Source: Phycisphaeraceae bacterium | GTDB lineage: Bacteria > Planctomycetota > Phycisphaerae > Phycisphaerales > Phycisphaeraceae | Length of the DNA: 64,000 nucleotides | Reading direction: 5' to 3' | NCBI GenBank assembly: GCA_020831765.1 | Contig: JAFIFY010000047.1 | Coordinates: 1 to 64,000, forward strand | Shown here: piece after piece, positions 1-64,000 of the stretch | How the letters are laid out: each line of letters opens with the position of its first letter | Numbering within the stretch: the first letter of the stretch is position 1 | Program-made: the position numbers and the translations under genes | Notes under the pieces: model-generated | What the model was told of the DNA's origin: nothing | Database searches by the model: none | What the model saw: only the letters and a program-made list of their open reading frames with translations

Positions 1-393
1 GACTACCTCACGCTCGACAACGCCCTCCCGGTCGAGTTCACCGACCCGAGCCTGCTGTACACCGTGGTGCTCCCGGGCGGCGCCACCATGGCGGTCGCGA
101 TGATCGATCCGGTGAGCGAACTCGTCAGCCCCGAACTCGTCGATCCACGCTCGCCGACCGCCATGGCGGTCGAGGTGGTGGCGACCCTGATGGCGACCCG
201 ACTGCAACTCCCCGACGCGCCGCGCGTGGCGCGGTCCCGGTTCGGCAAGACCCTTCACCGTGAACGAACTGACCTCGAATCATCATCGCCCATCGGCGGA
301 TCCGACGGTGGCCGGAGCATCACCGGCCCGGCGTCAGGACCAACCGCCATCCATCGCGCCGGTACGCCTGGTCGATATCCTCAGCCCCGATGA
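1..393 (+). CDS. C-terminal part of an unidentified protein (5' end outside window)
   Basis: An open frame runs from the first base to a TGA at 391-393. The first 85 or so codons have nearly uniform G/C third positions, typical of real genes here, and encode a mixed hydrophobic and charged sequence that I do not recognise. The third-position bias weakens after about position 265, where the frame runs into the next gene. The nominal overlap with that gene is 134 nt, which is long for bacteria, so either this protein has a non-conserved tail or the downstream start is misplaced. No function is proposed. Confidence 0.55.
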   Translation, partial: DYLTLDNALPVEFTDPSLLYTVVLPGGATMAVAMIDPVSELVSPELVDPRSPTAMAVEVVATLMATRLQLPDAPRVARSRFGKTLHRERTDLESSSPIGGSDGGRSITGPASGPTAIHRAGTPGRYPQPR

Positions 394-2074
394 TCTTCAG
401 GAAATTCAGGACGGCTTTACCTCACTGACTCGATTGGAGACGTTGATCCTCGATGGCAACGGCAGGGCGATCACGCAACCCACGGAACTGGACCGACTCC
501 ACGAAGGCGACAAGGCCCTTGACTGGCTCATCGAGGGGGATGAGGAAATGCCCGATGGCGATCAGCCCCTGGCCGCCCCGATCGTGGTTGAAGGCGCGGT
601 GATCGGCTCCATCGTCATCCAGCGGCATCGGTCTTCACAACCCCTGGTCGCCACTCCGATGCAGAAGGCGCTGCTCGGCTCGCGACTGAAGTCGCTCAAC
701 CTCAACGATGCCGAACTCGATGAGGTGTACGCCGCCGCCCTGGAGTGCGCCGGGTTCAACCGCGCGGCGGGTGTGCAGTTCCTCAATATTCTGGCCAATC
801 ATCTGGCCAGGCTCTGCTACCAGGAGTTCCAACTCTCCCAGCGGGTCGATGAACTCAGCGCGTTGTACCGCCTGAGCACGGTCCTGGCGGCGCACCGTGA
901 CGTTCAGCAGGTGCTGGACACCGCCGCGCGCTCGGCCGCGGAGGTGCTCGGCGTCAAGGCGGCAAGTGTCCGGCTGTTGAACCCGGACAACCAGGAACTG
1001 GTCATCCGCGCCGGCTACAACCTTTCATCGACCTATCTGGACAAGGGGCCGCTGCGCCTGCAGGGCAACGATCTCTTCGCCGCCGCGCTTCGTGGGCAGA
1101 TTGTGTACGTCGCCGACATGCGCACCGACCCTCGCGTGGTCTATCCTGATGATGCCCGACGCGAAGGAATCGTCTCGGCCATCATCGCGGGGATGATCTA
1201 TCAGAATCAGCCGATCGGCGTGCTCCAGTTGTTCACCGAGACGCGGCGCACTTTCAGCCGCTTCGAAATCAACTTGCTCCGCGCCATGGCCCAGTTGCTC
1301 GCCGCCGCCATCGAAAACGCGCGTCTTGAGGAGATGCGCCAGGAAAGCCGCGATGTCCAGCGTCAATTGAAGCTGGCCGCGGATGTGCAATACCGCATGC
1401 TGCCGGCCCGTTCGCCGGAACTGCCCAACTTCGAAATCGCGGCCCGTTATGTGCCCTGCTTCGAATTGGGGGGCGACTTTTACGATCTGATCGAGCTACA
1501 GGGACACGTGGGCATCGCCGTGGGCGATGTCGTGGGCAAAGGGATCGCGGCCAGCCTTCTCATGGCGGGCGTGCGCTCAAGTCTTCGCGCCTTCGCCGAA
1601 AACCTCTACGACCTCAATGAGATCATCCGCCGGGTCAACGTGGCCCTCTGCCACGACACGCTGGATAACGAATTCGCCACCTTGTTCTACGGGGTCATCG
1701 ATCCCCAGCGACGACGCCTGACCTACTGCAGCGCCGGCCACGAACCGGCGATTCTCCTCCGCGATGGACAGGTGCGACTGCTCGATGTCGGCGGCATGAT
1801 CGTGGGCATCGATCCCCGTCAGGTTTACCATCGAGACCTCCTGGACATGCGGCCTGGCGACCTGCTGGTCATTCATACCGACGGGCTTACCGATGCGCTC
1901 AGCTTCGAGGGCAAGCGCTTCGGGCGCGATCGCATCATCAGCGCCATCAAGGCCATGGCCGACAAGCCGGCACGCGATGTGCTCAATCACGTCCTGTGGG
2001 AGATGCGGCGATACGTGGGCCTGAATCAATCCACCGATGACACGACGATCGTCGTGGTCCGCTGCCGCGACTGA
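260..2074 (+). CDS. PocR-GAF-SpoIIE (RsbU-type) serine/threonine phosphatase
   Basis: This 604-residue protein probably relays a small-molecule signal into dephosphorylation of an anti-sigma-factor antagonist. Residues about 35-170 resemble a PocR sensor domain. Residues about 205-365 form a GAF domain. Residues about 375-602 are a PP2C/SpoIIE phosphatase with metal-binding motifs GGDFYD (near 403), GDVVGKG (near 421), TDG (near 540) and DDTT (near 592). There is no membrane segment, so it should be cytoplasmic. The GTG at 260 is the only plausible start I see, but it leaves a 134-nt overlap with the upstream frame. No partner STAS or HPK gene is adjacent in this window. The phosphatase assignment is firm; the ligand is unknown. 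Confidence 0.88.
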   Translation: MNELTSNHHRPSADPTVAGASPARRQDQPPSIAPVRLVDILSPDDLQEIQDGFTSLTRLETLILDGNGRAITQPTELDRLHEGDKALDWLIEGDEEMPDGDQPLAAPIVVEGAVIGSIVIQRHRSSQPLVATPMQKALLGSRLKSLNLNDAELDEVYAAALECAGFNRAAGVQFLNILANHLARLCYQEFQLSQRVDELSALYRLSTVLAAHRDVQQVLDTAARSAAEVLGVKAASVRLLNPDNQELVIRAGYNLSSTYLDKGPLRLQGNDLFAAALRGQIVYVADMRTDPRVVYPDDARREGIVSAIIAGMIYQNQPIGVLQLFTETRRTFSRFEINLLRAMAQLLAAAIENARLEEMRQESRDVQRQLKLAADVQYRMLPARSPELPNFEIAARYVPCFELGGDFYDLIELQGHVGIAVGDVVGKGIAASLLMAGVRSSLRAFAENLYDLNEIIRRVNVALCHDTLDNEFATLFYGVIDPQRRRLTYCSAGHEPAILLRDGQVRLLDVGGMIVGIDPRQVYHRDLLDMRPGDLLVIHTDGLTDALSFEGKRFGRDRIISAIKAMADKPARDVLNHVLWEMRRYVGLNQSTDDTTIVVVRCRD

Positions 2075-2109
2075 CGGAATCCACGAACGGCCCCGGGACG
2101 GCCCCCGGA

Positions 2110-2349
2110 CTATTCGGGCAAGCGGCTTGCCTGTCCAACCGAGCCGAACCGACCAAGAAGCCGATCCACCACCCGGTCAAGCACGATCTCGCCCAGCCGC
2201 TCATAGGCCGCCATCAAACCCTCAAGCTCAATCGCACCTTCCGACAGCGCCTGTCGCCTCAAATCATCAGGACGACGAATCAGAATCACCGGTTCGCCGA
2301 CCACCGGCCGCGAGGTTCGGAATCGATCGGGTTTTGCGCGCATCGTCAT
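2110..2349 (-). CDS. Small hypothetical protein
   Basis: A 79-residue reading frame lies convergent to the phosphatase gene. The ATG at 2349 is preceded by GGGAG with a 9-nt spacer, which favours it over the TTG two codons upstream. The predicted protein is basic at the N-terminus and then amphipathic (helical-looking segment around residues 40-70). I recognise no family. The last codons overlap a GGCAAG/CTTGCC hairpin at 2117-2131, so the C-terminus may not be conserved. It could still be a chance frame. Confidence 0.4.
   Translation of the reverse strand: MTMRAKPDRFRTSRPVVGEPVILIRRPDDLRRQALSEGAIELEGLMAAYERLGEIVLDRVVDRLLGRFGSVGQASRLPE
2117..2131. repeat. Short perfect inverted repeat between convergent genes
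   Basis: GGCAAG and CTTGCC flank a 3-nt loop just downstream of the phosphatase stop codon. It could be a dispersed REP-like hairpin or a bidirectional transcription stop. There is no T-tract. Confidence 0.4.
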
Positions 2350-2600
2350 CTTCAATTACTCCCGCACGTTCAATCGTCGCTTGAATTCCTTCGTCCAACG
2401 CACGTGGTCGCTGACGTGAATCTGGGCAAGCTCGGCGGACGAACCTGACGTTCGGTCAAGCGGGGCAAACCCTTCGTTTCTCCGGTTTGCCCACTCGCCA
2501 TCTCCGGTATCCCGCCGGTGCGATGCGCGATCGACTCTTTCCATTGGTATTCTCTTCCCGCGGCGGCGGCCAACCGCCGGGCCGATGCGGGGTACACGGT

Positions 2601-3956
2601 ATGAGCGACCAGCCTCAAAAACCTCAGGATGCCGGATCGGGTTCCGATCAGGCCGGAGCTTCATCATCCAACGGTAGGCCCATCCCGGATATCGCCGAGC
2701 GCCATCTCTGGCAGTTCGCATGGATTCGCGATCTCATGGTGCTTCTGCTGTTGGCGCTGATCCTGATGCTGATGCTGGCCGCCAGCACTGTGGTCACGCC
2801 CGTGCTCGTGGGTCTGGCCCTGGCCTATGTCTTCAATCCGCTGGTGACCTTCCTTTACCGGAAACGAGTCCCACGATGGCTGGCTTCACTGTCGATCCTG
2901 CTGATCGCCCTGCTGTTCGGTGCCGCGCTCCTGCTTTACGTCACGCCCAAGGCCATCGGCCAGGTCGCCGAATTGGTTCGCAATGTACCCGGACAGGTGC
3001 AACGGCTTTCGGATCGATACGACTGGCGGTTGGAGGAGCGGCTGGATGGTGTTCGGGATTCTCTTGAATCAACGCTGCGAGGAACTCTGGGGCTGGTCGG
3101 GCAAGCCGATGCCGTTGCCCAACCGCCGCCGGAAGCGATGGCCGATGACCCGGAGGACCGCGATCCGGAAGCCAGGCCGGCCGACGAGCATGGTGAAGAG
3201 CCCGATCCCGATGCACGGGTTCGGTCTCAGACGGGAACGCCGCAGTGGGAAGTGGACTATCAGCAACTGGCCGAGGGGGGCTGGCTGGCGACTCGCTGGG
3301 TGATGTCACGTCTGCTGGAGATTCTGGGCTTCTTCACCTGGCTGTTCATCTCGCTGCTGCTGGTCGCGGCGAGTTTCATCTATTTCAGTTGGCACCTGCC
3401 GGAACTGGGAAATCAGCTCGACCCGCTCCTGCCGCCGCGCCAGCGCGATCTGATCTGGCGAATGATCGGCCGGATGGACCGGGCGGTTTCGGCGTGGCTG
3501 CGCGGCCGACTGCTGCAAAGTCTGGTCGTGGCGGTACTGCTGAGCCTGGGCTGGTGGCTTGTCGGCGTCCCCTACTGGCTGGTCCTAGGCATCCTGGGCG
3601 GTGTTCTCAACCTGATCCCCTACGCTGCGGGAATCGCCTGGCCGTTGGCCGTGGGGCTGACGTGGGTCAGTGCCGTGGGCACCGAAGAACCACCCAGCCT
3701 CTTGTGGATCATTCTGGCCCCAACCATCGTCTACTTGATCGCCCAATTCGTGGATGGCTCGGTCATGGAGCCTCTGGTCCAGGGTAAGGCCACCGAGTTG
3801 AACTGGCTGGTGGTGCTGGTGGCGGTCATGATCGGCGGGGCCGTGTTCGGTTTCATTGGGCTAATCCTGGCGATTCCCGTCACGGCATGCATCAAGATCC
3901 TCTGGCAGGAATGGCTAAGACCCCGGCTTCTGGAGTATGTCCAGGGCATCGGATAG
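2601..3956 (+). CDS. AI-2E family (PerM/YdiK-like) membrane transporter
   Basis: This 451-residue polytopic membrane protein belongs to the AI-2E exporter/PerM superfamily, whose members include autoinducer-2 exporters and ion antiporters; the substrate here is unknown. Two hydrophobic helices follow a polar N-terminus (about residues 40-80). A third follows near 95-115, then a periplasmic-type region, then a cluster of about five helices in the C-terminal half, the usual family layout. An acidic, proline-rich insertion at about residues 170-215 makes it longer than the usual 340-380 residues. The ATG at 2601 was chosen because the frame upstream of it is not membrane-protein-like; the RBS is weak. 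It is probably monocistronic. Confidence 0.85.
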   Translation: MSDQPQKPQDAGSGSDQAGASSSNGRPIPDIAERHLWQFAWIRDLMVLLLLALILMLMLAASTVVTPVLVGLALAYVFNPLVTFLYRKRVPRWLASLSILLIALLFGAALLLYVTPKAIGQVAELVRNVPGQVQRLSDRYDWRLEERLDGVRDSLESTLRGTLGLVGQADAVAQPPPEAMADDPEDRDPEARPADEHGEEPDPDARVRSQTGTPQWEVDYQQLAEGGWLATRWVMSRLLEILGFFTWLFISLLLVAASFIYFSWHLPELGNQLDPLLPPRQRDLIWRMIGRMDRAVSAWLRGRLLQSLVVAVLLSLGWWLVGVPYWLVLGILGGVLNLIPYAAGIAWPLAVGLTWVSAVGTEEPPSLLWIILAPTIVYLIAQFVDGSVMEPLVQGKATELNWLVVLVAVMIGGAVFGFIGLILAIPVTACIKILWQEWLRPRLLEYVQGIG

Positions 3957-4034
3957 CCCCCGGGCCGACCGAAAACCCGCGTCCGCGACCCGTCGGGAAT
4001 CCCCCCGCCCCTCCGGAACCATTCCCGATCGATT

Positions 4035-4040
4035 ATGCTT
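4035..4040 (+). promoter_or_regulatory. Putative -10 element (TATGCT)
   Basis: TATGCT lies 40 bases upstream of the small SH3-like gene and matches the -10 form seen repeatedly in this window. It would give a leader of roughly 35 nt containing a GGAG site. No clear -35 element. Confidence 0.3.
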
Positions 4041-4080
4041 TGCCCTGCGGGGAACGACCCCCGATTCGGAGCCTCGATTG

Positions 4081-4374
4081 ATGACCGATTCCTCACCGCC
4101 CTTCAAGCCCGGCGACCGGGTGACGGTAACCCAGCAGATCCCCCACCAGAATCGCGCCTGGACCACATGCGTGACCGGCACGGTGGTTCGCTTCGAGCAG
4201 CGCAAGACAGGTTCCTGGTACGCCCACGCCAAGGATGACAAACTCTGGCTCGACCGGCTGATCCTGCGCAAGGATGATGGAGAGATCGTGGTCTGCAATC
4301 TGGACAACTACTCACGGATCGAGCCGTCGTCGCCCGAGTCCGGTTCCTCGACCGCCGCGGCGGAAAAGGCTTGA
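4081..4374 (+). CDS. Small KOW/SH3-like conserved hypothetical protein
   Basis: This 97-residue protein has a compact beta-rich core: residues 10-35 include a GDRVTVTQQI stretch followed by a GTVVRFEQRKTGSW stretch, reminiscent of KOW/SH3-like barrels that bind nucleic acid or protein. A tail rich in Ser, Pro and Glu follows residue 80. The start is the ATG with GGAG 9 nt upstream. It lies 6 nt before the sugar isomerase gene on the same strand, so the two are probably co-transcribed. No function can be given beyond the fold guess. Confidence 0.7.
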   Translation: MTDSSPPFKPGDRVTVTQQIPHQNRAWTTCVTGTVVRFEQRKTGSWYAHAKDDKLWLDRLILRKDDGEIVVCNLDNYSRIEPSSPESGSSTAAAEKA

Positions 4375-4380
4375 ATTGAC

Positions 4381-5271
4381 ATGGGAATATACGCTCCAAA
4401 GATCGGCGTCACGGCGGTCATGCTTCCTGAGTTGGACTTCCAACGCCAGTTGGCCCTGTGCTCGGAACTCAAACTCGATCTTTACTCCATTCGCCCGCGA
4501 ATCATCAGCGACAAGGCCCGTGGGGAGCCCTATTCAAACTGGGGCAATCATGCTTTCGACCTCACCCCGCAGCGCCTTCTGGATGAAGGTGACCGGATCG
4601 TTGCCCAGATCCGCGGCGCGGGCCTTGAGCCTTTCGGCACATTGCCGGCCGCCTCCACCGCCGACGCTCCCGATGCGATCCAGCTTCATCTGGACGGAGC
4701 CAAAGCCGCCGGAGCCGGACGGGTAAGGCTCAATCCCGAGAACTATCCCAATGGACCGTTCGATTTCGGCCCCTGGCTGGATACGGTCATCGACAAGTAT
4801 CGTGAAATCGTTCCCGAGGCCGAGAAGCGCGGCCTGAAGCTGGTGATGGAAACGCATACCCGCAGTGTGGCGGTCGATTGCGGCATCGCGCGCGAAATCT
4901 GCCGGGTCTTTGATCCGGCCGTCATCGGCGTCATCTTCGATCTGCCCAATTTCGCGCGGGAAGGCAATCTTCAGCCCAACCTGGCCGTGAGCATCCTCGA
5001 GCCTTGGATCGATCATGTCCACGTCGGCGCAGCGCGAAGGATCACGCAAACAGCCTACGATGCGGCGATCATGCGCCGAAGCGCTGAGCAGTTCTGCCCG
5101 CTGCCCGAGGGAGACTTGAACCTTGTCGAATGGCTCAACATGCTCAAGGCCGCCGGGGTCGATGCGCCCCTGATCATCGAGGACTTCACGCCAGGTCCCA
5201 GTGGCGAAGACCGCCTTCGCCGCGCGGCGGCTGATCTGCGTATCGCCCTCAATCACATCAATCGATCCTGA
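4381..5271 (+). CDS. TIM-barrel sugar phosphate isomerase/epimerase family protein
   Basis: This 296-residue cytosolic enzyme belongs to the xylose isomerase-like/AP endonuclease 2 superfamily, which uses a divalent metal to isomerise or epimerise sugars. The expected metal ligands sit at the ends of successive beta strands: Glu in METH (about residue 157), Asp in IFDLPNF (about 187), His in DHVHVG (about 214) and Glu in IIEDF (about 267). Length is normal for the family. The start at 4381 is 6 nt after the previous stop, with AAGG some 12 nt upstream. The substrate cannot be told from sequence; hydroxypyruvate isomerase and D-tagatose/allulose epimerase relatives are possible. Confidence 0.82.
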   Translation: MGIYAPKIGVTAVMLPELDFQRQLALCSELKLDLYSIRPRIISDKARGEPYSNWGNHAFDLTPQRLLDEGDRIVAQIRGAGLEPFGTLPAASTADAPDAIQLHLDGAKAAGAGRVRLNPENYPNGPFDFGPWLDTVIDKYREIVPEAEKRGLKLVMETHTRSVAVDCGIAREICRVFDPAVIGVIFDLPNFAREGNLQPNLAVSILEPWIDHVHVGAARRITQTAYDAAIMRRSAEQFCPLPEGDLNLVEWLNMLKAAGVDAPLIIEDFTPGPSGEDRLRRAAADLRIALNHINRS

Positions 5272-5306
5272 GCATGGCGCGCGGCGGGAATTGAGGATGA
5301 CGGTTC

Positions 5307-5797
5307 ATGGAAGCAACGCACTCAAGCCTGGCGTTTCTCCTGGGGCTGGGCGTGGGCGTTCTGATCCTCGGGGCGATCCTCTCGCTCGCCTAACCACGCT
5401 CTTCGTCTGGTGGGCCATTCGCCTGCTCCACGGCGAACGAAGCGGATTCCTTTCGGCCTTCCTGACGGTCCTGATCTTCGAAATCGTGCAGTTGGCCCTG
5501 GTCTTCACCGTCGCCCTGGCATCGGAGGTTTACGGCTGGACGGAACAGGTGACCGGGCTGGCAAGTCTGGGGCTGTTGCCAGTGCTGGTCTTCGCGTTCA
5601 GCCTGATCGTGGCCGCGCGACACAGGATGTCCATCTTCAGAGGATTCGCGGTGCTGATCCTCAGCCTCGTGCTCGCGTTGGTTGTGGTCCTGGTCATCGT
5701 GGCGATCGTCGCCGGAATCGCCCTGGCTGTGCGGTACCTGATCGATCCGGACATATCCGAAGTTGTCAGTCTGCTGATCCGGCCCGCCGTAGGATGA
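5307..5797 (+). pseudogene. Small polytopic membrane protein with an apparent frameshift near 5390
   Basis: The ATG at 5307 has GAGG 10 nt upstream and opens a frame encoding a clean hydrophobic helix (28 residues), which then hits TAA at 5391. The frame one base back continues from CTA at 5390 through about 135 residues with three or four membrane helices to the stop at 5797. In that second frame the part before 5390 is polar and Arg/Pro-rich and lacks a usable start or RBS. Joining the frames at 5388-5392 gives one coherent membrane protein of about 163 residues. The cause could be a real mutation, a sequencing indel, or recoding. The family is unknown. Confidence 0.6.
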
Positions 5798-5904
5798 ACA
5801 CCAGGACGGGGAAAGAAACGCAAGAAACCGATAGTTAATTTGGGATATTTGGAACTCCTGGGGAAGCTCGTGAGCGCGATTCAAGGGCTACTCGGCTCAT
5901 TATT

Positions 5905-5920
5905 ATGAGATTTTTCTCAT
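5905..5920. repeat. Small AT-rich inverted repeat upstream of the PEP-CTERM gene
   Basis: ATGAGA and TCTCAT flank a 4-nt T loop in an AT-rich 235-nt gap (5798-6033). It could be an operator for the PEP-CTERM gene or a weak stop for the upstream gene. Confidence 0.3.
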
Positions 5921-6033
5921 TCCGGTCCTTGCATTCGCCTTCTGATCGAGTAGTTTCCTCAATACGTTCATTAACCGGGAGCTTTGGAGGCGGTCTTCGG
6001 GGCCCGGGATTCCTTAAACTTGGGAGAAACGCA

Positions 6034-6876
6034 ATGTTCCGTGGATTCACTTCAGCAGCGATCGCGTTGGCGATTGCCGCGCCCGCATCGGCGTTGCCGA
6101 TTGAGCAGCGAACCTTCACCTTCACCGCGGCGGACCTGTTCAATCAGGTGTTCGTCGAGGGCCCCGACGGGAGCACGGCCGCCGACAATGGCGTGTTCAG
6201 TGGTGCCCGCCTGCTTCGCGTGGGGAGCAGCGGGACCCATGCCGACGTGGGACGAACCTATGTTGACAGTCAGATCGCAACGTTCCAGTCCCGATGGAAT
6301 CAGTATGCGGAAAGCGGATACGGGCTTTACACCTTCAGTCTCTGGGGCCTGAACAACAACGGCGGCAACTGGGGCGAGGACTACAAGCCTTACGAGTGGA
6401 TTTCGTTTGAGACGCCCGAGGGCTGGAATACTTCATTCCTCGATGCCCAGGCGACATGGCCCGGCTGGTACGCCGACGATGTCGCCCCATTCGGCCCCTA
6501 CACCTCGCTGCGGCCGGACTTCACCGTCGATGGCATGAGCTTCATGATTCCGCTCGATGCGGATCCGATGACGTTGAGCAGCCTTGAGTTCTCCGTGACG
6601 ATCGCGTTCAACCCGAACGATGCGTTCTGGGGCCAGGACACCAAGGGAGCGCCCAACGATCTCGATGGCCCGATGACCTTCTGGTTCGGTGGGTATATCG
6701 CCGGACTGGTGGAGACTCCGGAGGGAGCGGCCTGGGACACCCACCTCTACGAAGGCAACATGGTGCTTCGGTCGCAGCAAGCCGGCGAGCCGATTCCCGA
6801 GCCGGTGACTGGCACCCTGGCGCTTGGTGGGCTGATCGCCCTGGGCTGCTACGCCACCCGCCGCCGGCGAGCCTGA
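6034..6876 (+). CDS. PEP-CTERM sorting domain protein
   Basis: This 280-residue exported protein has a cleavable signal peptide (residues 1-21, ending near ASA), a beta-rich body with many aromatic and Asn/Gly residues, and a C-terminal PEP-CTERM tag. The tag consists of the IPEP motif, a membrane-spanning segment and a final Arg cluster, the signal cut by exosortase in extracellular polysaccharide-making bacteria. No exosortase gene is in the window. GGGAG lies 9 nt upstream of the ATG, which decides the start. The role of the body is unknown; it is probably a surface or matrix protein. It stands alone between an upstream AT-rich gap and a strong terminator. Confidence 0.88.
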   Translation: MFRGFTSAAIALAIAAPASALPIEQRTFTFTAADLFNQVFVEGPDGSTAADNGVFSGARLLRVGSSGTHADVGRTYVDSQIATFQSRWNQYAESGYGLYTFSLWGLNNNGGNWGEDYKPYEWISFETPEGWNTSFLDAQATWPGWYADDVAPFGPYTSLRPDFTVDGMSFMIPLDADPMTLSSLEFSVTIAFNPNDAFWGQDTKGAPNDLDGPMTFWFGGYIAGLVETPEGAAWDTHLYEGNMVLRSQQAGEPIPEPVTGTLALGGLIALGCYATRRRRA

Positions 6877-6945
6877 ATTTGATCGGACACAGCGCCCTCG
6901 CCTTCCGCAAGGGTGCCGTAACAAGCAAATAGCCGCGCAGAAACG

Positions 6946-6982
6946 CCAACCCCGATCGGCATGTCCGGTCGGGGTTGTTTTT
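6946..6982 (+). terminator. Rho-independent terminator after the PEP-CTERM gene
   Basis: AACCCCGATCGG at 6948-6959 pairs nearly perfectly with CCGGTCGGGGTT at 6965-6976 and is followed by GTTTTT. It lies 70 nt after the PEP-CTERM stop codon. Confidence 0.85.
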
Positions 6983-7041
6983 CCATGCCGGGTCGGCGGC
7001 AACGTTCCACCGCGGCGCTGGTTTAGCCGCAAGGGCCGGGG

Positions 7042-7056
7042 TACGATCCGGCAATG
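7042..7056 (+). promoter_or_regulatory. Putative -10 element for leaderless uvrB mRNA
   Basis: TACGAT at 7042-7047 is followed by exactly 6 nt and then the uvrB ATG. There is no Shine-Dalgarno sequence. A start site 6-7 nt after the hexamer would coincide with the A of ATG. Confidence 0.5.
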
Positions 7057-9162
7057 GCCCGCAATCGATTCACCCTTGTCAGCGAGTACCAGCCGCGCGG
7101 CGATCAGCCGGCCGCGATCGATGCGCTGCTCGAGGGCATCGAGCAGGGATTGCCGTTCCAGACGCTTCTTGGCGCCACCGGCACCGGCAAGACCTTCACC
7201 ATGGCCAATGTGATCGCGCGGCTGAACCGGCCGACCCTGATCATCAGTCACAACAAGACCCTCGCGGCGCAGCTCTACGAGGAGTTCAAGGAGCTTTTCC
7301 CCGATAACGCCGTCTGCTATTTCGTAAGCTATTACGACTACTACCAGCCCGAGGCCTACATCCCCCAGCGGGACATTTACATCGAAAAGGACGCCTCCCG
7401 AAACGATGATCTGGACCGCCTTCGACTCAGTGCCACCACCAGCCTGATCAGCCGTAATGATGTCATCGTCGTCGCCAGCGTCTCCTGTATTTTCGGGCTC
7501 GGCTCACCGGATAGTTATAAGAAATCGGTCATCAGTGTGACCAGGGGCCGGCCCCTGGATCGACGCGCCTTTCTGACCGCCCTCAACGACCTCCAATACC
7601 AGCGCAATGATGTCGAATCCAAGCGCGGCACCTATCGCGTGCGGGGCGATGTCATCGAGGTCAGGCCGGCCGAAGAAGAGTACGCCTGCAGAATCGAATG
7701 GTTCGGCGATGAAGTCGAGGCGATCGAACTGGTCAATCCGTTGACCGGTGAAATGCTGGCCGAGGAACATCAGCTTTTCATCTACCCCGCCGTGCATTAC
7801 GTCATGCCGCCCAGCGAAGTTGTCCGGGCCGTCGAATCGATTCAGGCCGAGCTGGACCATCGCGTCATGGAACTGCGAAGCGAGGGCAAATTGCTCGAAG
7901 CTCAGCGCCTTCTGGCCCGAACCAAGTACGACATCGAGATGATCCAGGAAGTCGGCTTCTGCTCAGGCATCGAGAACTACAGCCGTCACCTCGATGGCCG
8001 TCCGCCCGGTGCCAAGCCGTACACCTTGCTCGACTATTTCGATTCCGCATCCGAACTCCGCCCAACGAAAGACTGGCTGCTGTTGATCGATGAAAGCCAC
8101 GTGACCATTCCCCAGATGCGTGCGATGTACAACGGGGATCGCGCCCGCAAGAGCGTGCTGGTCGAGCACGGTTTTCGTCTGCCCAGCGCACTGGATAACC
8201 GCCCGTTGCGCTTTGAGGAAATCGAAGCCGAATGGCCACAGGTCGTCTTTGTCAGCGCAACGCCCGGGCCATACGAACTGGAGAAGTGCGGCGGGTCCGT
8301 GGTCGAGCAGATCATCCGGCCCACGGGTCTAGTCGACCCCGAAATCATCGTCCGGCCCGCCGATGGTCAGGTTCCAGACCTGCTCGAAGCGATCAAAGAG
8401 CGGGCCGCAATCAAGGAACGAACACTTGTCACCACGCTGACCAAGCGTCTGGCCGAGGATTTATCAACCTACCTGACGGCGCAGGATGTCCGCTGCCGAT
8501 ATCTGCACAGTGATGTCCAGACGCTTGACCGGGTGCAGATTCTCCGCGAATTGCGCGAGGGCGAATTCGACTGCCTGGTGGGTGTCAACCTCTTGCGCGA
8601 GGGGCTCGATCTTCCCGAAGTTTCACTCGTGGCGATCATGGATGCGGACAAGACAGGCTTCCTTCGCAGCGCCACCAGCCTTATTCAGCAGATCGGCCGG
8701 GCTGCGCGAAACATCAATGCCCAGGTTCTCCTCTACGCCGACCAGGTCACCCCGGCCATGCAACAGGCGATCGATGAAACCAATCGACGCCGTGAGAAGC
8801 AACTGGCCTTCAACCAGGAGCACGGCATCACGCCCCGAACGATTCAGAAGGAAATCCGGCGGGGCATCGAACTGGAGCTTCGCGCACGACAGACGGCCCG
8901 CGCGGCCATCGGACTGGGTGACGATGAGGGCGAGGCCAGCTTCGACAAGAACGAGATTCTGGCGGCGCTGGAAAAACAGATGCTCGATGCCGCCGAGGCC
9001 CTCGAGTTCGAGAAGGCCGCGGGTCTGCGCGACCGGATCGCGCAAATACGCGAGGCGCCGGACCTCGAAGCCGTCGAACGATACGCCGGAAGGAAGGCCG
9101 CCCGACCCAAACCGGGAACGGCCGGGTACAAACCGATCAAGGGCCGGAAAAAAAGATCGTGA
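7054..9162 (+). CDS. uvrB: Excinuclease ABC subunit B (UvrB)
   Basis: UvrB is the damage-verifying helicase-like subunit of nucleotide excision repair; it is loaded by UvrA and recruits UvrC. The 702-residue protein has the Walker A motif GATGTGKT near residue 41, the beta-hairpin region rich in Tyr (YYDYYQPEAY), superfamily 2 helicase motifs through residue 600, and a C-terminal UVR coiled coil (about 630-665) that contacts UvrC. Length and domain order are normal. The ATG at 7054 begins the conserved N-terminus and lacks an RBS, with a -10-like hexamer 6 nt upstream. uvrA and uvrC are not in the window. Confidence 0.97.
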   Translation: MARNRFTLVSEYQPRGDQPAAIDALLEGIEQGLPFQTLLGATGTGKTFTMANVIARLNRPTLIISHNKTLAAQLYEEFKELFPDNAVCYFVSYYDYYQPEAYIPQRDIYIEKDASRNDDLDRLRLSATTSLISRNDVIVVASVSCIFGLGSPDSYKKSVISVTRGRPLDRRAFLTALNDLQYQRNDVESKRGTYRVRGDVIEVRPAEEEYACRIEWFGDEVEAIELVNPLTGEMLAEEHQLFIYPAVHYVMPPSEVVRAVESIQAELDHRVMELRSEGKLLEAQRLLARTKYDIEMIQEVGFCSGIENYSRHLDGRPPGAKPYTLLDYFDSASELRPTKDWLLLIDESHVTIPQMRAMYNGDRARKSVLVEHGFRLPSALDNRPLRFEEIEAEWPQVVFVSATPGPYELEKCGGSVVEQIIRPTGLVDPEIIVRPADGQVPDLLEAIKERAAIKERTLVTTLTKRLAEDLSTYLTAQDVRCRYLHSDVQTLDRVQILRELREGEFDCLVGVNLLREGLDLPEVSLVAIMDADKTGFLRSATSLIQQIGRAARNINAQVLLYADQVTPAMQQAIDETNRRREKQLAFNQEHGITPRTIQKEIRRGIELELRARQTARAAIGLGDDEGEASFDKNEILAALEKQMLDAAEALEFEKAAGLRDRIAQIREAPDLEAVERYAGRKAARPKPGTAGYKPIKGRKKRS

Positions 9163-9200
9163 TTCGATCTTCATCCGCGCCGGTTGGTCCCACACGTTCA

Positions 9201-9233
9201 CGGCACCCGCGTGCCGATGTTAGGATATCGGCA
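9201..9233 (+). promoter_or_regulatory. Two mutually exclusive hairpins in the leader of the carboxyltransferase gene
   Basis: CGGCAC (9201-9206) pairs with GTGCCG (9211-9216). The overlapping TGCCGAT (9212-9218) pairs instead with ATCGGCA (9227-9233). Both stems are perfect and share TGCCG. They lie 24 nt before the start codon. Confidence 0.35.
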
Positions 9234-9256
9234 TAGAAATACCCCCGGAATCGCCC

Positions 9257-10786
9257 ATGTCAGACCAATCCACAAGCCTCATCGATTGCTCGCTCCGTGA
9301 CGGCCACCAATCGCTTCTGGCCACGCGAATGAGTACCGAACAGTGTCTCCGCGTGCTGCCCATGCTTCGTGACAGCGGCTACTCGATCCTCGAGCTCTGG
9401 GGCGGGGCGACACTGGATTCAGCCCTGCGCTTCACCGGCGACGACCCCTTCGAGCGACTCGAAAAGTTCCGAAGCATGCTGGGCGATCCCCGGCGCGGCG
9501 GCATCAGCATTCGCTCGCTCTGCCGAGGGCAGAACCTCTTCGGATATACCCCTTATCGCGACGAGGTCGTCGTCGGCTTCCTCAAGATGGCCGTGCGCCT
9601 CGGGGGCGATCGCATGCGCATCTTCGATGCCTTGAACGATGAGCGAAACCTGACCACCGCCATCATGGCCACCAAAACCTTCAACGGCCATGCCGAAGCC
9701 GCGATCAGCTACACCACCTCGCCCGTCCACGACACACAACATTTCGTCAATTTCGCTCGGCGAGCCCTGGACAACGGCGCCGATTCGCTGGCCATCAAGG
9801 ACATGGCGGGACTGCTGCACCCGGCCGATGCCTTCGAACTGATCGAAGCCTTGCGGAAGAACTTCCCGGGCGTCGAACTGACCCTGCACTCGCACTGCAC
9901 CAACGGTCTGGCCTGCACCAGCTACCTGGTCGCCATGATTCTGGGTGTCAATCACCTCGATGTCGCCCACGGACCCATGGCCGGGTCAACCTCCCAGCCT
10001 CCGACTGAACTGATCCGTTGGTTCGCGATGGCGCTTGGGATCAAGATCGGGCTGGACACCCAGTATTTCTCGCGCATCGATGAAGAACTGCGCAAGATCC
10101 GCAAAGAGCTGGCCTCGGTCGACAAAGACCCCAAACACATGGGCGGCCCCTGGCCCGCCGAACCCGATGCCTCACAACGCAAGCTGATCGATCAGGCCAT
10201 CGAACTGGTCCAGAAGCGCGATCGCGCTTCGCTGGATAAGGCCATCGGCATCATCGAAGATCAGCTTCTCGTGGGGATGGGCTATCCGACGGTGGATCGA
10301 ACGCAACTCGACGCCCAGGTGCCCGGCGGCATGATCAGCAACCTGCACAACCAACTCAAGGAACAGAATCAGCTCGACAAGATGCCCACGATCCTTGAAG
10401 AGATCCCCCGGGTGCGAAAGGCCGCCGGTTACGTTCCCCTGGTCACACCCACCAGCCAGATCGTCGGCACACAGGCGGCGTTCAACGTGATTCAGGGCGA
10501 ACCCTACGCGTTCGTCAGCGAGCCGTTCCGCGATCTGATCATGGGCAAATATGGCAAGCTGCCCGGCACGCCGGATGGCGATGTCCTGGCCAAGGTCTCC
10601 AAGGGCCAGCCGAGGCTGGATAAGCGGCCGGCCACCTATGTTCCAGAAGTCAATCTGGACAAGATCGTTGCCGACAACAAAGGCTTGATCGAGAGCGACC
10701 GTGACCTGCTGCTGATGCTGCTCTTCCCCGCTCCGGCCAAGCAATTCCTCGCCAAGCGCAACCAGTCCCGCGCCAAAGCGAGTTGA
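9257..10786 (+). CDS. Pyruvate carboxyltransferase domain protein (oxaloacetate decarboxylase alpha / transcarboxylase 5S-like)
   Basis: This 509-residue cytosolic enzyme belongs to the HMGL/pyruvate carboxyltransferase family, which moves a carboxyl group between biotin and pyruvate or oxaloacetate. The DCSLRDGHQS motif begins at residue 10, the carbamylated Lys is K181 (KDMAG), and the metal-binding His pair is H211 and H213. The second His motif reads HSHCTNG rather than the usual HTHDTSG. It ends after the post-barrel domain and carries no biotinyl domain, like the separate 5S subunit of transcarboxylase. No biotin carrier, carboxylase or sodium-pump subunit is nearby, so partners must be encoded elsewhere. 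Confidence 0.85.
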   Translation: MSDQSTSLIDCSLRDGHQSLLATRMSTEQCLRVLPMLRDSGYSILELWGGATLDSALRFTGDDPFERLEKFRSMLGDPRRGGISIRSLCRGQNLFGYTPYRDEVVVGFLKMAVRLGGDRMRIFDALNDERNLTTAIMATKTFNGHAEAAISYTTSPVHDTQHFVNFARRALDNGADSLAIKDMAGLLHPADAFELIEALRKNFPGVELTLHSHCTNGLACTSYLVAMILGVNHLDVAHGPMAGSTSQPPTELIRWFAMALGIKIGLDTQYFSRIDEELRKIRKELASVDKDPKHMGGPWPAEPDASQRKLIDQAIELVQKRDRASLDKAIGIIEDQLLVGMGYPTVDRTQLDAQVPGGMISNLHNQLKEQNQLDKMPTILEEIPRVRKAAGYVPLVTPTSQIVGTQAAFNVIQGEPYAFVSEPFRDLIMGKYGKLPGTPDGDVLAKVSKGQPRLDKRPATYVPEVNLDKIVADNKGLIESDRDLLLMLLFPAPAKQFLAKRNQSRAKAS

Positions 10787-10917
10787 TCCTCGGGCGCGGC
10801 CGATTCTGTACCGAGCGCCGCGGCTTTACGCGGTTCATGACATCGCCCTCCGGCCACCAAATCGCCCCTATATCGAGCGTTGCCCCCCGACACCATCTGG
10901 GAACGCCGATTTCGGGG

Positions 10918-10933
10918 TATGCTCTTACCCATG
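10918..10933 (+). promoter_or_regulatory. Putative -10 element for leaderless aldo/keto reductase mRNA
   Basis: TATGCT at 10918-10923 lies 7 nt before the ATG at 10931. No Shine-Dalgarno sequence is present. Confidence 0.45.
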
Positions 10934-11974
10934 AGCGAATACACCCCCAGAGAAGACCGTTACTCGGCCCGGAGTGATGCCTGGTTTCGCCGCTGTGGCC
11001 GCAGTGGACTGATGCTGCCGGCGATCAGCCTCGGCTGCTGGCACAATTTCGGCGGCGCCGGCACCGATGCCGGGCGTCACGAGGATGAGGCATCGTTCCA
11101 CGACAACTGCCGGAACATGCTTTTTACCGCGTTCGACCTGGGCATCACCCATTTCGACCTGGCCAACAACTACGGCCCCCCGCCCGGTTCCGCCGAAGAG
11201 CGTGTGGGTCGGATTCTGCGTGAACTGCCCCGCGACGAGCTGATCATCTCCTCCAAGGCCGGCTATCGCATGTGGCCGGGACCGTACGGTGAATGGGGAT
11301 CGCGCAAAAGCCTCCTGGCCAGCCTCGATCAATCGCTCAAGCGCCTCGGGCTCGACTACGTGGACATCTTCTACAGTCATCGCCCGGACCCGGCCCATGG
11401 AACGCCCATCGAGGAAACCCTGGGCGCGCTCGATCAGGCCATTCGCAGCGGCAAGGCGCTCTACGCGGGGATCAGCAACTATCGAGGCGATGGCACGGCC
11501 GATGTCGTCCGCATCAGCGACCTGAAGGGCTACCACCGCCCGATCATTCACCAGCCAAGCTACAGCATGCTCAATCGCTGGATCGAAAGCGACCTGTTGC
11601 CGCACACCCAGCGGCACGGAATCGGGGTTATCGCGTTCTGTCCCCTGGCGCAGGGATTGCTCACCAATAAGTATCTGGGTGGCGTTCCCGATGATTCGCG
11701 CGCGGCATCGAAGGCCGGCTTCCTCAAGCGCGAAGCCGTCACGCCCGAGGTGGTCGCGCGGCTTGGCAAGCTCAACGATCTGGCCGGACAGCGCGGCCAG
11801 AGCCTGGCCCAGATGGCCCTGTCCTGGGTGCTGCGACTGCCGGGCCTGACCAGCGCCCTGATCGGCGCAAGCCGCCCCGAGCAGATCAGGGAAAACGTCG
11901 CCGCCGCCGAGAAGACCGTATTCAGCGAAGATGAGCTCAAGCGAATTGATGACATCCTCGCCGATCGCGTTTAG
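10931..11974 (+). CDS. gpr: Aldo/keto reductase, L-glyceraldehyde 3-phosphate reductase (YghZ/Gpr) type
   Basis: This 347-residue NADPH-dependent reductase follows E. coli YghZ closely along its length, including the WHNFG, FDLANNYGPPPGSAEE, KAGYRMWPGPYG and QALSW-like blocks. The catalytic tetrad is visible: Asp and Tyr in the DLANNYG segment (Tyr near 79), Lys near 109 and His near 151 (YSHRPD). YghZ reduces L-glyceraldehyde 3-phosphate and methylglyoxal, so a detoxifying role is likely. The ATG at 10931 matches the family N-terminus; an upstream in-frame ATG at 10919 overlaps the -10-like hexamer and is less likely. It is separated by 30 nt from the following gene. Confidence 0.88.
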   Translation: MSEYTPREDRYSARSDAWFRRCGRSGLMLPAISLGCWHNFGGAGTDAGRHEDEASFHDNCRNMLFTAFDLGITHFDLANNYGPPPGSAEERVGRILRELPRDELIISSKAGYRMWPGPYGEWGSRKSLLASLDQSLKRLGLDYVDIFYSHRPDPAHGTPIEETLGALDQAIRSGKALYAGISNYRGDGTADVVRISDLKGYHRPIIHQPSYSMLNRWIESDLLPHTQRHGIGVIAFCPLAQGLLTNKYLGGVPDDSRAASKAGFLKREAVTPEVVARLGKLNDLAGQRGQSLAQMALSWVLRLPGLTSALIGASRPEQIRENVAAAEKTVFSEDELKRIDDILADRV

Positions 11975-12004
11975 GGCTGGTTCGTCCGAATCAATGAGGA
12001 TGCG

Positions 12005-13360
12005 ATGGCCGATGTGATCATCCTTGGCCCTCATGCACGCGCCGCGGCCGCCTGCTGCCGGCGGGCCGGATTGCAACCGTGGTGCGCCCAGCCCTCGCCA
12101 CCCTCGGACCTGCGTGAACTGGCCACCATCGGCCGCATCGAACCGGATGCGAATGCTGATCAATGGCTGGCGCTGCTGCATCGTCAGGCTCCGCCGGGTC
12201 CGGTGCTGCTCATGGCGCCGCTCTGGTCGGACCTTGAACTGGTCGAAGCGATCGCCCGCGAGCGGCCCCTGTTGGGCACACGCCAGGCGGGCCTGTCCGC
12301 CGCGCTGGCGCCAGCGGCCCTGGCCGAGATACCCCGACTCAAGGGCATCCGGCCCCTGACGATGAAGCCTCGGCCCCGATTGTGGATGAGGCTTTGGCGC
12401 AAGCTCGCCGGCGCAAGCGATGCCGAAAGCGGCCGATGGATGACAGCCGGCATCAATCCCGAAGCGCCCGCCGGCGGCGGCACCGAACCCATCAGCAGCC
12501 CATGGCGGGGAGGCCGATCACTCGAAACCGGCCACTGGCTGGTCCGACGCGTCGAGGGCACCCACCTGACCGCATGCTTCGTCGGCGATGGCTGGAGTTC
12601 GGTTCTGCAAGGTGTCTGCGAGCGGATCACGATGGGACTGCACTGGTCGCCGAAGATGGCCGACCCTCCTCCGCATCGTGACACCAGCGCCAGAAAGGCT
12701 CAGGCCGCTGACCGGCCCGCGCTGGAAGATCAGCACGGACCATCGCCACGCGCATTGCCGGGGCCGAGTTCCAGCCTTCCGGCTGTTTCAGAATCCGACG
12801 AGGCCGAAGACTGGCGGCCTCAAGATGCGGTGCATGCATGCAGCGGCATGATCGGTCCGATCAAGCTGCCCAAACGCCGCGAGCCGATGCTCTCGAAGCT
12901 GGGCGTGTCTCTGGCGCAGAAATTCGACCTGAGAGGACTGTTCGCTCTGGAGATGATTCTCGATCGGCGCGGCCATTTGCGACCACTGGCCATATGGCCG
13001 GCTTTCAGCCCGGCTCACGAGGTGCTGGAACTGGCCGGCATGCCGCCGGCGATGGCGCATCCGACCTTGCGCCTGATCGAGCAGCCATCGCGACGGCCCG
13101 CATCCACGGCAGCCGAGATCGCCGGTGTCGCCTGGATCACCACGCCGCGCAGGATCGTGGCACCACCCCTGGATAATTTCGTCGGCGTCGATGCGGTCAG
13201 CGATATCCCGCAGCCGGGCACGCCACTCGATTCCGGCCAACGCATATGCAGTGTCCAGGTGACCGCCGATGGTCCCGAATCATGCAGGACCATGCTCGGT
13301 CGGCTGGCGGGCCATGTCTTTCGCATTGTGATGGACCGGGCGGAGCATCAACAGTCCTGA
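12005..13360 (+). CDS. Degenerate ATP-grasp-like protein
   Basis: This 451-residue protein resembles the ATP-grasp-like family that accompanies tetrahydromethanopterin genes in planctomycetes and methylotrophs. The C-terminal block (about residues 280-345) aligns with their LGxxLAxxFxLRGLFGxD segment and the strand ending in EVNPRYTASVEVLE. Here the metal-binding Glu/Asn strand is replaced by an AIWPAFSPAHEVLEL stretch, so catalysis is doubtful. A proline- and serine-rich, poorly ordered segment spans about 220-265. GAGG lies 5 nt before the ATG. It follows the aldo/keto reductase by 30 nt. No methanopterin-pathway genes are in view. The family link is my inference from motif memory. Confidence 0.5.
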   Translation: MADVIILGPHARAAAACCRRAGLQPWCAQPSPPSDLRELATIGRIEPDANADQWLALLHRQAPPGPVLLMAPLWSDLELVEAIARERPLLGTRQAGLSAALAPAALAEIPRLKGIRPLTMKPRPRLWMRLWRKLAGASDAESGRWMTAGINPEAPAGGGTEPISSPWRGGRSLETGHWLVRRVEGTHLTACFVGDGWSSVLQGVCERITMGLHWSPKMADPPPHRDTSARKAQAADRPALEDQHGPSPRALPGPSSSLPAVSESDEAEDWRPQDAVHACSGMIGPIKLPKRREPMLSKLGVSLAQKFDLRGLFALEMILDRRGHLRPLAIWPAFSPAHEVLELAGMPPAMAHPTLRLIEQPSRRPASTAAEIAGVAWITTPRRIVAPPLDNFVGVDAVSDIPQPGTPLDSGQRICSVQVTADGPESCRTMLGRLAGHVFRIVMDRAEHQQS

Positions 13361-13404
13361 ACCCCCGGTTTCCATCCGGAACCGATCGCCGCGCGGGCTC
13401 ACGA

Positions 13405-16032
13405 TCAACGCTCAGGGACACCGCCGGACTCGAAAAGCCGGATGATCCGCTGCCGGTAGAGCTGCTCTCTCAGGTCCAGAAAGATGTCGTTGCAGCCCTC
13501 ACCGTTGTATCCCCCGGTGACGGTCGCGCCCGCATCGAGTCGATCCATGGCAAGCTCCAGGATTCGGCCCGAAACCGATGGACATTCGCCCACATGAATC
13601 TTGCCCGCACGTCGCGGCCAGGTCATGATCCTGACCGGCCGACGATCTCCTTCGTCATCGAGCCTGACTCGATCCAATTCACCCGAAGCGGAATCAAACC
13701 GCCACAAGCCACGCTCCGAAGGCACCAGGATCAACCGCCCATCCTGGAAGACCGACGGCGCAAACACCTCCGGCGCATCTTCGTTCAGTTGGCGTCGAAG
13801 CGCATCGTGTACCGCCACCGCGCGCCGGTCAGCGGGATGCACGGCAATCGCCAGTTCACCTTCCCAGCGACTCCACCACCAGCCCGAGGCCAACGGCTCC
13901 AACGTCAGGCGAAACGGCATCGCTTCAGCCTCTTCCCGGCCCGCCCGCGCAAGATCGGCTGAAAGCACCGCGGCCACCAGGCCATCGTCCGCATCCTCGG
14001 CCAGTTCATCCGGCCTCATCAAACGCCACTGGCCCGACCGCCGCGACCACGTCATCGGTTGATCGCCCGGCCGATCCGCCAGCCAGACCGCAACACCATC
14101 CTCCAACGACTGCGACCGTGCCTCCCACGGATTGATTCGCCACGGCTTGCCCGCAGGCCGGATCGCTTCCCCCGATATCTCATTGCCCTTGACCGGATAC
14201 ACTGCGCCATCCCACGCCACGGCCCATCCATCGCCATCGGCATCGAGCTTGACTTTGACAATGCCCTGCCGGGGCGTTCGCGGATCACGGGCTTGATTCA
14301 ACCGCTTCAACGTCTCAACCTGCCCGGCCCAGCTTTCAGGCACTCGATCCTTGATGGCCGGCCGCTGAAGCCATGTCTCAAGCGCTTCCCAACGGCCAAG
14401 GCGAACCAGCAGAACCGCCGCCGCGGCCACTTCGGCGTCGGACCACCTCCGATCCGATTCGAGCAATCGGTCCACAAAAGGACGGACCAGGTCGCGATCA
14501 TTCGCCTCCAGCACCGCCGCGAATATCTGCAACGATGGGCCGAACATCTCCAATTGCTCCGAGTCGCGCTCGCCGGGCTCGGATCTTTCGAAAATCGCAT
14601 GGAACATCCAGGCAACGGCCGGATATCGCAGCACGTGGTCGGCCATCTCCGGCTCAACGGCACGCGCCTGACCAACCATGCGAACATCGACCGGCAAGAA
14701 ATTCAACTGCCCATCCCGTCGCGGTTGCATCGCCGCTTGGGCCGCGGCATACAACGCCCAGGAACTCATTACCGCCTCGTCGGCGAGATTCGGCCGCCGC
14801 TGCATGCCGAGGAACCCGGCAAGCGATGCCGCATAGGTGCGATCGGCGTGAATCGCCGAGTGCATGACATCGCCGGTCAATTCGCTCATCCCCCCCGCAT
14901 ACTGGCGATAGACATCCAGCGCCTCGGCATAGTCGCCATCGAACGCGGCCAGGCGAACCCAGGCCCGCGCGGCATCGGCCTGAAACGCGCGGCTGGGGGT
15001 TCCGGCCCTCGGGTCGCGCGGCAGCCGGTCACCAAGCCGCCGGGCCAGGCGCCGGTTCGGCTCGATGAAGGTCGCAAGCGCAATCGCATCGTCGCGGAGT
15101 TGATGATTGTTCGGCTGATCCTCGAGCCGTCCCACCACATCGCCAATGGCGATGCCGCCAAGCGGCAGGCCGCGCTGCTGATGGTCAATGACATCCTCCC
15201 AGCCGGTTCCGCGCAGCCGTGAACTGGCGAGCGGCCCCCATGCACGGACCGCCGCGCCGTGGTCCAAGGCGTAGGCCGCCAAGCCCGCCAGCGCCGCGGA
15301 AGTCCACGTGTCATTGACGCCTCGGGCGACCGCGCTTTCAAACAGGCGTCGAGCTTCGGCCCACTGGTCGGGATCGTCCAGAAGTCGAATGGCCCGAAGC
15401 TGCTCGCGCCCGCCCACATCCTCCCGCCAGTTCGAGAGCCAGATGCCGATCCGCCCCGGACCGACGGTGACCCGCCGCATCCCATCAGCGCCCAGTACGA
15501 TCAGATCACGCTCGGTCGTGTCCGGCACAGCGCGTATCTCGTTGATCGATTCCACATCGTTGCGATTGATGCGGAGCACCACCTCGCCCGGGCGCAAACC
15601 CAGACGTACCGCCTGCGATCCCGGCTCGAGCCGAAAGATCAACGCTCCGCGCTGCGTCCAGACGTGGGCCTCGAAGATCGCCCGGACTCGCGTTGCCACC
15701 TCGGCATCCGGATGATCGCGGTGACGTTCCAGCAGGGGCAGAACCGTGTGCCCCATCCGCTCCAGACGGTCCTGGGCGGCCTCCCGCCGGACGAACGAGC
15801 GATCGCCAAGCTGCTCGACCAGTTCGGCCACTTCCTGCTCATCAGCAAGTTCCGCACCGGACAACGTCGCATCCTCACCGGCGACCGGAGCGGAGTCAGC
15901 CTCAGCGACTTGCTCACTAAAGGCGGGCGGAGGATACAACGCCATCTGAAGCGCACCCAAGCCGATCGCGGCAGTGACCAAACCAATCAGCGCGATGCGG
16001 CAAAGTTGCGTTCGGGCCACGACTTGCTCCAC
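13405..16032 (-). CDS. Large membrane-anchored protein with HEAT-like and PDZ domains
   Basis: This 875-residue protein has an N-terminal membrane anchor (residues about 10-32), then a HEAT-like helical pair (about 65-110) rich in Leu and Glu. A PDZ-like domain follows (about 115-185) containing QAVRLGLRPGEVVLRIN. The rest is a long helical, tetratricopeptide-like region to about 580 and a beta-rich C-terminus. I find no protease catalytic triad. The GTG at 16032 is chosen because GTGGAG lies 9 nt upstream. An ATG at 16116 would add 28 polar residues without an RBS. The gene follows the polytopic membrane gene after 165 nt and may be co-transcribed. Function unknown; a periplasmic scaffold or assembly role is a guess. 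Confidence 0.65.
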   Translation of the reverse strand: MEQVVARTQLCRIALIGLVTAAIGLGALQMALYPPPAFSEQVAEADSAPVAGEDATLSGAELADEQEVAELVEQLGDRSFVRREAAQDRLERMGHTVLPLLERHRDHPDAEVATRVRAIFEAHVWTQRGALIFRLEPGSQAVRLGLRPGEVVLRINRNDVESINEIRAVPDTTERDLIVLGADGMRRVTVGPGRIGIWLSNWREDVGGREQLRAIRLLDDPDQWAEARRLFESAVARGVNDTWTSAALAGLAAYALDHGAAVRAWGPLASSRLRGTGWEDVIDHQQRGLPLGGIAIGDVVGRLEDQPNNHQLRDDAIALATFIEPNRRLARRLGDRLPRDPRAGTPSRAFQADAARAWVRLAAFDGDYAEALDVYRQYAGGMSELTGDVMHSAIHADRTYAASLAGFLGMQRRPNLADEAVMSSWALYAAAQAAMQPRRDGQLNFLPVDVRMVGQARAVEPEMADHVLRYPAVAWMFHAIFERSEPGERDSEQLEMFGPSLQIFAAVLEANDRDLVRPFVDRLLESDRRWSDAEVAAAAVLLVRLGRWEALETWLQRPAIKDRVPESWAGQVETLKRLNQARDPRTPRQGIVKVKLDADGDGWAVAWDGAVYPVKGNEISGEAIRPAGKPWRINPWEARSQSLEDGVAVWLADRPGDQPMTWSRRSGQWRLMRPDELAEDADDGLVAAVLSADLARAGREEAEAMPFRLTLEPLASGWWWSRWEGELAIAVHPADRRAVAVHDALRRQLNEDAPEVFAPSVFQDGRLILVPSERGLWRFDSASGELDRVRLDDEGDRRPVRIMTWPRRAGKIHVGECPSVSGRILELAMDRLDAGATVTGGYNGEGCNDIFLDLREQLYRQRIIRLFESGGVPER

Positions 16033-16197
16033 AGAAGAACACTCCACAACGGCCGGGACAATGGGACGCTCACCGGGTAAGTTTAGTCTGCTCCAACCAA
16101 CGGCATCGCGCCGCAACCGATTCAGATCAAAGTACGGACAGGTCGGAAGACCGCCTGCCGCGGCGTGATGACCGGAACGGCGCTATCCCGATGTCTT

Positions 16198-17754
16198 TCA
16201 GAGTAGAAGCGCAACCAGAACCCCGACCAGGCCGATCAGGGCCAGTATGGCCACCGGCAGGCGGGGCATGAATCCTTCACGCTCCATCGCCCGACCGAAC
16301 ATGAAAAAGACCATCGGGTGAATCAGGAACGGCATGGCGAAGACGAACGCGATCATCTGCCCGGCCTCAGGGCCGGCCATGCCTTCCTGGATCGCGGCAA
16401 AGAGCCCGAAGTGGGATATGGATGAGCTCTTGGCCATCATCGCATGATCGATCGCCATCCCGGAAATCGCCAGCAGAAGCAAACCGCCGAACACCGCGGT
16501 CAACTGCCATCCAAACGAGAACTGCATCAACGCCCTGACCTCGTGATCATCGCGTTCCTGTGCGCGGCCGAGATTGCGGACGGCAAGCGCGGTGATGCCG
16601 ACCCCGATCGCGGCCACGATCGCGGCGGGAACGATCGCCAGTGCGCCGCGCTCGACACTGACGGCCAGAATCGAAAAGACGAAGATGTGGCCGAAGAACG
16701 GCACATTGATCATGATCGGCGCGCGGCGGGCCGCCTTGTCGCCAAGATCGCCCGCCGTACACGCCCCGGTCAGCCCGGCATGCGACAGCGCGCCGGCCAT
16801 ACCCGGGCCCAGGTTCCACGCCGCCGCCGTCTTGCCCAGGAACATCAGCAGGGCGATGCCGCCGAACATCCAGAACAACTGCCCGAAGAACCCGTAAGCC
16901 AATACCGCGTTCATGCCCTCGAGAACGAACGCCTCGCCGATACGCGAACCACCAATCACGAAGTTCGCCGCCAGAACCACGGGAATGCCGGCGAACAACA
17001 GGCAGCGAATCGCCGGGCCGTGCCGCCATCGGTAAAAACACGATCCCAGCCCCGAAGCCAGCAACATGACAAAGAAAATCTGCGGCAACGCGACGGTGGG
17101 GCGAACCCACTGGGCGATTTCGTAACCCAGCAGCAGCACGCCGATGAGCACGACCATCTCGATCAGGCCCTTGCGCAGATATCCGCGCTTATCGAGAATC
17201 GTGGCCTTGTGATCGATCAGGATCACGGCGATGACCAGGCCCATGTAGGCGATCACGGGGTAGTAGCGGCCCAGGGAAGTGTCCGGCACCGTGCCCAGGA
17301 TGATCCGCATGATGGCATCGATACCCAGCAGGACAAAGAACGCCCGGGCGATGAAAATCAACTGCGTCCGCCCGGTGCCAAAGAAAACCTGCTCGGTGGC
17401 ATACACCACGCTCTGATCGGCTGGAATGTTGTGCCTGCCAAAGAGACGACGCAATTCCTGCCCACCGACGAAGAACGAGGCCGCCAGGGCGATGATGGTC
17501 GTTTGCGCGATCATGCCCAGCATCGGAAAATCGCGCATGCCCGGTTGGGAAACTCCCGTGGCGACCAGCAGATACCCCATGAGCAGGCCGAAGATCACGA
17601 TGATGAGAATCGCCGAATAACGCGTACCGGCCACGGCGGCACGCGCGATCAATACCATGGGGATCACCAGAACCACCGACAACCAGAACTGGTTGAACAG
17701 GTGCTGATGGGCGATCTCCTGGATCAGCAACTCGGATGGAATCACGGCTGACAC
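16198..17754 (-). CDS. Polytopic inner-membrane protein, family not recognised
   Basis: This 518-residue protein has about thirteen to fourteen hydrophobic helices from residue 20 to the C-terminus, with short loops. One more polar stretch (about 95-125) carries an RRLFGRHN segment. Glycine-rich helices and buried charged residues (for example GGSRIGEAF and CTAGDLGDKAARR) suggest a transporter or ion-coupled pump, but I cannot place it in a family. The GTG at 17754 follows a perfect AGGAGG by 8 nt, so this start is well supported. It lies upstream of the PDZ protein on the same strand. Confidence 0.7.
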   Translation of the reverse strand: MSAVIPSELLIQEIAHQHLFNQFWLSVVLVIPMVLIARAAVAGTRYSAILIIVIFGLLMGYLLVATGVSQPGMRDFPMLGMIAQTTIIALAASFFVGGQELRRLFGRHNIPADQSVVYATEQVFFGTGRTQLIFIARAFFVLLGIDAIMRIILGTVPDTSLGRYYPVIAYMGLVIAVILIDHKATILDKRGYLRKGLIEMVVLIGVLLLGYEIAQWVRPTVALPQIFFVMLLASGLGSCFYRWRHGPAIRCLLFAGIPVVLAANFVIGGSRIGEAFVLEGMNAVLAYGFFGQLFWMFGGIALLMFLGKTAAAWNLGPGMAGALSHAGLTGACTAGDLGDKAARRAPIMINVPFFGHIFVFSILAVSVERGALAIVPAAIVAAIGVGITALAVRNLGRAQERDDHEVRALMQFSFGWQLTAVFGGLLLLAISGMAIDHAMMAKSSSISHFGLFAAIQEGMAGPEAGQMIAFVFAMPFLIHPMVFFMFGRAMEREGFMPRLPVAILALIGLVGVLVALLL

Positions 17755-18252
17755 GGAGGGCACCTCCTGACGGCCGCATGATATCAGACACGCCGCTCTT
17801 GAAAAGGCCGGGTCGCCCCTGACTTCAACAACGGGACACCCGTTCTGCGAAAGAGGTTGTCAAGTTTCCGCTGCTTGGGTTCGAGCTTCAGTCGGATGGT
17901 GTGGGGGATCAGGAGCGTGGGGCGGGATCAAACTGGTCTGATGGATGGTCTGGTCCGCTCGAGGGCGGTGCCCGGCCGAATTGGCTCAGCACCTCCAGAC
18001 GAGGTAAACCCAAGAGATTCCCCGATCACTGGCAACCCCGGCCTGAACCCATCCCCCGTTGCGATTGTTACGGCTGGTACGGCTTCAGACCAAGGTGATG
18101 ATGGAACAGTGACCCAAACGCGAATCAACACGTGGACCAAACCAAACCCCAGTCCGAAACCAAGCCAGCCTCACCGCTGCTCCTGTTGATTAAGGGGCGG
18201 TGGTGAGGGGCTTTCTGTTAGGTGTCGGAGATTGCGGGGGCTTCTGTTTTGG
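17755..18252. other. 498-nt gap without a supported gene
   Basis: Upstream of the RBS of the membrane gene I see only a small hairpin (AACGGG-aca-CCCGTT, 17830-17844). The frames here are Pro/Arg/Ser-rich and do not look coding. It borders the accessory patch 17.8-21.4 kb. Confidence 0.5.
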
Positions 18253-20430
18253 TCAGGGCGTTTCCAATACTTCGGTGTCTTGGGCGTCGATTGCTTCGAG
18301 CATCGTTGTGGCGATGTGACACAAAGCCTCTGCCCTGCGAAATGCATCATGTTTTATACTCCGTGCTGTCGAGAAAGCTTCGGTGAACTGCCCGGCCTGC
18401 GCCTGAGCGGACGCGATGTCACGCAAAGCCCACGCCCTCCTATCTACTGCCTCGACGCTTCGCGCCGTAGCAAGAGCTTCGGTGAACTGCCCGGCCTTTC
18501 CCTGAGCGGACGCGATGGCTTGCAAAGCAAACGCCTTTTCCCTTACATCAATGATAGTCCGCGCTGCCATAGATGCGTCGGTGATCGTTGTCCGGGCTGC
18601 ATCCGCTTGTCCAGCTTTCGCCTGAGCGGACGCGATGGCCCCTAGCGCCCACACCTTACCTAATGCACACTCGATACTCCGAGCTGTCGTGAGAGCTTGG
18701 GTGAACTGCCCGGCCTGCGCCTGAGCGGCCGCGATGGCCCGTAATGTCGACGTTTTGCTTTCTGCATCTTCGATACGTTGCGCGGTGGCAAGAGCTTCGG
18801 TGAACTGTCCGGCCTCTGGCTGGAGGGACGCGATGTCCGCTAAAGTCCGAGCTTTGACCCGCGAATCCTTGATGCTCCGCGCTGTGGAAAGGGCTTCGGT
18901 GAACTGTCCCGCCCCCGCCTGGTTGAACGCGATGACTTGCAGAACGAACGCTTTGGTAAGTGGATTCCCAATGCTCCGCGCCGCGGAGAGGGCTTCTGAG
19001 AACAATGTGCGAGCTAAATCCACGCACCCGTCGTGCGCTTCGACGGACGCGATGATACTCAAGGCATTCGCCTTCTTCAGTGCATCCTCGATGCTCCGCG
19101 CGGTGGACAGGACTTCGGCGAACTGATCGGCCTGCGGTTGGCCGTGATAAACGGAATGCAAAGCCAACGCCCTGTTGTATGCATCCTCGATGCTCCTCGC
19201 AGTGGAAAGCGCGTCCGAGAAAGTTCTGCGGGCTGCGTCTGCCTGTCCGGCCCACTCCTGGAAGGACGCGATGTGACACAAGGTCAATACCTTCGAATCT
19301 GTATCCTCGATGCCTTGCGCCGTGGATAGGGCTTCATTGAACTGACCAGCCATCGCCTTAGTGGCCGCGATGATACGCAAAGCATGCCCCTTTTTCGGTG
19401 CATCCTCGATGCTCCGCGCGGTGACAAGAGCTGCGGCGAACTGCCCGAACTGCGCCTGAGCGGACGCGATGGCTTGCAGAGTCTGTTCCCTGGTCGGTGC
19501 ATCCTCGATGCTCCGTGCCGTGGCAAGAGCTGCGGCGAACTGCCCGGCTTGGGTCTGAGCGGACGCGATGGCTTCCAAAGCAAACGCTTTGGTAAATGGA
19601 TTCTCAATGCTCCGCGCTGTGGAGAGGGCTTCATCGAGCAACTGCATGATCGGTGCGATGCGCACTAGCCGTGCTGGGGGTGTGGTATTCTGTTTGATGA
19701 CTTTGTCGGCCCGAAGGTGGTCCAGTTGCACGAGGATTGCGGCCGTCTGCTGGTCCACCTCCTCATCGTCGGAAAGCGACTGACGCAGCCCCAGCGAGGC
19801 CGCCGCGGCGTCCCAGCGGTTTCGCTCGACTAATGCCACCTCTGCCAGCAGCCGCCACAGCGATTCATCCGCTCGGTCGGCATTGAGCAGCAGCGGTACG
19901 ATTGACTTTCGTGCCTCGGCGGAAAAGGTGCGTGCTTTCTCTTCATCGCCGGCCTGCAATGCGTCGCGAGCGTCCTCGATCGCACGCCGGGCCCGCTCGA
20001 TCGTCTCCCGCTCCTCTAAGGTGAAAGTCTGCGGCCTGTCTGATTGATACGAAGGCTGCTTGTTGCTGATGAAATAGAAATCGTGGGCGAGTTCCGGCCA
20101 CTTATGGGAAACACCGGCCGGTGTGGGCGGTGGGATCTCTCGTCGATTCAGTTTGGTCCCTGAGTAAACAGTGCGACCGAAAATTGCCGTATCCCCGGCA
20201 TCGTCGGGCCGCAGGGAGGTCAAATCATCGATCGATGCCTGCTCCCCACTTTGATGATTGTCTTTGCCCGATTCCGCAACAGCAGTCGAGATGGAACCCA
20301 ACAGAGCCGAGCAGAAGATTGCAGGCAAGACCACGGAGACGGCGAGAAGATCGCAAGCGTACCTAGATCGCGTATAGAAACCGTTGTGGGGACAGCTTGT
20401 TTGATAGGGGCATTGCGGGTTCCTGACCAT
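18253..20430 (-). CDS. Exported protein with thirteen 33-residue TPR-like helical repeats
   Basis: This 725-residue protein begins with a signal peptide-like segment (residues about 25-50), followed by a low-complexity linker and a helical region (about 135-245). From about residue 268 to the end it consists of thirteen repeats, each opening ALSTARSIED and closing with IASAQAQAGQFTE. Ten or so units are exactly 33 residues; three (the 4th, 6th and 10th) are 40 because of an inserted heptad near AARRTFSD. Such solenoids normally bind proteins. GGAGG lies 8 nt before the ATG at 20430, which rules out the ORF start five codons upstream. The strong unit-to-unit identity suggests recent duplication or gene conversion. 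Confidence 0.85.
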   Translation of the reverse strand: MVRNPQCPYQTSCPHNGFYTRSRYACDLLAVSVVLPAIFCSALLGSISTAVAESGKDNHQSGEQASIDDLTSLRPDDAGDTAIFGRTVYSGTKLNRREIPPPTPAGVSHKWPELAHDFYFISNKQPSYQSDRPQTFTLEERETIERARRAIEDARDALQAGDEEKARTFSAEARKSIVPLLLNADRADESLWRLLAEVALVERNRWDAAAASLGLRQSLSDDEEVDQQTAAILVQLDHLRADKVIKQNTTPPARLVRIAPIMQLLDEALSTARSIENPFTKAFALEAIASAQTQAGQFAAALATARSIEDAPTREQTLQAIASAQAQFGQFAAALVTARSIEDAPKKGHALRIIAATKAMAGQFNEALSTAQGIEDTDSKVLTLCHIASFQEWAGQADAARRTFSDALSTARSIEDAYNRALALHSVYHGQPQADQFAEVLSTARSIEDALKKANALSIIASVEAHDGCVDLARTLFSEALSAARSIGNPLTKAFVLQVIAFNQAGAGQFTEALSTARSIKDSRVKARTLADIASLQPEAGQFTEALATAQRIEDAESKTSTLRAIAAAQAQAGQFTQALTTARSIECALGKVWALGAIASAQAKAGQADAARTTITDASMAARTIIDVREKAFALQAIASAQGKAGQFTEALATARSVEAVDRRAWALRDIASAQAQAGQFTEAFSTARSIKHDAFRRAEALCHIATTMLEAIDAQDTEVLETP
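18300..19640 (-). repeat. Tandem 99-bp coding repeats (13 units, some 120 bp)
   Basis: The DNA of the repeat protein is built of tandem 99-bp units with three 120-bp variants. The most conserved core encodes ARSIED and IASAQAQAG. These are diverged coding repeats without palindromic units or unique spacers, so not a CRISPR. Confidence 0.8.
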
Positions 20431-20501
20431 TAGTAGTTCCTCCAAATCATTTCAGCTAGGTTTCCTGCCGGTTCACCCATCATTATTGCTTTGGCACCAA
20501 G

Positions 20502-20966
20502 TCAGATCGAAGTCGGCCAGGCGATCGAATCCCAGTCGTTGTCCAGCACCTTCACCCGCCCAAACGGATCGTACAGATAGCGCTCGACCACGTTCCCGGT
20601 TGCCGCATCGACCAGGGCCGTCACGTTCTTGTTGGCATCGACGGTGTAGTAGAGGGTCTCATCAAGCTCCTCGTTGCCCGTGGTATCCCGCCACCGCAGG
20701 ACTGGTGTGTCGATGTAGCTTAGGCACCAGAGGTATTGGGCGTGGACATCGTCATCCACGCGCTCCTCGACCACCTGCCACCCGGCGTTGTAGTAGTAGT
20801 CGATCCGCTTATCGGGCGTCTGCGGGTCGGCATCGTCCCACAGAATCTTCTGAACGCGGTGGTTCAGGCCGTTGTAGCGGTACGTGGCGATCAGCGCCAC
20901 CGGCCCCGGCTGCCCCGGATCGCCGGCATCCTCCTTCCTGACCTCAACCAGCCGGTTCCAGGCATC
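20502..20966 (-). pseudogene. RHS/YD-repeat protein fragment
   Basis: About 155 codons match the RHS repeat core: the DAWNRLVEV opening, a YRYNGLNHRVQK YD-type strand, a YYYNAGWQVVEER strand and a YLYDPFGRVKVLD strand just before the usual core motif. The frame then stops at 20502, about ten residues before the expected conserved TGR/DPETGLYYYR hallmark, and the N-terminal side merges into sequence that is not RHS-like (upstream of 20966). A full RHS protein is over 1,000 residues, so both ends are missing. It is a decayed remnant of a polymorphic toxin or surface protein gene. It lies 72 nt upstream of the repeat protein. Confidence 0.75.
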
Positions 20967-21180
20967 GGAAGGGCGAGAGGATATCGGTTGCCGCGCAAAA
21001 GCGGGCGGTGGGCTCTGGCCGGAAGATTTCCGCGCTGTCAGCAAAATTCAAACCCCGCAAGCACAGGCCCGGTCAGGCGTGAAATGCCCAGGAAACCGGC
21101 GACCCGACACACACGAAGTGTACCCCACGATCCTCGATTCGCCAGCCCCGGATCGAAAAAAAACGCACGAACGCTCCTTT

Positions 21181-21354
21181 CGACTCCCTTTTCGCGTGTT
21201 TCGTCGTTGAATCTCTTCCGGCACTTTCCATTCTCGATCAAGGCTCGGTCATGCTTGGAGATGGGCCGGGATCGCTCCAACCTTTGATGACTGGCGTTTT
21301 GGGAGTCAAGGCAGCCTCTGAACGACGAAACACGCGAGATACGCGAAAAGGGGG
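21181..21354. repeat. Long interrupted inverted repeat with TTCGCGTGTTTCGTCGTT arms
   Basis: The left arm at 21185-21208 matches the reverse complement of 21319-21354 in two blocks: CCCTTTTCGCGT and an 18-nt block at 21190-21207 with 17 matches. Outside them GACTCCC (21181-21187) pairs with GGGAGTC (21301-21307). The right arm carries a partial duplication of CGCG(T/A). The loop of about 110 nt holds no gene. It resembles dispersed intergenic repeats of planctomycetes, or the ends of a small non-autonomous element. Confidence 0.6.
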
Positions 21355-21395
21355 AAGCGAGGCTCTGGGCGGGCCGACCCGCCCCCGGGCGGTGT

Positions 21396-22661
21396 TCATT
21401 CATGCCGCAGGGCCTGGATCGGGTCGAGATTGGCGGCGCGGGCCGCGGGGTAGAGACCAAAGACGATGCCCACCACCATGCTGATGCCCACGGATAGAAT
21501 CACCGCGTAAGCCGGCACGATGGTCGGGATGCCGGAAAACTCCCGGATCACGACCGCCAGCAACGGCCCGAGCAGAATGCCGATCAGGCCTCCCAGCGCG
21601 GCGAGCACCACGGTCTCGATCAGGAACTGGGCCACGATCTGGCGCTTTCTCGCCCCGATCGCGCGGCGGATGCCGATCTCACGCGTCCGTTCGGTGACGG
21701 ATGCCAGCATGATGTTCATGATGCCGATGCCGCCGACCAGGAGGCTGATGCCGGCAACCGAGCCCAGGGTCCAGTTCCAGATGCGTTGCTGCTCCTCGGC
21801 CTGACGAAGCAGCGCCAGGGGGACGTTCATCTCATAATCGCCGCGCGGGTGCCAGGTCGAAAGCATGCGCTCGATGGCCTCGGCGGTCCGCTCGACCGCA
21901 TCCACGCTGCGAACCTCGACAATGATGCTGTGCAGCTCGACCAGCTCGCGCTCGGTCTGACCCGCCGATCGGCGCAAGATGATGTCGCCGAATCGCTCCT
22001 TGCCCACCTCCAGGGGAATGTAGGCATCGATCCGGCTGTCGGGAATCTGCGCCCCGCCCACGGCTTCTTCATTGCGGATGATGCCCACCACGCGAAACGC
22101 GTTGCCGCCCAGACGGATCGTTTCACCCACGGTCGATGCCGTCGCCAGCAACCGCCGCGCACCATGCTCGGTCAGCACAACCACGTTGCGGCGCTGATCA
22201 TCATCGGAGGCATTCAGGGTTCTTCCCGCGATGATCCGGCGTGGCACCAGATCGAACCAGTCGCTGGTCGTCGCGACGATGCGAAGGTCCAGCGATCTTG
22301 AACCCAGCCGCCCTTCCATCGGAATCTGCTTCACCGGTACGGTCCGCAGCACATCGGGAAAGGATTCGCGGATGCGCAAGTCATCGTCATAGTGCAGGCC
22401 GAAGATACTGATGCGCCGGCGCTGGCCGTCGGTCTGCTCGTCCGTCGGGCGGGTGCTGTGAATCAGGATGTTGGTGCTGCCCAGCTTGCGAATCTGTTCG
22501 AGCGCCTGCTGGCTGGCCCCCTCGCCAACACTGAGCATGGCGATCACACTGCCCACGCCAAAGACCACACCAAGCATGGTCAGCGCCGAGCGCAGCTTAT
22601 GAAGCAGCAGCGTCTTGATGCCCATCCGGATGTTGCGGATCAAGCGGCCGGTATACATCAC
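21396..22661 (-). CDS. MacB-type ABC transporter permease
   Basis: This 421-residue inner-membrane protein has the FtsX/MacB permease layout: one N-terminal helix (about 25-45), a large periplasmic domain (about 50-280), then three C-terminal helices (about 295-415). The conserved ERTREIGIRRAIGA segment lies just before the second helix. It couples ATP hydrolysis to conformational change in tripartite efflux of macrolides, lipoproteins or peptides. Its GTG start at 22661 overlaps the TGA of the ATPase gene (GTGA), so it is translationally coupled. It is the last gene of a four-gene efflux operon. Confidence 0.9.
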   Translation of the reverse strand: MMYTGRLIRNIRMGIKTLLLHKLRSALTMLGVVFGVGSVIAMLSVGEGASQQALEQIRKLGSTNILIHSTRPTDEQTDGQRRRISIFGLHYDDDLRIRESFPDVLRTVPVKQIPMEGRLGSRSLDLRIVATTSDWFDLVPRRIIAGRTLNASDDDQRRNVVVLTEHGARRLLATASTVGETIRLGGNAFRVVGIIRNEEAVGGAQIPDSRIDAYIPLEVGKERFGDIILRRSAGQTERELVELHSIIVEVRSVDAVERTAEAIERMLSTWHPRGDYEMNVPLALLRQAEEQQRIWNWTLGSVAGISLLVGGIGIMNIMLASVTERTREIGIRRAIGARKRQIVAQFLIETVVLAALGGLIGILLGPLLAVVIREFSGIPTIVPAYAVILSVGISMVVGIVFGLYPAARAANLDPIQALRHE

Positions 22662-23398
22662 TGCTCGCCCTCGATCGAATCCACCAGCCCATCCTTCATG
22701 TGCAACTGGGTACGGGAATAGGCGGCGATATCCCGCTCATGCGTGACCAGAATGATGGTCTTGCCTTCTCCATGCAGGCGTGTGAGCAGTTCCATGATCT
22801 GCCGGCTGGTCACCGAATCGAGATTTCCCGTCGGTTCATCGGCGAGAATGACTTCCGGATCGTTGGCCAGTGAGCGGGCGATGGCCACGCGTTGCTGCTG
22901 ACCGCCGGAAAGCTCGCGGGGGCGGTGATTCAGGCGATCGGCCAGGCCGACCAGCGAAGCCAGTTCGGCCGCGCGGTCCTTGGCGCGGCCCGGCTCCCAG
23001 CCCAGGTACTGAAGCGGCAACTCGATATTCTCCTGCACGCTCAACTGGGCGATGAGATTGAAGCTCTGGAATACGAATCCAAGTTTCTGCAGGCGAATCC
23101 CGCTGAGTTGATCATCATCCAGGCGGCTCACATCCTGACCGGCGAGCAGATAACGGCCGCTGGTCGGCCGATCCAGACATCCCAGGAGGTTGAGCATGGT
23201 GCTCTTGCCCGATCCGCTCGGCCCCATGATGGCCCAATAGCCGGCTCGAGGAATCCGCAGGGTCACGCCGGCCAGGGCGTTCACGCGTTCATTGCCCATG
23301 AGATAAACCTTGCGGACATCATCCAGTTCGATGGCCGCGCCGGGTGCCGGCTGGGAAGTGGCTGGTTCGGCTTCAGGCGGGTTGAGCAGGCGGGTCAT
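22658..23398 (-). CDS. MacB/LolD-type ABC transporter ATP-binding protein
   Basis: This 246-residue ATPase energises the adjacent permease. Walker A is GPSGSGKST at residues 59-67, the signature is LSGGQQQRVAIA, Walker B is VILADEPTGNLD, and the switch His is in LVTHE. Length and motifs are typical of the LolD/MacB subfamily. Its ATG shares one base with the TGA of the membrane-fusion gene (TGATG), showing coupling. The first 20 residues are a Pro/Ala-rich extension not needed for the fold. Confidence 0.94.
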   Translation of the reverse strand: MTRLLNPPEAEPATSQPAPGAAIELDDVRKVYLMGNERVNALAGVTLRIPRAGYWAIMGPSGSGKSTMLNLLGCLDRPTSGRYLLAGQDVSRLDDDQLSGIRLQKLGFVFQSFNLIAQLSVQENIELPLQYLGWEPGRAKDRAAELASLVGLADRLNHRPRELSGGQQQRVAIARSLANDPEVILADEPTGNLDSVTSRQIMELLTRLHGEGKTIILVTHERDIAAYSRTQLHMKDGLVDSIEGEQ

Positions 23399-25167
23399 CA
23401 GGCGCCGTCACCCCCTTGCGGCCGCGCGGGCCGCTGGCCGCCCTCGCCCGCACCGCGCCGGCCCGCCTGCTGGCGCAACTGCTCTCGCTGCTCGGGCGTC
23501 ATATTCCGCATCCGCTCGCGCATCGCCTCGCGATCCTCGGGGCTCATCGCTCCGCGATCATTTCCGGCATTCTCGCCCGAACGTTCAGGCCCTTGGCCCG
23601 CGGTGGGCACGGTCGCATCACCGGAGGCCGCTGCCGAGGGTGTTGGTTCGGCCGGCGGAAGCGATGGCTCCCCGCCAAGACGGCGCTCACCCGAAGCCAG
23701 CGGCGGCGTCAGGCTGACATACTCGCCTCTGGCCAATCCATCAAGAATGCGTACCTCCCGCTGATTGTCCAGGCCCAGCCGCACCTGGCGAGGCTCAAGA
23801 CGGCCGCGCTCGAGCACATACACCGTGGGCCGATCATCCACCCGCACCACCGCTTGAATGGGAACCGCTTTGGCCTGCTCGAACGTTTCCACGATGATCT
23901 CGGCGCGGCAACTCATGCCCGTGCGAAGATCGGTGGGTTGGCCCTGAATCTCGATAACCGTGTTGTATACCTTCAGGTCCGGGTTCATGAACATGCTTGA
24001 AGCATCGGGCAGCGGGGCGATCCGCGCAACCCGCCCCTCGAAGCGGCGATCGGGCAGGGCATCGACCGTGATCATGACCCGCTGTCCCGGCCGAACCTTG
24101 TCCAGGACCGATTCGTGAATCTTGATCTCCGCGATCAGCGAGCCGGGAGATGGGAGGTGAATCAGTTCCTGCCGCTCGCGCACTTCCTGGCCGGCACTGA
24201 GCGGCTCGACATTGGAACCCCAACGCGTCTGGCCCGTGGTCGGATAGACCACCATGCCCGATGACGGGGCATAGATGCGGGATTTCTCGATCTGATCCTT
24301 CATCCGCTCCAGGCGCATCTGTTGTGTGCGAAAATCGGCTTCGCGCGCTCGGAGGTCCGCCCGGGCCTGCACCTCATCGGCATTGGCCCGACGACGGATC
24401 CGATCCAGCGCCATCTCGGCCTGAACCACATTGCTCTCCAACTCCGCTAGACGCCGCCTGTTGGTGTATTCAAGCAGAAGGTTCAGATCGGTCTGGGCCA
24501 GCTCGACATCGATCTTGGCCCGGTTGTGAGCGATCTGGTCGCGCTCGAATTCGGTGGCCGAGATCAACTGCTCATCCAGGAACCGGCGCGACCAGTTCAG
24601 GGTTTCCGCGGCCCGCTGAAGTTCCGCCCGGGCCAGGGCGATGCGGTTTTCCATCTCCAATCGCTGCTTGGGGAAATCGCCTTCCTTGTACTTGACCAGG
24701 TCATCCTGGGCGAAGCGATAGTCAAGCTCGGCGCGGGCGATATCGCTGCGGCCCTGGCTGAGGGTCACCTCAAGACCCTCGCGAGCGCGAACCATCGCGG
24801 CATCAGCATTTTCAACCCGAATCTCCTGCTCGACCAGCCGATCCTGCAGGCCGCTGGAGTCCAGCTCAACCAGCAACTCGCCCTTCTCCACATGCTGGCC
24901 TTCCTCGATCAGGTAGATGATGGTCGTCCGTCCCTCAACCTCGTTGATCAGAACAACCTGATCACGTGACCGGATCGTGCCCGACTCGGTCACGCTGATG
25001 ACCAGGGGCCCCTCGCGGACCTGAACGAACACCGAATCGGCGAACGGATCATCAGCCTCGAAGAACCCAAGCGCCCAGAGGCCCGCGCCGGTTCCGGCCA
25101 GCAGAATGACCAAAGCCAGCAGAGCCATCATCGTCCGGCGGCCGCTTGTTCGAGATTGTCTGCTCAT
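23398..25167 (-). CDS. HlyD/MacA-family periplasmic membrane-fusion protein
   Basis: This 589-residue adaptor links the inner-membrane ABC complex to the TolC-like outer-membrane protein. A single membrane anchor (about 13-35) is followed by the half-lipoyl domain (GTIRSRDQVVLINEVEG), a very long alpha-hairpin coiled coil (about 100-290), the second half-lipoyl and beta-barrel domains (about 290-500), and an unusual tail (about 530-589). The tail is rich in Met, Arg, Glu and Gly, with an MTPEQREQLRQQ stretch. It is longer than MacA (about 370) mainly through the coiled coil and tail. GGAG lies 8 nt before the ATG; the start overlaps the stop of the TolC-like gene. Confidence 0.9.
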   Translation of the reverse strand: MSRQSRTSGRRTMMALLALVILLAGTGAGLWALGFFEADDPFADSVFVQVREGPLVISVTESGTIRSRDQVVLINEVEGRTTIIYLIEEGQHVEKGELLVELDSSGLQDRLVEQEIRVENADAAMVRAREGLEVTLSQGRSDIARAELDYRFAQDDLVKYKEGDFPKQRLEMENRIALARAELQRAAETLNWSRRFLDEQLISATEFERDQIAHNRAKIDVELAQTDLNLLLEYTNRRRLAELESNVVQAEMALDRIRRRANADEVQARADLRAREADFRTQQMRLERMKDQIEKSRIYAPSSGMVVYPTTGQTRWGSNVEPLSAGQEVRERQELIHLPSPGSLIAEIKIHESVLDKVRPGQRVMITVDALPDRRFEGRVARIAPLPDASSMFMNPDLKVYNTVIEIQGQPTDLRTGMSCRAEIIVETFEQAKAVPIQAVVRVDDRPTVYVLERGRLEPRQVRLGLDNQREVRILDGLARGEYVSLTPPLASGERRLGGEPSLPPAEPTPSAAASGDATVPTAGQGPERSGENAGNDRGAMSPEDREAMRERMRNMTPEQREQLRQQAGRRGAGEGGQRPARPQGGDGA

Positions 25168-27248
25168 GGCTGAGGCTCCTCTTGGTCCTGGGCATCGGGG
25201 TCGCGCAGACCCTCTTCTGGATCATATTCCGTCCACAGTCCCCGATGGTCGATTCGGAGCACCCCCAGGTCACGTTGCAGTTCCAATTCGGCGGTCCGGT
25301 AGCTGATCAGGGCCGAAGTCAGCGCATTCTGGGCTGAAAGCAGGCTTTCCTGAGCTTCGAGCACATCGCGGATTTCCGCGCGACCGGCCTGCAAGAACAG
25401 ATTCGTGCTCTCCACCCGCCGGGTTGCAACCTGCACGGCCAGTTTCTGAATTCGCACGGTTTCCCGAAACTCCAGCAGCCGACGCAGGGCATCCCGGATT
25501 TCCAGCTTCACCTGATCTTCCAGGGCCTCAAACGATCGGACCGCGCGTTCCAGATCAATGACGCTGTTACGAAGCGCGATTCGCTCGCGGGTACGCTCGA
25601 TGGGCAGGTCAAGCGTCAAAATCGCCTCATAAAAGCCCCGGTCCGGCCGCAGGTCCAGCGAGTCGGGCTGGGTCGCCGAACTCAGCGATCGGCGCTGGCC
25701 GAGGTTGGCTCGACCAAGAAGCGTCAATTCCGCGCCCAGGGCATCGGCGGCCACCACAACACGCCGCTGTCGGTCCTCAATACGAGCCTCCTGTGCCTTG
25801 AGGTCTGTTCGCTGGCCGAACGCGATGTCAATGGCAAGACCCAGGTCCAGCTCCAAGGGCCCGCGATCACGATCATCGGGAAGCTCCAGCTCGATCTCAT
25901 CGGGCAGAATCGCCCGTCGCGGTGCGGGCACATTCACGGCATCGGTCGGTGCGCCTTGATCAGGCCGGGCTTCCAGGGGTTGGGCGGGTTCTGAAGTTTC
26001 CGGAGGTTGCGGACCTTCGATGGGGGCCGGACTTTCGGGGGATTCCGGAGCTTCCGGGGGTGACGGGGGAGCGGGGGCATCCGGCGCATCCGCGTTCCGG
26101 GGCCCAAAACCGCGAGTCACGCCGGGCAGCCGCTCGATCAGTCGGGCGGACATTCGCTCCAATTCCTCGGCATCCAGTTCGATGCGGGCATCGGTGGGCA
26201 GGCCCAGGAGAATCTTGAAATCATCCAGCCGGCGCTGATAGCCCTCCCGCGCGGAAATCCACCGGTTTCGGGCGCGAAGCTCATCCTGTGTCGCCTGATC
26301 GACCTGAATTTCCGGTATTCGCCCACCTTCAGCCAGCCGACGCGCCCGGCTGGCGGCGAACACCAGCCGCCGGTAGTTCTCTTCGGCGTTGCGAACCTGG
26401 TCACGCTGTTGAAGCACGCCCAGATAGGCCGCCGCGACCCGGACGGCGAAGACGGACTTGAATCGCTCGAATTCCCATATCGCGTAAATCGTTTCTCGCT
26501 CGGCCTGGGTCAGGCCCTCACGCACAATGTGCCGTCCCGCCCCGCGAAGCAATGGAATTTCAACGCTTCCATCGGCGAAAAGACCAAGTGACGTCGCGCG
26601 GCTGGGGCCCAGAAGCTGAGCCAAATCCAAACCCAGGCGCGTGGTCATGGATACGCCACTTTCCAGACGCTGACTCAACGTGCCCCGACCTCCACCCACC
26701 ACGCCCCAGGTGGTGCCCGACGCCGATGGATCGGCCGATATCGTGCCGTCCAGAACACCCCGAAACGTCGTGCGAAACTCCTGCCTGGCCAGATCAAGGT
26801 CCAGCGCCGTGCGAAAGACATCCTCTTTCCGGTTCTGATATTCGCGGCTATTCCCCGCCGCGATGCTCAACGCCTCGATGAGGTTCAACACGACCAGCGA
26901 TTCATCCAGAGCCTGCTGATCCAAGGCATCGACACCGTGAACCGGAACGCGCTGGGGCAGATCGAGGTCGGCCGGCCAATGGGCAGGCGGATCAAGCAGC
27001 GCCGAGCCGAAGCTGGAGCGGCCGACCACCGCAAGATCCTGACCTTCCAGCAACTGGCGACGGAAGGCCGCCGAGGGCGGTTCGATCGCGAAGGGTTCGG
27101 TTCGGCCGGTCGCGGCCAGTTGGGCCTGTTCGATGACCCGATAGGCATCGCGGTTGGCCCGCTCGAGGTGTCGATTCGCGGAGCAACCGATCAACGCCGA
27201 TCCATGGAGCGCGGCGGCAAAGATGAACAGCAGGGGGCGATGAGTCAT
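25164..27248 (-). CDS. TolC-family outer-membrane efflux lipoprotein
   Basis: This 694-residue protein forms the exit channel of the tripartite pump. Residues 1-21 are a lipoprotein signal with the lipobox ALIGC, putting the lipidated Cys at position 22. Two TolC-type halves of long helices follow, separated by a Pro/Glu/Ala-rich linker at about 385-445 that is not usual in the family. I chose the ATG at 27248 because it sets the lipobox correctly; the longer frame from 27404 adds 52 Arg/Pro-rich residues and begins inside a promoter-like dyad. It is the first gene of the operon and overlaps the fusion protein gene by 4 nt. Confidence 0.88.
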   Translation of the reverse strand: MTHRPLLFIFAAALHGSALIGCSANRHLERANRDAYRVIEQAQLAATGRTEPFAIEPPSAAFRRQLLEGQDLAVVGRSSFGSALLDPPAHWPADLDLPQRVPVHGVDALDQQALDESLVVLNLIEALSIAAGNSREYQNRKEDVFRTALDLDLARQEFRTTFRGVLDGTISADPSASGTTWGVVGGGRGTLSQRLESGVSMTTRLGLDLAQLLGPSRATSLGLFADGSVEIPLLRGAGRHIVREGLTQAERETIYAIWEFERFKSVFAVRVAAAYLGVLQQRDQVRNAEENYRRLVFAASRARRLAEGGRIPEIQVDQATQDELRARNRWISAREGYQRRLDDFKILLGLPTDARIELDAEELERMSARLIERLPGVTRGFGPRNADAPDAPAPPSPPEAPESPESPAPIEGPQPPETSEPAQPLEARPDQGAPTDAVNVPAPRRAILPDEIELELPDDRDRGPLELDLGLAIDIAFGQRTDLKAQEARIEDRQRRVVVAADALGAELTLLGRANLGQRRSLSSATQPDSLDLRPDRGFYEAILTLDLPIERTRERIALRNSVIDLERAVRSFEALEDQVKLEIRDALRRLLEFRETVRIQKLAVQVATRRVESTNLFLQAGRAEIRDVLEAQESLLSAQNALTSALISYRTAELELQRDLGVLRIDHRGLWTEYDPEEGLRDPDAQDQEEPQP

Positions 27249-27382
27249 GGCTGAACGTGCGACGGGCGTCGGGACGTGCGGGGTAACACGTCGGAAAAAT
27301 CCAAATCGCGGCGTGGGAATGCGGCTCGAACGACCGGGGCGGCGGCAGGGCCGGAATCCGGGAGCCGACGGAACATCCCGGT

Positions 27383-27410
27383 CTCGCTTACCGTTATACG
27401 GCATAGCGAG
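27383..27410 (-). promoter_or_regulatory. Promoter-like region with a dyad upstream of the efflux operon
   Basis: On the minus strand TATAAC (27398-27393) forms a good -10 element. It sits at the centre of an inverted repeat, CTCGCT...AGCGAG with inner CCG/CGG arms. The position suits a repressor operator controlling the pump, with a leader of about 140 nt. No -35 match is convincing. Confidence 0.4.
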
Positions 27411-27480
27411 CCAGTCGCCACGAAATTGCAGTCAAATTTGCGGCCGAATCAAACCGAGGCACCGATCCGCCCCGACCCGG

Positions 27481-28557
27481 TTATGCCTTGATGGCCACTT
27501 CCCGGCCGCCCCGGGCCGCCGATGCGTAGATGGCATCCAGCATGCACTGAACGGCCAGTCCATCTTCCGCCGGGGCGAGTGTGGGCTTGTTGTAGAGGCA
27601 GTGCTCGACCCAGTTGCGCATCTTGCGGCCGAAAATCTCATCAAAACCATCACGGGGCAGCCAGGACGGCTGAAGATTGACCATATGGCCGGCCTGGTCT
27701 GTGAAAATCCCCGGGGGTTCCCAACGGCCGCCAGCCTTCTCCCCGAGGAGATCAAAACTCCAGATATCCTTTTCAATGTGGGCGGCAAAGCTCGCCTCGA
27801 CGGTCAGAACCGCGCCGTTCTCAAAGCGGATCTGGCCGACCGCAAGGTCTTCAATATCCAGCTTCTTGTGGTTCCACCCCTTCCATGCGCACTCGACAGC
27901 GAGGGAATCCTTGTTGCCCAGATAAGTGAATGTCCTTCCGGTGGCGGCCACCGGCTTGGGCGAGCCCATGGCATAGTGGGCCATCTCCAGCACATGCACA
28001 CCAATGTCGATCAGCGGGCCGCCGCCCTGTGCTTCCTTAGAATAGAACACACCCCAATTGGGAATGCCCCGACGACGGAGTGCCTGGACGCGGCCGTAGA
28101 TCACTTTGCCGAATTGACCCTCATCCACGGACTTTCGCAAAAACGCCGTCTTGGCCGCATACCGATACTGAAAACCGATCACCAGTTTCCGCCCGGCTTT
28201 CCGCGCGGTCTGAACCATCCGGCGGGCATCGGTCAACGTCGCGGCCATCGGCTTTTCGACCAGCACATCGGCTCCGGCTTTAAGCGCATCGATGGTCGCC
28301 GGCGCGTGGACACCATTGGGCGTGCAGACACTGACAGCATCCGGCTTGACCTTCCTGAGCATGGTCTTCCAGTCGGCGAAGCACCCGACCGGATCGATGC
28401 CGAACTCCGAGGAACGGGCTTTCAAAGCCTTGGGATCGATGTCGGCCAGCGCCACGACCTCGACATCATCCATTTTCACCAGGTGCTTCAGATGGGCGCC
28501 GGAGATGCCGCCCGAGCCGATGAACGCGACACGGAGTTTCTTCGATACTTTGGCCAT
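27481..28557 (-). CDS. Gfo/Idh/MocA family NAD(P)-dependent oxidoreductase
   Basis: This 358-residue protein carries the N-terminal Rossmann motif GSGGISGAHLKHL (about residues 13-25), the EKPMAATLTDARR motif that contains the catalytic-region Lys (near 100) and a C-terminal alpha/beta domain with GVHVLEMAHYAMG (about 190). Members oxidise or reduce sugars, inositols and related polyols; the substrate is not evident. The start at 28557 is supported by AGGAAAG about 11 nt upstream and by the family N-terminus; the longer frame to 28665 is not. It is divergent from the small membrane gene at 28683. Confidence 0.9.
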   Translation of the reverse strand: MAKVSKKLRVAFIGSGGISGAHLKHLVKMDDVEVVALADIDPKALKARSSEFGIDPVGCFADWKTMLRKVKPDAVSVCTPNGVHAPATIDALKAGADVLVEKPMAATLTDARRMVQTARKAGRKLVIGFQYRYAAKTAFLRKSVDEGQFGKVIYGRVQALRRRGIPNWGVFYSKEAQGGGPLIDIGVHVLEMAHYAMGSPKPVAATGRTFTYLGNKDSLAVECAWKGWNHKKLDIEDLAVGQIRFENGAVLTVEASFAAHIEKDIWSFDLLGEKAGGRWEPPGIFTDQAGHMVNLQPSWLPRDGFDEIFGRKMRNWVEHCLYNKPTLAPAEDGLAVQCMLDAIYASAARGGREVAIKA

Positions 28558-28648
28558 AAAACGTTTTCTTTCCTGAAAAGGGTGAGGAACCTGCCAAACC
28601 AGGAGCGCCGCCCCGCGCTCGCCGCTCCAAGGCATTACAACATCAGCG

Positions 28649-28685
28649 TTGACCGGTGGCAACATCGGGTACGATCACAGCCATG
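28649..28685 (+). promoter_or_regulatory. Putative promoter for leaderless mRNA of the small membrane gene
   Basis: TTGACC (28649-28654) and TACGAT (28670-28675) are 15 nt apart. The hexamer lies 7 nt before the ATG at 28683. No Shine-Dalgarno sequence is present. Confidence 0.5.
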
Positions 28686-29108
28686 AAATCCGGAACCCGG
28701 TACATCGTGCGCGGGTTGGTCACGTGGCTTGTTCTACTGATTCTCATGGTGCTTCTGGCCGGGATTCGCCAGGGCCTGATCGAACCGGCGCTGACCGAAC
28801 TCAAGGCCCACCAGGTCGGCACGGTTCTGGCCATGCTGCTGGCCATGATCGTGGTGATCGCGATGAGTCATTGGATGGGCAGGGCACCGTGGCTGCTCCG
28901 CTGGCGAATGGGGTTGATCTGGGTGGTGATGACGGTCATCTTCGAGATCATCATGGTCCGTATCCTCATGGGCCGACCCTGGTCGGTCGTGATGGATCAA
29001 TACCGCATCGATCAGGGCCGACTCTGGCTGCTTCTGCTGGCCACGCTTCTGATCGCCCCGGTCGTCGCGCCTTGGCTGAGCCGCCTCTTTCTGGGCCGAC
29101 GAGGCTGA
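28683..29108 (+). CDS. Small four-helix membrane protein
   Basis: This 141-residue protein has four hydrophobic helices (about residues 8-28, 42-60, 70-90 and 108-130). The segment from GLIWVVMTVIFEI to the DQGRLWLLLL stretch, with an FE pair in helix 3, recalls a widespread uncharacterised family of small membrane proteins in bacteroidetes and planctomycetes. The ATG at 28683 is favoured over an upstream start at 28656 because a promoter-like TTGACC/TACGAT pair ends 7 nt before it. It stands 100 nt before ispA on the same strand. Function unknown. Confidence 0.72.
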   Translation: MKSGTRYIVRGLVTWLVLLILMVLLAGIRQGLIEPALTELKAHQVGTVLAMLLAMIVVIAMSHWMGRAPWLLRWRMGLIWVVMTVIFEIIMVRILMGRPWSVVMDQYRIDQGRLWLLLLATLLIAPVVAPWLSRLFLGRRG

Positions 29109-29208
29109 CCGAAAGGGTTGGGCGGCGGTCATCGCCAGCGCTTGGCCGGGCAAGGGTTTTTACGCATGCCGACCGGTCGATTACCATATCCGCCGGGTTG
29201 TACTCTTC

Positions 29209-30150
29209 ATGGAATCGATGGCCATGTCCGACGGTTCGGCCGCCACAAAAACCTCCGGCCTCGATGACCTGCTGGCATGCGGTCGCGACATCGAGCCGCT
29301 GATGGATCGCATCCTGACGGAGCGTCCGCTTCCGTCCAATCTGCGTGAAGCGGCGCGTTACTCGCTTCTGGGTCCGGGCAAGCGACTCCGTCCGGCTCTG
29401 GTGCTGCTTTCGGCTCAGGCCGTGGGCGGGCGTTCTGAAGATGCGCGTTCGGCGGCGGTTGCCCTGGAGATGATCCACTGCTTCAGCCTGATTCACGATG
29501 ATCTGCCGGCCATGGATGACGATGACCTTCGCCGAGGCCGTCCGACGTTGCATCGGCACGCCGGCGAAGCCATGGCCATCCTCGCCGGCGACCTGCTCAA
29601 CACGTTGCCGTTCGAGCTGCTGGCTGGGGATCCGATCCTGAGCCGTCGCGGTCTGGCCGCATCCGCGGTCCGGGAACTGGCTGCTGCCACCGCGGAGATG
29701 ATCGCCGGGCAGGTTTACGACACGCTGCCGCGGTTTCCCGAGGACATGGAACCTCTTGATCGCCTCCGCCTGATTCACCGCCACAAAACTGGAGCCCTGA
29801 TCCGGGCAGCCTGCCGTCTGGGCGCGATCTGCGCGGACCCGGAAACGGACGGGCACCGCCGCGCCGCCAAACTCGAGGCGCTGACCGGCTACGGCGAAGC
29901 GATCGGGCTGATGTTCCAGATCGTCGATGACCTGCTGGATGTCACGGCGAGCACTGAGGATCTGGGCAAAAGCGCGGGCAAGGATCAGGCTCAGGGAAAA
30001 CTGACTTACCCGGGCATCCTGGGCATCGAAGAAACGCGCCGCCATATAGAGCAACAAGCGACAAGTGCGATAGGCTTTCTTGCGCCTCTGGGGGACGCTG
30101 GCGAATCGCTGGCAAGGCTTGTCGAGGTTCTGGCGGATCGGCGCCGATAG
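29209..30150 (+). CDS. ispA: Polyprenyl synthetase, farnesyl/geranylgeranyl diphosphate synthase type
   Basis: This 313-residue cytosolic enzyme condenses isopentenyl diphosphate with allylic diphosphates to make C15-C20 isoprenoid precursors. The first Asp-rich motif is DDLPAMDDDD (about residues 100-109), and the second is DDLLD (about 243-247), with GKxxRP-type substrate-binding residues near 60 (PGKRLRPAL). The spacing of the first Asp motif is the type with two extra residues typical of bacterial IspA. Three ATG codons lie within 16 nt; 29209 is the most upstream and the exact one is uncertain. dxs follows 190 nt downstream, so the pair is likely one isoprenoid operon. Confidence 0.92.
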   Translation: MESMAMSDGSAATKTSGLDDLLACGRDIEPLMDRILTERPLPSNLREAARYSLLGPGKRLRPALVLLSAQAVGGRSEDARSAAVALEMIHCFSLIHDDLPAMDDDDLRRGRPTLHRHAGEAMAILAGDLLNTLPFELLAGDPILSRRGLAASAVRELAAATAEMIAGQVYDTLPRFPEDMEPLDRLRLIHRHKTGALIRAACRLGAICADPETDGHRRAAKLEALTGYGEAIGLMFQIVDDLLDVTASTEDLGKSAGKDQAQGKLTYPGILGIEETRRHIEQQATSAIGFLAPLGDAGESLARLVEVLADRRR

Positions 30151-30340
30151 ACTTTCGGACCTTTTTTCCGCTAAGCTGGCTACAATCGAGAACTTCAGAA
30201 CCTTGCCGCACACGAGTCCGTGAGAAGGATGGCCCGAACGCCCAGAGCGACTTTGCCCCGATTTGCGATTCATGCCCCGTTGGCGACCGAAGCCTTTGGG
30301 GAATCAGCCTGCATCGGATGAACCTGGAGAATCTTGAATC

Positions 30341-32320
30341 ATGACACCGAACAGGCTTAGCGATTCCGAGCCCGATCCCCGCCCCCTGCTGGCCCACATC
30401 CGCAGTCCGCAGGATCTTAAAAGACTGTCCATTGAACAGTTGCCGGACCTAGCCGCCGAAATCCGCGAGGCGATCTGTCGGCAGGTCTCCCTGTCCGGGG
30501 GGCACCTGGCGCCGAATCTGGGTGTGGTCGAACTGACCATCGCGCTGCATTATGTGTTCGACTTCGCCACCGATCGCCTGCTGTTCGATGTCGGCCACCA
30601 GTGCTACCCGCACAAACTGCTGACGGGCCGTCAGGACCTGCTGCCCAAACTCCGCCAGGCCGGTGGCATGGCCGGGTTTCCCGAGCCCAGGGAGAGCCCC
30701 TACGACCTGTTCAGCGTCGGCCATGCGGGCACGGCGATCTCGACGGCGGTCGGAATGGCCAGGGCCGACCAGCTTCTGGGCCGCGTGGACCGACGCGTGG
30801 TATCGCTGGTCGGCGATGCCTCGATCGTCAACGGCGTGGCGATGGAGGGCCTGAACAATGCCGGCACGCTCAAGCGGCAGTTCCTGGTCGTCCTCAACGA
30901 CAACGGAATGAGCATCGCCAAGCCCCAGGGCGGCATGGCGCAGTTCTTCGATCGCATTCGTGTCAGCCCGACCTACGAACGCTTCCGTCGTCACGCGCTG
31001 GACATCCTCAAGCGATTGCCCTACGGCGATGTGATGGAGGAGGCGTATCACCGCGGCGGCGAGATGATGAAGGCCGCGCTGCTGACCGGGCACATGTTCG
31101 AGCAGTTCGGCTTCGTCTGTGTGGGCCCGGTCGATGGCCACGATCTGCCAAGCCTGATCGACCTGCTCAATGAAGCCAGGGATTACGACCGCCCCTTGCT
31201 GCTTCACGTCAAGACGATCAAGGGCAAAGGCTTTGATTTCTCGGAAGGCGATGCGACCAAGTTCCACTCGCCCAAGCCATTCCGGGTTGAGGGCTGCCGG
31301 GTGGAGATCAAGGGATCCGGTCGGGCGTTCACCACCGCATTCGCCGATGCCATGATCGACATCATGGATCGCGACCCGAAGGTCTTCGCGGTAACCGCCG
31401 CCATGCCGGACGGAACCGGCGTCTCGAAACTGCTCGGCAAGTTTCCCGAGCGAAGCCTTGACACGGGCATCTGCGAGAGTCACGCCATGGACATGTGCGC
31501 GGGCATGGCCAAGAGCGGCATCAAGCCGTTTTTCGCGGTCTACTCGACCTTCGCCCAGCGGGCCCTGGACCAGGTGTTCCAGGAAATTTCACTCCAGGGA
31601 CTTCCAGTTCGCGTCTGCATGGACCGGGCGGGGTTCGTCGGCGAGGATGGAGCGGTTCATCACGGCTTCATGGATATCGCCATGTTCCGCGTCTTTCCCA
31701 ATGCCGTGCTCATGGCCGCGGCCGATGAGCCCAATCTCAAGCTGGCGCTGGAGTTCATGCGAAGCCATGACGCCGGCCCGACTTTTCTCCGATACCCACG
31801 CGAGAACGTCCCGGCCAAGCCTGTTCAGCAAAACCCCAAGCCCTATGAACTGGGCAAGGCCGCCCTCGTTCGCCCGGCTGCCTCACGATCCTGCAAGCTC
31901 GCCGTCCTCGCTTACGGAACCCAGGTCTACCCCGCGATCGAAGCGGTCGATCGTCTTGGTGATTCGGCAAGGGACATCGCGGTCTACGATGCGCGATTCG
32001 CCAAGCCGGTGGATGCCGAGTTGATCGCGCAACTGATCAGCGCCCGGACCTGGCTGCTGACGATCGAGGATCACTTGGTCACTGGCGGCTTTGGCGCATC
32101 GGTGCTCGAAGCGTGCAATCAGCGCGGCCTGCCGACCGACCGGATCGTCCGCCTGGGGATGCCCGAGCGCTGGTTCGCCGCCGACACGCGCGCCAATCAA
32201 CTGGCCCAGGCCGGACTGGATCCCAAGGGAATCGAGCGCAGGCTCCGTGATGTGATCGATCTGATCGACGCTGAATCCTGTGAACCGGCGCCGGTGATCC
32301 ACGTCACCACTTCGACGTGA
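30341..32320 (+). CDS. dxs: 1-deoxy-D-xylulose-5-phosphate synthase
   Basis: Dxs catalyses the first step of the MEP isoprenoid pathway, joining pyruvate and glyceraldehyde 3-phosphate with thiamine diphosphate. The 659-residue protein shows GHQCYPHKLLTG (about 88), the ThDP-binding GDASIVNGVAMEGLNN (about 157-172), the catalytic Glu in CESHAMDMCAGMA (about 378), and the C-terminal transketolase domain. GGAG lies 11 nt upstream of the ATG. It is preceded by ispA. The last 17 nt overlap the end of the convergent HAD gene. Identity is certain from motif order and length. Confidence 0.96.
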   Translation: MTPNRLSDSEPDPRPLLAHIRSPQDLKRLSIEQLPDLAAEIREAICRQVSLSGGHLAPNLGVVELTIALHYVFDFATDRLLFDVGHQCYPHKLLTGRQDLLPKLRQAGGMAGFPEPRESPYDLFSVGHAGTAISTAVGMARADQLLGRVDRRVVSLVGDASIVNGVAMEGLNNAGTLKRQFLVVLNDNGMSIAKPQGGMAQFFDRIRVSPTYERFRRHALDILKRLPYGDVMEEAYHRGGEMMKAALLTGHMFEQFGFVCVGPVDGHDLPSLIDLLNEARDYDRPLLLHVKTIKGKGFDFSEGDATKFHSPKPFRVEGCRVEIKGSGRAFTTAFADAMIDIMDRDPKVFAVTAAMPDGTGVSKLLGKFPERSLDTGICESHAMDMCAGMAKSGIKPFFAVYSTFAQRALDQVFQEISLQGLPVRVCMDRAGFVGEDGAVHHGFMDIAMFRVFPNAVLMAAADEPNLKLALEFMRSHDAGPTFLRYPRENVPAKPVQQNPKPYELGKAALVRPAASRSCKLAVLAYGTQVYPAIEAVDRLGDSARDIAVYDARFAKPVDAELIAQLISARTWLLTIEDHLVTGGFGASVLEACNQRGLPTDRIVRLGMPERWFAADTRANQLAQAGLDPKGIERRLRDVIDLIDAESCEPAPVIHVTTST

Positions 32321-33014
32321 GCAAGTCCTCCAGCGCGATCTCCTGGAGATCGGCCACAACTCGATCAGCCCCGTATTCCCGCAATTGCTCGCGGGAATAC
32401 ATGCCGGTCGTCACCGCGATGCTGCAACCTCGAATCGCCCTTGCCGCTTCAATATCGCGCGGGGTGTCGCCGATCACCACCGTTCGAATCGATCCATCGC
32501 CATCACAACCCACCAGCTCCCGGGCCGTGGCCAGCGCCCGATGCGCCAGCTCGTTGCGATCCAAACGACGATCGGCCAGGGATCTGACCGTGAAAACCGA
32601 TGCATCCACTCCCGCCACGGAAAATTTCATTCGGGCCGCTTCGGGGTAATTGCCGCTGAGCAGCCCCGGAATCACGCCTCGTTCCCGCGACGCTGGAGCG
32701 GACAATCGATCAAGCAACGCATCGACACCCGGCAGGCGTCGCACCTGCCGGGCGGCCCGGGCATGCTCCAGTTCGGTGGCCAGTTCCTCAAGATAGAACC
32801 GCTTGTAGACCTGATGCGTCGCCTCATCCGTGGCCGCGCCATTGGCCGTGGCCAGCGCCTCGAACAGAAGCGGATCGGGCGTTCCCACCACAACACCCCG
32901 CCAGACCACCTCGCGGCCGAGCATTCGACGCCACGCCGACTTCATCGCCCGGCTGCCGGCACCGCCGGTCACCAGCAATGTGCCATCGATATCAAAGAGA
33001 ACCAGCAGCGGCAT
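32304..33014 (-). CDS. HAD-superfamily hydrolase (phosphoglycolate phosphatase-like)
   Basis: This 236-residue phosphatase has the HAD nucleophile motif DIDGTLL with Asp8 and Asp10, a helical cap (about 15-90), motif II Ser in LLSGNYPE (about 120) and motif IV GDTPRDIEAA (about 178). Such enzymes dephosphorylate small metabolites, with phosphoglycolate the common case; the substrate is not certain. It overlaps the 3' end of dxs by 17 nt in convergent orientation and lies 21 nt downstream of the FKBP gene on the same strand, so it may be expressed with the latter. Confidence 0.88.
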   Translation of the reverse strand: MPLLVLFDIDGTLLVTGGAGSRAMKSAWRRMLGREVVWRGVVVGTPDPLLFEALATANGAATDEATHQVYKRFYLEELATELEHARAARQVRRLPGVDALLDRLSAPASRERGVIPGLLSGNYPEAARMKFSVAGVDASVFTVRSLADRRLDRNELAHRALATARELVGCDGDGSIRTVVIGDTPRDIEAARAIRGCSIAVTTGMYSREQLREYGADRVVADLQEIALEDLLTSKW

Positions 33015-33029
33015 GATCCGCTCCGCATG

Positions 33030-33045
33030 CGACGATCAATCGTCG
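33030..33045. repeat. Perfect dyad over the FKBP stop codon
   Basis: CGACGAT and ATCGTCG flank 2 nt. The dyad overlaps the FKBP stop codon and lies 15 nt upstream of the HAD start. It could be an operator or processing site. Confidence 0.35.
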
Positions 33046-34214
33046 GAGCGCACCAGCTCGATTCGGTAGAGCAGATCGGCATCCGGAGGGATGACATCGC
33101 GATACCCCACAGCGCCGAAGGCGAATGGGGCGGGAATGCGGGCCACGCGAATCTCGCCGGGCTTCATGCCCCGCATCGCGAGAAACAGCGATGGGACCGG
33201 CTCATTGGTGCCCATGAAAGTCAGCGAGCGCGGCGGTCCATCGTCGTAGCTCGAGAAGACCTTCTCTTCGTTCTCGGCCAGCTTGACGGTGATGTGAGCC
33301 TCGATCGACTGATCACGCCTGACCGCATCGCCGGCCCCTTCCCTTTCGATCTCATGAGTGATTCCTTCCTCCACGCGATGAATCGTCAGGCGATACTCGG
33401 CCGCCGCTTCGGAAGGAACCAACCCCAGAATCGCCCGCCGCCCGAGGGCAAGCCTCGGGTCAATCTTGAGCGTCAGCCGCTCGCCGGCTTGAACGCCCGG
33501 CAAGCCATCCTGAAGCCCCAAAAGCAGGCGTCCCGTGCCCAGGGCGAACACCACGGGCTGCTCACCACTTCGCGCGATCAGTTCGCCCCGCTCCTCAGAC
33601 TTGAACGTCGCTTCAAAGGTGGCATGGACCAGGTCTCCAGGCTCAGCGCGGCGACCTTCACCGGCCTCTTCCACCGTCTTCCGCACACCAGGTGCCACTT
33701 CAAGAAGCTCAACTTCGTAGGTCAGCGTCGCCGTCCGCCCCATCGGCGGCGTCCAGAGACGGCGATCAACCTCCAGTCGCGGCGGAACCGTCAGCGTCCG
33801 TTTGCCGCCCGGTCGCATGTCCACGAAGGCCTTGTCCCAGTTGGCCAGACGATCGGCGGTGTTCAGCCGAAACTCGGCCGGTCGCTCGGCCTGACGGCTG
33901 TCGAACCGAACCGAACCATCCTCGCCCTTGACTCGATAGTGGGCGAGGATGAAGTCACCGGGCCGCGCCTGTTCGCCGCTTCCTTCTTCAACCTCTTCAA
34001 TGCCCAGTTCCGGTGGCGGCCCATCATCGGCAGGCTCATCGTCCCGATCAGGCACGGGAAGGATGCCAAGGTCGGAAAGATCCATCGGCCTTCCCGGATC
34101 GAAATCATTGGCGGGCTCTTCGACATCGATATCGATCTGGGCCTGAACCATCATCCCAGCGCCGAACAGTAAACTGGCGGCGAGCAATCCAATACCGGCA
34201 AACTTCCACTTCAT
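33036..34214 (-). CDS. Secreted protein with three tandem FKBP-type domains
   Basis: This 392-residue protein starts with a signal peptide (1-26, cleavage after VQA), an acidic Asp/Pro-rich linker (27-75), and three FKBP-like peptidyl-prolyl isomerase domains at about 80-185, 190-285 and 290-390. Domain 1 keeps YRVKGEDGSVRFDS and the LPP-like strand. Domain 2 ends in a YRLTIHRVE strand. Domain 3 keeps the PAPFAFGAVG and IPPDADLLYRIEL segments that typify FKBP. Active-site aromatics are only partly conserved, so some domains may be chaperone or binding modules. GAGG lies 10 nt before the ATG. It probably assists folding in the periplasm. Confidence 0.82.
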   Translation of the reverse strand: MKWKFAGIGLLAASLLFGAGMMVQAQIDIDVEEPANDFDPGRPMDLSDLGILPVPDRDDEPADDGPPPELGIEEVEEGSGEQARPGDFILAHYRVKGEDGSVRFDSRQAERPAEFRLNTADRLANWDKAFVDMRPGGKRTLTVPPRLEVDRRLWTPPMGRTATLTYEVELLEVAPGVRKTVEEAGEGRRAEPGDLVHATFEATFKSEERGELIARSGEQPVVFALGTGRLLLGLQDGLPGVQAGERLTLKIDPRLALGRRAILGLVPSEAAAEYRLTIHRVEEGITHEIEREGAGDAVRRDQSIEAHITVKLAENEEKVFSSYDDGPPRSLTFMGTNEPVPSLFLAMRGMKPGEIRVARIPAPFAFGAVGYRDVIPPDADLLYRIELVRSDD

Positions 34215-34342
34215 CAGAGCGATTCCTCAGGGTCCACAGGGGGTCTGTCATGACCGGTCCGCATCGGATTCACCTCAGCGGCGGCGGCATGAACGAGCCC
34301 TCTACTGTACCCGTTTTGGATGGCCGGGTTCGACAACTGAAC

Positions 34343-34379
34343 GCACCCCCGCTTGATCGAGGCACGGGCAAGCGGGTGC
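34343..34379. repeat. Strong hairpin between the FKBP and sigma-region-4 genes
   Basis: GCACCCCCGCTTG (34343-34355) pairs with CAAGCGGGTGC (34369-34379): 11 bp with a 2-nt bulge and a 13-nt loop. No T-tract follows on either strand, so an attenuator or processing site is more likely than a simple terminator. The rest of the 259-nt gap (34215-34473) shows nothing else. Confidence 0.4.
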
Positions 34380-34473
34380 GAGGTCGCCGTACAACGGAAG
34401 TTGAGCCGACACGATGGGGTGACCCGTGCCGATCATCCACTCTGTACCGGACCGGGCGAATCGCCGCGAGGCC

Positions 34474-34794
34474 TCAGGCCAGAGCGGTGAGGGCTGATGC
34501 GTTGGCCATGAGCGAACTCGTAGCGGGGCCGGCCGGTCTCCCCGTCTGGGTGGCCGAATCGGGCGAACGCCTGGGAGCCGCGACACGATGGATCGAGGAT
34601 TGGGCCATGAAGAGCGTGATGCGGTCGGCCAGGGATTGGTGCATCTGGGCAACCTGCCGCTCAGGGAGCTCCATGACCAGGGCGATTTCGGTCAGGTTGA
34701 GATCCTCGTAGTAGTGGAGAATCAGGAGAAGCCGCTCCTGTTGGGTTAAACGGGTCTGGATGAACTGCTTGAGGTGGGGATGCTTGATGGACAT
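34474..34794 (-). CDS. Stand-alone sigma-70 region 4 (-35 recognition) protein
   Basis: This 106-residue protein is almost only a sigma region 4 helix-turn-helix: LTQQERLLLILHYYEDLNLTEI to about residue 38, then VMELPERQVAQMHQSL (about 40-55), closest in style to FliA/WhiG region 4. There is no region 2 or 3, so it cannot recruit core RNA polymerase to a -10 element in the normal way. The tail (65-106) is Ser/Ala/Pro-rich and looks disordered. GGAG lies 7 nt before the ATG, giving a firm start. It could act as an anti-sigma-like competitor, a flap-binding factor or a plain DNA-binding regulator. Confidence 0.75.
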   Translation of the reverse strand: MSIKHPHLKQFIQTRLTQQERLLLILHYYEDLNLTEIALVMELPERQVAQMHQSLADRITLFMAQSSIHRVAAPRRSPDSATQTGRPAGPATSSLMANASALTALA

Positions 34795-35202
34795 GGAGAC
34801 ACTCCGTTAGATTTTCCAGCGACAGTTTCCACCTGCCGCGCAACACCGAGCCCCGGGCCTGACGCGGAAAGAATACGATCGAATACAACCCCTGTGAGAG
34901 GGGTGTTTTCCTCATTCGGATGATCTTGTCCGATCTAGGCCCCGCAGGCGGTGGTTCGGTCGGCGACACACCGTGCCACAAACGTGACTGAATTCCGTCA
35001 TCCAAGAGGTGATGGACTTGCCAAAGTTGCTGGAAAATCAAACAAATTCATGCACTTTCGTCATCAACACCATGGCCACTTCCCCGAAGCACAACGCCCG
35101 ATTCCGAGCCTTCCAGCGCCCGGACAGGGGGCCCGTCCGAACCGAAAAAATGCTCGATTTTTCCTTCCCCCGGATTTCCACAGAGTTTCCCCCCGCCCCT
35201 TG
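34795..35202. other. 408-nt gap upstream of the region-4 gene
   Basis: No gene is supported. On the minus strand this would be the leader of the region-4 gene. It contains an ACCCCT/AGGGGT hairpin with a 5-nt loop at 34889-34905 followed on the plus strand by GTTTT, a CGGAC/GTCCG stem at 35121-35139, and an AT-rich stretch near 35025-35055. Confidence 0.5.
34889..34910. terminator. Hairpin with short T-tract in the leader of the region-4 gene
   Basis: ACCCCT (34889-34894) pairs with AGGGGT (34900-34905), then GTTTT on the plus strand. It is weak as a plus-strand terminator; on the minus strand it would be a leader hairpin. Confidence 0.35.
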
Positions 35203-36483
35203 TCAGGAGTCTCCTTCCTGATCACCGGCAGCCTGTTCCGGATCCACCGATTCCTGGTCTTCTGAATCCTCAGGTGTCTTGGCCGGTTCCGGTTCCTCAG
35301 GCACGGGCAACTCATTCGGTTGGCTGTTGACCGAGCTGGCTCGATCATGGGATTTATCCGGCTGCCCGACAACCTGAATGATGACGATCGCCGCGACGGC
35401 CATCAGCGCCAGCAAGCCAAGGATGGCGAATCGCAATGTGCTGGGCTTACGGCCGCGCCGGGTCTTGCCTGGCAACTGACCATGGTGCTTGGCCACGCTG
35501 GCTAGCCGCTGCAGGTCGCCGCCGTCTTCGGCCGTGACCCGCACAAGTTCGGCCTCCGGCCGCGCAAGCCGGGAATCGATCTGCCGGCTGGTCGCAAGAA
35601 CATCTCGAAGTCGTTCCGACAACTGATCCGCTCGTTGAAAACGCCGCGTCGGGTCGGCGTCCAAAGCGCGGCGGAGCGCCGGTTCCAACGCCACCGGTGC
35701 ATTGCGACAATACTGGGCCAGCGGCGGCAGGTGGAGGCTGACGCCGATTCGTTCCACATCCTGGGCGCATCGGAGGTCGTAGGGAGGCTTTCCGGTCAGG
35801 GCATACCAGACCGTGCCCGCGAGACTGAACAAATCCGATTGCGGCGAATAAATCCCATCGGCGACTTCCGGCGCCATGAACATCGGGGTTCCAATGATCT
35901 TGTAGGGCAGATCGAAGGGATCGCGGGCGCTGCGAAATCGCACGAGACCGAAATCCGAAAGCTTCACATGGCCCCGTTCGGTCAACATCAGGTTCGCCGG
36001 CTTGAGATCGCGGTGCAACAGGTCTGAATCATGCGCGTAAGCCAGGGCGTCGGCCGCCTGGGCACCCAACTCACAGACACGCGTCCAGTGGAGTGGCCCG
36101 CTCCGCTCAACCAGATCGCCAAGGGTTCCATGCCGCAGATACTCAAGGGCGAAGAAAGAGAAACCATCACACTGGCCAATGTCGAATATCTGCACGATGT
36201 GCGGATGGACGAGCCTGGCGGCCGCCCGCGCTTCACGGAGAAACTGTTCCTGCCAGGTCTCGGGCGGCACACCTTCGGGCGGCGGTCGAAGTATCTTCAG
36301 CGCTACCCTGCGCCGGAGTGTGGTATCGAAAGCCAGCACGACTCCGGCCATCGCGCCGCTGCCCAGCACCGCCAGCAACTGATAACGACCAAGGGTCTTA
36401 CCGACCAGCTTGGCCTCGTTCTCAAAAAACGGGCTCCGCGGCGAACCGGTCGGCTTGGCGGGTTGACCTTCTTGGCTGTTCAT
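35203..36483 (-). CDS. Pkn/Hanks-type serine/threonine protein kinase, membrane-anchored
   Basis: This 426-residue kinase has the glycine loop GSGAMAGVV (41-49), ATP-binding Lys63, catalytic HRDLKPAN (Asp159), DFG at 177-179 and the PEV/APE-like activation-loop end FMAPEVADG. A single membrane helix lies at about 350-374, followed by an acidic Glu/Pro/Asp-rich external tail of about 50 residues with no PASTA or other sensor domain. The kinase domain is therefore cytoplasmic. Standard for planctomycetes, which have many such kinases. The ATG is at 36483 with no strong RBS. Its substrate is unknown. It is next to a secreted hypothetical gene on the same strand. Confidence 0.94.
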   Translation of the reverse strand: MNSQEGQPAKPTGSPRSPFFENEAKLVGKTLGRYQLLAVLGSGAMAGVVLAFDTTLRRRVALKILRPPPEGVPPETWQEQFLREARAAARLVHPHIVQIFDIGQCDGFSFFALEYLRHGTLGDLVERSGPLHWTRVCELGAQAADALAYAHDSDLLHRDLKPANLMLTERGHVKLSDFGLVRFRSARDPFDLPYKIIGTPMFMAPEVADGIYSPQSDLFSLAGTVWYALTGKPPYDLRCAQDVERIGVSLHLPPLAQYCRNAPVALEPALRRALDADPTRRFQRADQLSERLRDVLATSRQIDSRLARPEAELVRVTAEDGGDLQRLASVAKHHGQLPGKTRRGRKPSTLRFAILGLLALMAVAAIVIIQVVGQPDKSHDRASSVNSQPNELPVPEEPEPAKTPEDSEDQESVDPEQAAGDQEGDS

Positions 36484-36630
36484 ACTCGCTAATCGGCACC
36501 GGAGTGATTACGTAAGGATACCGCTCCACCCGGATTCGGCTCGCCACCGGCGATCCGGGCCAAGACAACACCGTTCCCCCTGCTGATCGGATGACGGGTT
36601 ACGCCCACCGGTCCTCATCGCACCATACGT

Positions 36631-37674
36631 TCAATATCGAGGTCGATTCTCGTTTCGCCCACCCGTTCGCCAGGCCGGGGTTCGCCGATCGCCGCTTTCG
36701 GTCTGTTGCGCCGCCTGCTCCTCGGCCAATTCTCGGGCACGGGCAATATGGGCAAAGACCTGCGTATGCTCGGTCTCGACATCCGCTCGTCTGGCGGCCA
36801 GCACCATGCTGCAGAATTGCTCCGGGGTAATGTCGGCTCGAGCCAGCATGTCGATGAACTGTCGTTCATCCACACCCCGTTCAAGCATGGATAGCGGTAC
36901 AAGGAGCCCCGGCGTCGAGCGGCCCATGGCTCCCCGGCCACCAACACTCAATACCACCAGTTGCATCCCCTCGCGTGGTGCGAACCACTCGCTGCCCGTT
37001 GTGACTCCACCGGTATCGATGCCCTTGACCACAAACCGCCCGGACCATTCGCGTTCGCGCTGGGCCTCGGCGAGCCGGAGACGATGTTCATAGGCGGCGT
37101 TGAGCCGGGCATCGATCTCCGCCGCCGGCATGCGACGTTGCTGCATGACACGTCGTTCTTCGGTCATGATCCTGCGAAGCTCCTGGGCGTCGATCACCTC
37201 GATCCGATCAATGATCATCTCATCAGGACCGACGATCTCCCGGACGCGCAGGGATCGAATGTGGCCATACTCACCCGGAGCGATGCGGGGCAGCATGTTG
37301 GCGGCCGCCTGGGCTTCCTCGGTGGACATGGTCGGCACGGGAACCTGTCGAACCATGATGCCGTCACGAACTTCGATCCTTCGTACGCTCTCGCGCCGAA
37401 GCTCGTTGGCGGTTCGGCCGTAACTGCTGGGCACGCCCGGGCGGAATTGGGGCAGGGCGTGGTATTGACCATCGAGGTAAATGACCCGTTCCGCGTAGCC
37501 GCGCCATGATCGTTCCCACAAATCGCGAACCTGCGCCGCCGAGAGCTCAGGCAGCTCGAGTTGGCCGACCGATTCTTCGCGACTGGCCCACCCTGGTACG
37601 GCAAGGCACGCCACGAGGGCAGCCACGAGAGTGACAGTTGTCAGAGTCCGTTTCACATGTTGATGGCGGCACAT
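36631..37674 (-). CDS. Secreted hypothetical protein
   Basis: This 347-residue protein has a signal peptide (cleavage near PGWA-S, about residue 31), a mixed beta segment (60-160), a charged helical coiled-coil-like stretch (about 175-215) rich in Arg, Glu and Gln, a beta segment containing a VVLSVGGRGAMGRSTPG loop (about 245), and a C-terminal helix. It has no motif I recognise. GGAG lies 8 nt upstream of the ATG at 37674, which supports that start over the GTG six codons later. It lies upstream of the kinase gene with a 147-nt gap. Confidence 0.65.
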   Translation of the reverse strand: MCRHQHVKRTLTTVTLVAALVACLAVPGWASREESVGQLELPELSAAQVRDLWERSWRGYAERVIYLDGQYHALPQFRPGVPSSYGRTANELRRESVRRIEVRDGIMVRQVPVPTMSTEEAQAAANMLPRIAPGEYGHIRSLRVREIVGPDEMIIDRIEVIDAQELRRIMTEERRVMQQRRMPAAEIDARLNAAYEHRLRLAEAQREREWSGRFVVKGIDTGGVTTGSEWFAPREGMQLVVLSVGGRGAMGRSTPGLLVPLSMLERGVDERQFIDMLARADITPEQFCSMVLAARRADVETEHTQVFAHIARARELAEEQAAQQTESGDRRTPAWRTGGRNENRPRY

Positions 37675-37854
37675 CGGATTCGCTCCGTGTTGGTCAGGCC
37701 TTCCCGCACCTTAAGCCTATCGCCTGCCGGCCCCGGGACAAGCCCTTGGTGGGTTTGCGCGGCGGAATCCGCCATCGCCTCGGCAACAGATCGCGATCGT
37801 TCCGGCCCATACCGCGATTCGGGAAAAGCTCGCGACCACGAGCCCGTGGCCATG

Positions 37855-37892
37855 AAAAAGGCCCGACGGTGCGGGGGGACACCAATCGGGCC
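37855..37892 (-). terminator. Rho-independent terminator, minus strand, without an upstream gene
   Basis: TCGGGCC at 37886-37892 and GGCCCGA at 37860-37866 (plus-strand view) form a perfect 7-bp stem. Five T follow on the minus strand (37859-37855). No coding gene on that strand ends here. Confidence 0.65.
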
Positions 37893-38001
37893 GTGAGGGG
37901 GGGTGGTGTTGTGTGCGATGTCAGCCTCAACGGTCCGCCCAGCGGGTCGGAAGCCGGCACCTGCCTCGGTCAGCGGAATCTCTTCCACTACACCGAACGG
38001 C
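37855..38001 (-). ncRNA. Candidate small RNA on the minus strand
   Basis: A sigma-70 promoter (TTGACT at 38032-38027, 16 nt, TATAAC at 38010-38005) precedes a long imperfect hairpin (stem segments TCGGT/ACCGA and AGTGGA/TCCGCT, 37996-37968). The unit ends in a GGCCCGA/TCGGGCC stem with five T (37892-37855). The predicted transcript is about 145 nt with a C-rich unpaired stretch in the middle. It does not encode a convincing protein and ends between two genes, so it is not an obvious 5' leader. Confidence 0.5.
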
Positions 38002-38004
38002 ATA

Positions 38005-38032
38005 GTTATACCGCCACTTTAGCTTGAGTCAA
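38005..38032 (-). promoter_or_regulatory. Strong sigma-70-like promoter on the minus strand
   Basis: TTGACT at 38032-38027 and TATAAC at 38010-38005 (read on the minus strand), spacer 16 nt. Each hexamer differs from consensus by one base. Confidence 0.6.
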
Positions 38033-38233
38033 ATCGAACTAAGAAAATTCTCGCTCCCCGGCGAGCCAACCGGCCCAAGCCTGGCGTGCTCAGAGAAAGT
38101 AAGAAAGAGAAAGGTTAAACTCATCACCTTCGTTAAAGGGCCCGTCGTATTGGGGTATTGAAAGCAACAACTGCTTGTAACCAGCACAACCACAATCACT
38201 TGTGTTGATTGGCGAGATGTGGAAAACCTGTTC

Positions 38234-38345
38234 GGTGCCCTGCCGGTAACGCCTGGTGGGCACCTCAAACTGTGGCAGGGGGCGTGGGCAATGCTTCAGG
38301 CCGGGCTCGGCACGGATCGGTAATCAACCCTACCTGCCAGCAGCA
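38234..38345 (+). ncRNA. Structured region in the leader of the FucI-like gene
   Basis: GGTGCCC (38234-38240) pairs with GGGCACC (38258-38264). TGGCAGG (38272-38278) pairs with CCTGCCA (38333-38339), enclosing a GCCG/CGGC hairpin. It could be an untranslated regulatory leader. It does not match the cobalamin, SRP, tmRNA or SAH consensus patterns I checked by eye. Confidence 0.35.
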
Positions 38346-38538
38346 GAAAGGATTTGCACCGCCAATCCAGAAAACTTCTGACAGGGGGCCTTTGGGAGGT
38401 CTGGCCGGCTGGAACCCGGATTCAGGTTTTCAGCGGATCGCCATGTCGTTATCATCACATCGCGTCTTGAGTTGTGAGACGTTCCAGGGCTGAATCCGGC
38501 CTGGTTTCGTTCGGCAAGGTCCCTTCTGGAGCACCCCC

Positions 38539-40221
38539 ATGGCAGTTTATTCCATCGACAATCCCGCCCAGGAAACCGAATCGCGCAAAGGACAGATTCT
38601 ACTTCTGGCCAACGGTGATCTCCGACTGAGTGCCAATCAGAACTGCTGGGCCGCGCAGCATGAAATGGAAAAGACACTGGCCGCGGCCATTGGGCGTGCC
38701 GGCGGCAGCCTGGTCAGGGCCCACCCCTACAAGGAGGGGGAGAAGCACGGATTCATTGGTTCGCAGAAAGAGGGCATGCAGGTTTTCTCAGGGATCGATC
38801 TCAAGGCGCCCCTGATCGTCGCCGAGGCGGTCTGGCAGTACTCCCATCACATCCTGCATGGTCTGCTCACCCACCGCGGGCCGATCCTGACCGTGGCCAA
38901 CTGGTCGGGCACCTGGCCGGGGCTGGTGGGCATGCTGAATCTCAACGGCAGCCTGACCAAGGCCGGTGTCCGGTACTCAACGCTGTGGAGCGAGCAGTTT
39001 GACGACAGGCTGTTCAACGCCGGTCTTGCCCGTTGGCTCAAGAACGGATCGGTCAAACACAAGATCTCGCATGTGACGCCGCTGGACAAAGCCAAGGTTC
39101 CCGGCGGGGCGCGGAAGCTGGGCCAGAAGCTCGCCCGTGAACTTCAGACGAACAAAGCCATCATGGGCGTGTTCGATGAAGGATGCATGGGCATGTTCAA
39201 TGCCATCATCCCCGATCACCTGCTCAACCCGACGGGTGTTTTCAAGGAGCGCTTGAGCCAGTCGGCGCTGTATTACGAAACGACGCAGGTTCGTGATGAA
39301 GATGCGCGGGCGGTTCGGACCTGGATGGAACAGAAAGGTTTGACCTTCCATACCGGCACGCGTCCGGAGGAAGACCTGACGGACGATCAGATTCTCCAAC
39401 AGTGCAAGATGTACATCGCCGCGCTTCGCATCGCCGACGATTTTGGCTGTCACACCATCGGCATTCAGTATCAGCAGGGTCTCAAGGACCTGCTGCCGGC
39501 CTCGGACCTTGTCGAAGGCACGCTCAACAATGGCGACCGCCCGCCGGTCAAGAGTCGTGATGGCAAGCGTGTGCTTTACGCCGGCGAACCCTTGCCGCAC
39601 TTCAATGAAGTCGATGAATGTGCCGGGCTTGACGGATTGATCACCTACCGCGTCCACAAGGCGCTGGGCCAGCCGTCGGAGAATACGCTTCACGATCTGC
39701 GCTGGGGCGATGAGGATCGTACCGGCACGGTCAAGGATTATGTCTGGGTGTTCCTCATTTCCGGCTCCGCGCCTCCGGCGCATTTCATCGGCGGCTGGAA
39801 GGGCGCTGATTCGATGCGGCAGCCTTACATGTATTTCCGGCTTGGTGGCGGCACGTTGCGCGGCATCAGCAAGCCGGGCGAGATCGTCTGGTCGCGGATT
39901 TATGTGGATGGCTCGGGCAAGCGAGGCAGCCGACTCAAGATGGATATCGGCCGCGCTGGGGTCGTGGAACTGCCCAGCGAGGAAACACAACGCCGATGGG
40001 AAGCCACCACCAGGCAGTGGCCCATCATGCATGCGGTGACCTACGGAATCTCACGGGACCAGATGATGGCCAAGCATCAGGCCAATCACATCCAGTGCGT
40101 CTATGCGACCGACGCGGCCGAGGCCGACAAGGCCCTGCTGACCAAGGCCGCCATGGCCGAAGCGCTGGGGATCGAAGTCAATCTGTGCGGAACCAGGAAG
40201 AACGGCAAGGCCTGGGGCTGA
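38539..40221 (+). CDS. L-fucose/L-arabinose isomerase family protein
   Basis: This 560-residue protein resembles the FucI/AraI fold: an N-terminal alpha/beta domain (about 20-200) with the [16 protein letters not shown] segment, a central domain carrying [12 protein letters not shown], and a C-terminal metal-binding half (about 360-520). Conserved Glu/Asp/His residues that would bind Mn are plausible but I cannot number them with confidence. Such proteins are frequent in planctomycetes and may isomerise fucose or related sugars from algal polysaccharides. GGAG lies 7 nt before the ATG. It has an 860-nt upstream gap with structured elements, hinting at regulation. Confidence 0.75.
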
Positions 40222-40313
40222 TGCGCCCTGGTCAACTTCGTCGAGCGGGTCGAGATGCGCGGCTGCGCCCATGGTCGAAGCTGTCGCCGGCCTTTGGAAA
40301 CCGCGGCCGCGGC

Positions 40314-40343
40314 GCCGGTGTCCGAGCCGCCGGTGTCCGAGCC
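40314..40343. repeat. Two perfect tandem copies of a 15-bp unit before mutS
   Basis: GCCGGTGTCCGAGCC occurs twice in direct succession. It lies in the 174-nt gap between the isomerase and mutS, which otherwise contains only a TACAAT hexamer 9 nt before the mutS ATG. Confidence 0.7.
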
Positions 40344-40395
40344 GCCAAAGGGCGACCCGCGCTTCAGAGTCCTGATCACTTACAATCCCAGCCCT

Positions 40396-43140
40396 ATGGC
40401 CAAGAGCAAACGCGCTGGGTCTGAATCCGGAGACGGCGGCCTGGCCGACCTGACCCCGGCGATGAGGCAGTACAAGCAGTTCAAGGATCTTCATCCTGAA
40501 TGCGTGCTGTTCTTTCGGATGGGGGATTTCTATGAGATGTTCTTCGATGATGCCAAGCTCGCCCATCGCGTGCTCGGGGTGACATTGACCCAGCGCACCG
40601 AGGGGGTGCCCATGGCCGGCGTGCCTTATCACGCCGTCGAGGGTTATCTTCGCCGGATGATTCAGGCCGGGCATCGCGTGGCGGTGTGCGAGCAGGTCGA
40701 GGATGCGGCCAAGGCCAAGGGTGTGGTCAAGCGGGATGTCACGCGCGTCATCACCCCCGGTACGTTGACGGATGAATCGCTCTTGGAGGAAGGCCAGGCC
40801 AACCTGCTGGCCGCGGTGAGTTTCCTGGATGATGAGCAGCTCAGCCTCGCGTGGGTTGATCTTTCCACCGGCGAGTTGCTCGTGTCCCTCATGAGTGTGG
40901 AGGAAGCCGGCACAGAGTTGATGCGCATCGCGCCGCGAGAGGTTCTCTACGCCCAGACCGGCAACATCGATCCGCCGCCCCGGGTGGAGAAGCTGCTGAA
41001 GATGGTCAAGGCGGTCGGCACGCCGCGACCCGGCTGGGTGTTTCGAGCCAATGAAGCGCTGGAAACACTCAAGCTCCAGTACGGTGTGGCGATGATGGCG
41101 GGGTTCGGCTTTGCCGACGATGAGCCTTGCCTGGCACCGGCCGGGGTGCTGGTGCATTATCTTCTCGAAACCCAGCGCAGCCCTGAAGGCGGGCAACTCG
41201 GCCGGCTGAATCACCTTCAGCCGCCCCGCCGCTACCGGGCACGTGACCACCTGGTTATCGATTCGACTTCACTGCTGAGCCTGGAGATTGAGCGCACCGC
41301 GCGCGGCGGGCAACTCGAAGGCAGCCTGCTGGGTGTGTATCTGCAACCTTCCGTGCGGCCGCGCACGGCCATGGGCAAGCGCCTGTTGCGGCAATGGCTT
41401 TGTTTTCCCCTGATCGACCTGGAAGCGATCACGGTTCGCCAACGGGGTGTCGAGGTGCTGCTGCAAGACAGCGTGACGCGACAGAAGCTTCGCACCCTGC
41501 TCGAATCGATCCAGGACATTGAGCGGATCGCCGGGCGACTGGGTGTGGGGCGGGCAACGCCGCGGGACCTGGTGGCGCTGGGCCGTGGCAGCGCACAGGC
41601 CCGTTCGATGTTTGATCTGCTTGAGGGAACCGAGGCGCTTGAGCCCTGGACGGGCGAGCTCAAGGATGCGATTTCACCGCTCGAAGCATTGGCGCGAAAG
41701 CTTGAATCCATGTGTGTTTCATCACCGCCCAACCACCTGCGCGAGGGTGGGTTGATCCGTGATGATGTGGATGAACAGCTCAGCCGTGCGCGGCGACTTC
41801 AGACCGACAGCCATCGCATGCTGGCCGACTATCAGAAAGAGCTTGTCGAGCAGACCGGGATCGCCACGTTGAAGGTGGGATTCAACCGGGTCTTCGGCTA
41901 TTACCTGGAAGTGACCGCCGCGCACGCGGCCAAGGCGGACCCGGATTGGAGCCGAGTGCAGACGCTCAAGAACGCCGAGCGCTACACCACGCCGGAGCTG
42001 AAGAAGTTTCAGGCCGATGTTCTAAACGCCCAGCAGCGGGCCATCGAACGCGAGCAGGAGCTGTTCACCGAACTGTGTGCCGCGGCTTGCGAACTGATCC
42101 CCCAGTTGCAGCGGTTCAGCCGCATGGCCGCGGCGTTGGATGTGCTGGCCTGTTTCGCCCAGCTCGCGGCCGAGGCTCGGTATGTCCGGCCCCTGATGGT
42201 TCAGGAGCCGGTGCTGCATATCCAGGGTGGTCGGCATCCCGTCCTGGACCAGTTGCTCGGCGATCGTTTCGTGGCCAACGATCTGGCGCTGGGTGATGTC
42301 CGGCCCTGGGCCGAGAGCGATGAAGAATCATCAACCGACGCCGCGGGTGCCTCACCCTCGGCAGCGAGTTTGGCGCTGATCACGGGGCCGAACATGGCTG
42401 GCAAGAGCACCTACATCCGCCAGGCCGCACTGCTTGCGCTTTTGGCCCATACCGGATCGTTCATTCCCGCCAGCAAAGCGGTCGTCGGCATGGTGGACCG
42501 CATCTTCACACGCATCGGTGCCAGCGATGAACTGCATGCCGGACAGTCCACATTCATGGTCGAGATGATCGAGACGGCCAACCTGTGCCATCATGCCGGT
42601 GAGCGCAGCCTTGTGATTCTGGATGAGATCGGGCGCGGCACCAGTACGCTGGATGGCCTTTCGCTGGCGTGGGCGATCGCTGATTATCTTGCCCAGCGCG
42701 GCTGCCGCACCCTGTTTGCCACGCACTATCACGAGATCACGCAACTGAACGAAAGCCACGCCAATGTCGCCAATCTTCACGTGGCGGTGCGCGAGTGGGA
42801 AGGCAAGATCGTCTTCCTGCACCAGATTCGGCCCGGAGCGACCAATCGAAGCTACGGCATCCACGTCGCGCGTCTTGCCGGCTTGCCGGTGGGGATCGTG
42901 GACCGCGCCGATGCGTTGCTGGAAGAGCTTGAGGAATCGCACCATGCCCAGCACGTCGGGGCGAAGTCCAAAACCCCGGCCGGAGGAGGCCGGGCCGGCT
43001 CACGGCAGCTTTCCCTCTTCACCGAGTTCATGGAACACCCGGTCGTGGAGCGGTTGCGCAAGACGAATCTTGATGCGCTAAGCCCTGTGGCCGCGTTCGA
43101 TCTGCTCCGCGAGCTGATTCGATCGGTCGAGGATCGGTGA
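40396..43140 (+). CDS. mutS: DNA mismatch repair protein MutS
   Basis: MutS recognises base mismatches and small loops and starts repair. The 914-residue protein has the mismatch-binding FYEMF element after FFRMGD (about residue 42), the connector, lever and clamp domains, and an ABC-type ATPase with Walker A GPNMAGKST (about 664) and Walker B VILDEIGRGTS. The ATG at 40396 begins the family N-terminus; the frame running upstream to 40255 has no homology-like sequence. There is no RBS; TACAAT lies 9 nt upstream. The C-terminus ends in the short tail that binds MutL/beta clamp in relatives. mutL is not in the window. Confidence 0.96.
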   Translation: MAKSKRAGSESGDGGLADLTPAMRQYKQFKDLHPECVLFFRMGDFYEMFFDDAKLAHRVLGVTLTQRTEGVPMAGVPYHAVEGYLRRMIQAGHRVAVCEQVEDAAKAKGVVKRDVTRVITPGTLTDESLLEEGQANLLAAVSFLDDEQLSLAWVDLSTGELLVSLMSVEEAGTELMRIAPREVLYAQTGNIDPPPRVEKLLKMVKAVGTPRPGWVFRANEALETLKLQYGVAMMAGFGFADDEPCLAPAGVLVHYLLETQRSPEGGQLGRLNHLQPPRRYRARDHLVIDSTSLLSLEIERTARGGQLEGSLLGVYLQPSVRPRTAMGKRLLRQWLCFPLIDLEAITVRQRGVEVLLQDSVTRQKLRTLLESIQDIERIAGRLGVGRATPRDLVALGRGSAQARSMFDLLEGTEALEPWTGELKDAISPLEALARKLESMCVSSPPNHLREGGLIRDDVDEQLSRARRLQTDSHRMLADYQKELVEQTGIATLKVGFNRVFGYYLEVTAAHAAKADPDWSRVQTLKNAERYTTPELKKFQADVLNAQQRAIEREQELFTELCAAACELIPQLQRFSRMAAALDVLACFAQLAAEARYVRPLMVQEPVLHIQGGRHPVLDQLLGDRFVANDLALGDVRPWAESDEESSTDAAGASPSAASLALITGPNMAGKSTYIRQAALLALLAHTGSFIPASKAVVGMVDRIFTRIGASDELHAGQSTFMVEMIETANLCHHAGERSLVILDEIGRGTSTLDGLSLAWAIADYLAQRGCRTLFATHYHEITQLNESHANVANLHVAVREWEGKIVFLHQIRPGATNRSYGIHVARLAGLPVGIVDRADALLEELEESHHAQHVGAKSKTPAGGGRAGSRQLSLFTEFMEHPVVERLRKTNLDALSPVAAFDLLRELIRSVEDR

Positions 43141-43195
43141 TCGCAGGCGTGCGGGACGATCCTGGTGTGACCGCCGCGCTCGCCTCGAACGCGGT

Positions 43196-43849
43196 TCAGG
43201 AACGTGCATCCCGAACAATCTTGCGGAACCGGCCGGCGAGTTCGGTCAGTTCACCCCACTGGCTCGACTCGATCAACGACTTCTTGACCAGGGAAGAGCC
43301 AACGCCAAGACAGACGGCCCCGGCCTTGAGCCATGATTCGGCCGTGTTCAGGTCGACACCGCCGGTGGGGGTGAGCTTGAGCTGGGGCATGGGCGCAAGC
43401 AAGTCCTTGAAATACTGCGGGCCGAAATGGTTGGCTGGGAATACCTTGACGACATCAGCGCCGGCCTCGAAGGCGGTGATGATCTCGGTGGGTGTCAGGC
43501 CTCCGGGAACGCAGGCCCGGTCGTAACGGTGGGCCATGCGGATGACATCGAGATTCAGCACCGGGCTGACCACGAACGCAGCGCCGGCCAGGATCGCCAG
43601 TCGAGCGGTCTCGGCATCCAGAACACTGCCCACTCCGACCAGCACCTTGTCGCCCAGTTCGTGGGAGGCCTGCCGGATCGCTTCAATGGCGCCGGGCGTG
43701 GTCATGGTGATTTCCGCGACATCCACGCCACCTTCAGCCAGCGCGCGGCAGATATCCAGCAATTGATCGGGCGAGTCGGCTCGAATCACGGCGACGATGC
43801 CGGTCTCCCGCATCCGACTGAGGGTTTCCAGGCGTCCGGTCGGCTTCAT
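43196..43849 (-). CDS. eda: KDPG/KHG aldolase
   Basis: This 217-residue class I aldolase cleaves 2-keto-3-deoxy-6-phosphogluconate to pyruvate and glyceraldehyde 3-phosphate in the Entner-Doudoroff and uronate pathways. The Schiff-base Lys is K135 in VVKVFPA and the catalytic Glu is E46 in AEITMTT. Length is normal. AAGGA lies about 8 nt upstream of the ATG. It is convergent with mutS with a 55-nt gap. No edd or uronate operon is adjacent, so its pathway use is not evident here. Confidence 0.94.
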   Translation of the reverse strand: MKPTGRLETLSRMRETGIVAVIRADSPDQLLDICRALAEGGVDVAEITMTTPGAIEAIRQASHELGDKVLVGVGSVLDAETARLAILAGAAFVVSPVLNLDVIRMAHRYDRACVPGGLTPTEIITAFEAGADVVKVFPANHFGPQYFKDLLAPMPQLKLTPTGGVDLNTAESWLKAGAVCLGVGSSLVKKSLIESSQWGELTELAGRFRKIVRDARS

Positions 43850-43964
43850 TAAGGGTTTCCTTGTTCAAGCAGGTGTTTGGCTGGGCGTTGTCTGGTGTTG
43901 TCCGGGATCGACCATCGCAAGCGTGGTTCAATATACAACAGGTCGGTTTCGGCACGTGCCTTGA

Positions 43965-44771
43965 TCAGAGGTGGGATCGCGCCTTTCCGTCGAGCAATTC
44001 GATCACCGTTTCGAGGAGGGAAAGCGGACGCTCGGCCACACTCTGCAAGTAAACGGCCAGCAGTTTGGCAGCGCGGGCCAGGTCGGCTGGCCCGATGTTC
44101 GAGCCCGGGGTGATGGGCTCGTACCCTTCGGCCAGTTGAGCCAGAATCTCGATCGTCGCCCGTCGAACGGGCCACGGGCCGCGAAGGTCCAGGCCCCGCC
44201 CCGCTCGTGGGGCGGGCCGTCCGTCAGGTGGAATCGCCGATGCCGTGCCTCGCTGACCGTCCAGCCAGTATCGCTGGTCCGGCCCGTCGTTTCGATCGAG
44301 CGTCACCGACGGCGCCAGGCCGGACTCAAGGGCCACGCCCCACTGCAATTTCAACAGGGCGGATGGAAGGGCATCGGCAGTGCCCATCGCATCCAGCGCG
44401 TCTTCGAGAAGATCGAACGCGCCCGGATGAGGCTGGTGCTCCGGGAAGAACGCCAGGGCGATCTGCGCGGCGAACATGCCGGCATGGTGAAGATCGAGGT
44501 TGTCCCGAAACCAGGGGCGCGGCTTGTGAAGGTCCCATTCGACGATGCCGGCCAGATCAATCGGATTCTTGATGTTGGCGGTGACCTGTCCGCTGGTCAG
44601 CAGCTCCAACCCACCGGAGAACCGCCCGATCGCCGACGGGCTGAACCGCCGCGAGCCCTTGGCGACTCCACGGAAGAGCCCATGATCACGGGTGAACACG
44701 GCGACGATCTGGCTGGTTTCGGACCAGTCGATCAGGCGGAGGCATATCGCCGGCTCACGGATGCGGGGCAT
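43965..44771 (-). CDS. recO: DNA repair protein RecO
   Basis: RecO anneals DNA strands and loads RecA with RecR (RecFOR pathway). The 268-residue protein has the N-terminal OB-fold (about 5-85, with [22 protein letters not shown] and GVAKGSRR) and a helical C-terminal domain. The zinc-binding Cys motif seen in many RecO proteins is absent; I find no Cys cluster. The ATG at 44771 is preferred because it opens the OB fold and because GGTACGAT sits 6 nt before it. The annotated-length frame from 44879 adds 36 Arg-rich residues. dut lies divergently 130 nt away. Confidence 0.85.
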
Positions 44772-44783
44772 GCCCACATCGTA
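44769..44783 (-). promoter_or_regulatory. Putative -10 element for leaderless recO mRNA
   Basis: On the minus strand TACGAT (44783-44778) is followed by 6 nt and then the ATG at 44771. No Shine-Dalgarno sequence precedes it. Confidence 0.5.
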
Positions 44784-44902
44784 CCGATCCATGCCGACAA
44801 CACACCACCCGCGCTCGGCCGCTCTCGGACTGTCAGCAGGCCGGGTCGTGTTATCCTTGGGCCGTCGCGTGGAGTTCAACGGGAATGAGAAGGAACCAAC
44901 AG

Positions 44903-45346
44903 ATGCTCAAAGTACAGATTCGACGCCTGCCGGGTCAGGAGGATGTCCCCCTTCCCGCCTACCAGTCGGAGCATGCTTCGGGCATGGACCTGTACGCAGC
45001 GCTGGACGCCGAGCGCACGATCCAGCCGGGCGCGATCGAGCTGATCCCGTGCGGTTTTTCCATGGCGGTTCCCGAGGGCCATGAGGCGCAGGTGCGGCCG
45101 CGCTCCGGCCTGGCGACCCGGCACGGCATCAGCATGCCCAACACCCCGGGCACCATCGACGCCGACTATCGCGGGCAGGTCATGGTGCCGCTGATCAATC
45201 ATGGAACCGAGCCGTTCGCGGTTTCGCGCGGCATGCGCATCGCCCAGATGGTCATTCTCCCCGTACCGAAAGTGCAATGGCAGGAGGTGGCGGAACTGCC
45301 CGAGACCACGCGGGGCGAAGGTGGATTCGGGCATACGGGCCACTGA
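44903..45346 (+). CDS. dut: Deoxyuridine 5'-triphosphate nucleotidohydrolase
   Basis: dUTPase removes dUTP from the nucleotide pool and makes dUMP for thymidylate synthesis. The 147-residue trimeric-type enzyme shows all five motifs: [30 protein letters not shown] and the C-terminal arm [12 protein letters not shown]. The catalytic Asp is in [13 protein letters not shown] lies 9 nt before the ATG at 44903; the alternative ATG at 44885 adds six residues and is less likely. It is convergent with the membrane partner of the ECF sigma factor, with tandem 14-bp repeats between them. Confidence 0.96.
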
Positions 45347-45361
45347 TCGGCGGGCATCGCC

Positions 45362-45402
45362 AAGGATCAGTCAGGAAGGATCAGTCGGGAAGGGTCAGGG
45401 AA
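45362..45402. repeat. Tandem 14-bp repeat, nearly three copies
   Basis: AAGGATCAGTCAGG is followed by AAGGATCAGTCGGG and a diverged third copy AAGGGTCAGGG. The repeat lies between dut and the convergent membrane gene and runs into the last codons of the latter. Confidence 0.75.
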
Positions 45403-46477
45403 TCAGCAGGATGTCATCATCATGGGCCGGAGTTTCGCGGAACGTGCGGAACTCCTCGCGCCCCTCGGGCAGCCAGATGTTGTCGCCCGACTCCGTCACC
45501 GGCTCGCGCATCCAGTTGACTCGCCCATCGGCATGCAGCGCGTTCTGTCCCACCCAGTTGTGCATGGCGGTGGCCGACTGAATGCCGCGGTCCCGCAGAA
45601 AGACCACCACCTGGCCCTGGCCGAATCCCAGAAGCGGGTTCTTGTCCGCCAGCACGATGGTGCGTGGACGATCTTCGAGACGCTGAGGCTCGGGCGTGAA
45701 CTGAGATTGGTAGCTGTAAGAAATCGAGCCGAGGTTGGGATAGTCCCAGGCATCTTCGGGCAGACTTCTCATGGCAAAGGGATTGCCCGGGCAGGCCAGC
45801 ACATCGGCGAAGAGGTGGGCGGTTTGAATGCCCAGCACCAGGTTGGCCGAATTGGAGCGCACTCGACCTTCTCGATCGGGTCCGGAGCCAACCTTGGCCC
45901 ATTGATCGCCGGGCTCGGCCTGGTGCCTGGGCAGCAGGCCGGCAAAGTCCATGGCATATCGGCTCAGGCCGACGCCAGCGGCCGCCAGGTGGCTTGAACA
46001 GGCGATACGACGCGCATCCTGGCGCGCTTGTGAAAGCAGCGGCCAGACCAGTGAGAGGCTGATCAGCAAGACGGCGGCGACGCCGATCAACTCATTCCAT
46101 CGGAAGGCAATGCCCGACTCCGAAGCATCGGGGCCTGGCTGAATCTGGCCAACCACCCATTCGACCTGCCGTTGACGCTCAACGCCCGCCAGCGTCCGTT
46201 CGATCAACTCATCCGAAGGCTCTTCAACCGGGAGCGTTTCGATCAGGCCCAGCCACGCCTCGGCGGCCTTCAGGCGCTGTCCATCCAACCATTCCGGTGG
46301 CTGTCCACCTTCAAGTCGGGCCAGAAGCAGCGCATCAATGGCTTGAGCATCCAGGGGATGAAGCAGGGAAGCGTCTTCGATAGCTTCCGAAGCTGGGGAT
46401 TCCGAAGGTCGCGGAGCCCTGGGCGTTTTCCCGCCTTGCGGGGGTGTCGAGTTTTCAAAATCGGGACGATCTGCCAT
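45395..46477 (-). CDS. Putative membrane anti-sigma factor with a prepilin-like (H-X-D-G) outer domain
   Basis: This 360-residue protein has a cytoplasmic part with Pro/Glu-rich and helical stretches (1-120), one membrane helix (about 124-146) and an outer domain. The start of that domain, PLLSQARQDARRIACSSHL followed by YAMD, resembles the DUF1559/prepilin-like proteins of planctomycetes; a C-terminal ALHADGRVNWM segment matches their H-X-D-G signature. The gene sits 60 nt downstream of an ECF sigma factor, the usual place for its anti-sigma factor. AAGGA lies 6 nt before the ATG at 46477. The anti-sigma role is an inference from position and topology; I see no zinc-binding HxxxCxxC motif. 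Confidence 0.6.
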   Translation of the reverse strand: MADRPDFENSTPPQGGKTPRAPRPSESPASEAIEDASLLHPLDAQAIDALLLARLEGGQPPEWLDGQRLKAAEAWLGLIETLPVEEPSDELIERTLAGVERQRQVEWVVGQIQPGPDASESGIAFRWNELIGVAAVLLISLSLVWPLLSQARQDARRIACSSHLAAAGVGLSRYAMDFAGLLPRHQAEPGDQWAKVGSGPDREGRVRSNSANLVLGIQTAHLFADVLACPGNPFAMRSLPEDAWDYPNLGSISYSYQSQFTPEPQRLEDRPRTIVLADKNPLLGFGQGQVVVFLRDRGIQSATAMHNWVGQNALHADGRVNWMREPVTESGDNIWLPEGREEFRTFRETPAHDDDILLIP

Positions 46478-46537
46478 GCTCGATCCTTGCTGGGACAAAC
46501 GGCTTTCGACCCGGCGGCGGATTGCGGGTCCGGTGTT

Positions 46538-47173
46538 TTACGCCTCGGGATCGTCCCCGGTTCGATCTTTCCACATCTGGGCGAACGTGGCCACCGCAGC
46601 GTGGAGTCTGCTTTTGACGGTTCCAAGGGGAATCTGAATGATCTCGGAGATCTCCTTGTACGCCAGACGCTGGAAGTAAGCCAAAACGAGCACTTCGCGA
46701 AGGTGATCGGGCAGCGAATCCACCACCTTCCGTACCTGTTGTCGCTGTTCTTCCGATTCCACCTGCCCGGACGGTTCGGTCTCCGGCGCGGGCATGAGGT
46801 CGATGAACGCGGTCTGTCCATCGCCATCGTTGCCTGACGATGAACCGGGCAGCGGAGCCGAGTGGCTGTGCTGCGTCGTGCGGTTTCTACGCAGCCAGTC
46901 CCGGGCCTTGTTCGCTGAAATGGTGAAAAGCCACGGTTTGAAGCGTCGCGAGGTGTCGAACGTGGCGATGGCGTTATGGACCTGGAGAAAAGATTCCTGG
47001 AAGACATCCTCCGCCGCGGCTCGATTGGCCACGAACCGAACGAGAAAATGGAACAACTCGCGCCGATACCGCTCGACGAGCACGGTAAAAGCCTCGGCCC
47101 GGCCGGCCCGGTACGCTTCCACCAGCGCCTCATCGGAGAGCTTCGTCAGGGAGTTGCCATCATCCTGAGCCAT
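46538..47173 (-). CDS. ECF-family RNA polymerase sigma factor
   Basis: This 211-residue protein has sigma region 2 (about 20-90, with VFQESFLQVHNAIATFD and the -10 recognition helix) and region 4 (about 145-200, with DHLREVLVLAYFQRLAYKEISEI helix-turn-helix). Between them is a Ser/Gly/Asp-rich linker of about 40 residues. No long C-terminal extension is present. A TACGAT hexamer lies 8 nt before the ATG. The next gene on the strand is its probable membrane partner. Target promoters are not evident in the window. Confidence 0.92.
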   Translation of the reverse strand: MAQDDGNSLTKLSDEALVEAYRAGRAEAFTVLVERYRRELFHFLVRFVANRAAAEDVFQESFLQVHNAIATFDTSRRFKPWLFTISANKARDWLRRNRTTQHSHSAPLPGSSSGNDGDGQTAFIDLMPAPETEPSGQVESEEQRQQVRKVVDSLPDHLREVLVLAYFQRLAYKEISEIIQIPLGTVKSRLHAAVATFAQMWKDRTGDDPEA

Positions 47174-47187
47174 CGAAACCCATCGTA
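47171..47187 (-). promoter_or_regulatory. Putative -10 element upstream of the ECF sigma gene
   Basis: On the minus strand TACGAT (47187-47182) lies 8 nt before the ATG, one or two nt more than in the tight leaderless set. It may be the sigma factor's own promoter. Confidence 0.4.
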
Positions 47188-47354
47188 ACCGATTGGCTGC
47201 CGACGGCTTGGGTCAGGTTGGCGGCCCGTGTCGGTGTTCCCGGCCTCGATTCGGCGCGCGATGCGCCGGCCGTCTGGCGCGATTGGATCATCGGGGCAAG
47301 CAGGATCATCGCCCATCAGCCTTGAGACTTTGTCAGCGTGATCGGGCCCGTGAT

Positions 47355-47873
47355 TCACCCCACGCGCACACCCTCGATGTCCAGAAGCCGGCGCTTCCAT
47401 GCGTTGCCGGCCGAGAACCCGCCCAGTGCCATCTGGCTGCCCAGAATCCGATGACAGGGAATGACCACGGGGATCGGGTTAGCGCCGCAGGCCTGGCCCA
47501 CAGCGCGAGCGGCGCCGGGTTCGTCGAGCTGTTCGGCGATCTGCCCATAGGTCCGTGTCTGGCCATAGGGAATCTGGGAAAGCGCATCCCAGACACGCAA
47601 CTGAAAATCGGTGCCCGACGGGTCGATCGGCAGGCGAAAAATCCGGCGGCGGCCTTCGAAGTATTCGCTGAGCTGCTTGATCGCCTTGTAGCTGATCTCT
47701 TGAATCTCCGGTGAGACCCGCTGATATCCGCCACAGGGCGCGACATCCTCGTCCATCGGAAGCTGGATGCTTCGGATTCCTTTATCCGAAATCTCGACCA
47801 TCACCGGCCCGTGGCGGGTCGGAACAGCGAACTTGCAGGCGAGTTCGGACGCTTGAAGGGTATTGGGAGCCAT
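47355..47873 (-). CDS. ogt: Methylated-DNA-protein-cysteine methyltransferase
   Basis: This 172-residue suicide repair protein transfers a methyl group from O6-methylguanine (or O4-methylthymine) to its active-site Cys140 in the PCHR motif. The N-terminal domain (about 1-85) is present, and the winged-helix DNA-binding part has VWDALSQIPYGQTRTYG and GNAWKRRLLDIEG. AAAGGA lies 7 nt before the ATG. A promoter-like TTGATT/TATTCT pair lies 50-75 nt upstream. No Ada regulatory domain is fused. Confidence 0.95.
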   Translation of the reverse strand: MAPNTLQASELACKFAVPTRHGPVMVEISDKGIRSIQLPMDEDVAPCGGYQRVSPEIQEISYKAIKQLSEYFEGRRRIFRLPIDPSGTDFQLRVWDALSQIPYGQTRTYGQIAEQLDEPGAARAVGQACGANPIPVVIPCHRILGSQMALGGFSAGNAWKRRLLDIEGVRVG

Positions 47874-47922
47874 GGTTTATCCTTTTCTGTCGTCGGCGGG
47901 CGGCGGCGTGCTGGTTGGAATA

Positions 47923-47950
47923 AGAATATTCGTAGTGTAGACCAAATCAA
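47923..47950 (-). promoter_or_regulatory. ogt: Putative promoter of ogt
   Basis: On the minus strand TTGATT (47950-47945), a 16-nt spacer and TATTCT (47928-47923) give a reasonable sigma-70 match in an AT-rich island. Confidence 0.45.
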
Positions 47951-48253
47951 GCAGTTTTGTTTTCAACTCAGTCATATTTTTGTTAGTTTTCACGCAATTC
48001 CGTCAACTTGGGCGGTTGGTGCGAATTTTGACGGCAGCCCACTCCCCATTCGCCCGCGAAAACGGCATTCCGGTGTGCGTTTTCGTGTCCCCTTGGCGGT
48101 AGACGATGCAACCCTCGTGCCGCAGCCCACAGAAAGTCAACCTTCCGGCACCACGCGCTGGGGGCTCGGTCGTCCGACAGTGTGGGTTGCCGCGCGCCCC
48201 GGCAGGGGTTTGCCCCCCGATTCCTGGAGGTAAGATGCAGTTGGGCATTGTTT

Positions 48254-48407
48254 TATGATCCCGCTACCGGGCCGGGTCACCCAGGCCCGGGCATGATTCA
48301 AGCCCCCACCGGGGCAACGCTTGCCCGATCAAACCTGAGGCTCGACTTTCGACTTCAGTCGGCGGCGATGCCGATGAACCCACCATAAAGTCAGCAGAGG
48401 AGTCTTT
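48254..48407 (+). promoter_or_regulatory. Putative promoter and structured leader of the zinc dehydrogenase gene
   Basis: TATGAT (48254-48259) is followed by a very strong hairpin (CCGGGCC/GGCCCGG with an inner GGG/CCC, 48267-48290), then GGGCAA/TTGCCC (48312-48326), in a leader of about 140 nt. The RBS is AGAGGAG. The rest of the 534-nt gap 47874-48407 shows no gene. Confidence 0.45.
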
Positions 48408-49442
48408 GTGCGCGCAATTCACTTTGATGGCCGTAACGCGACCCTTCGCCGCGACCTGCCCGATCCTGAACCGCAGACGGGTGAAGCCCTGATCAGGCCG
48501 CTGCGGATGGGCGTCTGCTCCACGGACCTGGAAATCTGCCGCGGTTACATGGGATTTACCGGCGTTCTGGGGCACGAGTTCGTGGGAATCGTCGAGGAGG
48601 TCAACGAACGCCGCAAGTCTCCGCTGGTCGGTAAGCGTGTCGTCGGGCGGATCAATTGTGTCTGCCGGAAGTGCGACATGTGTCGCGGCGGCCTGCCCGA
48701 GCATTGCCGCGCCCGAACCGTGCTGGGGATCAGTGAGCGCGATGGCGTCTTCGCCGATCTGTTCACCCTGCCGGCCATCAACCTTCTGGAAGTACCGGCG
48801 GGCATCGATGATGATTCGGCGGTGTTCGCCGAACCCCTGGCCGCCGCTTGTCAGATTCCCTTGCAGCTTCGTATCGAGGGCCGGCCGTTTGTCACGGTAT
48901 TGGGGGATGGACGGCTGGGTATGTTGTGCGCCCAGGTGATGTCGAGGCTCAATGCCACGGTGCGGGTGGTGGGCAAACATCCGGAGAAGCTGGCACTCTG
49001 CGAGAAGTGGGGCATCAAGCATCGCCTGCTTGATGAAGTCGGCCTTCGGCAGGATCAGGACATCGTGGTGGATTGCACCGGCTCGGCGGGCGGCCTTCAA
49101 ACCGCGATGGGCATGGTGCGGCCGCGCGGCCGAATCGTGCTGAAAACAACGGTAGCGCCGTCCACTGCCGCGCCAAGAGCCCAAGCCCTCGGTCAGCGCG
49201 GCAAAACGAAGCCCGACCAGCCGGCCCAGTCAGTTCCGATCGATCTTTCGCCCCTGGTCATCAACGAAATTCAACTGATCGGCAGCCGCTGCGGACCGTT
49301 TCCCGACGCCCTGGCGGCGATGGCCGCCGGACAGGTGGATGTGGTCAGCCTGATCTCCCGACGAATGAGGCTCAGCGACGGTGTCGAGGCGCTTCGCGAA
49401 GCCGATAAGCCTGGAGTCATCAAGGTGCTCATCGAGCCGTGA
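48408..49442 (+). CDS. Zinc-dependent alcohol dehydrogenase (MDR family)
   Basis: This 344-residue enzyme oxidises alcohols or polyols with NAD(P). Catalytic zinc ligands are Cys37 (GVCSTD) and His56/Glu57 (GHEF). The structural zinc site is C86-x2-C89-x2-C92-x7-C100 in the GRINCVCRKCDMCRGG region. The Rossmann fold has a GDGRLGMLCAQ turn (about 165). It starts at a GTG with AGAGGAG 5 nt upstream. The substrate is not evident; sorbitol or threonine dehydrogenase relatives are close in style. A long structured leader suggests control of expression. Confidence 0.92.
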   Translation: MRAIHFDGRNATLRRDLPDPEPQTGEALIRPLRMGVCSTDLEICRGYMGFTGVLGHEFVGIVEEVNERRKSPLVGKRVVGRINCVCRKCDMCRGGLPEHCRARTVLGISERDGVFADLFTLPAINLLEVPAGIDDDSAVFAEPLAAACQIPLQLRIEGRPFVTVLGDGRLGMLCAQVMSRLNATVRVVGKHPEKLALCEKWGIKHRLLDEVGLRQDQDIVVDCTGSAGGLQTAMGMVRPRGRIVLKTTVAPSTAAPRAQALGQRGKTKPDQPAQSVPIDLSPLVINEIQLIGSRCGPFPDALAAMAAGQVDVVSLISRRMRLSDGVEALREADKPGVIKVLIEP

Positions 49443-49559
49443 TGCGCTCGGGCAACACTCTGGGCCCGGGCTCCCGACCAGAAAGCCTGGTCAACAACGG
49501 ATTTGCTAAGCTGACGAGCCGTTCGTGAATCCATGATCACCGACGGGTTGGATATCGCC

Positions 49560-50048
49560 ATGATCTACATGCTCAAGCAGAAAATCTTCTCGCTGGCCAC
49601 TCGCTTTGTCATCAAGGATGGGAATGAGCAGGATGCCTTCTATGTTGAAGGCAAGATATTCAGTTGGGGCAACAAGCTTTCGGTGACGGATGTAAGCGGG
49701 CGGGAGGTTGCGTTCATCGCGCAACGGCTCATGTCCTGGCGGCCGCGCTATGAAATCCAGCGGGATGGCCAGGTCATCGCGACCGTGATTCGCGAGTTCA
49801 CGTTCTTCAAGGCTCGGTACTCCATCGAGGTGCCCGGTTCGGACCATTATGCGATTCAGGGCGACATCTGGAGCCACGAGTACGTGATCAATCACAATCA
49901 TCAGCTCGCCGCGAGCGTCTCCAAACGATTCTGGTCCTGGTCGGATACCTATGGCATCGAGATTCAACCCGGCGAGGATGATGTGCTCATTCTCTGCGCG
50001 GCGGTGGTGATCGATCTGGTGTGCCATTGCAATCGGAAGTCCTCGTGA
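49560..50048 (+). CDS. LURP-one-related (YxjI-like) protein
   Basis: This 162-residue protein belongs to the LURP-one/scramblase-like family (tubby-like beta barrel around a hydrophobic helix). The N-terminus LKQKIFSLATRFVIKD and the repeated aromatic strands (VEGKIFSWGNKL, YSIEVPGSD, FWSWSDTYGIEI) are family-like. The role is unknown; a membrane or lipid-binding part is likely. The ATG at 49560 is favoured over 49533 because relatives start near this point; neither has a clear RBS. It is followed by a small membrane gene on the same strand after 70 nt. Confidence 0.75.
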   Translation: MIYMLKQKIFSLATRFVIKDGNEQDAFYVEGKIFSWGNKLSVTDVSGREVAFIAQRLMSWRPRYEIQRDGQVIATVIREFTFFKARYSIEVPGSDHYAIQGDIWSHEYVINHNHQLAASVSKRFWSWSDTYGIEIQPGEDDVLILCAAVVIDLVCHCNRKSS

Positions 50049-50118
50049 TTTGCCGCGGTTTCTCCGGCTTGGCCATCCTCCTGGCCGGAGCCCCCGCTCC
50101 ACGGCATGAGATGATGGC

Positions 50119-50484
50119 GTGATCGAGTTCGGCTCATGGCGAATGATGCTCTTGATTTTCGGGATGTTCGGGCAGGTTGCCTACCTGGCCGACGTGCTCA
50201 GGCCGCACCTGCCCGGCTGGGCGGCGGTCAGTATCTTCATGGTGCCGATCATCCTGATCGTGGCGTTTCAACCCGATGATCACGTTACTCGACTGAGATG
50301 GGTTCGCATCGCGCACACGGTGGCCGCGCTCTGGTATGGCCTGGTCGCGGTCGGGGTTGAATTGGCCTCGGCGCTGGGCCACGTTCCTGATGGCGCGCTG
50401 TTCTTCCGAATCTTGATGCACACAGGCTGGTTGCCGCTTGTGGCGGTGCTTCGCCAGCGGCTCAGCGGCCCGGAATCGAGCTGA
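50119..50484 (+). CDS. Small four-helix membrane protein of unknown function
   Basis: This 121-residue protein has four hydrophobic segments (about residues 8-28, 34-52, 62-88 and 93-112) with short polar loops. It begins with GTG at 50119, without an RBS I can identify. It lies on the same strand as the LURP-one gene 70 nt downstream of it. I do not recognise the family. Confidence 0.6.
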   Translation: MIEFGSWRMMLLIFGMFGQVAYLADVLRPHLPGWAAVSIFMVPIILIVAFQPDDHVTRLRWVRIAHTVAALWYGLVAVGVELASALGHVPDGALFFRILMHTGWLPLVAVLRQRLSGPESS

Positions 50485-50511
50485 CGCATCCAGCGCGTTG
50501 GATTGGCCGGT

Positions 50512-52965
50512 TCATCGAGGCGTCAGCTCCCGCGTGGAGGCGGCGATCCGGTTCACCGCTTCCCGACTCATCGGAGCGGGTCGGAGTTGGGCTTCGGCCC
50601 AGGGATGGATATTGATGCCGCGCTGTTCCGCCGGCCCCCGGTCGCGATGGCCGGGCGGCAAGAGGCTCTGGGCCTGATCGACATCGTGAAGCGGAACGAA
50701 CTGCGTATAGCTCTGACCCGGTTGGGAGAGAATGGTGTTCTGGTCGAAGGCCCGAAGGCGGGGAATGGCAAGATCGCCGCGCTCCTCCAGCGAGCCGAAG
50801 CCGGCCAGGTTATCGAACCAGCCCATGATCCGGGGGTGACCGGGCGCTCTGATCCCCGGGTCGCCTCGGCCGCGCGCTGGCGCTTCCCCCCTGCCTTCGC
50901 CCGCTTGCCTCGTACGCCGCCAGCATTCGGTCAGAACCTGCTCGATGTAGGCGATCTCATCTCGATCAAGCCGCGCGGCCGGGTTTTCCTCGATACGCTT
51001 GATGGCGTGCCGAAGCCAGAGCGACAGGCCGCCCTGCCCCCCGCCCCATCTTGCCGCCAGTGGTGTTTGTGGTGGGCGGAACATGAGATTGATCTCCGCG
51101 GCGAATTGCGCGTGGGGCTGGCGAAGATCACTCCGGGCCCCTGCCCGATACCAGGCGTCCAGCGCGCGCAAGGCGCGCGATGCATCGGGGTTGAATTCAT
51201 GTTCCATCCGATCGCGAAGATGAATCGCCAGACGGACGAAATCCCTTCGGGCCGGATTGACCGTGTCCCAGTGAATGTCCAGAACCTGCTCGGGCGTGAA
51301 CTCTTCGCGGGCGCTGAGCAGCTCGTAGAGTCGCCACGATCGCAGGGTGTGTCCGCCACCGCCTCGGGATCGCAGGAGCGGATGATCGGGGGCGAACGCC
51401 CGATGGTTGGCCGAAGCGATCCAGCCGCGCTTGGGGTTGATGACGAATGGCAGTAGCTCATGGGGAATGAAGCCGTGCCAATCCATGGCGCTTTGACTGC
51501 CATCCGCCGCCATGGCGCCGAAGTGCTCATCCTTGGCGGATCGAAGCGGGAATCTCGCCGCCAACCAGAAGCCGATATTGCCCTGGCGATCGCCGGCCAC
51601 CACGTTCATGCTCGGGAAACGCCAGCCGGCGACCGCTTTGCCGAAGGATTCGAGATCAGCAGCGCGCATCATCGCGAAAGATGCGGTCAGCGTCTCATGG
51701 TCCAGCGGGTGGACCGGCACGCGACGAAGGGCCACCTCCGGATCGCCGGGCGCGGCAAAAGCGATCAGTGTCACCACGGGGCCGAATCGTGTGATTTGAA
51801 CCGGAAGCTCGATGTCGCGACCGCCGCGAACCTTGATCGTCTCCACGATCGTCTCAAATGGCTCCCAGCGACCATCCACACGGTAAACATCGGGTCGATC
51901 CGGGTCGGTGTCGAGTCGGAACAAGTCAGCCTGGTCAGCGCCCAACGCGGTGGCACCCCAGGCGACATCGCGATTCCAGCCAATGAGAAGATTGGCAGCG
52001 CCCGGCACGCCGATGCCGCGACAGGCGAATGTCCGGCCTTGAATATGGAACTCATACCAGATCGATGGATTGCGGATCGGCGTCTGCGGATCGGAAACCA
52101 GCACAGCGGAGCCGGTCGTGGTTTTCTCTCGCCCGACCACCCATGTGTGACTGAAGCGTGGCGAGGCTTCGGGGTTGTTCGCGCCTTCGCCGGCGTCTGG
52201 CTGGTCGGGGACGACAAGGCCGTGCTGACGTGCGAAATCATGGACACGCTTGAGCCAGGCTTCGTCGATGTCTTCAAGCTGAACCACAGCGGAAGCTCGA
52301 TCATCGAGCATGCCCGCGGGAAGCGGGTTGGGGTCTTGAGCTTCCGCCCGCCGCGCGGCATCCTGGTGACGGTTTCGCCAGGAGATCAGGTCGCGGGTGC
52401 CGTCGGTGGCGAAATACTGGCCAATGTGCCAAGCGCTCAGGATGCAGTGCTCGGGCTTCCATGTCGCCGGCTCCATGCCCAGTTGGTCGAACAGGGGATG
52501 GAGTCGATCGGCGTTCGCGGCGAAATAATCATTCACTCCGCGACAGAAAGCATCCAGCAGGGCGAGTGTTTCCGGCTCCAGCTTCGTCACCACCTCCCGG
52601 GCAGCACGAGTGAAGCCGAAATGTCGCATCATTCGGTCATGCTCGATGGTGCTCCGGTTGCGCGCGGCAAATCGCCGGTCGCCGAAAACCTCGGCCATCC
52701 GGCCCTCGATCATCAGGAGGTTGAAGTTCATCTGAAAGCCGCGATCCTCGGCCATCGCATACCCCAGACCGTACATTGCCCCCTCATCGGTTGTGGCGAA
52801 GATGTGTGCCATGCCCCACCGGTCGCGGACCAGTTCGATTCGCCCCCAATCCACCGCCTCGGCCGGTTCCGGCGCGGCATGGGCGGGCATCGTGAACGCG
52901 ATCAGCGCCAACAGGCTCAATACCGCAAGGAAACAGCGACCCATTCCACGTTCGGTTCGACTCAC
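50512..52965 (-). CDS. Penicillin acylase family Ntn-hydrolase, secreted
   Basis: This 817-residue precursor has a signal peptide (about 1-30), an alpha chain (about 31-271), a spacer with AEGANN-like residues and a beta chain starting at the catalytic N-terminal Ser272 in RFSHTWVVG. It shares the family's aromatic and Asn residues after the Ser. Family members hydrolyse amides such as penicillins, acyl-homoserine lactones or N-acyl amino acids; the true substrate is unknown. GGAG is 7 nt before the GTG at 52965, so this start is preferred to a TTG two codons earlier. Confidence 0.9.
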   Translation of the reverse strand: MSRTERGMGRCFLAVLSLLALIAFTMPAHAAPEPAEAVDWGRIELVRDRWGMAHIFATTDEGAMYGLGYAMAEDRGFQMNFNLLMIEGRMAEVFGDRRFAARNRSTIEHDRMMRHFGFTRAAREVVTKLEPETLALLDAFCRGVNDYFAANADRLHPLFDQLGMEPATWKPEHCILSAWHIGQYFATDGTRDLISWRNRHQDAARRAEAQDPNPLPAGMLDDRASAVVQLEDIDEAWLKRVHDFARQHGLVVPDQPDAGEGANNPEASPRFSHTWVVGREKTTTGSAVLVSDPQTPIRNPSIWYEFHIQGRTFACRGIGVPGAANLLIGWNRDVAWGATALGADQADLFRLDTDPDRPDVYRVDGRWEPFETIVETIKVRGGRDIELPVQITRFGPVVTLIAFAAPGDPEVALRRVPVHPLDHETLTASFAMMRAADLESFGKAVAGWRFPSMNVVAGDRQGNIGFWLAARFPLRSAKDEHFGAMAADGSQSAMDWHGFIPHELLPFVINPKRGWIASANHRAFAPDHPLLRSRGGGGHTLRSWRLYELLSAREEFTPEQVLDIHWDTVNPARRDFVRLAIHLRDRMEHEFNPDASRALRALDAWYRAGARSDLRQPHAQFAAEINLMFRPPQTPLAARWGGGQGGLSLWLRHAIKRIEENPAARLDRDEIAYIEQVLTECWRRTRQAGEGRGEAPARGRGDPGIRAPGHPRIMGWFDNLAGFGSLEERGDLAIPRLRAFDQNTILSQPGQSYTQFVPLHDVDQAQSLLPPGHRDRGPAEQRGINIHPWAEAQLRPAPMSREAVNRIAASTRELTPR

Positions 52966-53372
52966 GGCCAAGCTCCTTTTCGCGTTGAGCTGTTACCTCA
53001 GGCGCCTCGGTCGCCGTGCGGCCCGCACAGGGGCTGGTCGCGGCCGTTGGCCTTGCCTGCGCCGGGCACCAGACCGATCGGGCATCGTTGAAACGAAAAT
53101 AAACCGCGGATCAGGCCATGATTGCGTGGAATCTCAAGCTTTGCGATGCTGCGCGAAACCTGAATCGGTGGCAACCTGGTCTCTGTTCGGCCGCCCAGCG
53201 GGCCCCACTGTGCCAAGCAGCGATAGCGCTGCGTTTACATGTTACGATACGCCGCTTGCCACTGCGTCCCCCGAATTTGGATATCCAGCCCGGCAGCCGG
53301 CACCAGGATCGGGGGCCGGGGGCGTCGCCCGTGAAACAGACAAGCGAATCTTCAGTAAGCGGAGGTTGAACC
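52966..53372. other. 407-nt gap upstream of acnA
   Basis: No gene is supported. A GCAGCG/CGCTGC hairpin at 53216-53231 and a TACGAT hexamer at 53243-53248 are the only features seen; the hexamer would give an acnA leader of about 118 nt. Confidence 0.45.
53243..53248 (+). promoter_or_regulatory. Putative -10 element upstream of acnA
   Basis: TACGAT fits the -10 form recurring in this window. The start would be near 53255, giving a leader of about 118 nt ending at the GGAGG site. No -35 match. Confidence 0.35.
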
Positions 53373-56162
53373 ATGAGCCCTGCCGTTGATGCCCGTATCA
53401 CGCTCCAGACCCCATTGGGTGATCGAGTCGCCTGGGACCCCCATGCCCTCGAAGCGCCTTTGGGCATCAAGATCAATCGACTGCCGTATTCGATTCGCAT
53501 TCTTCTGGAGGCGGCGTTGCGGCGGCGTGATGGTTATGTCGTCACCGACGAGCACATCGCGATCCTGGCCGGTTACGACGCCAAGGCCGTCGGCGAGAAT
53601 GAGATTCCCTTCACGCCCGGCCGCGTGGTGCTTCAGGACTTCACCGGTGTGCCCGCGGTGGTCGACCTGGCCGCGATGCGCGCGGCGATGCATCGCATGA
53701 CCAGCGACCCGGCCAAAGTGGCCCGCGTCAACCCCTTGGTCCCGTGCGACCTGGTGATCGACCACTCCGTGCAGGTGGACGCATTCGCCAGCGGCATGGC
53801 GCTGACGATCAACAGCCAGCGGGAATTCGAGCGCAATACGGAGCGATATCAGTTCCTCAAGTGGGGCCGACAGGCTTTTGACAATTTCCGTGTGGTACCG
53901 CCGGCCACGGGCATCGTTCACCAGGTCAATCTTGAATACCTGGCCAAGGTGGTCTGGGAAGGTGAACAGGACGGCCAGAAGGTGCTCTTTCCCGACAGCC
54001 TTGTCGGTACGGACAGTCACACGACCATGATCAACGGCCTTGGCGTTCTGGGCTGGGGTGTCGGCGGGATCGAAGCCGAAGCGGTCATGCTCGGGCAACC
54101 GATCTACATGCTGGTGCCTGAGGTGGTTGGTTTCCGCCTGACCGGCAAACTGCCCGAGGGCGCGACGGCCACGGACCTGGTGCTCAAGGTGACACAGATG
54201 CTCCGGGCGCACGGTGTGGTCGGCAAGTTCGTTGAGTTCCACGGTCCGGGCCTGGCCGCCATGCCCCTGGCCAATCGCGCCACCATCGCCAACATGGCGC
54301 CGGAATACGGTGCCACCATGGGCTTTTTCCCCGTTGATAAGCAAACCCTTGCCTACCTGCGTCTGACCGGTCGCGATGAGAAGTTGATCGAAACGGTCGA
54401 GACCTACTGCCGCAAGGTCGGCCTGTGGCGCAATGAAGATGACCAGATCATTTACAGCGATGAACTGGAACTTGATATGAGCACGGTGGCGCCGGCCATG
54501 GCCGGGCCACGCCGACCGCAGGATCGGGTTGAACTGACGGAATCACGCGACAGGTGGCTCAAGGAACTGGCCGCGGGGTTCGGCAAGCCCAAAGCCGCCG
54601 AAGCGGCCCTCAAACCCGTTTCACGTGAAACATCGGTTGCGACGCTCGATCCGGATGTGGAAGGCGTCGAAACCGAAATGGCCGGCCGGAAGTTCAATCT
54701 GCGCCATGGCGATGTGGTGATCGCCGCGATCACCAGTTGCACCAACACGAGCAACCCCGAGGTGATGCTTGCCGCCGGCCTGGTCGCGCGCAAGGCGCGG
54801 AAGCTGGGATTGACTTCAAGGCCGTGGGTCAAGACCTCCCTCGCTCCCGGTTCAAAGGTGGTGACCGAGTACTACCGCAAGTCCGGGCTTGAGGAAGACC
54901 TCGATGCCCTGGGCTTTAACACCGTTGGCTATGGCTGCACCACGTGCATCGGCAACTCCGGCCCGCTCCCGGATGAGATCGCCCACGCTGTCGAAGAAGG
55001 CGATCTGGTGGTCTGTTCGGTATTGTCCGGGAATCGGAACTTTGAAGGCCGCGTCAATCCGCATGTGCGGGCCAACTACCTGGCCAGTCCGCCGTTGGTC
55101 GTCGCCTACGCGATCGCCGGGACGATGAATATCGACCTTACAAAAGATCCCGTCGGGAGTGACCGTGATGGGCGGTCGGTCATGCTCAAGGACATCTGGC
55201 CGACACAGAAGGAAGTGGCCGATCTGATCAACAGCTCCATCGGCCGGGAACAGTTCGAGGAGCAGTACGCCTCGGTATTCGAGGGAAGTCAGGAATGGCG
55301 CGATATCTCGACATCGACGGGTAAATTGTTCGAATGGGATGAGCGCAGCACCTACATCCAGGAGCCCCCGTTTTTCGGTGACCTTTCGCCCGAGCCGTCG
55401 CCCATCGAGCCGATCTCGGGGGCACGGTGCCTGGCGGTGCTTGGCGACAGTGTGACCACCGACCACATCAGCCCGGCCGGAGCGATCAAGAAAGACAGCC
55501 CGGCCGGCAAGTTCCTGATCGAGCGCGGCGTGTCGGTCGCCATGTTCAACAGTTACGGCTCGCGTCGCGGTAATGATCGCGTGATGACGCGCGGCACCTT
55601 CGCCAATATCCGTGTTCGCAATCAACTCGCGCCCGGCACCGAAGGCGGCGTGACCACGTATCTCGGGCCGGACTATTCCGGCAAACCCGCCGAACTGGTC
55701 AGCCCGCTCAAGACCGGTGAGGTAACTTCGATCTTCGAGGCTTCGGTGGCATATCGCGATCAGAACACCCCGTTGGTGGTGCTGGCCGGTAAGGACTATG
55801 GCATGGGTTCCAGCCGTGACTGGGCGGCCAAGGGAACCTTCCTGCTGGGTGTCAAGGCCGTGATCGCCGAGAGCTTCGAGCGTATCCATCGCTCCAACCT
55901 CGTGGGCATGGGTGTATTGCCCTTATGCTTCGAGCCGGGCCAGAGCGCTTCGGTGCTCGGCCTGACGGGGCACGAAACCTTTGAGATTCCGCTTGATGCC
56001 GGGCTCAAGCCCCGAGTGGGCATCACGGTTCGAGCCACGCGCCCCGATGGCGAGGTGGTCACCTTCAACACCATCTGCCGGATCGATACACCGGTGGAAG
56101 TCGATTACTACCGGAACGGGGGAATTCTTCACACGGTGTTGCGGCGGATGGCCGCGCAATAG
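53373..56162 (+). CDS. acnA: Aconitate hydratase A
   Basis: Aconitase converts citrate to isocitrate in the citric acid cycle with a [4Fe-4S] cluster. The 929-residue AcnA/IRP-type protein shows the three cluster Cys: one in [11 protein letters not shown] (about residue 455) and two in [12 protein letters not shown] (about 520). It also has the swivel domain with [12 protein letters not shown] and [12 protein letters not shown]. Length is normal for AcnA. GGAGG lies 7 nt before the ATG. pheS follows 50 nt downstream. Confidence 0.96.
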
Positions 56163-56200
56163 GCGATGCCTGGAATCGGCGACAATGAACACTCGATGGA

Positions 56201-56215
56201 TACGCTCTGGTCATG
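56201..56215 (+). promoter_or_regulatory. Putative -10 element for leaderless pheS mRNA
   Basis: TACGCT at 56201-56206 lies 6 nt before the pheS ATG. No Shine-Dalgarno sequence precedes it, so pheS may have its own promoter apart from acnA. Confidence 0.45.
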
Positions 56216-57241
56216 CTCGAACGAATTGAACAACTTGAACAGGAAGCGGAGTCGGCGCTGGCCAAGGTCAGCGCGTCCGAGGAACTGGAAGCGTTCCGAG
56301 TGCGTTACCTCGGCCCCAAGGGCGCAATCAAGGGTTTGATGGGTCTGCTCAAGGATGTTCCACGCGAACAGAAGCCGGCGTTCGGCCAGAAGGCCAACGG
56401 ACTTCGACAAAAGCTCGAGTCGGCGTTGGAAGAGCGGCGACAGGCCCTGGGCGGCGGTTCGGCCTCCCGAGGCGAGGCTTCGGGCAAGGGGCGGCGCGGG
56501 CCGATGATCGACATCACCGAGCCGGGCATCCCCGCCGGGCTGGGGCGTCGCCACATCATCACGCGGACGATCAATGATCTTCTGGAGGTGTTCGGGCGGA
56601 TGGGCTTTGATGTCGCCACCGGGCCGGAGGTTGAGGATGAGTGGCACAACTTCACCGCGCTGAACATTCCGCCGCGGCATCCGGCGCGTGATCCGCTGGA
56701 AAACTATTATCTCACCGATCCGGACGGGGCCAACCCCTTTCTGCTTCGATCCCAGACTTCAACCATACAGATTCGTGTCATGGAAAAGACCAGGCCGCCC
56801 ATCCGGGTGGTGGCCACCGGACGGGTCTACCGGCCGGATGAACATGATGCGACGCACTATTCGATGTTCCACCAGGTCGAGGGTCTTTATGTCGATCGCA
56901 AAGTGAGCATGGTGGACCTCAAGACCACGCTGATTCAGTTCGCGCGGGCCATGTTCGGCGCGGAGGCCGATGTGAAGCTGGTTCCCAGCTATTTCCCCTT
57001 CACCGAACCCTCAGCCGAGCTTTATGTCAAGATCGAGCTTGGCGGCAAGTGGCAGTGGATGGAGATCGGCGGATGTGGAATGGTTGACCCGGCGGTATTC
57101 GAAGCCGTCGGTTACGACCCCGAGGAGTGGAGCGGCTTCGCCTTCGGCCTGGGCATCGAGCGCCTGGCCATGCGGAAGTACAACATCCCCGATATCCGAT
57201 GGCTTTTCGAGAACGATGTACGGTTCCTCAAGTCGTTCTGA
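56213..57241 (+). CDS. pheS: Phenylalanyl-tRNA synthetase alpha subunit
   Basis: PheS holds the catalytic core that charges tRNA-Phe with phenylalanine as part of an alpha2beta2 enzyme. The 342-residue protein has the N-terminal coiled coil (about 1-90), class II motif 1 (PEVEDEWHNFTALN, about 140), motif 2 (GRVYRPDEHDATHYSMFHQVEG) and motif 3 (GFAFGLGIERLAMRKY, about 310), with the phenylalanine-binding residues conserved. pheT, normally next to it, is not found here; a regulator on the opposite strand follows. Identity is firm. Confidence 0.96.
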   Translation: MLERIEQLEQEAESALAKVSASEELEAFRVRYLGPKGAIKGLMGLLKDVPREQKPAFGQKANGLRQKLESALEERRQALGGGSASRGEASGKGRRGPMIDITEPGIPAGLGRRHIITRTINDLLEVFGRMGFDVATGPEVEDEWHNFTALNIPPRHPARDPLENYYLTDPDGANPFLLRSQTSTIQIRVMEKTRPPIRVVATGRVYRPDEHDATHYSMFHQVEGLYVDRKVSMVDLKTTLIQFARAMFGAEADVKLVPSYFPFTEPSAELYVKIELGGKWQWMEIGGCGMVDPAVFEAVGYDPEEWSGFAFGLGIERLAMRKYNIPDIRWLFENDVRFLKSF

Positions 57242-57282
57242 TGGCTTCAACGCCTTCTGCCGGATCACCCGGCGTTGGAGAC

Positions 57283-57978
57283 TCATTCATCTTCGCCAAG
57301 CAGGCCCTGCTTCTGATACTCGGCCAGTCGGTAATAGAGCGTTCGCACGCTGATGCCCAGTTCCGCGGCCGTTTCGTTGCGATTGCCCTTGTTGCGCCTT
57401 AGCGCTTCAAGAATGTGGATGCGTTCGTAGTCGGCCAGGGTCGATGGCTGCCTGGTCGAGTCCGCATCGCCCTCCTGGTCGGCGTCTTCACCCGCGGCCG
57501 AAGATTGGGGCTTGTCATCCGCGCCCGGATCGATACGGGGCGTGGGCTTGGGGCCGGTTGCGGGCGTGGGCGACGCCTTGAGTGCACGAACTTCAGCCAG
57601 TTTTTTGCGGGCGCGCTCGAGTGCCTGCTCGAGGTCGCCAAGGCCGCACGGCTTGGTGAGAAAGTCGGCGATGTTCAGGCGGATGGCTTCCTGGGCGGAT
57701 TCCAGATCGCCATAGCCGGTGAGGATGACGGCTTGAATGTCCGGATGCTTCTTGCGAACTTCCGCGAGCAGTTCCAGCCCGGAGATGCCGGGCAGGTTCA
57801 GATCGACCAGCATCAGATCGGCTTCGTTTTCATCCAGGTGCTTAAGTGCCTCCTCGCCCGATGCCACACCCGCCACCTGCATGCCCATGTCGGGAATGGC
57901 TCGTTGCAGCATATTGCGGAGCCGCGGCTCATCTTCCACCACCAGAACACGAAACTCAGGCGCATCTTGATTGAACAT
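57283..57978 (-). CDS. Response regulator with Fis-type DNA-binding domain (RegA/PrrA-like)
   Basis: This 231-residue regulator has a receiver domain (about 8-125) with phospho-acceptor Asp59 in MLVDLNLPG, the switch Thr in LTGYG and Lys in TKPCG. A Pro/Ala/Asp-rich linker (about 135-185) and a C-terminal Fis/NtrC-type helix-turn-helix (about 187-228, NRNETAAELGISVRTLYYRL) follow. There is no AAA sigma-54 domain, like RegA/ActR/PrrA regulators. AAAGG lies 7 nt before the ATG. The histidine kinase ends 3 nt upstream, so they form an operon. Confidence 0.92.
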   Translation of the reverse strand: MFNQDAPEFRVLVVEDEPRLRNMLQRAIPDMGMQVAGVASGEEALKHLDENEADLMLVDLNLPGISGLELLAEVRKKHPDIQAVILTGYGDLESAQEAIRLNIADFLTKPCGLGDLEQALERARKKLAEVRALKASPTPATGPKPTPRIDPGADDKPQSSAAGEDADQEGDADSTRQPSTLADYERIHILEALRRNKGNRNETAAELGISVRTLYYRLAEYQKQGLLGEDE

Positions 57979-57981
57979 GGT

Positions 57982-59625
57982 TCACCTTTCATCGACCAAC
58001 GGTGTCTTGTCCTTACCGGTTTCCGAATCCCGCGGCGGTTCGGGTTCGGCTTCCGCCAGCGGAAGCTCGATGATGAATCGACTGCCGCGGCCCGGCCCGT
58101 CGCTGTGGGCTGTTAGTTGTCCACCAAGTTTACGGATGATCGCGTGGGAGATCGAAAGCCCCAATCCCATCCCGCGCTCGCCCCGGCCCCTTTTGCCCGA
58201 GTAGAACGGCTCGAACACCCGCTCCAGTTCACCGGCCGACATTCCCACGCCGTTATCCCGGATCGAACAGCGAACGCGACCATTCCGCGAGTCGACGCTC
58301 AGTTCGACGTCCACCCGGCCCGATTCGCCATCGACGGCTTCGATCGCATTGGTCAGCAGATTCATCAGAACCTGCCTGAGCTCTTCGACCATGGCGATGA
58401 CCGGCATTCGCTCGCGGGCTTGATCGGTCTGGTCCCGCCCATTCGCGGCGATGCGGAACGACCAGGCGATCCCAACCGCCCTCCGTTGGTCCTTGACCCA
58501 TTCGATGCACTGCTTGGTCAGTTCGATCAGATCGATTGACTGGCGCGACGAATTCCGGTCCGCCGCCAGATCGAGCAATCGCATGGTGATGGCCTTGCAG
58601 CGCATCGCTTCATCCCGGATAACCTCAAGTGTCCAGCCCGTGTCCGAGCTCGCCTGGCTGCCATTGCCTTTACGGTTCAGATCGCGGAGGGCCAGCTCGG
58701 CGTGCCCACTGATGATCGCCAGCGGATTGTTGATCTCATGAGCGACGCCGGCGGCCAGAAAGCCGACGCTGGCCAATCGTTCAGCACGGGCCAGTTCCGA
58801 GCTTTGCCTTCGAACCTGTTCATCGAGCCGGTGATAGAAATCATCGAGCTCTTCGGCCATGTGATTAAACTCGCGAGCCAGCGAGGCGAACTCCTCATCC
58901 CGCTCGCTGTGCAGCCGACTGGTGAAGCGGCCGGCGGTGATCTCTCGAACGCCCCGCCCCAATCGGGCCAGCGGACCCATGACACTTCGATACTGCCGCA
59001 GGGCCGTCACGGCGGCCAAGGTGCCCAGGCCGATCATCAGTGACAGGAGCCCGAACCTTGCCCAGTTACGCCATCGACGGGCCTGTTCCTTGAGGGCCAT
59101 GGCGCTTGCCCGCTGCGTTCGCGCCTCATCCTCGGCCCGCTGGGCATCCAGTCGAAGCCGGTCGCCCAGTCGATTGACCCGATTCTGCACGCGATAGAGC
59201 TTGGCGAGGTGGCCGCGGGTCAATCCATCGCGCGACCCGGTCTCCTGTTGACGTTGCAGAAGAATGGTTCGGATCAGGTCGAAGGATTCGCGGGCCTCAT
59301 CGCCCATGTCGGGCACCTGGATGATCGGCGACAGGCCATGGGCGGCTCTTTCGAGCAGACGATCGATCTCGGGATCATCCACGTGTCCGCCGATCAGGTA
59401 GGCCTGGGCCGTGGCCAGATCCGCGCTGTAGGTCAGCAACTCGCGCAGCCGCTGGTTCTGGATCACCGCGTGCTCGAGTTCCCCGGCCAACCCCTGCAAA
59501 CCCGCGGCACCCTCCATCAAGGCGCGGCCCTGGCGTTCGACCAGCAGCCAGCCGACGGTCGAGACCGCCAGAAGGCTGAACAGGATCGACAGCGTTCCGA
59601 CCAGAAGCCGCCGCGCCAGGGTCAT
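57982..59625 (-). CDS. HAMP-domain sensor histidine kinase
   Basis: This 547-residue membrane kinase pairs with the adjacent regulator. Two membrane helices (about 8-30 and 190-210) flank a helical sensor domain of about 160 residues with no known fold. A HAMP domain follows (about 212-265), then dimerisation helices with phospho-accepting His296 in GVAHEINNPL, and an HATPase domain with NGVGM (N box region near 440), the G1 box DNGVGM and the G2 box GMGLGLSI. GGAG is 6 nt before the ATG. The signal is unknown; a four-helix ligand or redox sensor is plausible. Confidence 0.92.
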   Translation of the reverse strand: MTLARRLLVGTLSILFSLLAVSTVGWLLVERQGRALMEGAAGLQGLAGELEHAVIQNQRLRELLTYSADLATAQAYLIGGHVDDPEIDRLLERAAHGLSPIIQVPDMGDEARESFDLIRTILLQRQQETGSRDGLTRGHLAKLYRVQNRVNRLGDRLRLDAQRAEDEARTQRASAMALKEQARRWRNWARFGLLSLMIGLGTLAAVTALRQYRSVMGPLARLGRGVREITAGRFTSRLHSERDEEFASLAREFNHMAEELDDFYHRLDEQVRRQSSELARAERLASVGFLAAGVAHEINNPLAIISGHAELALRDLNRKGNGSQASSDTGWTLEVIRDEAMRCKAITMRLLDLAADRNSSRQSIDLIELTKQCIEWVKDQRRAVGIAWSFRIAANGRDQTDQARERMPVIAMVEELRQVLMNLLTNAIEAVDGESGRVDVELSVDSRNGRVRCSIRDNGVGMSAGELERVFEPFYSGKRGRGERGMGLGLSISHAIIRKLGGQLTAHSDGPGRGSRFIIELPLAEAEPEPPRDSETGKDKTPLVDER

Positions 59626-59658
59626 GGTTCGCTCCTGTCACATCGGACGATCGCCCAA

Positions 59659-60129
59659 CTAGTGCGACTGCTCCACTTCCCGGAGGAATCCCTTGAACAT
59701 ACGTCGATGTTCTTCCTCGTCGCCCATCAGTGTGATGCAGAGGTCCTGGGTCACCGGATCATCATCGCCGCACAGCCTTATCAGCTTGTGATACTGGGCG
59801 ATCGCGCCTTCTTCAGCTTCGATGACACCCTTGATCACGGAGACCACGTCCGTGCTGCTTTTTGGAGGCTGTAACGATGATTGCTCCATCTTAAGCGCCT
59901 GGGAACCGGGCACCTTGCCATCCAGAACCTTGATGCGATTGGCCAACTGCTGGGCGTGTCCAAGTTCTTCCTGCACGTCGGCGGCCAGTGCATCCTTGAT
60001 GTGCTTGGCCCGGATGCCGTCCAGCCATACGCTGTTGGCGATGTAGTTGGCGACGGTTTCGATTTCCATGTTGTAGGATCGGGCCAGTTCCGTGATGATC
60101 TTCTCTCGCTTGGCTTCGTCCAGAGGCAT
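59659..60129 (-). CDS. Ferritin-like diiron-domain protein (bacterioferritin type)
   Basis: This 156-residue protein forms a four-helix bundle with candidate di-iron ligands: Glu in MEIETVANY, Glu and His in EELGHAQQL, Glu in EAEEGAIAQY and Glu and His in DEEEHRRMF. It could store iron or oxidise it, or be a rubrerythrin-like relative. No heme-binding Met typical of bacterioferritin is obvious. AAAGGA lies 8 nt before the ATG, and a strong hairpin (60164-60189) sits in the leader. It is divergent from the TrkA-N gene. Confidence 0.85.
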   Translation of the reverse strand: MPLDEAKREKIITELARSYNMEIETVANYIANSVWLDGIRAKHIKDALAADVQEELGHAQQLANRIKVLDGKVPGSQALKMEQSSLQPPKSSTDVVSVIKGVIEAEEGAIAQYHKLIRLCGDDDPVTQDLCITLMGDEEEHRRMFKGFLREVEQSH

Positions 60130-60163
60130 CGGTTCGTATCCTTTCCATGTGAGCGATGTTTTC

Positions 60164-60227
60164 GCCCGCCTCCGTCATGTCGGGCGGGCACTTACCTCAT
60201 GATATGAATCCGGCCGGAGACGGTCAG
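60164..60227 (-). promoter_or_regulatory. Promoter and leader hairpin of the ferritin-like gene
   Basis: On the minus strand CTGACC (60227-60222), a 17-nt spacer and TATCAT (60204-60199) form a promoter. The leader opens with GCCCGCC/GGCGGGC, a perfect stem of 7 bp at 60189-60164. Confidence 0.45.
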
Positions 60228-60386
60228 AACCGATGCGGCCTCGGGCGCTTCGTCAAGCACCGCCTGGTCGTAATCCGGATTGCCGAGTCGCCTTCTCCCA
60301 GTGCGGTTCCGATGCGGGGGGCTCCGGACGAGCTTGAGGCATCGCTTGTTGCGCGCCCGCCGCACGGATGGGATGATCGATGGTGG

Positions 60387-60401
60387 TATGATTGCTTCAT
60401 G
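60387..60401 (+). promoter_or_regulatory. Putative -10 element for leaderless TrkA-N mRNA
   Basis: TATGAT at 60387-60392 is followed by 6 nt and then the ATG at 60399. No Shine-Dalgarno sequence precedes it. Confidence 0.5.
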
Positions 60402-60893
60402 GCACAGTCGGAAGGCTCAGCGGATGGTGCTCCCGTCGGCGGAGATCGGTGCTCGGCGAGGGTGGTGATTGCAGGCTATGGGCCGGTCGGTCGATTCGTG
60501 GTCGAACGCCTTGGACGGGCGGGCGTGTCCCTCACCATCGTCGAAACGAATCTTCAGACGATTCAGAAGCAGATCGCCCTTGAACGCACCGTGGTTTACG
60601 GGGATATCGCTGATCCCGAGGTCATGAAGGAGGCGGGAATCGAGGAAGCCGATGTGCTCGTGCTCACCATCCCCGATGAGGCGTGCGCCATTCGCGCGTG
60701 CCAACTGGCGCGAAAGCTGAATCCCGATATCTTCATCGCGGTCAGAACCAAGCATGTCAGCGGCGCCATGATGGCTGGCCGGGTCGGTGCCAACGAGACG
60801 GTGATCGAAGAACTGGTCACCGCACAGGCGATGGGGCAGGTGGTCATGAACCGCCTGGCCGGATTGAATGAGCCGGGCCAATCACCTGACTGA
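60399..60893 (+). CDS. TrkA-N (RCK) NAD-binding domain protein
   Basis: This 164-residue cytosolic protein is an isolated TrkA-N/RCK domain, a potassium channel or transporter regulator that binds NAD(H). The GYGPVG nucleotide motif is at residues 26-31, with the VVYGDIADPEVMKEAG turn (about 70) typical of RCK domains. There is no channel domain and no TrkA-C domain. The ATG at 60399 was chosen because it is the first with a fitting -10-like signal and the frame upstream is not domain-like. It could be a partner of a Trk/Ktr permease or K+ efflux system encoded elsewhere. Confidence 0.82.
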   Translation: MAQSEGSADGAPVGGDRCSARVVIAGYGPVGRFVVERLGRAGVSLTIVETNLQTIQKQIALERTVVYGDIADPEVMKEAGIEEADVLVLTIPDEACAIRACQLARKLNPDIFIAVRTKHVSGAMMAGRVGANETVIEELVTAQAMGQVVMNRLAGLNEPGQSPD

Positions 60894-61030
60894 CGATCGA
60901 AGTGGACCCGTCATAAAGTGCCGGTTTTGGCGTTTCGGAAGCGTTGATCGGCCTGCGGAGGCTGGGTGCAATAGTTGCAGGTATTTTCGATTCACCCTGG
61001 AGGTTCACAACCCGTGGCCCGCGCGCAAGC

Positions 61031-62008
61031 TCAAGCCTCGGCGAGGCCGATCGCGAGCTTGAGCGAATGTTCGTCTCCGGCTTCGAGCGTCACCGCGTTG
61101 GTCCCGACATTGGCAGTCTCAACGCAGACCATACGCGGCCATTCCTCGTCGCCAAAATCCGGCATTCGCGCGGCTTTGTCGATCCAGGGATTCCACACCA
61201 CTGTGCTGTTCGAGCCATCTTTGGCCACGAGAATCCGCCGGCCGGTCGAAGCATCATCGATGATGCAGTCCGCCGAGGTGTCCATGTACACCCGATCCGT
61301 TTCCCCCTCGAACCGCACGGCCGGCTGATCATCCTCCCGGATGGCCATGCCGGCGACCTTGTCCAGGTAGCGGGTGCCTTGCAGCCCGTGAACGGCGACC
61401 TGGCGTACATCACCGACTTGGAAGTAGGTGTGCAGCGCTGCTTCGAATGAAAAGGGCAAAGCCGGTTGCCCTTGGCCAGGTGCGTTGAGATTCCGGACGT
61501 CCAGGGCGATTTCGAGCCGTTGGCCAAGCCTTACCGTCAGCGTGGCGGCGAAGTGATGCGGAAAGTACGCCGCCGTGCTCGCATCGGATTCCAGAGCGAG
61601 GGCCAGAACCGGCTCTCCCGATGCATCCAGCCGGGTGCTGGCAATCTTCCAGGATCGAAGCCGAGCGAACCCGTGTGCGGGCCAGTCCGCGTGTTCCGGG
61701 TGTGGTCCGAACCACGGAAAGCAGACCGGAATTCCGCCTCGGATGGGTCTGCCGGGCTCCCACCAGCTTGCGCGGCTGACAAAGAGCAGATCGCGTTCGG
61801 CCACCGCCTCTTGCCCGGTCCCGGGCGTGTACGAGAGTACATGGGCACCGTGAAGTGCGATTCGTGCAGTGGAGCCATCCGTGCCGGAAAGTTTTGCAAC
61901 CGCAAGTTGACCCGGGCCGGGCTCAAACTTCACTCGATCGGCGATGCCCAAACGCTCGTTCAGCGACCTAAGCGTATCTGTATCAAGCACTTCCGGAGGG
62001 TTTGGCAT
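61031..62008 (-). CDS. Glucose-6-phosphate 1-epimerase-like mutarotase (YeaD family)
   Basis: This 325-residue aldose 1-epimerase-fold enzyme resembles D-hexose-6-phosphate mutarotase. The conserved RGGIPVCFPWFGPH segment (about 90), an SFEAALHTYFQVGD segment with a catalytic-type His (about 188), and a late DEEWPRMVCVETANVG Glu motif (about 285) are present. GGAG is 7 nt before the ATG. It is alone on the minus strand between the TrkA-N gene and an intergenic small-RNA candidate. Confidence 0.88.
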   Translation of the reverse strand: MPNPPEVLDTDTLRSLNERLGIADRVKFEPGPGQLAVAKLSGTDGSTARIALHGAHVLSYTPGTGQEAVAERDLLFVSRASWWEPGRPIRGGIPVCFPWFGPHPEHADWPAHGFARLRSWKIASTRLDASGEPVLALALESDASTAAYFPHHFAATLTVRLGQRLEIALDVRNLNAPGQGQPALPFSFEAALHTYFQVGDVRQVAVHGLQGTRYLDKVAGMAIREDDQPAVRFEGETDRVYMDTSADCIIDDASTGRRILVAKDGSNSTVVWNPWIDKAARMPDFGDEEWPRMVCVETANVGTNAVTLEAGDEHSLKLAIGLAEA

Positions 62009-62114
62009 CGGAGCACTCCATCTTCCGCGACGGGGGTCATTTTCGCGTCATCCGTAGTACCAGAAATCACTGCAACGGTCGAACCCCCCGGCGATGGCAG
62101 GCGTATGATTCAGT

Positions 62115-62301
62115 GAAACGAGGCCTGATGCTCGTTTCCAGGGCTCCTGACCCAAGCCCTGAGACCCCCAGAACGGACGCTGTGTTTAGAGAGACCAGAC
62201 CCTTACCAACCCGACCCCGTTTCTTCTTTTCTCCTCCTGCCTCCTTGAACAGCGTCCACACACGACCCGACCGGAACTCCCACGGTCGGGTCTTTTTTTT
62301 T
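62115..62301 (+). ncRNA. Candidate structured small RNA with anti-Shine-Dalgarno loop
   Basis: TATGAT (62104-62109) lies 5 nt before three perfect stems. Stem 1 is GAAACGAG/CTCGTTTC (62115-62122 / 62131-62138). Stem 2 is CAGGGCT/AGCCCTG (62139-62145 / 62155-62161). Stem 3 is GGACGCTGT/ACAGCGTCC (62175-62183 / 62249-62257). Its 65-nt pyrimidine-rich loop includes CCTCCT (62233-62238) and CCTCCTT (62240-62246). A terminator follows. The frames here are not coding-like. The unit may be a trans-acting small RNA, or an attenuated leader of the epimerase gene 255 nt downstream. Confidence 0.6.
62264..62301 (+). terminator. Strong Rho-independent terminator without an upstream ORF
   Basis: GACCCGACC (62264-62272) pairs with GGTCGGGTC (62284-62292), followed by about nine T. 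It is the clearest terminator in the window and has no coding gene on the plus strand ahead of it. Confidence 0.9.
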
Positions 62302-62556
62302 ATGGGATGCTTCGTGTCGAGCCCCGGGCGGAATCCTTCCGCTTCGAATTGTGGCCCGCTTGATCCACCTATCCCGAAATTTTCCACGCGGGGCGGTGCT
62401 TCCAGGCCGCCGACGGTGGTCTGTTGAATTGTTCGCCGGGCAATCGGCCGATTGATGGTTCAGGGAGCATTTTGCATCCTGGCATGACCGGCTGACGATG
62501 AACGGCCGATGGCCGAGTGGTGTAACCTGTGGGGGCGTCATCAACTTGGGGTATGG

Positions 62557-63534
62557 ATGAACCAGCAATCGGATCAATGTGTGCTCGTCACCGGCGCCGC
62601 CGGATTCATTGGCTCCCATGTGAGCCATCGCCTGCTCGACCGCGGTGTCAAGGTGGTCGGGGTGGACAATTTCAATGACTTCTACGACCCGGCGATCAAG
62701 CGAGCCAACGCCGCTTCGCTGGCCAAGCACCCGGGGTTCACGCTGATGGAAGCGGACATCCGCGATCGCGTGGCGATCCATGAGGTCTTCGAACAGAAGC
62801 GGCCGGCTTCGGTCATCCACCTTGCCGCCATGGCCGGCGTTCGACCCAGCATCGCCAACCCATCGCTCTATGTTGAGGTCAACCTCAACGCCACGGTTCA
62901 TCTGCTGGATCTGGCGGTGCAAACCGGGGTCAAGCGATTCCTCTTCGCCTCCAGTTCCAGCGTCTACGGCAACAACGACAAGGTGCCGTTCGCCGAAGAT
63001 GATCCGGTCGATCATCCCATAAGCCCCTACGCCGCCACGAAGAAGGCCGGCGAGCTGCTCTGCCACAGCTACCACCACCTTTACGACCTGCCGATCTTCT
63101 GTCTGCGGTTCTTCACCGTGTTCGGCCCGGGCCAGCGCCCGGACCTTGCCATCGCCAAGTTCCTGGGTTTGATCGCCGAGGACCGACCAATACCGATGTT
63201 CGGGGATGGTTCGACCAGCCGCGACTACACCTATATCGATGACATTGTCGATGGTGTGCTGGCCGCGCTGGACCGTTGCGGCGGCGCGGAGCTTCCGGGA
63301 TATCGCATCTATAACCTCGGCGGCCAGGATCCGGTTTCGCTTCAAGAGATGATCCAGACCATCGGGGAAGTGGTCGGTCGCCAGCCGCGCATCAATCAAT
63401 TGCAGATGCAGCCAGGTGATGTCGAGCGTACATGGGCGGATCTGAATCGGTCTTCGGCGGAACTGGGTTATCAGCCCAGGGTCAGCTTCAAGGAAGGGGT
63501 CAAGCGCCAATGGGAACGTGTTCAGCGGGGTTGA
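62557..63534 (+). CDS. NAD-dependent epimerase/dehydratase, UDP-glucuronate 4-epimerase-like
   Basis: This 325-residue SDR enzyme probably epimerises nucleotide sugars for exopolysaccharide or glycan synthesis. The Rossmann motif GAAGFIGSH is at about residues 13-21, the catalytic SSSSVYG at about 130-136, and YAATKKAGE (Tyr/Lys pair) at about 155-163. The RDYTYIDD segment is typical of UDP-sugar epimerases. The ATG at 62557 starts the family N-terminus; no RBS is clear. The nearest type is UDP-glucuronate 4-epimerase, but UDP-glucose 4-epimerase cannot be excluded. Confidence 0.85.
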   Translation: MNQQSDQCVLVTGAAGFIGSHVSHRLLDRGVKVVGVDNFNDFYDPAIKRANAASLAKHPGFTLMEADIRDRVAIHEVFEQKRPASVIHLAAMAGVRPSIANPSLYVEVNLNATVHLLDLAVQTGVKRFLFASSSSVYGNNDKVPFAEDDPVDHPISPYAATKKAGELLCHSYHHLYDLPIFCLRFFTVFGPGQRPDLAIAKFLGLIAEDRPIPMFGDGSTSRDYTYIDDIVDGVLAALDRCGGAELPGYRIYNLGGQDPVSLQEMIQTIGEVVGRQPRINQLQMQPGDVERTWADLNRSSAELGYQPRVSFKEGVKRQWERVQRG

Positions 63535-63626
63535 TCGATTTCCAGCGCGGCTTGGCCAGGCCGGCCCGGGCGGAATTGTTGATCGCCCCTGTCCGGGCGG
63601 TGACAGACTGTTGTCGCGGCGTGGGG

Positions 63627-63641
63627 TATGCTTAGCGCATG
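63627..63641 (+). promoter_or_regulatory. Putative -10 element for leaderless mRNA of the small gene
   Basis: TATGCT at 63627-63632 lies 6 nt before the ATG at 63639. No Shine-Dalgarno sequence precedes it. Confidence 0.45.
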
Positions 63642-63887
63642 GCTCCCAGCCGACCGATTTCACCGAGGCTCGTGCATCACTGCAAGGAACGGATTCACCG
63701 GCACTGGGAAAGCTCCATTCAGGCCGGGCACCCGCTTTCGCTCTTCAACCTCCGGCGGATGTTTCTTCGCGAATGGAGCCGAGCCGTTGGGCTTGCCGCC
63801 CTCAAGCGCGATCCTTCACTCTGGCACGAGGGTCATCGACTGGCCGAACGCCATGCTGGCCGATTGCTGCGTACTTCGAAGATATGA
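63639..63887 (+). CDS. Small hypothetical protein coupled to a B12-radical SAM gene
   Basis: This 82-residue protein is basic and helical (FNLRRMFLREWSRAV and HEGHRLAERHAGRLL segments), without motifs I know. Its TGA overlaps the ATG of the radical SAM gene by 4 nt (ATGA), so the two are translationally coupled, which makes it a real gene. A TATGCT hexamer lies 6 nt before its ATG. It may assist or regulate the enzyme. Confidence 0.6.
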   Translation: MAPSRPISPRLVHHCKERIHRHWESSIQAGHPLSLFNLRRMFLREWSRAVGLAALKRDPSLWHEGHRLAERHAGRLLRTSKI

Positions 63888-64000
63888 CCGATTCCAATTC
63901 CCGGATCATCCTCGCCACCATCAATGCCCGCTATGCCCATGCGGCGTTCGGAATCCGTTACCTCCAGGCGAACCTTGGCCGTTGGGAGTCGCAATCGCGG
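63884..64000 (+). CDS. B12-binding domain radical SAM protein (N-terminal fragment)
   Basis: The first 39 codons run off the window. The opening segment MTDSNSRIILATINARYAHA, followed by FGIRYLQANL, matches the start of the B12-binding/radical SAM family with a fused DUF4080-type region. The catalytic CxxxCxxC cluster is beyond the window. Translationally coupled to the small gene upstream. The match rests on this short N-terminus. Confidence 0.65.
   Translation, partial: MTDSNSRIILATINARYAHAAFGIRYLQANLGRWESQSR

Follow-up and report, generated by a model that had tools for sequence, protein, structure and literature searches.

Among described systems, the closest to the locus reported here are the alpha-r14 or cuckoo RNAs (NfeR1, CcsR; RF02344 ar14). 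The anti-Shine-Dalgarno (anti-SD) motifs of alpha-r14 NfeR1 silence mRNAs at translation start regions (PMC10746234), and in these RNAs CCUCCUCCC is repeated in three hairpins (PMC10746234). Our locus, the window unit, lies in the window, that is, in the whole 64,000-nucleotide stretch of Phycisphaeraceae DNA that was analysed, and it is considered below together with a new family of units from the Phycisphaerales. Like the cuckoo RNAs, the new family is multi-copy and has unpaired pyrimidine anti-SD motifs; however, the cuckoo RNAs are alphaproteobacterial, whereas the Phycisphaerales units have one tract before a terminator. The window unit has CCUCCUGCC and two CCUCC in one loop, as against CCUCCUCCC in each of three hairpins, and the RF02344 ar14 model gives it 20.2 bits, below the gathering score of 58.8. 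By analogy, the best reading is that the new family would work as the cuckoo RNAs do.

Another comparison is with UpsM of Rhodobacter sphaeroides, a 206-nt RNA whose terminator lies inside the mraZ leader and allows ~1% read-through (PMC5089854). The likeness consists of a small RNA of ~200 nt ending in an intrinsic terminator and of an mraZ neighbour, as in the new family; UpsM, however, is upstream of mraZ, in its leader, whereas the new units come after this gene and the window unit has no mraZ nearby. Finally, 6S RNA (RF00013) resembles the window unit in being a stand-alone RNA of ~185 nt. This identity was excluded, as there is no RF00013 match in the window and the fold differs; the genome's own 6S RNA is found elsewhere (C99:18602-18786, 47.3 bits).

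Anatomy of the window unit and its flanks

The features of the unit, all on the plus strand, are as follows:

62104..62109, +, -10-like hexamer TATGAT, from the sequence; predicted transcription start ~62115-62117
62113..62301, +, predicted small-RNA gene of ~185 nt (fold, non-coding scores, no Rfam gathering match)
62115-62122/62131-62138, +, hairpin 1, a perfect 8-bp stem with an 8-nt loop, from the fold
62139-62145/62155-62161, +, hairpin 2, a perfect 7-bp stem with the loop CCTGACCCA, from the fold
62175-62183/62249-62257, +, perfect 9-bp stem GGACGCTGT/ACAGCGTCC around a 65-nt C/U-rich loop, from the fold
62219..62246, +, pyrimidine tract GTTTCTTCTTTTCTCCTCCTGCCTCCTT that contains both anti-SD cores (motif pattern and alignment to model R3, see below)
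62229-62237, +, family motif TTCTCCTCC inside the pyrimidine tract (motif pattern)
62233-62238, +, CCTCCT in the loop of the 9-bp stem
62240-62246, +, CCTCCTT in the loop of the 9-bp stem
62264..62301, +, intrinsic terminator with a 10-bp stem (62264-62273/62283-62292) and nine T (62293-62301)

An earlier note on this DNA had described the TATGAT, the 8-, 7- and 9-bp stems, CCTCCT and CCTCCTT, and the terminator with its nine T, and all of them are where it had placed them. The loop of the 9-bp stem contains 45 C+T among its 65 nt and, in the fold ensemble, the first CCUCC is mostly free while the second is partly paired.

The fold of 62104-62301 has a z of -4.5, and not one of 200 shuffled sequences folds as well; it ranks second among 861 intergenic 190-nt tiles drawn from a 424-kb sample of this genome. 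On both strands of the sample, just 15 terminator-like sites are followed by six T or more, and the terminator of the unit has the third lowest energy and the longest T run among them. The other sites in the top four include one that closes the rRNA operon, after the 23S and 5S genes, and another that follows a gene whose end reads, by eye, as rpoC. The open reading frames that overlap the unit have negative codon scores; none of them appears to be coding, and a short peptide gene was rejected on this score. Gene calls in this analysis come from a simple codon-score caller. A scan of the unit against Rfam found nothing at gathering score.

The promoter is only half convincing, because the TATGAT sits 6 nt ahead of hairpin 1, yet no recognisable -35 was found upstream of it. 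Hexamers resembling a -10 are infrequent in this genome, at only about one in 1,800 intergenic positions. A weak promoter would suit a non-functional structured spacer or the end of a spurious transcript, as would the fact that the unit as a whole is not conserved; we nevertheless hold this to be very improbable given the rank of the fold (2/861), a terminator among the strongest sampled, a -10 that sits just before the 5' hairpin, and a motif common to a conserved family.

The window comes from the assembly of an uncultured planctomycete, and named contigs carrying the nearest related gene are largely from Phycisphaeraceae and other planctomycetes. Of the two genes that flank the unit, the one on the minus strand belongs to the aldose-1-epimerase family and the one on the plus strand encodes a sugar-nucleotide epimerase. 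One possibility, which the earlier note had given as its alternative, is that the unit serves the epimerase gene at 62560 as a leader subject to transcription attenuation, its terminator governing read-through. This gene is on the same strand, ~258 nt downstream, and a precedent exists in UpsM, a terminator-ended RNA within the mraZ leader (PMC5089854). However, of 23 epimerase orthologues from the family, not one is preceded by a comparable terminator unit bearing a CU tract, which leaves the idea of a conserved epimerase cis-leader unsupported. Moreover, the DNA upstream of the epimerase is mostly coding in the four relatives examined, no alternative antiterminator fold was recognised in the unit, and the mutarotase and epimerase genes are unlinked in relatives, where they lie on separate contigs or far apart. 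We therefore regard attenuation of the epimerase gene as improbable.

A family of anti-SD units in the Phycisphaerales

The complete sequence of the window unit is known only from its own genome: a blastn search of 100 relatives found no sequence homologue, merely short chance matches, and a comparison with viral contigs found no match. A model built from this single sequence (R1) had as its best match a 5S rRNA (L183), recognised by its position after the end of 23S and by its sequence, and rejected; its other match (L184) was a similar-looking unit that was not significant alone. In related genomes, similar intergenic palindromic repeats of the GGGAGAGGGCTGGGGTGAGGG type were seen in L184 (~1330-1440) and L132 (~3230-3330). 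As a separate observation, L235 (11247-14466) holds 23S-5S rRNA while its 20 kb gave no 16S match, which may mean that the rRNA genes are unlinked.

A first motif pattern, CCTCC..CCTCC..T7, gave no excess over its reversed control, but the search led to a unit in genus g9. This unit is kept in all six g9 genomes, has CCUCCUCC ahead of its terminator, and shows compensatory changes, with double changes in 7 pairs as against 1.6 in shuffles. In the g9 units, the CAUCCUCC tract may be masked by pairing with GGUGGAUG. Model R2, built from the g9 unit, gave below-threshold matches, two of which have UUUCUCCUCCGCC directly before a terminator.

The motif pattern of the family is UUCUCCUCC followed by a T6 run 28-58 nt downstream. 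Among 151 relatives, TTCTCCTCC-N28-58-T6 occurs at ~55 distinct sites, counted after merging overlapping matches, while the reversed pattern matched only 5 times. The sites inspected are mostly intergenic, often with several per genome, and they share a core of UUUCUCCUCC(GCC) followed by an intrinsic terminator. The TCT before the 9-mer and the GCC after it are conserved, although the pattern required neither. None of the family units scanned against Rfam reached gathering score. A promoter score of at least 9 of 12 was obtained for 25% of all units, compared with 5% of shuffled upstream regions.

Many of the units recur beside the same gene. Families f1 and f6 account for 19 genomes in which the unit is preceded by mraZ on its own strand: sixteen loci came from the motif pattern, and G027, G067 and G055 add three more. 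Counting all six genomes of g9, mraZ-linked units are found in ~25 genomes of two families, mraZ having been read in g9 at L243 alone, where MraZ was identified by sequence and the unit (1587-1726) lies downstream of it. The mraZ-linked units lie 350-900 nt downstream of mraZ, and their loci include L243, L286, L287, L291, L299, L301, L313 and L361. A second orthologous group, linked to glucokinase, occurs in the window genome (C10), G039 and G021, with loci L359 (G000:C10:17201-17277), L364 and L365, in which CTTTCTCCCCTCCGCCCCGTTG.. lies 80-92 nt after a glucokinase-like gene and a TTGAxx-N17-TAGAYT promoter is common to all; the neighbouring gene appears, by its sequence, to be of the ROK type. 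In G059 and G071, the units are ~55-60 nt long and directly follow TTGACA/TTGACG-N17-18-TATATT/TATCTT/TACATT promoters; G059 holds a tandem pair of units, and some copies have TTGACA-N17-TATATT promoters. These copies are possibly minimal small RNAs of 55-60 nt. Copies of this kind, TTCTCCTCCTCCGACCC..TTTTTT after sigma-70-type promoters, were noted at L319 (1762-2004), L317, L320 and L321.

The genome of the window holds further units at C67:36746, C67:22397, C10:17201 and on C191. Two surroundings were noted on C67: a compact unit (L308, 2747-2823) upstream of a gene reading as ribosomal protein L19, and a unit (L358, G000:C67:22397-22474) 246 nt after a gene reading as a cobalamin-type ribonucleotide reductase.

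Placement of the window unit

Since the design of a tract plus a terminator recurs as a conserved family in relatives, the small RNA of ~187 nt proposed in the earlier note is supported as an orphan gene of ~185 nt with an anti-SD tract; its proposal of blanket repression is not, as set out below. We consider it probable, though well short of certain, that the window unit is a stand-alone small-RNA gene and a divergent member of this multi-copy Phycisphaerales anti-SD family, the tract of which would block ribosome-binding sites on some mRNAs. This reading is based on the anatomy of the unit and its non-random fold, on a family that recurs and shows synteny, and on the match to a family model.

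That model, R3, draws on 27 compact units and leaves out the window unit. It matches the window unit with 19.6 bits and an E of ~0.012 over 476 kb, a rough value from a short calibration; the score is modest, and it is the motif and T run that carry it. R3 places its UUUCUCCUCC motif on the pyrimidine tract of the window, its next best match within the window has 9.9 bits, and its best match elsewhere in the same genome, in ~400 kb sampled regardless of motif, has 12.9 bits. The tract is nearly identical in the G143 unit (GTTTCTTCTTTCTCCTCCTG) and the window unit (GTTTCTTCTTTTCTCCTCCTG). Against membership, the motif pattern was taken in part from the window sequence itself.

As for the traits that characterise the family, the window unit is intergenic and non-coding and has a tract of the UUUCUCCUCC type followed by an intrinsic terminator. 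Of a promoter of its own, it has the TATGAT without a -35. It has neither mraZ nor glucokinase as a conserved neighbour; such a neighbour is common in the family but not universal, several members being without one. The architecture is unlike that of the compact members, with 5' hairpins, a stem that closes a large loop around the tract, and 55 nt between the tract and the T run, compared with ~35 nt in the compact members. Taken together, the sequence comparisons suggest that membership is likely, if not proven.

Alternatively, the window unit could be a genuine orphan small RNA outside the anti-SD family, with a pyrimidine tract of independent or chance origin. The departure from the compact architecture, the lack of a homologue of the full unit, the modest R3 score and the ease with which C/U-rich tracts match all fit such an origin. 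Yet the tract holds UUUCUCCUCC exactly as the family does and is close to identical to that of the G143 member, the next R3 match in the window falls to only 9.9 bits, and further units are present elsewhere in this genome (C67 twice, C10 and C191), so that we rate an independent origin as unlikely, though a serious contender.

Proposed mechanism, target prediction and significance

For the window unit as a divergent family member, we infer the following sequence of events. Transcription would run from the TATGAT (62104) to the terminator (62301), and the anti-SD tract (UUCUCCUCC...CCUCCUU) would be presented in the loop closed by the 9-bp stem. The most likely mechanism is that the tract would then pair with some mRNAs at their ribosome-binding sites, blocking the binding of 30S and thus repressing them, while the hairpins would stabilise the RNA and set the accessibility of the tract.

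SD-like words are enriched at the gene starts of this genome relative to control positions (AGGA 53 vs 15, GGAG 68 vs 25). Strong SDs are nevertheless a minority, with AGGAG at ~10% of 262 gene starts. The target prediction for the tract that the earlier note had proposed gave no signal above controls: the complementarity of the tract to start regions was no better than that of the same tract reversed, and its duplex energies were no better than those of shuffled loops. On these results we claim no regulon, and the blanket repression sparing leaderless genes that the earlier note had envisaged is unsupported.

A broader and more tentative idea, which we put forward as a possibility rather than an expectation, is that genomes in this planctomycete order each encode several sibling anti-SD small RNAs, all with promoters of their own, which together would tune the minority of genes relying on an SD. 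The RNA of the window would then be a gated form, its 9-bp stem and loop regulating how accessible the tract is.

In the literature searched, no trans-acting small RNA was found described for this planctomycete group; the anti-SD family is previously undescribed and is used repeatedly in related bacteria. The linkage to mraZ in ~25 genomes points to a possible tie to growth or division control in this group. If the reading given here is true, a multi-copy, syntenic and promoter-equipped anti-SD family would be a second case beside the alphaproteobacterial cuckoo RNAs, probably an independent one, and it would make the choice of targets by anti-SD RNAs testable in bacteria in which few genes have strong SDs.
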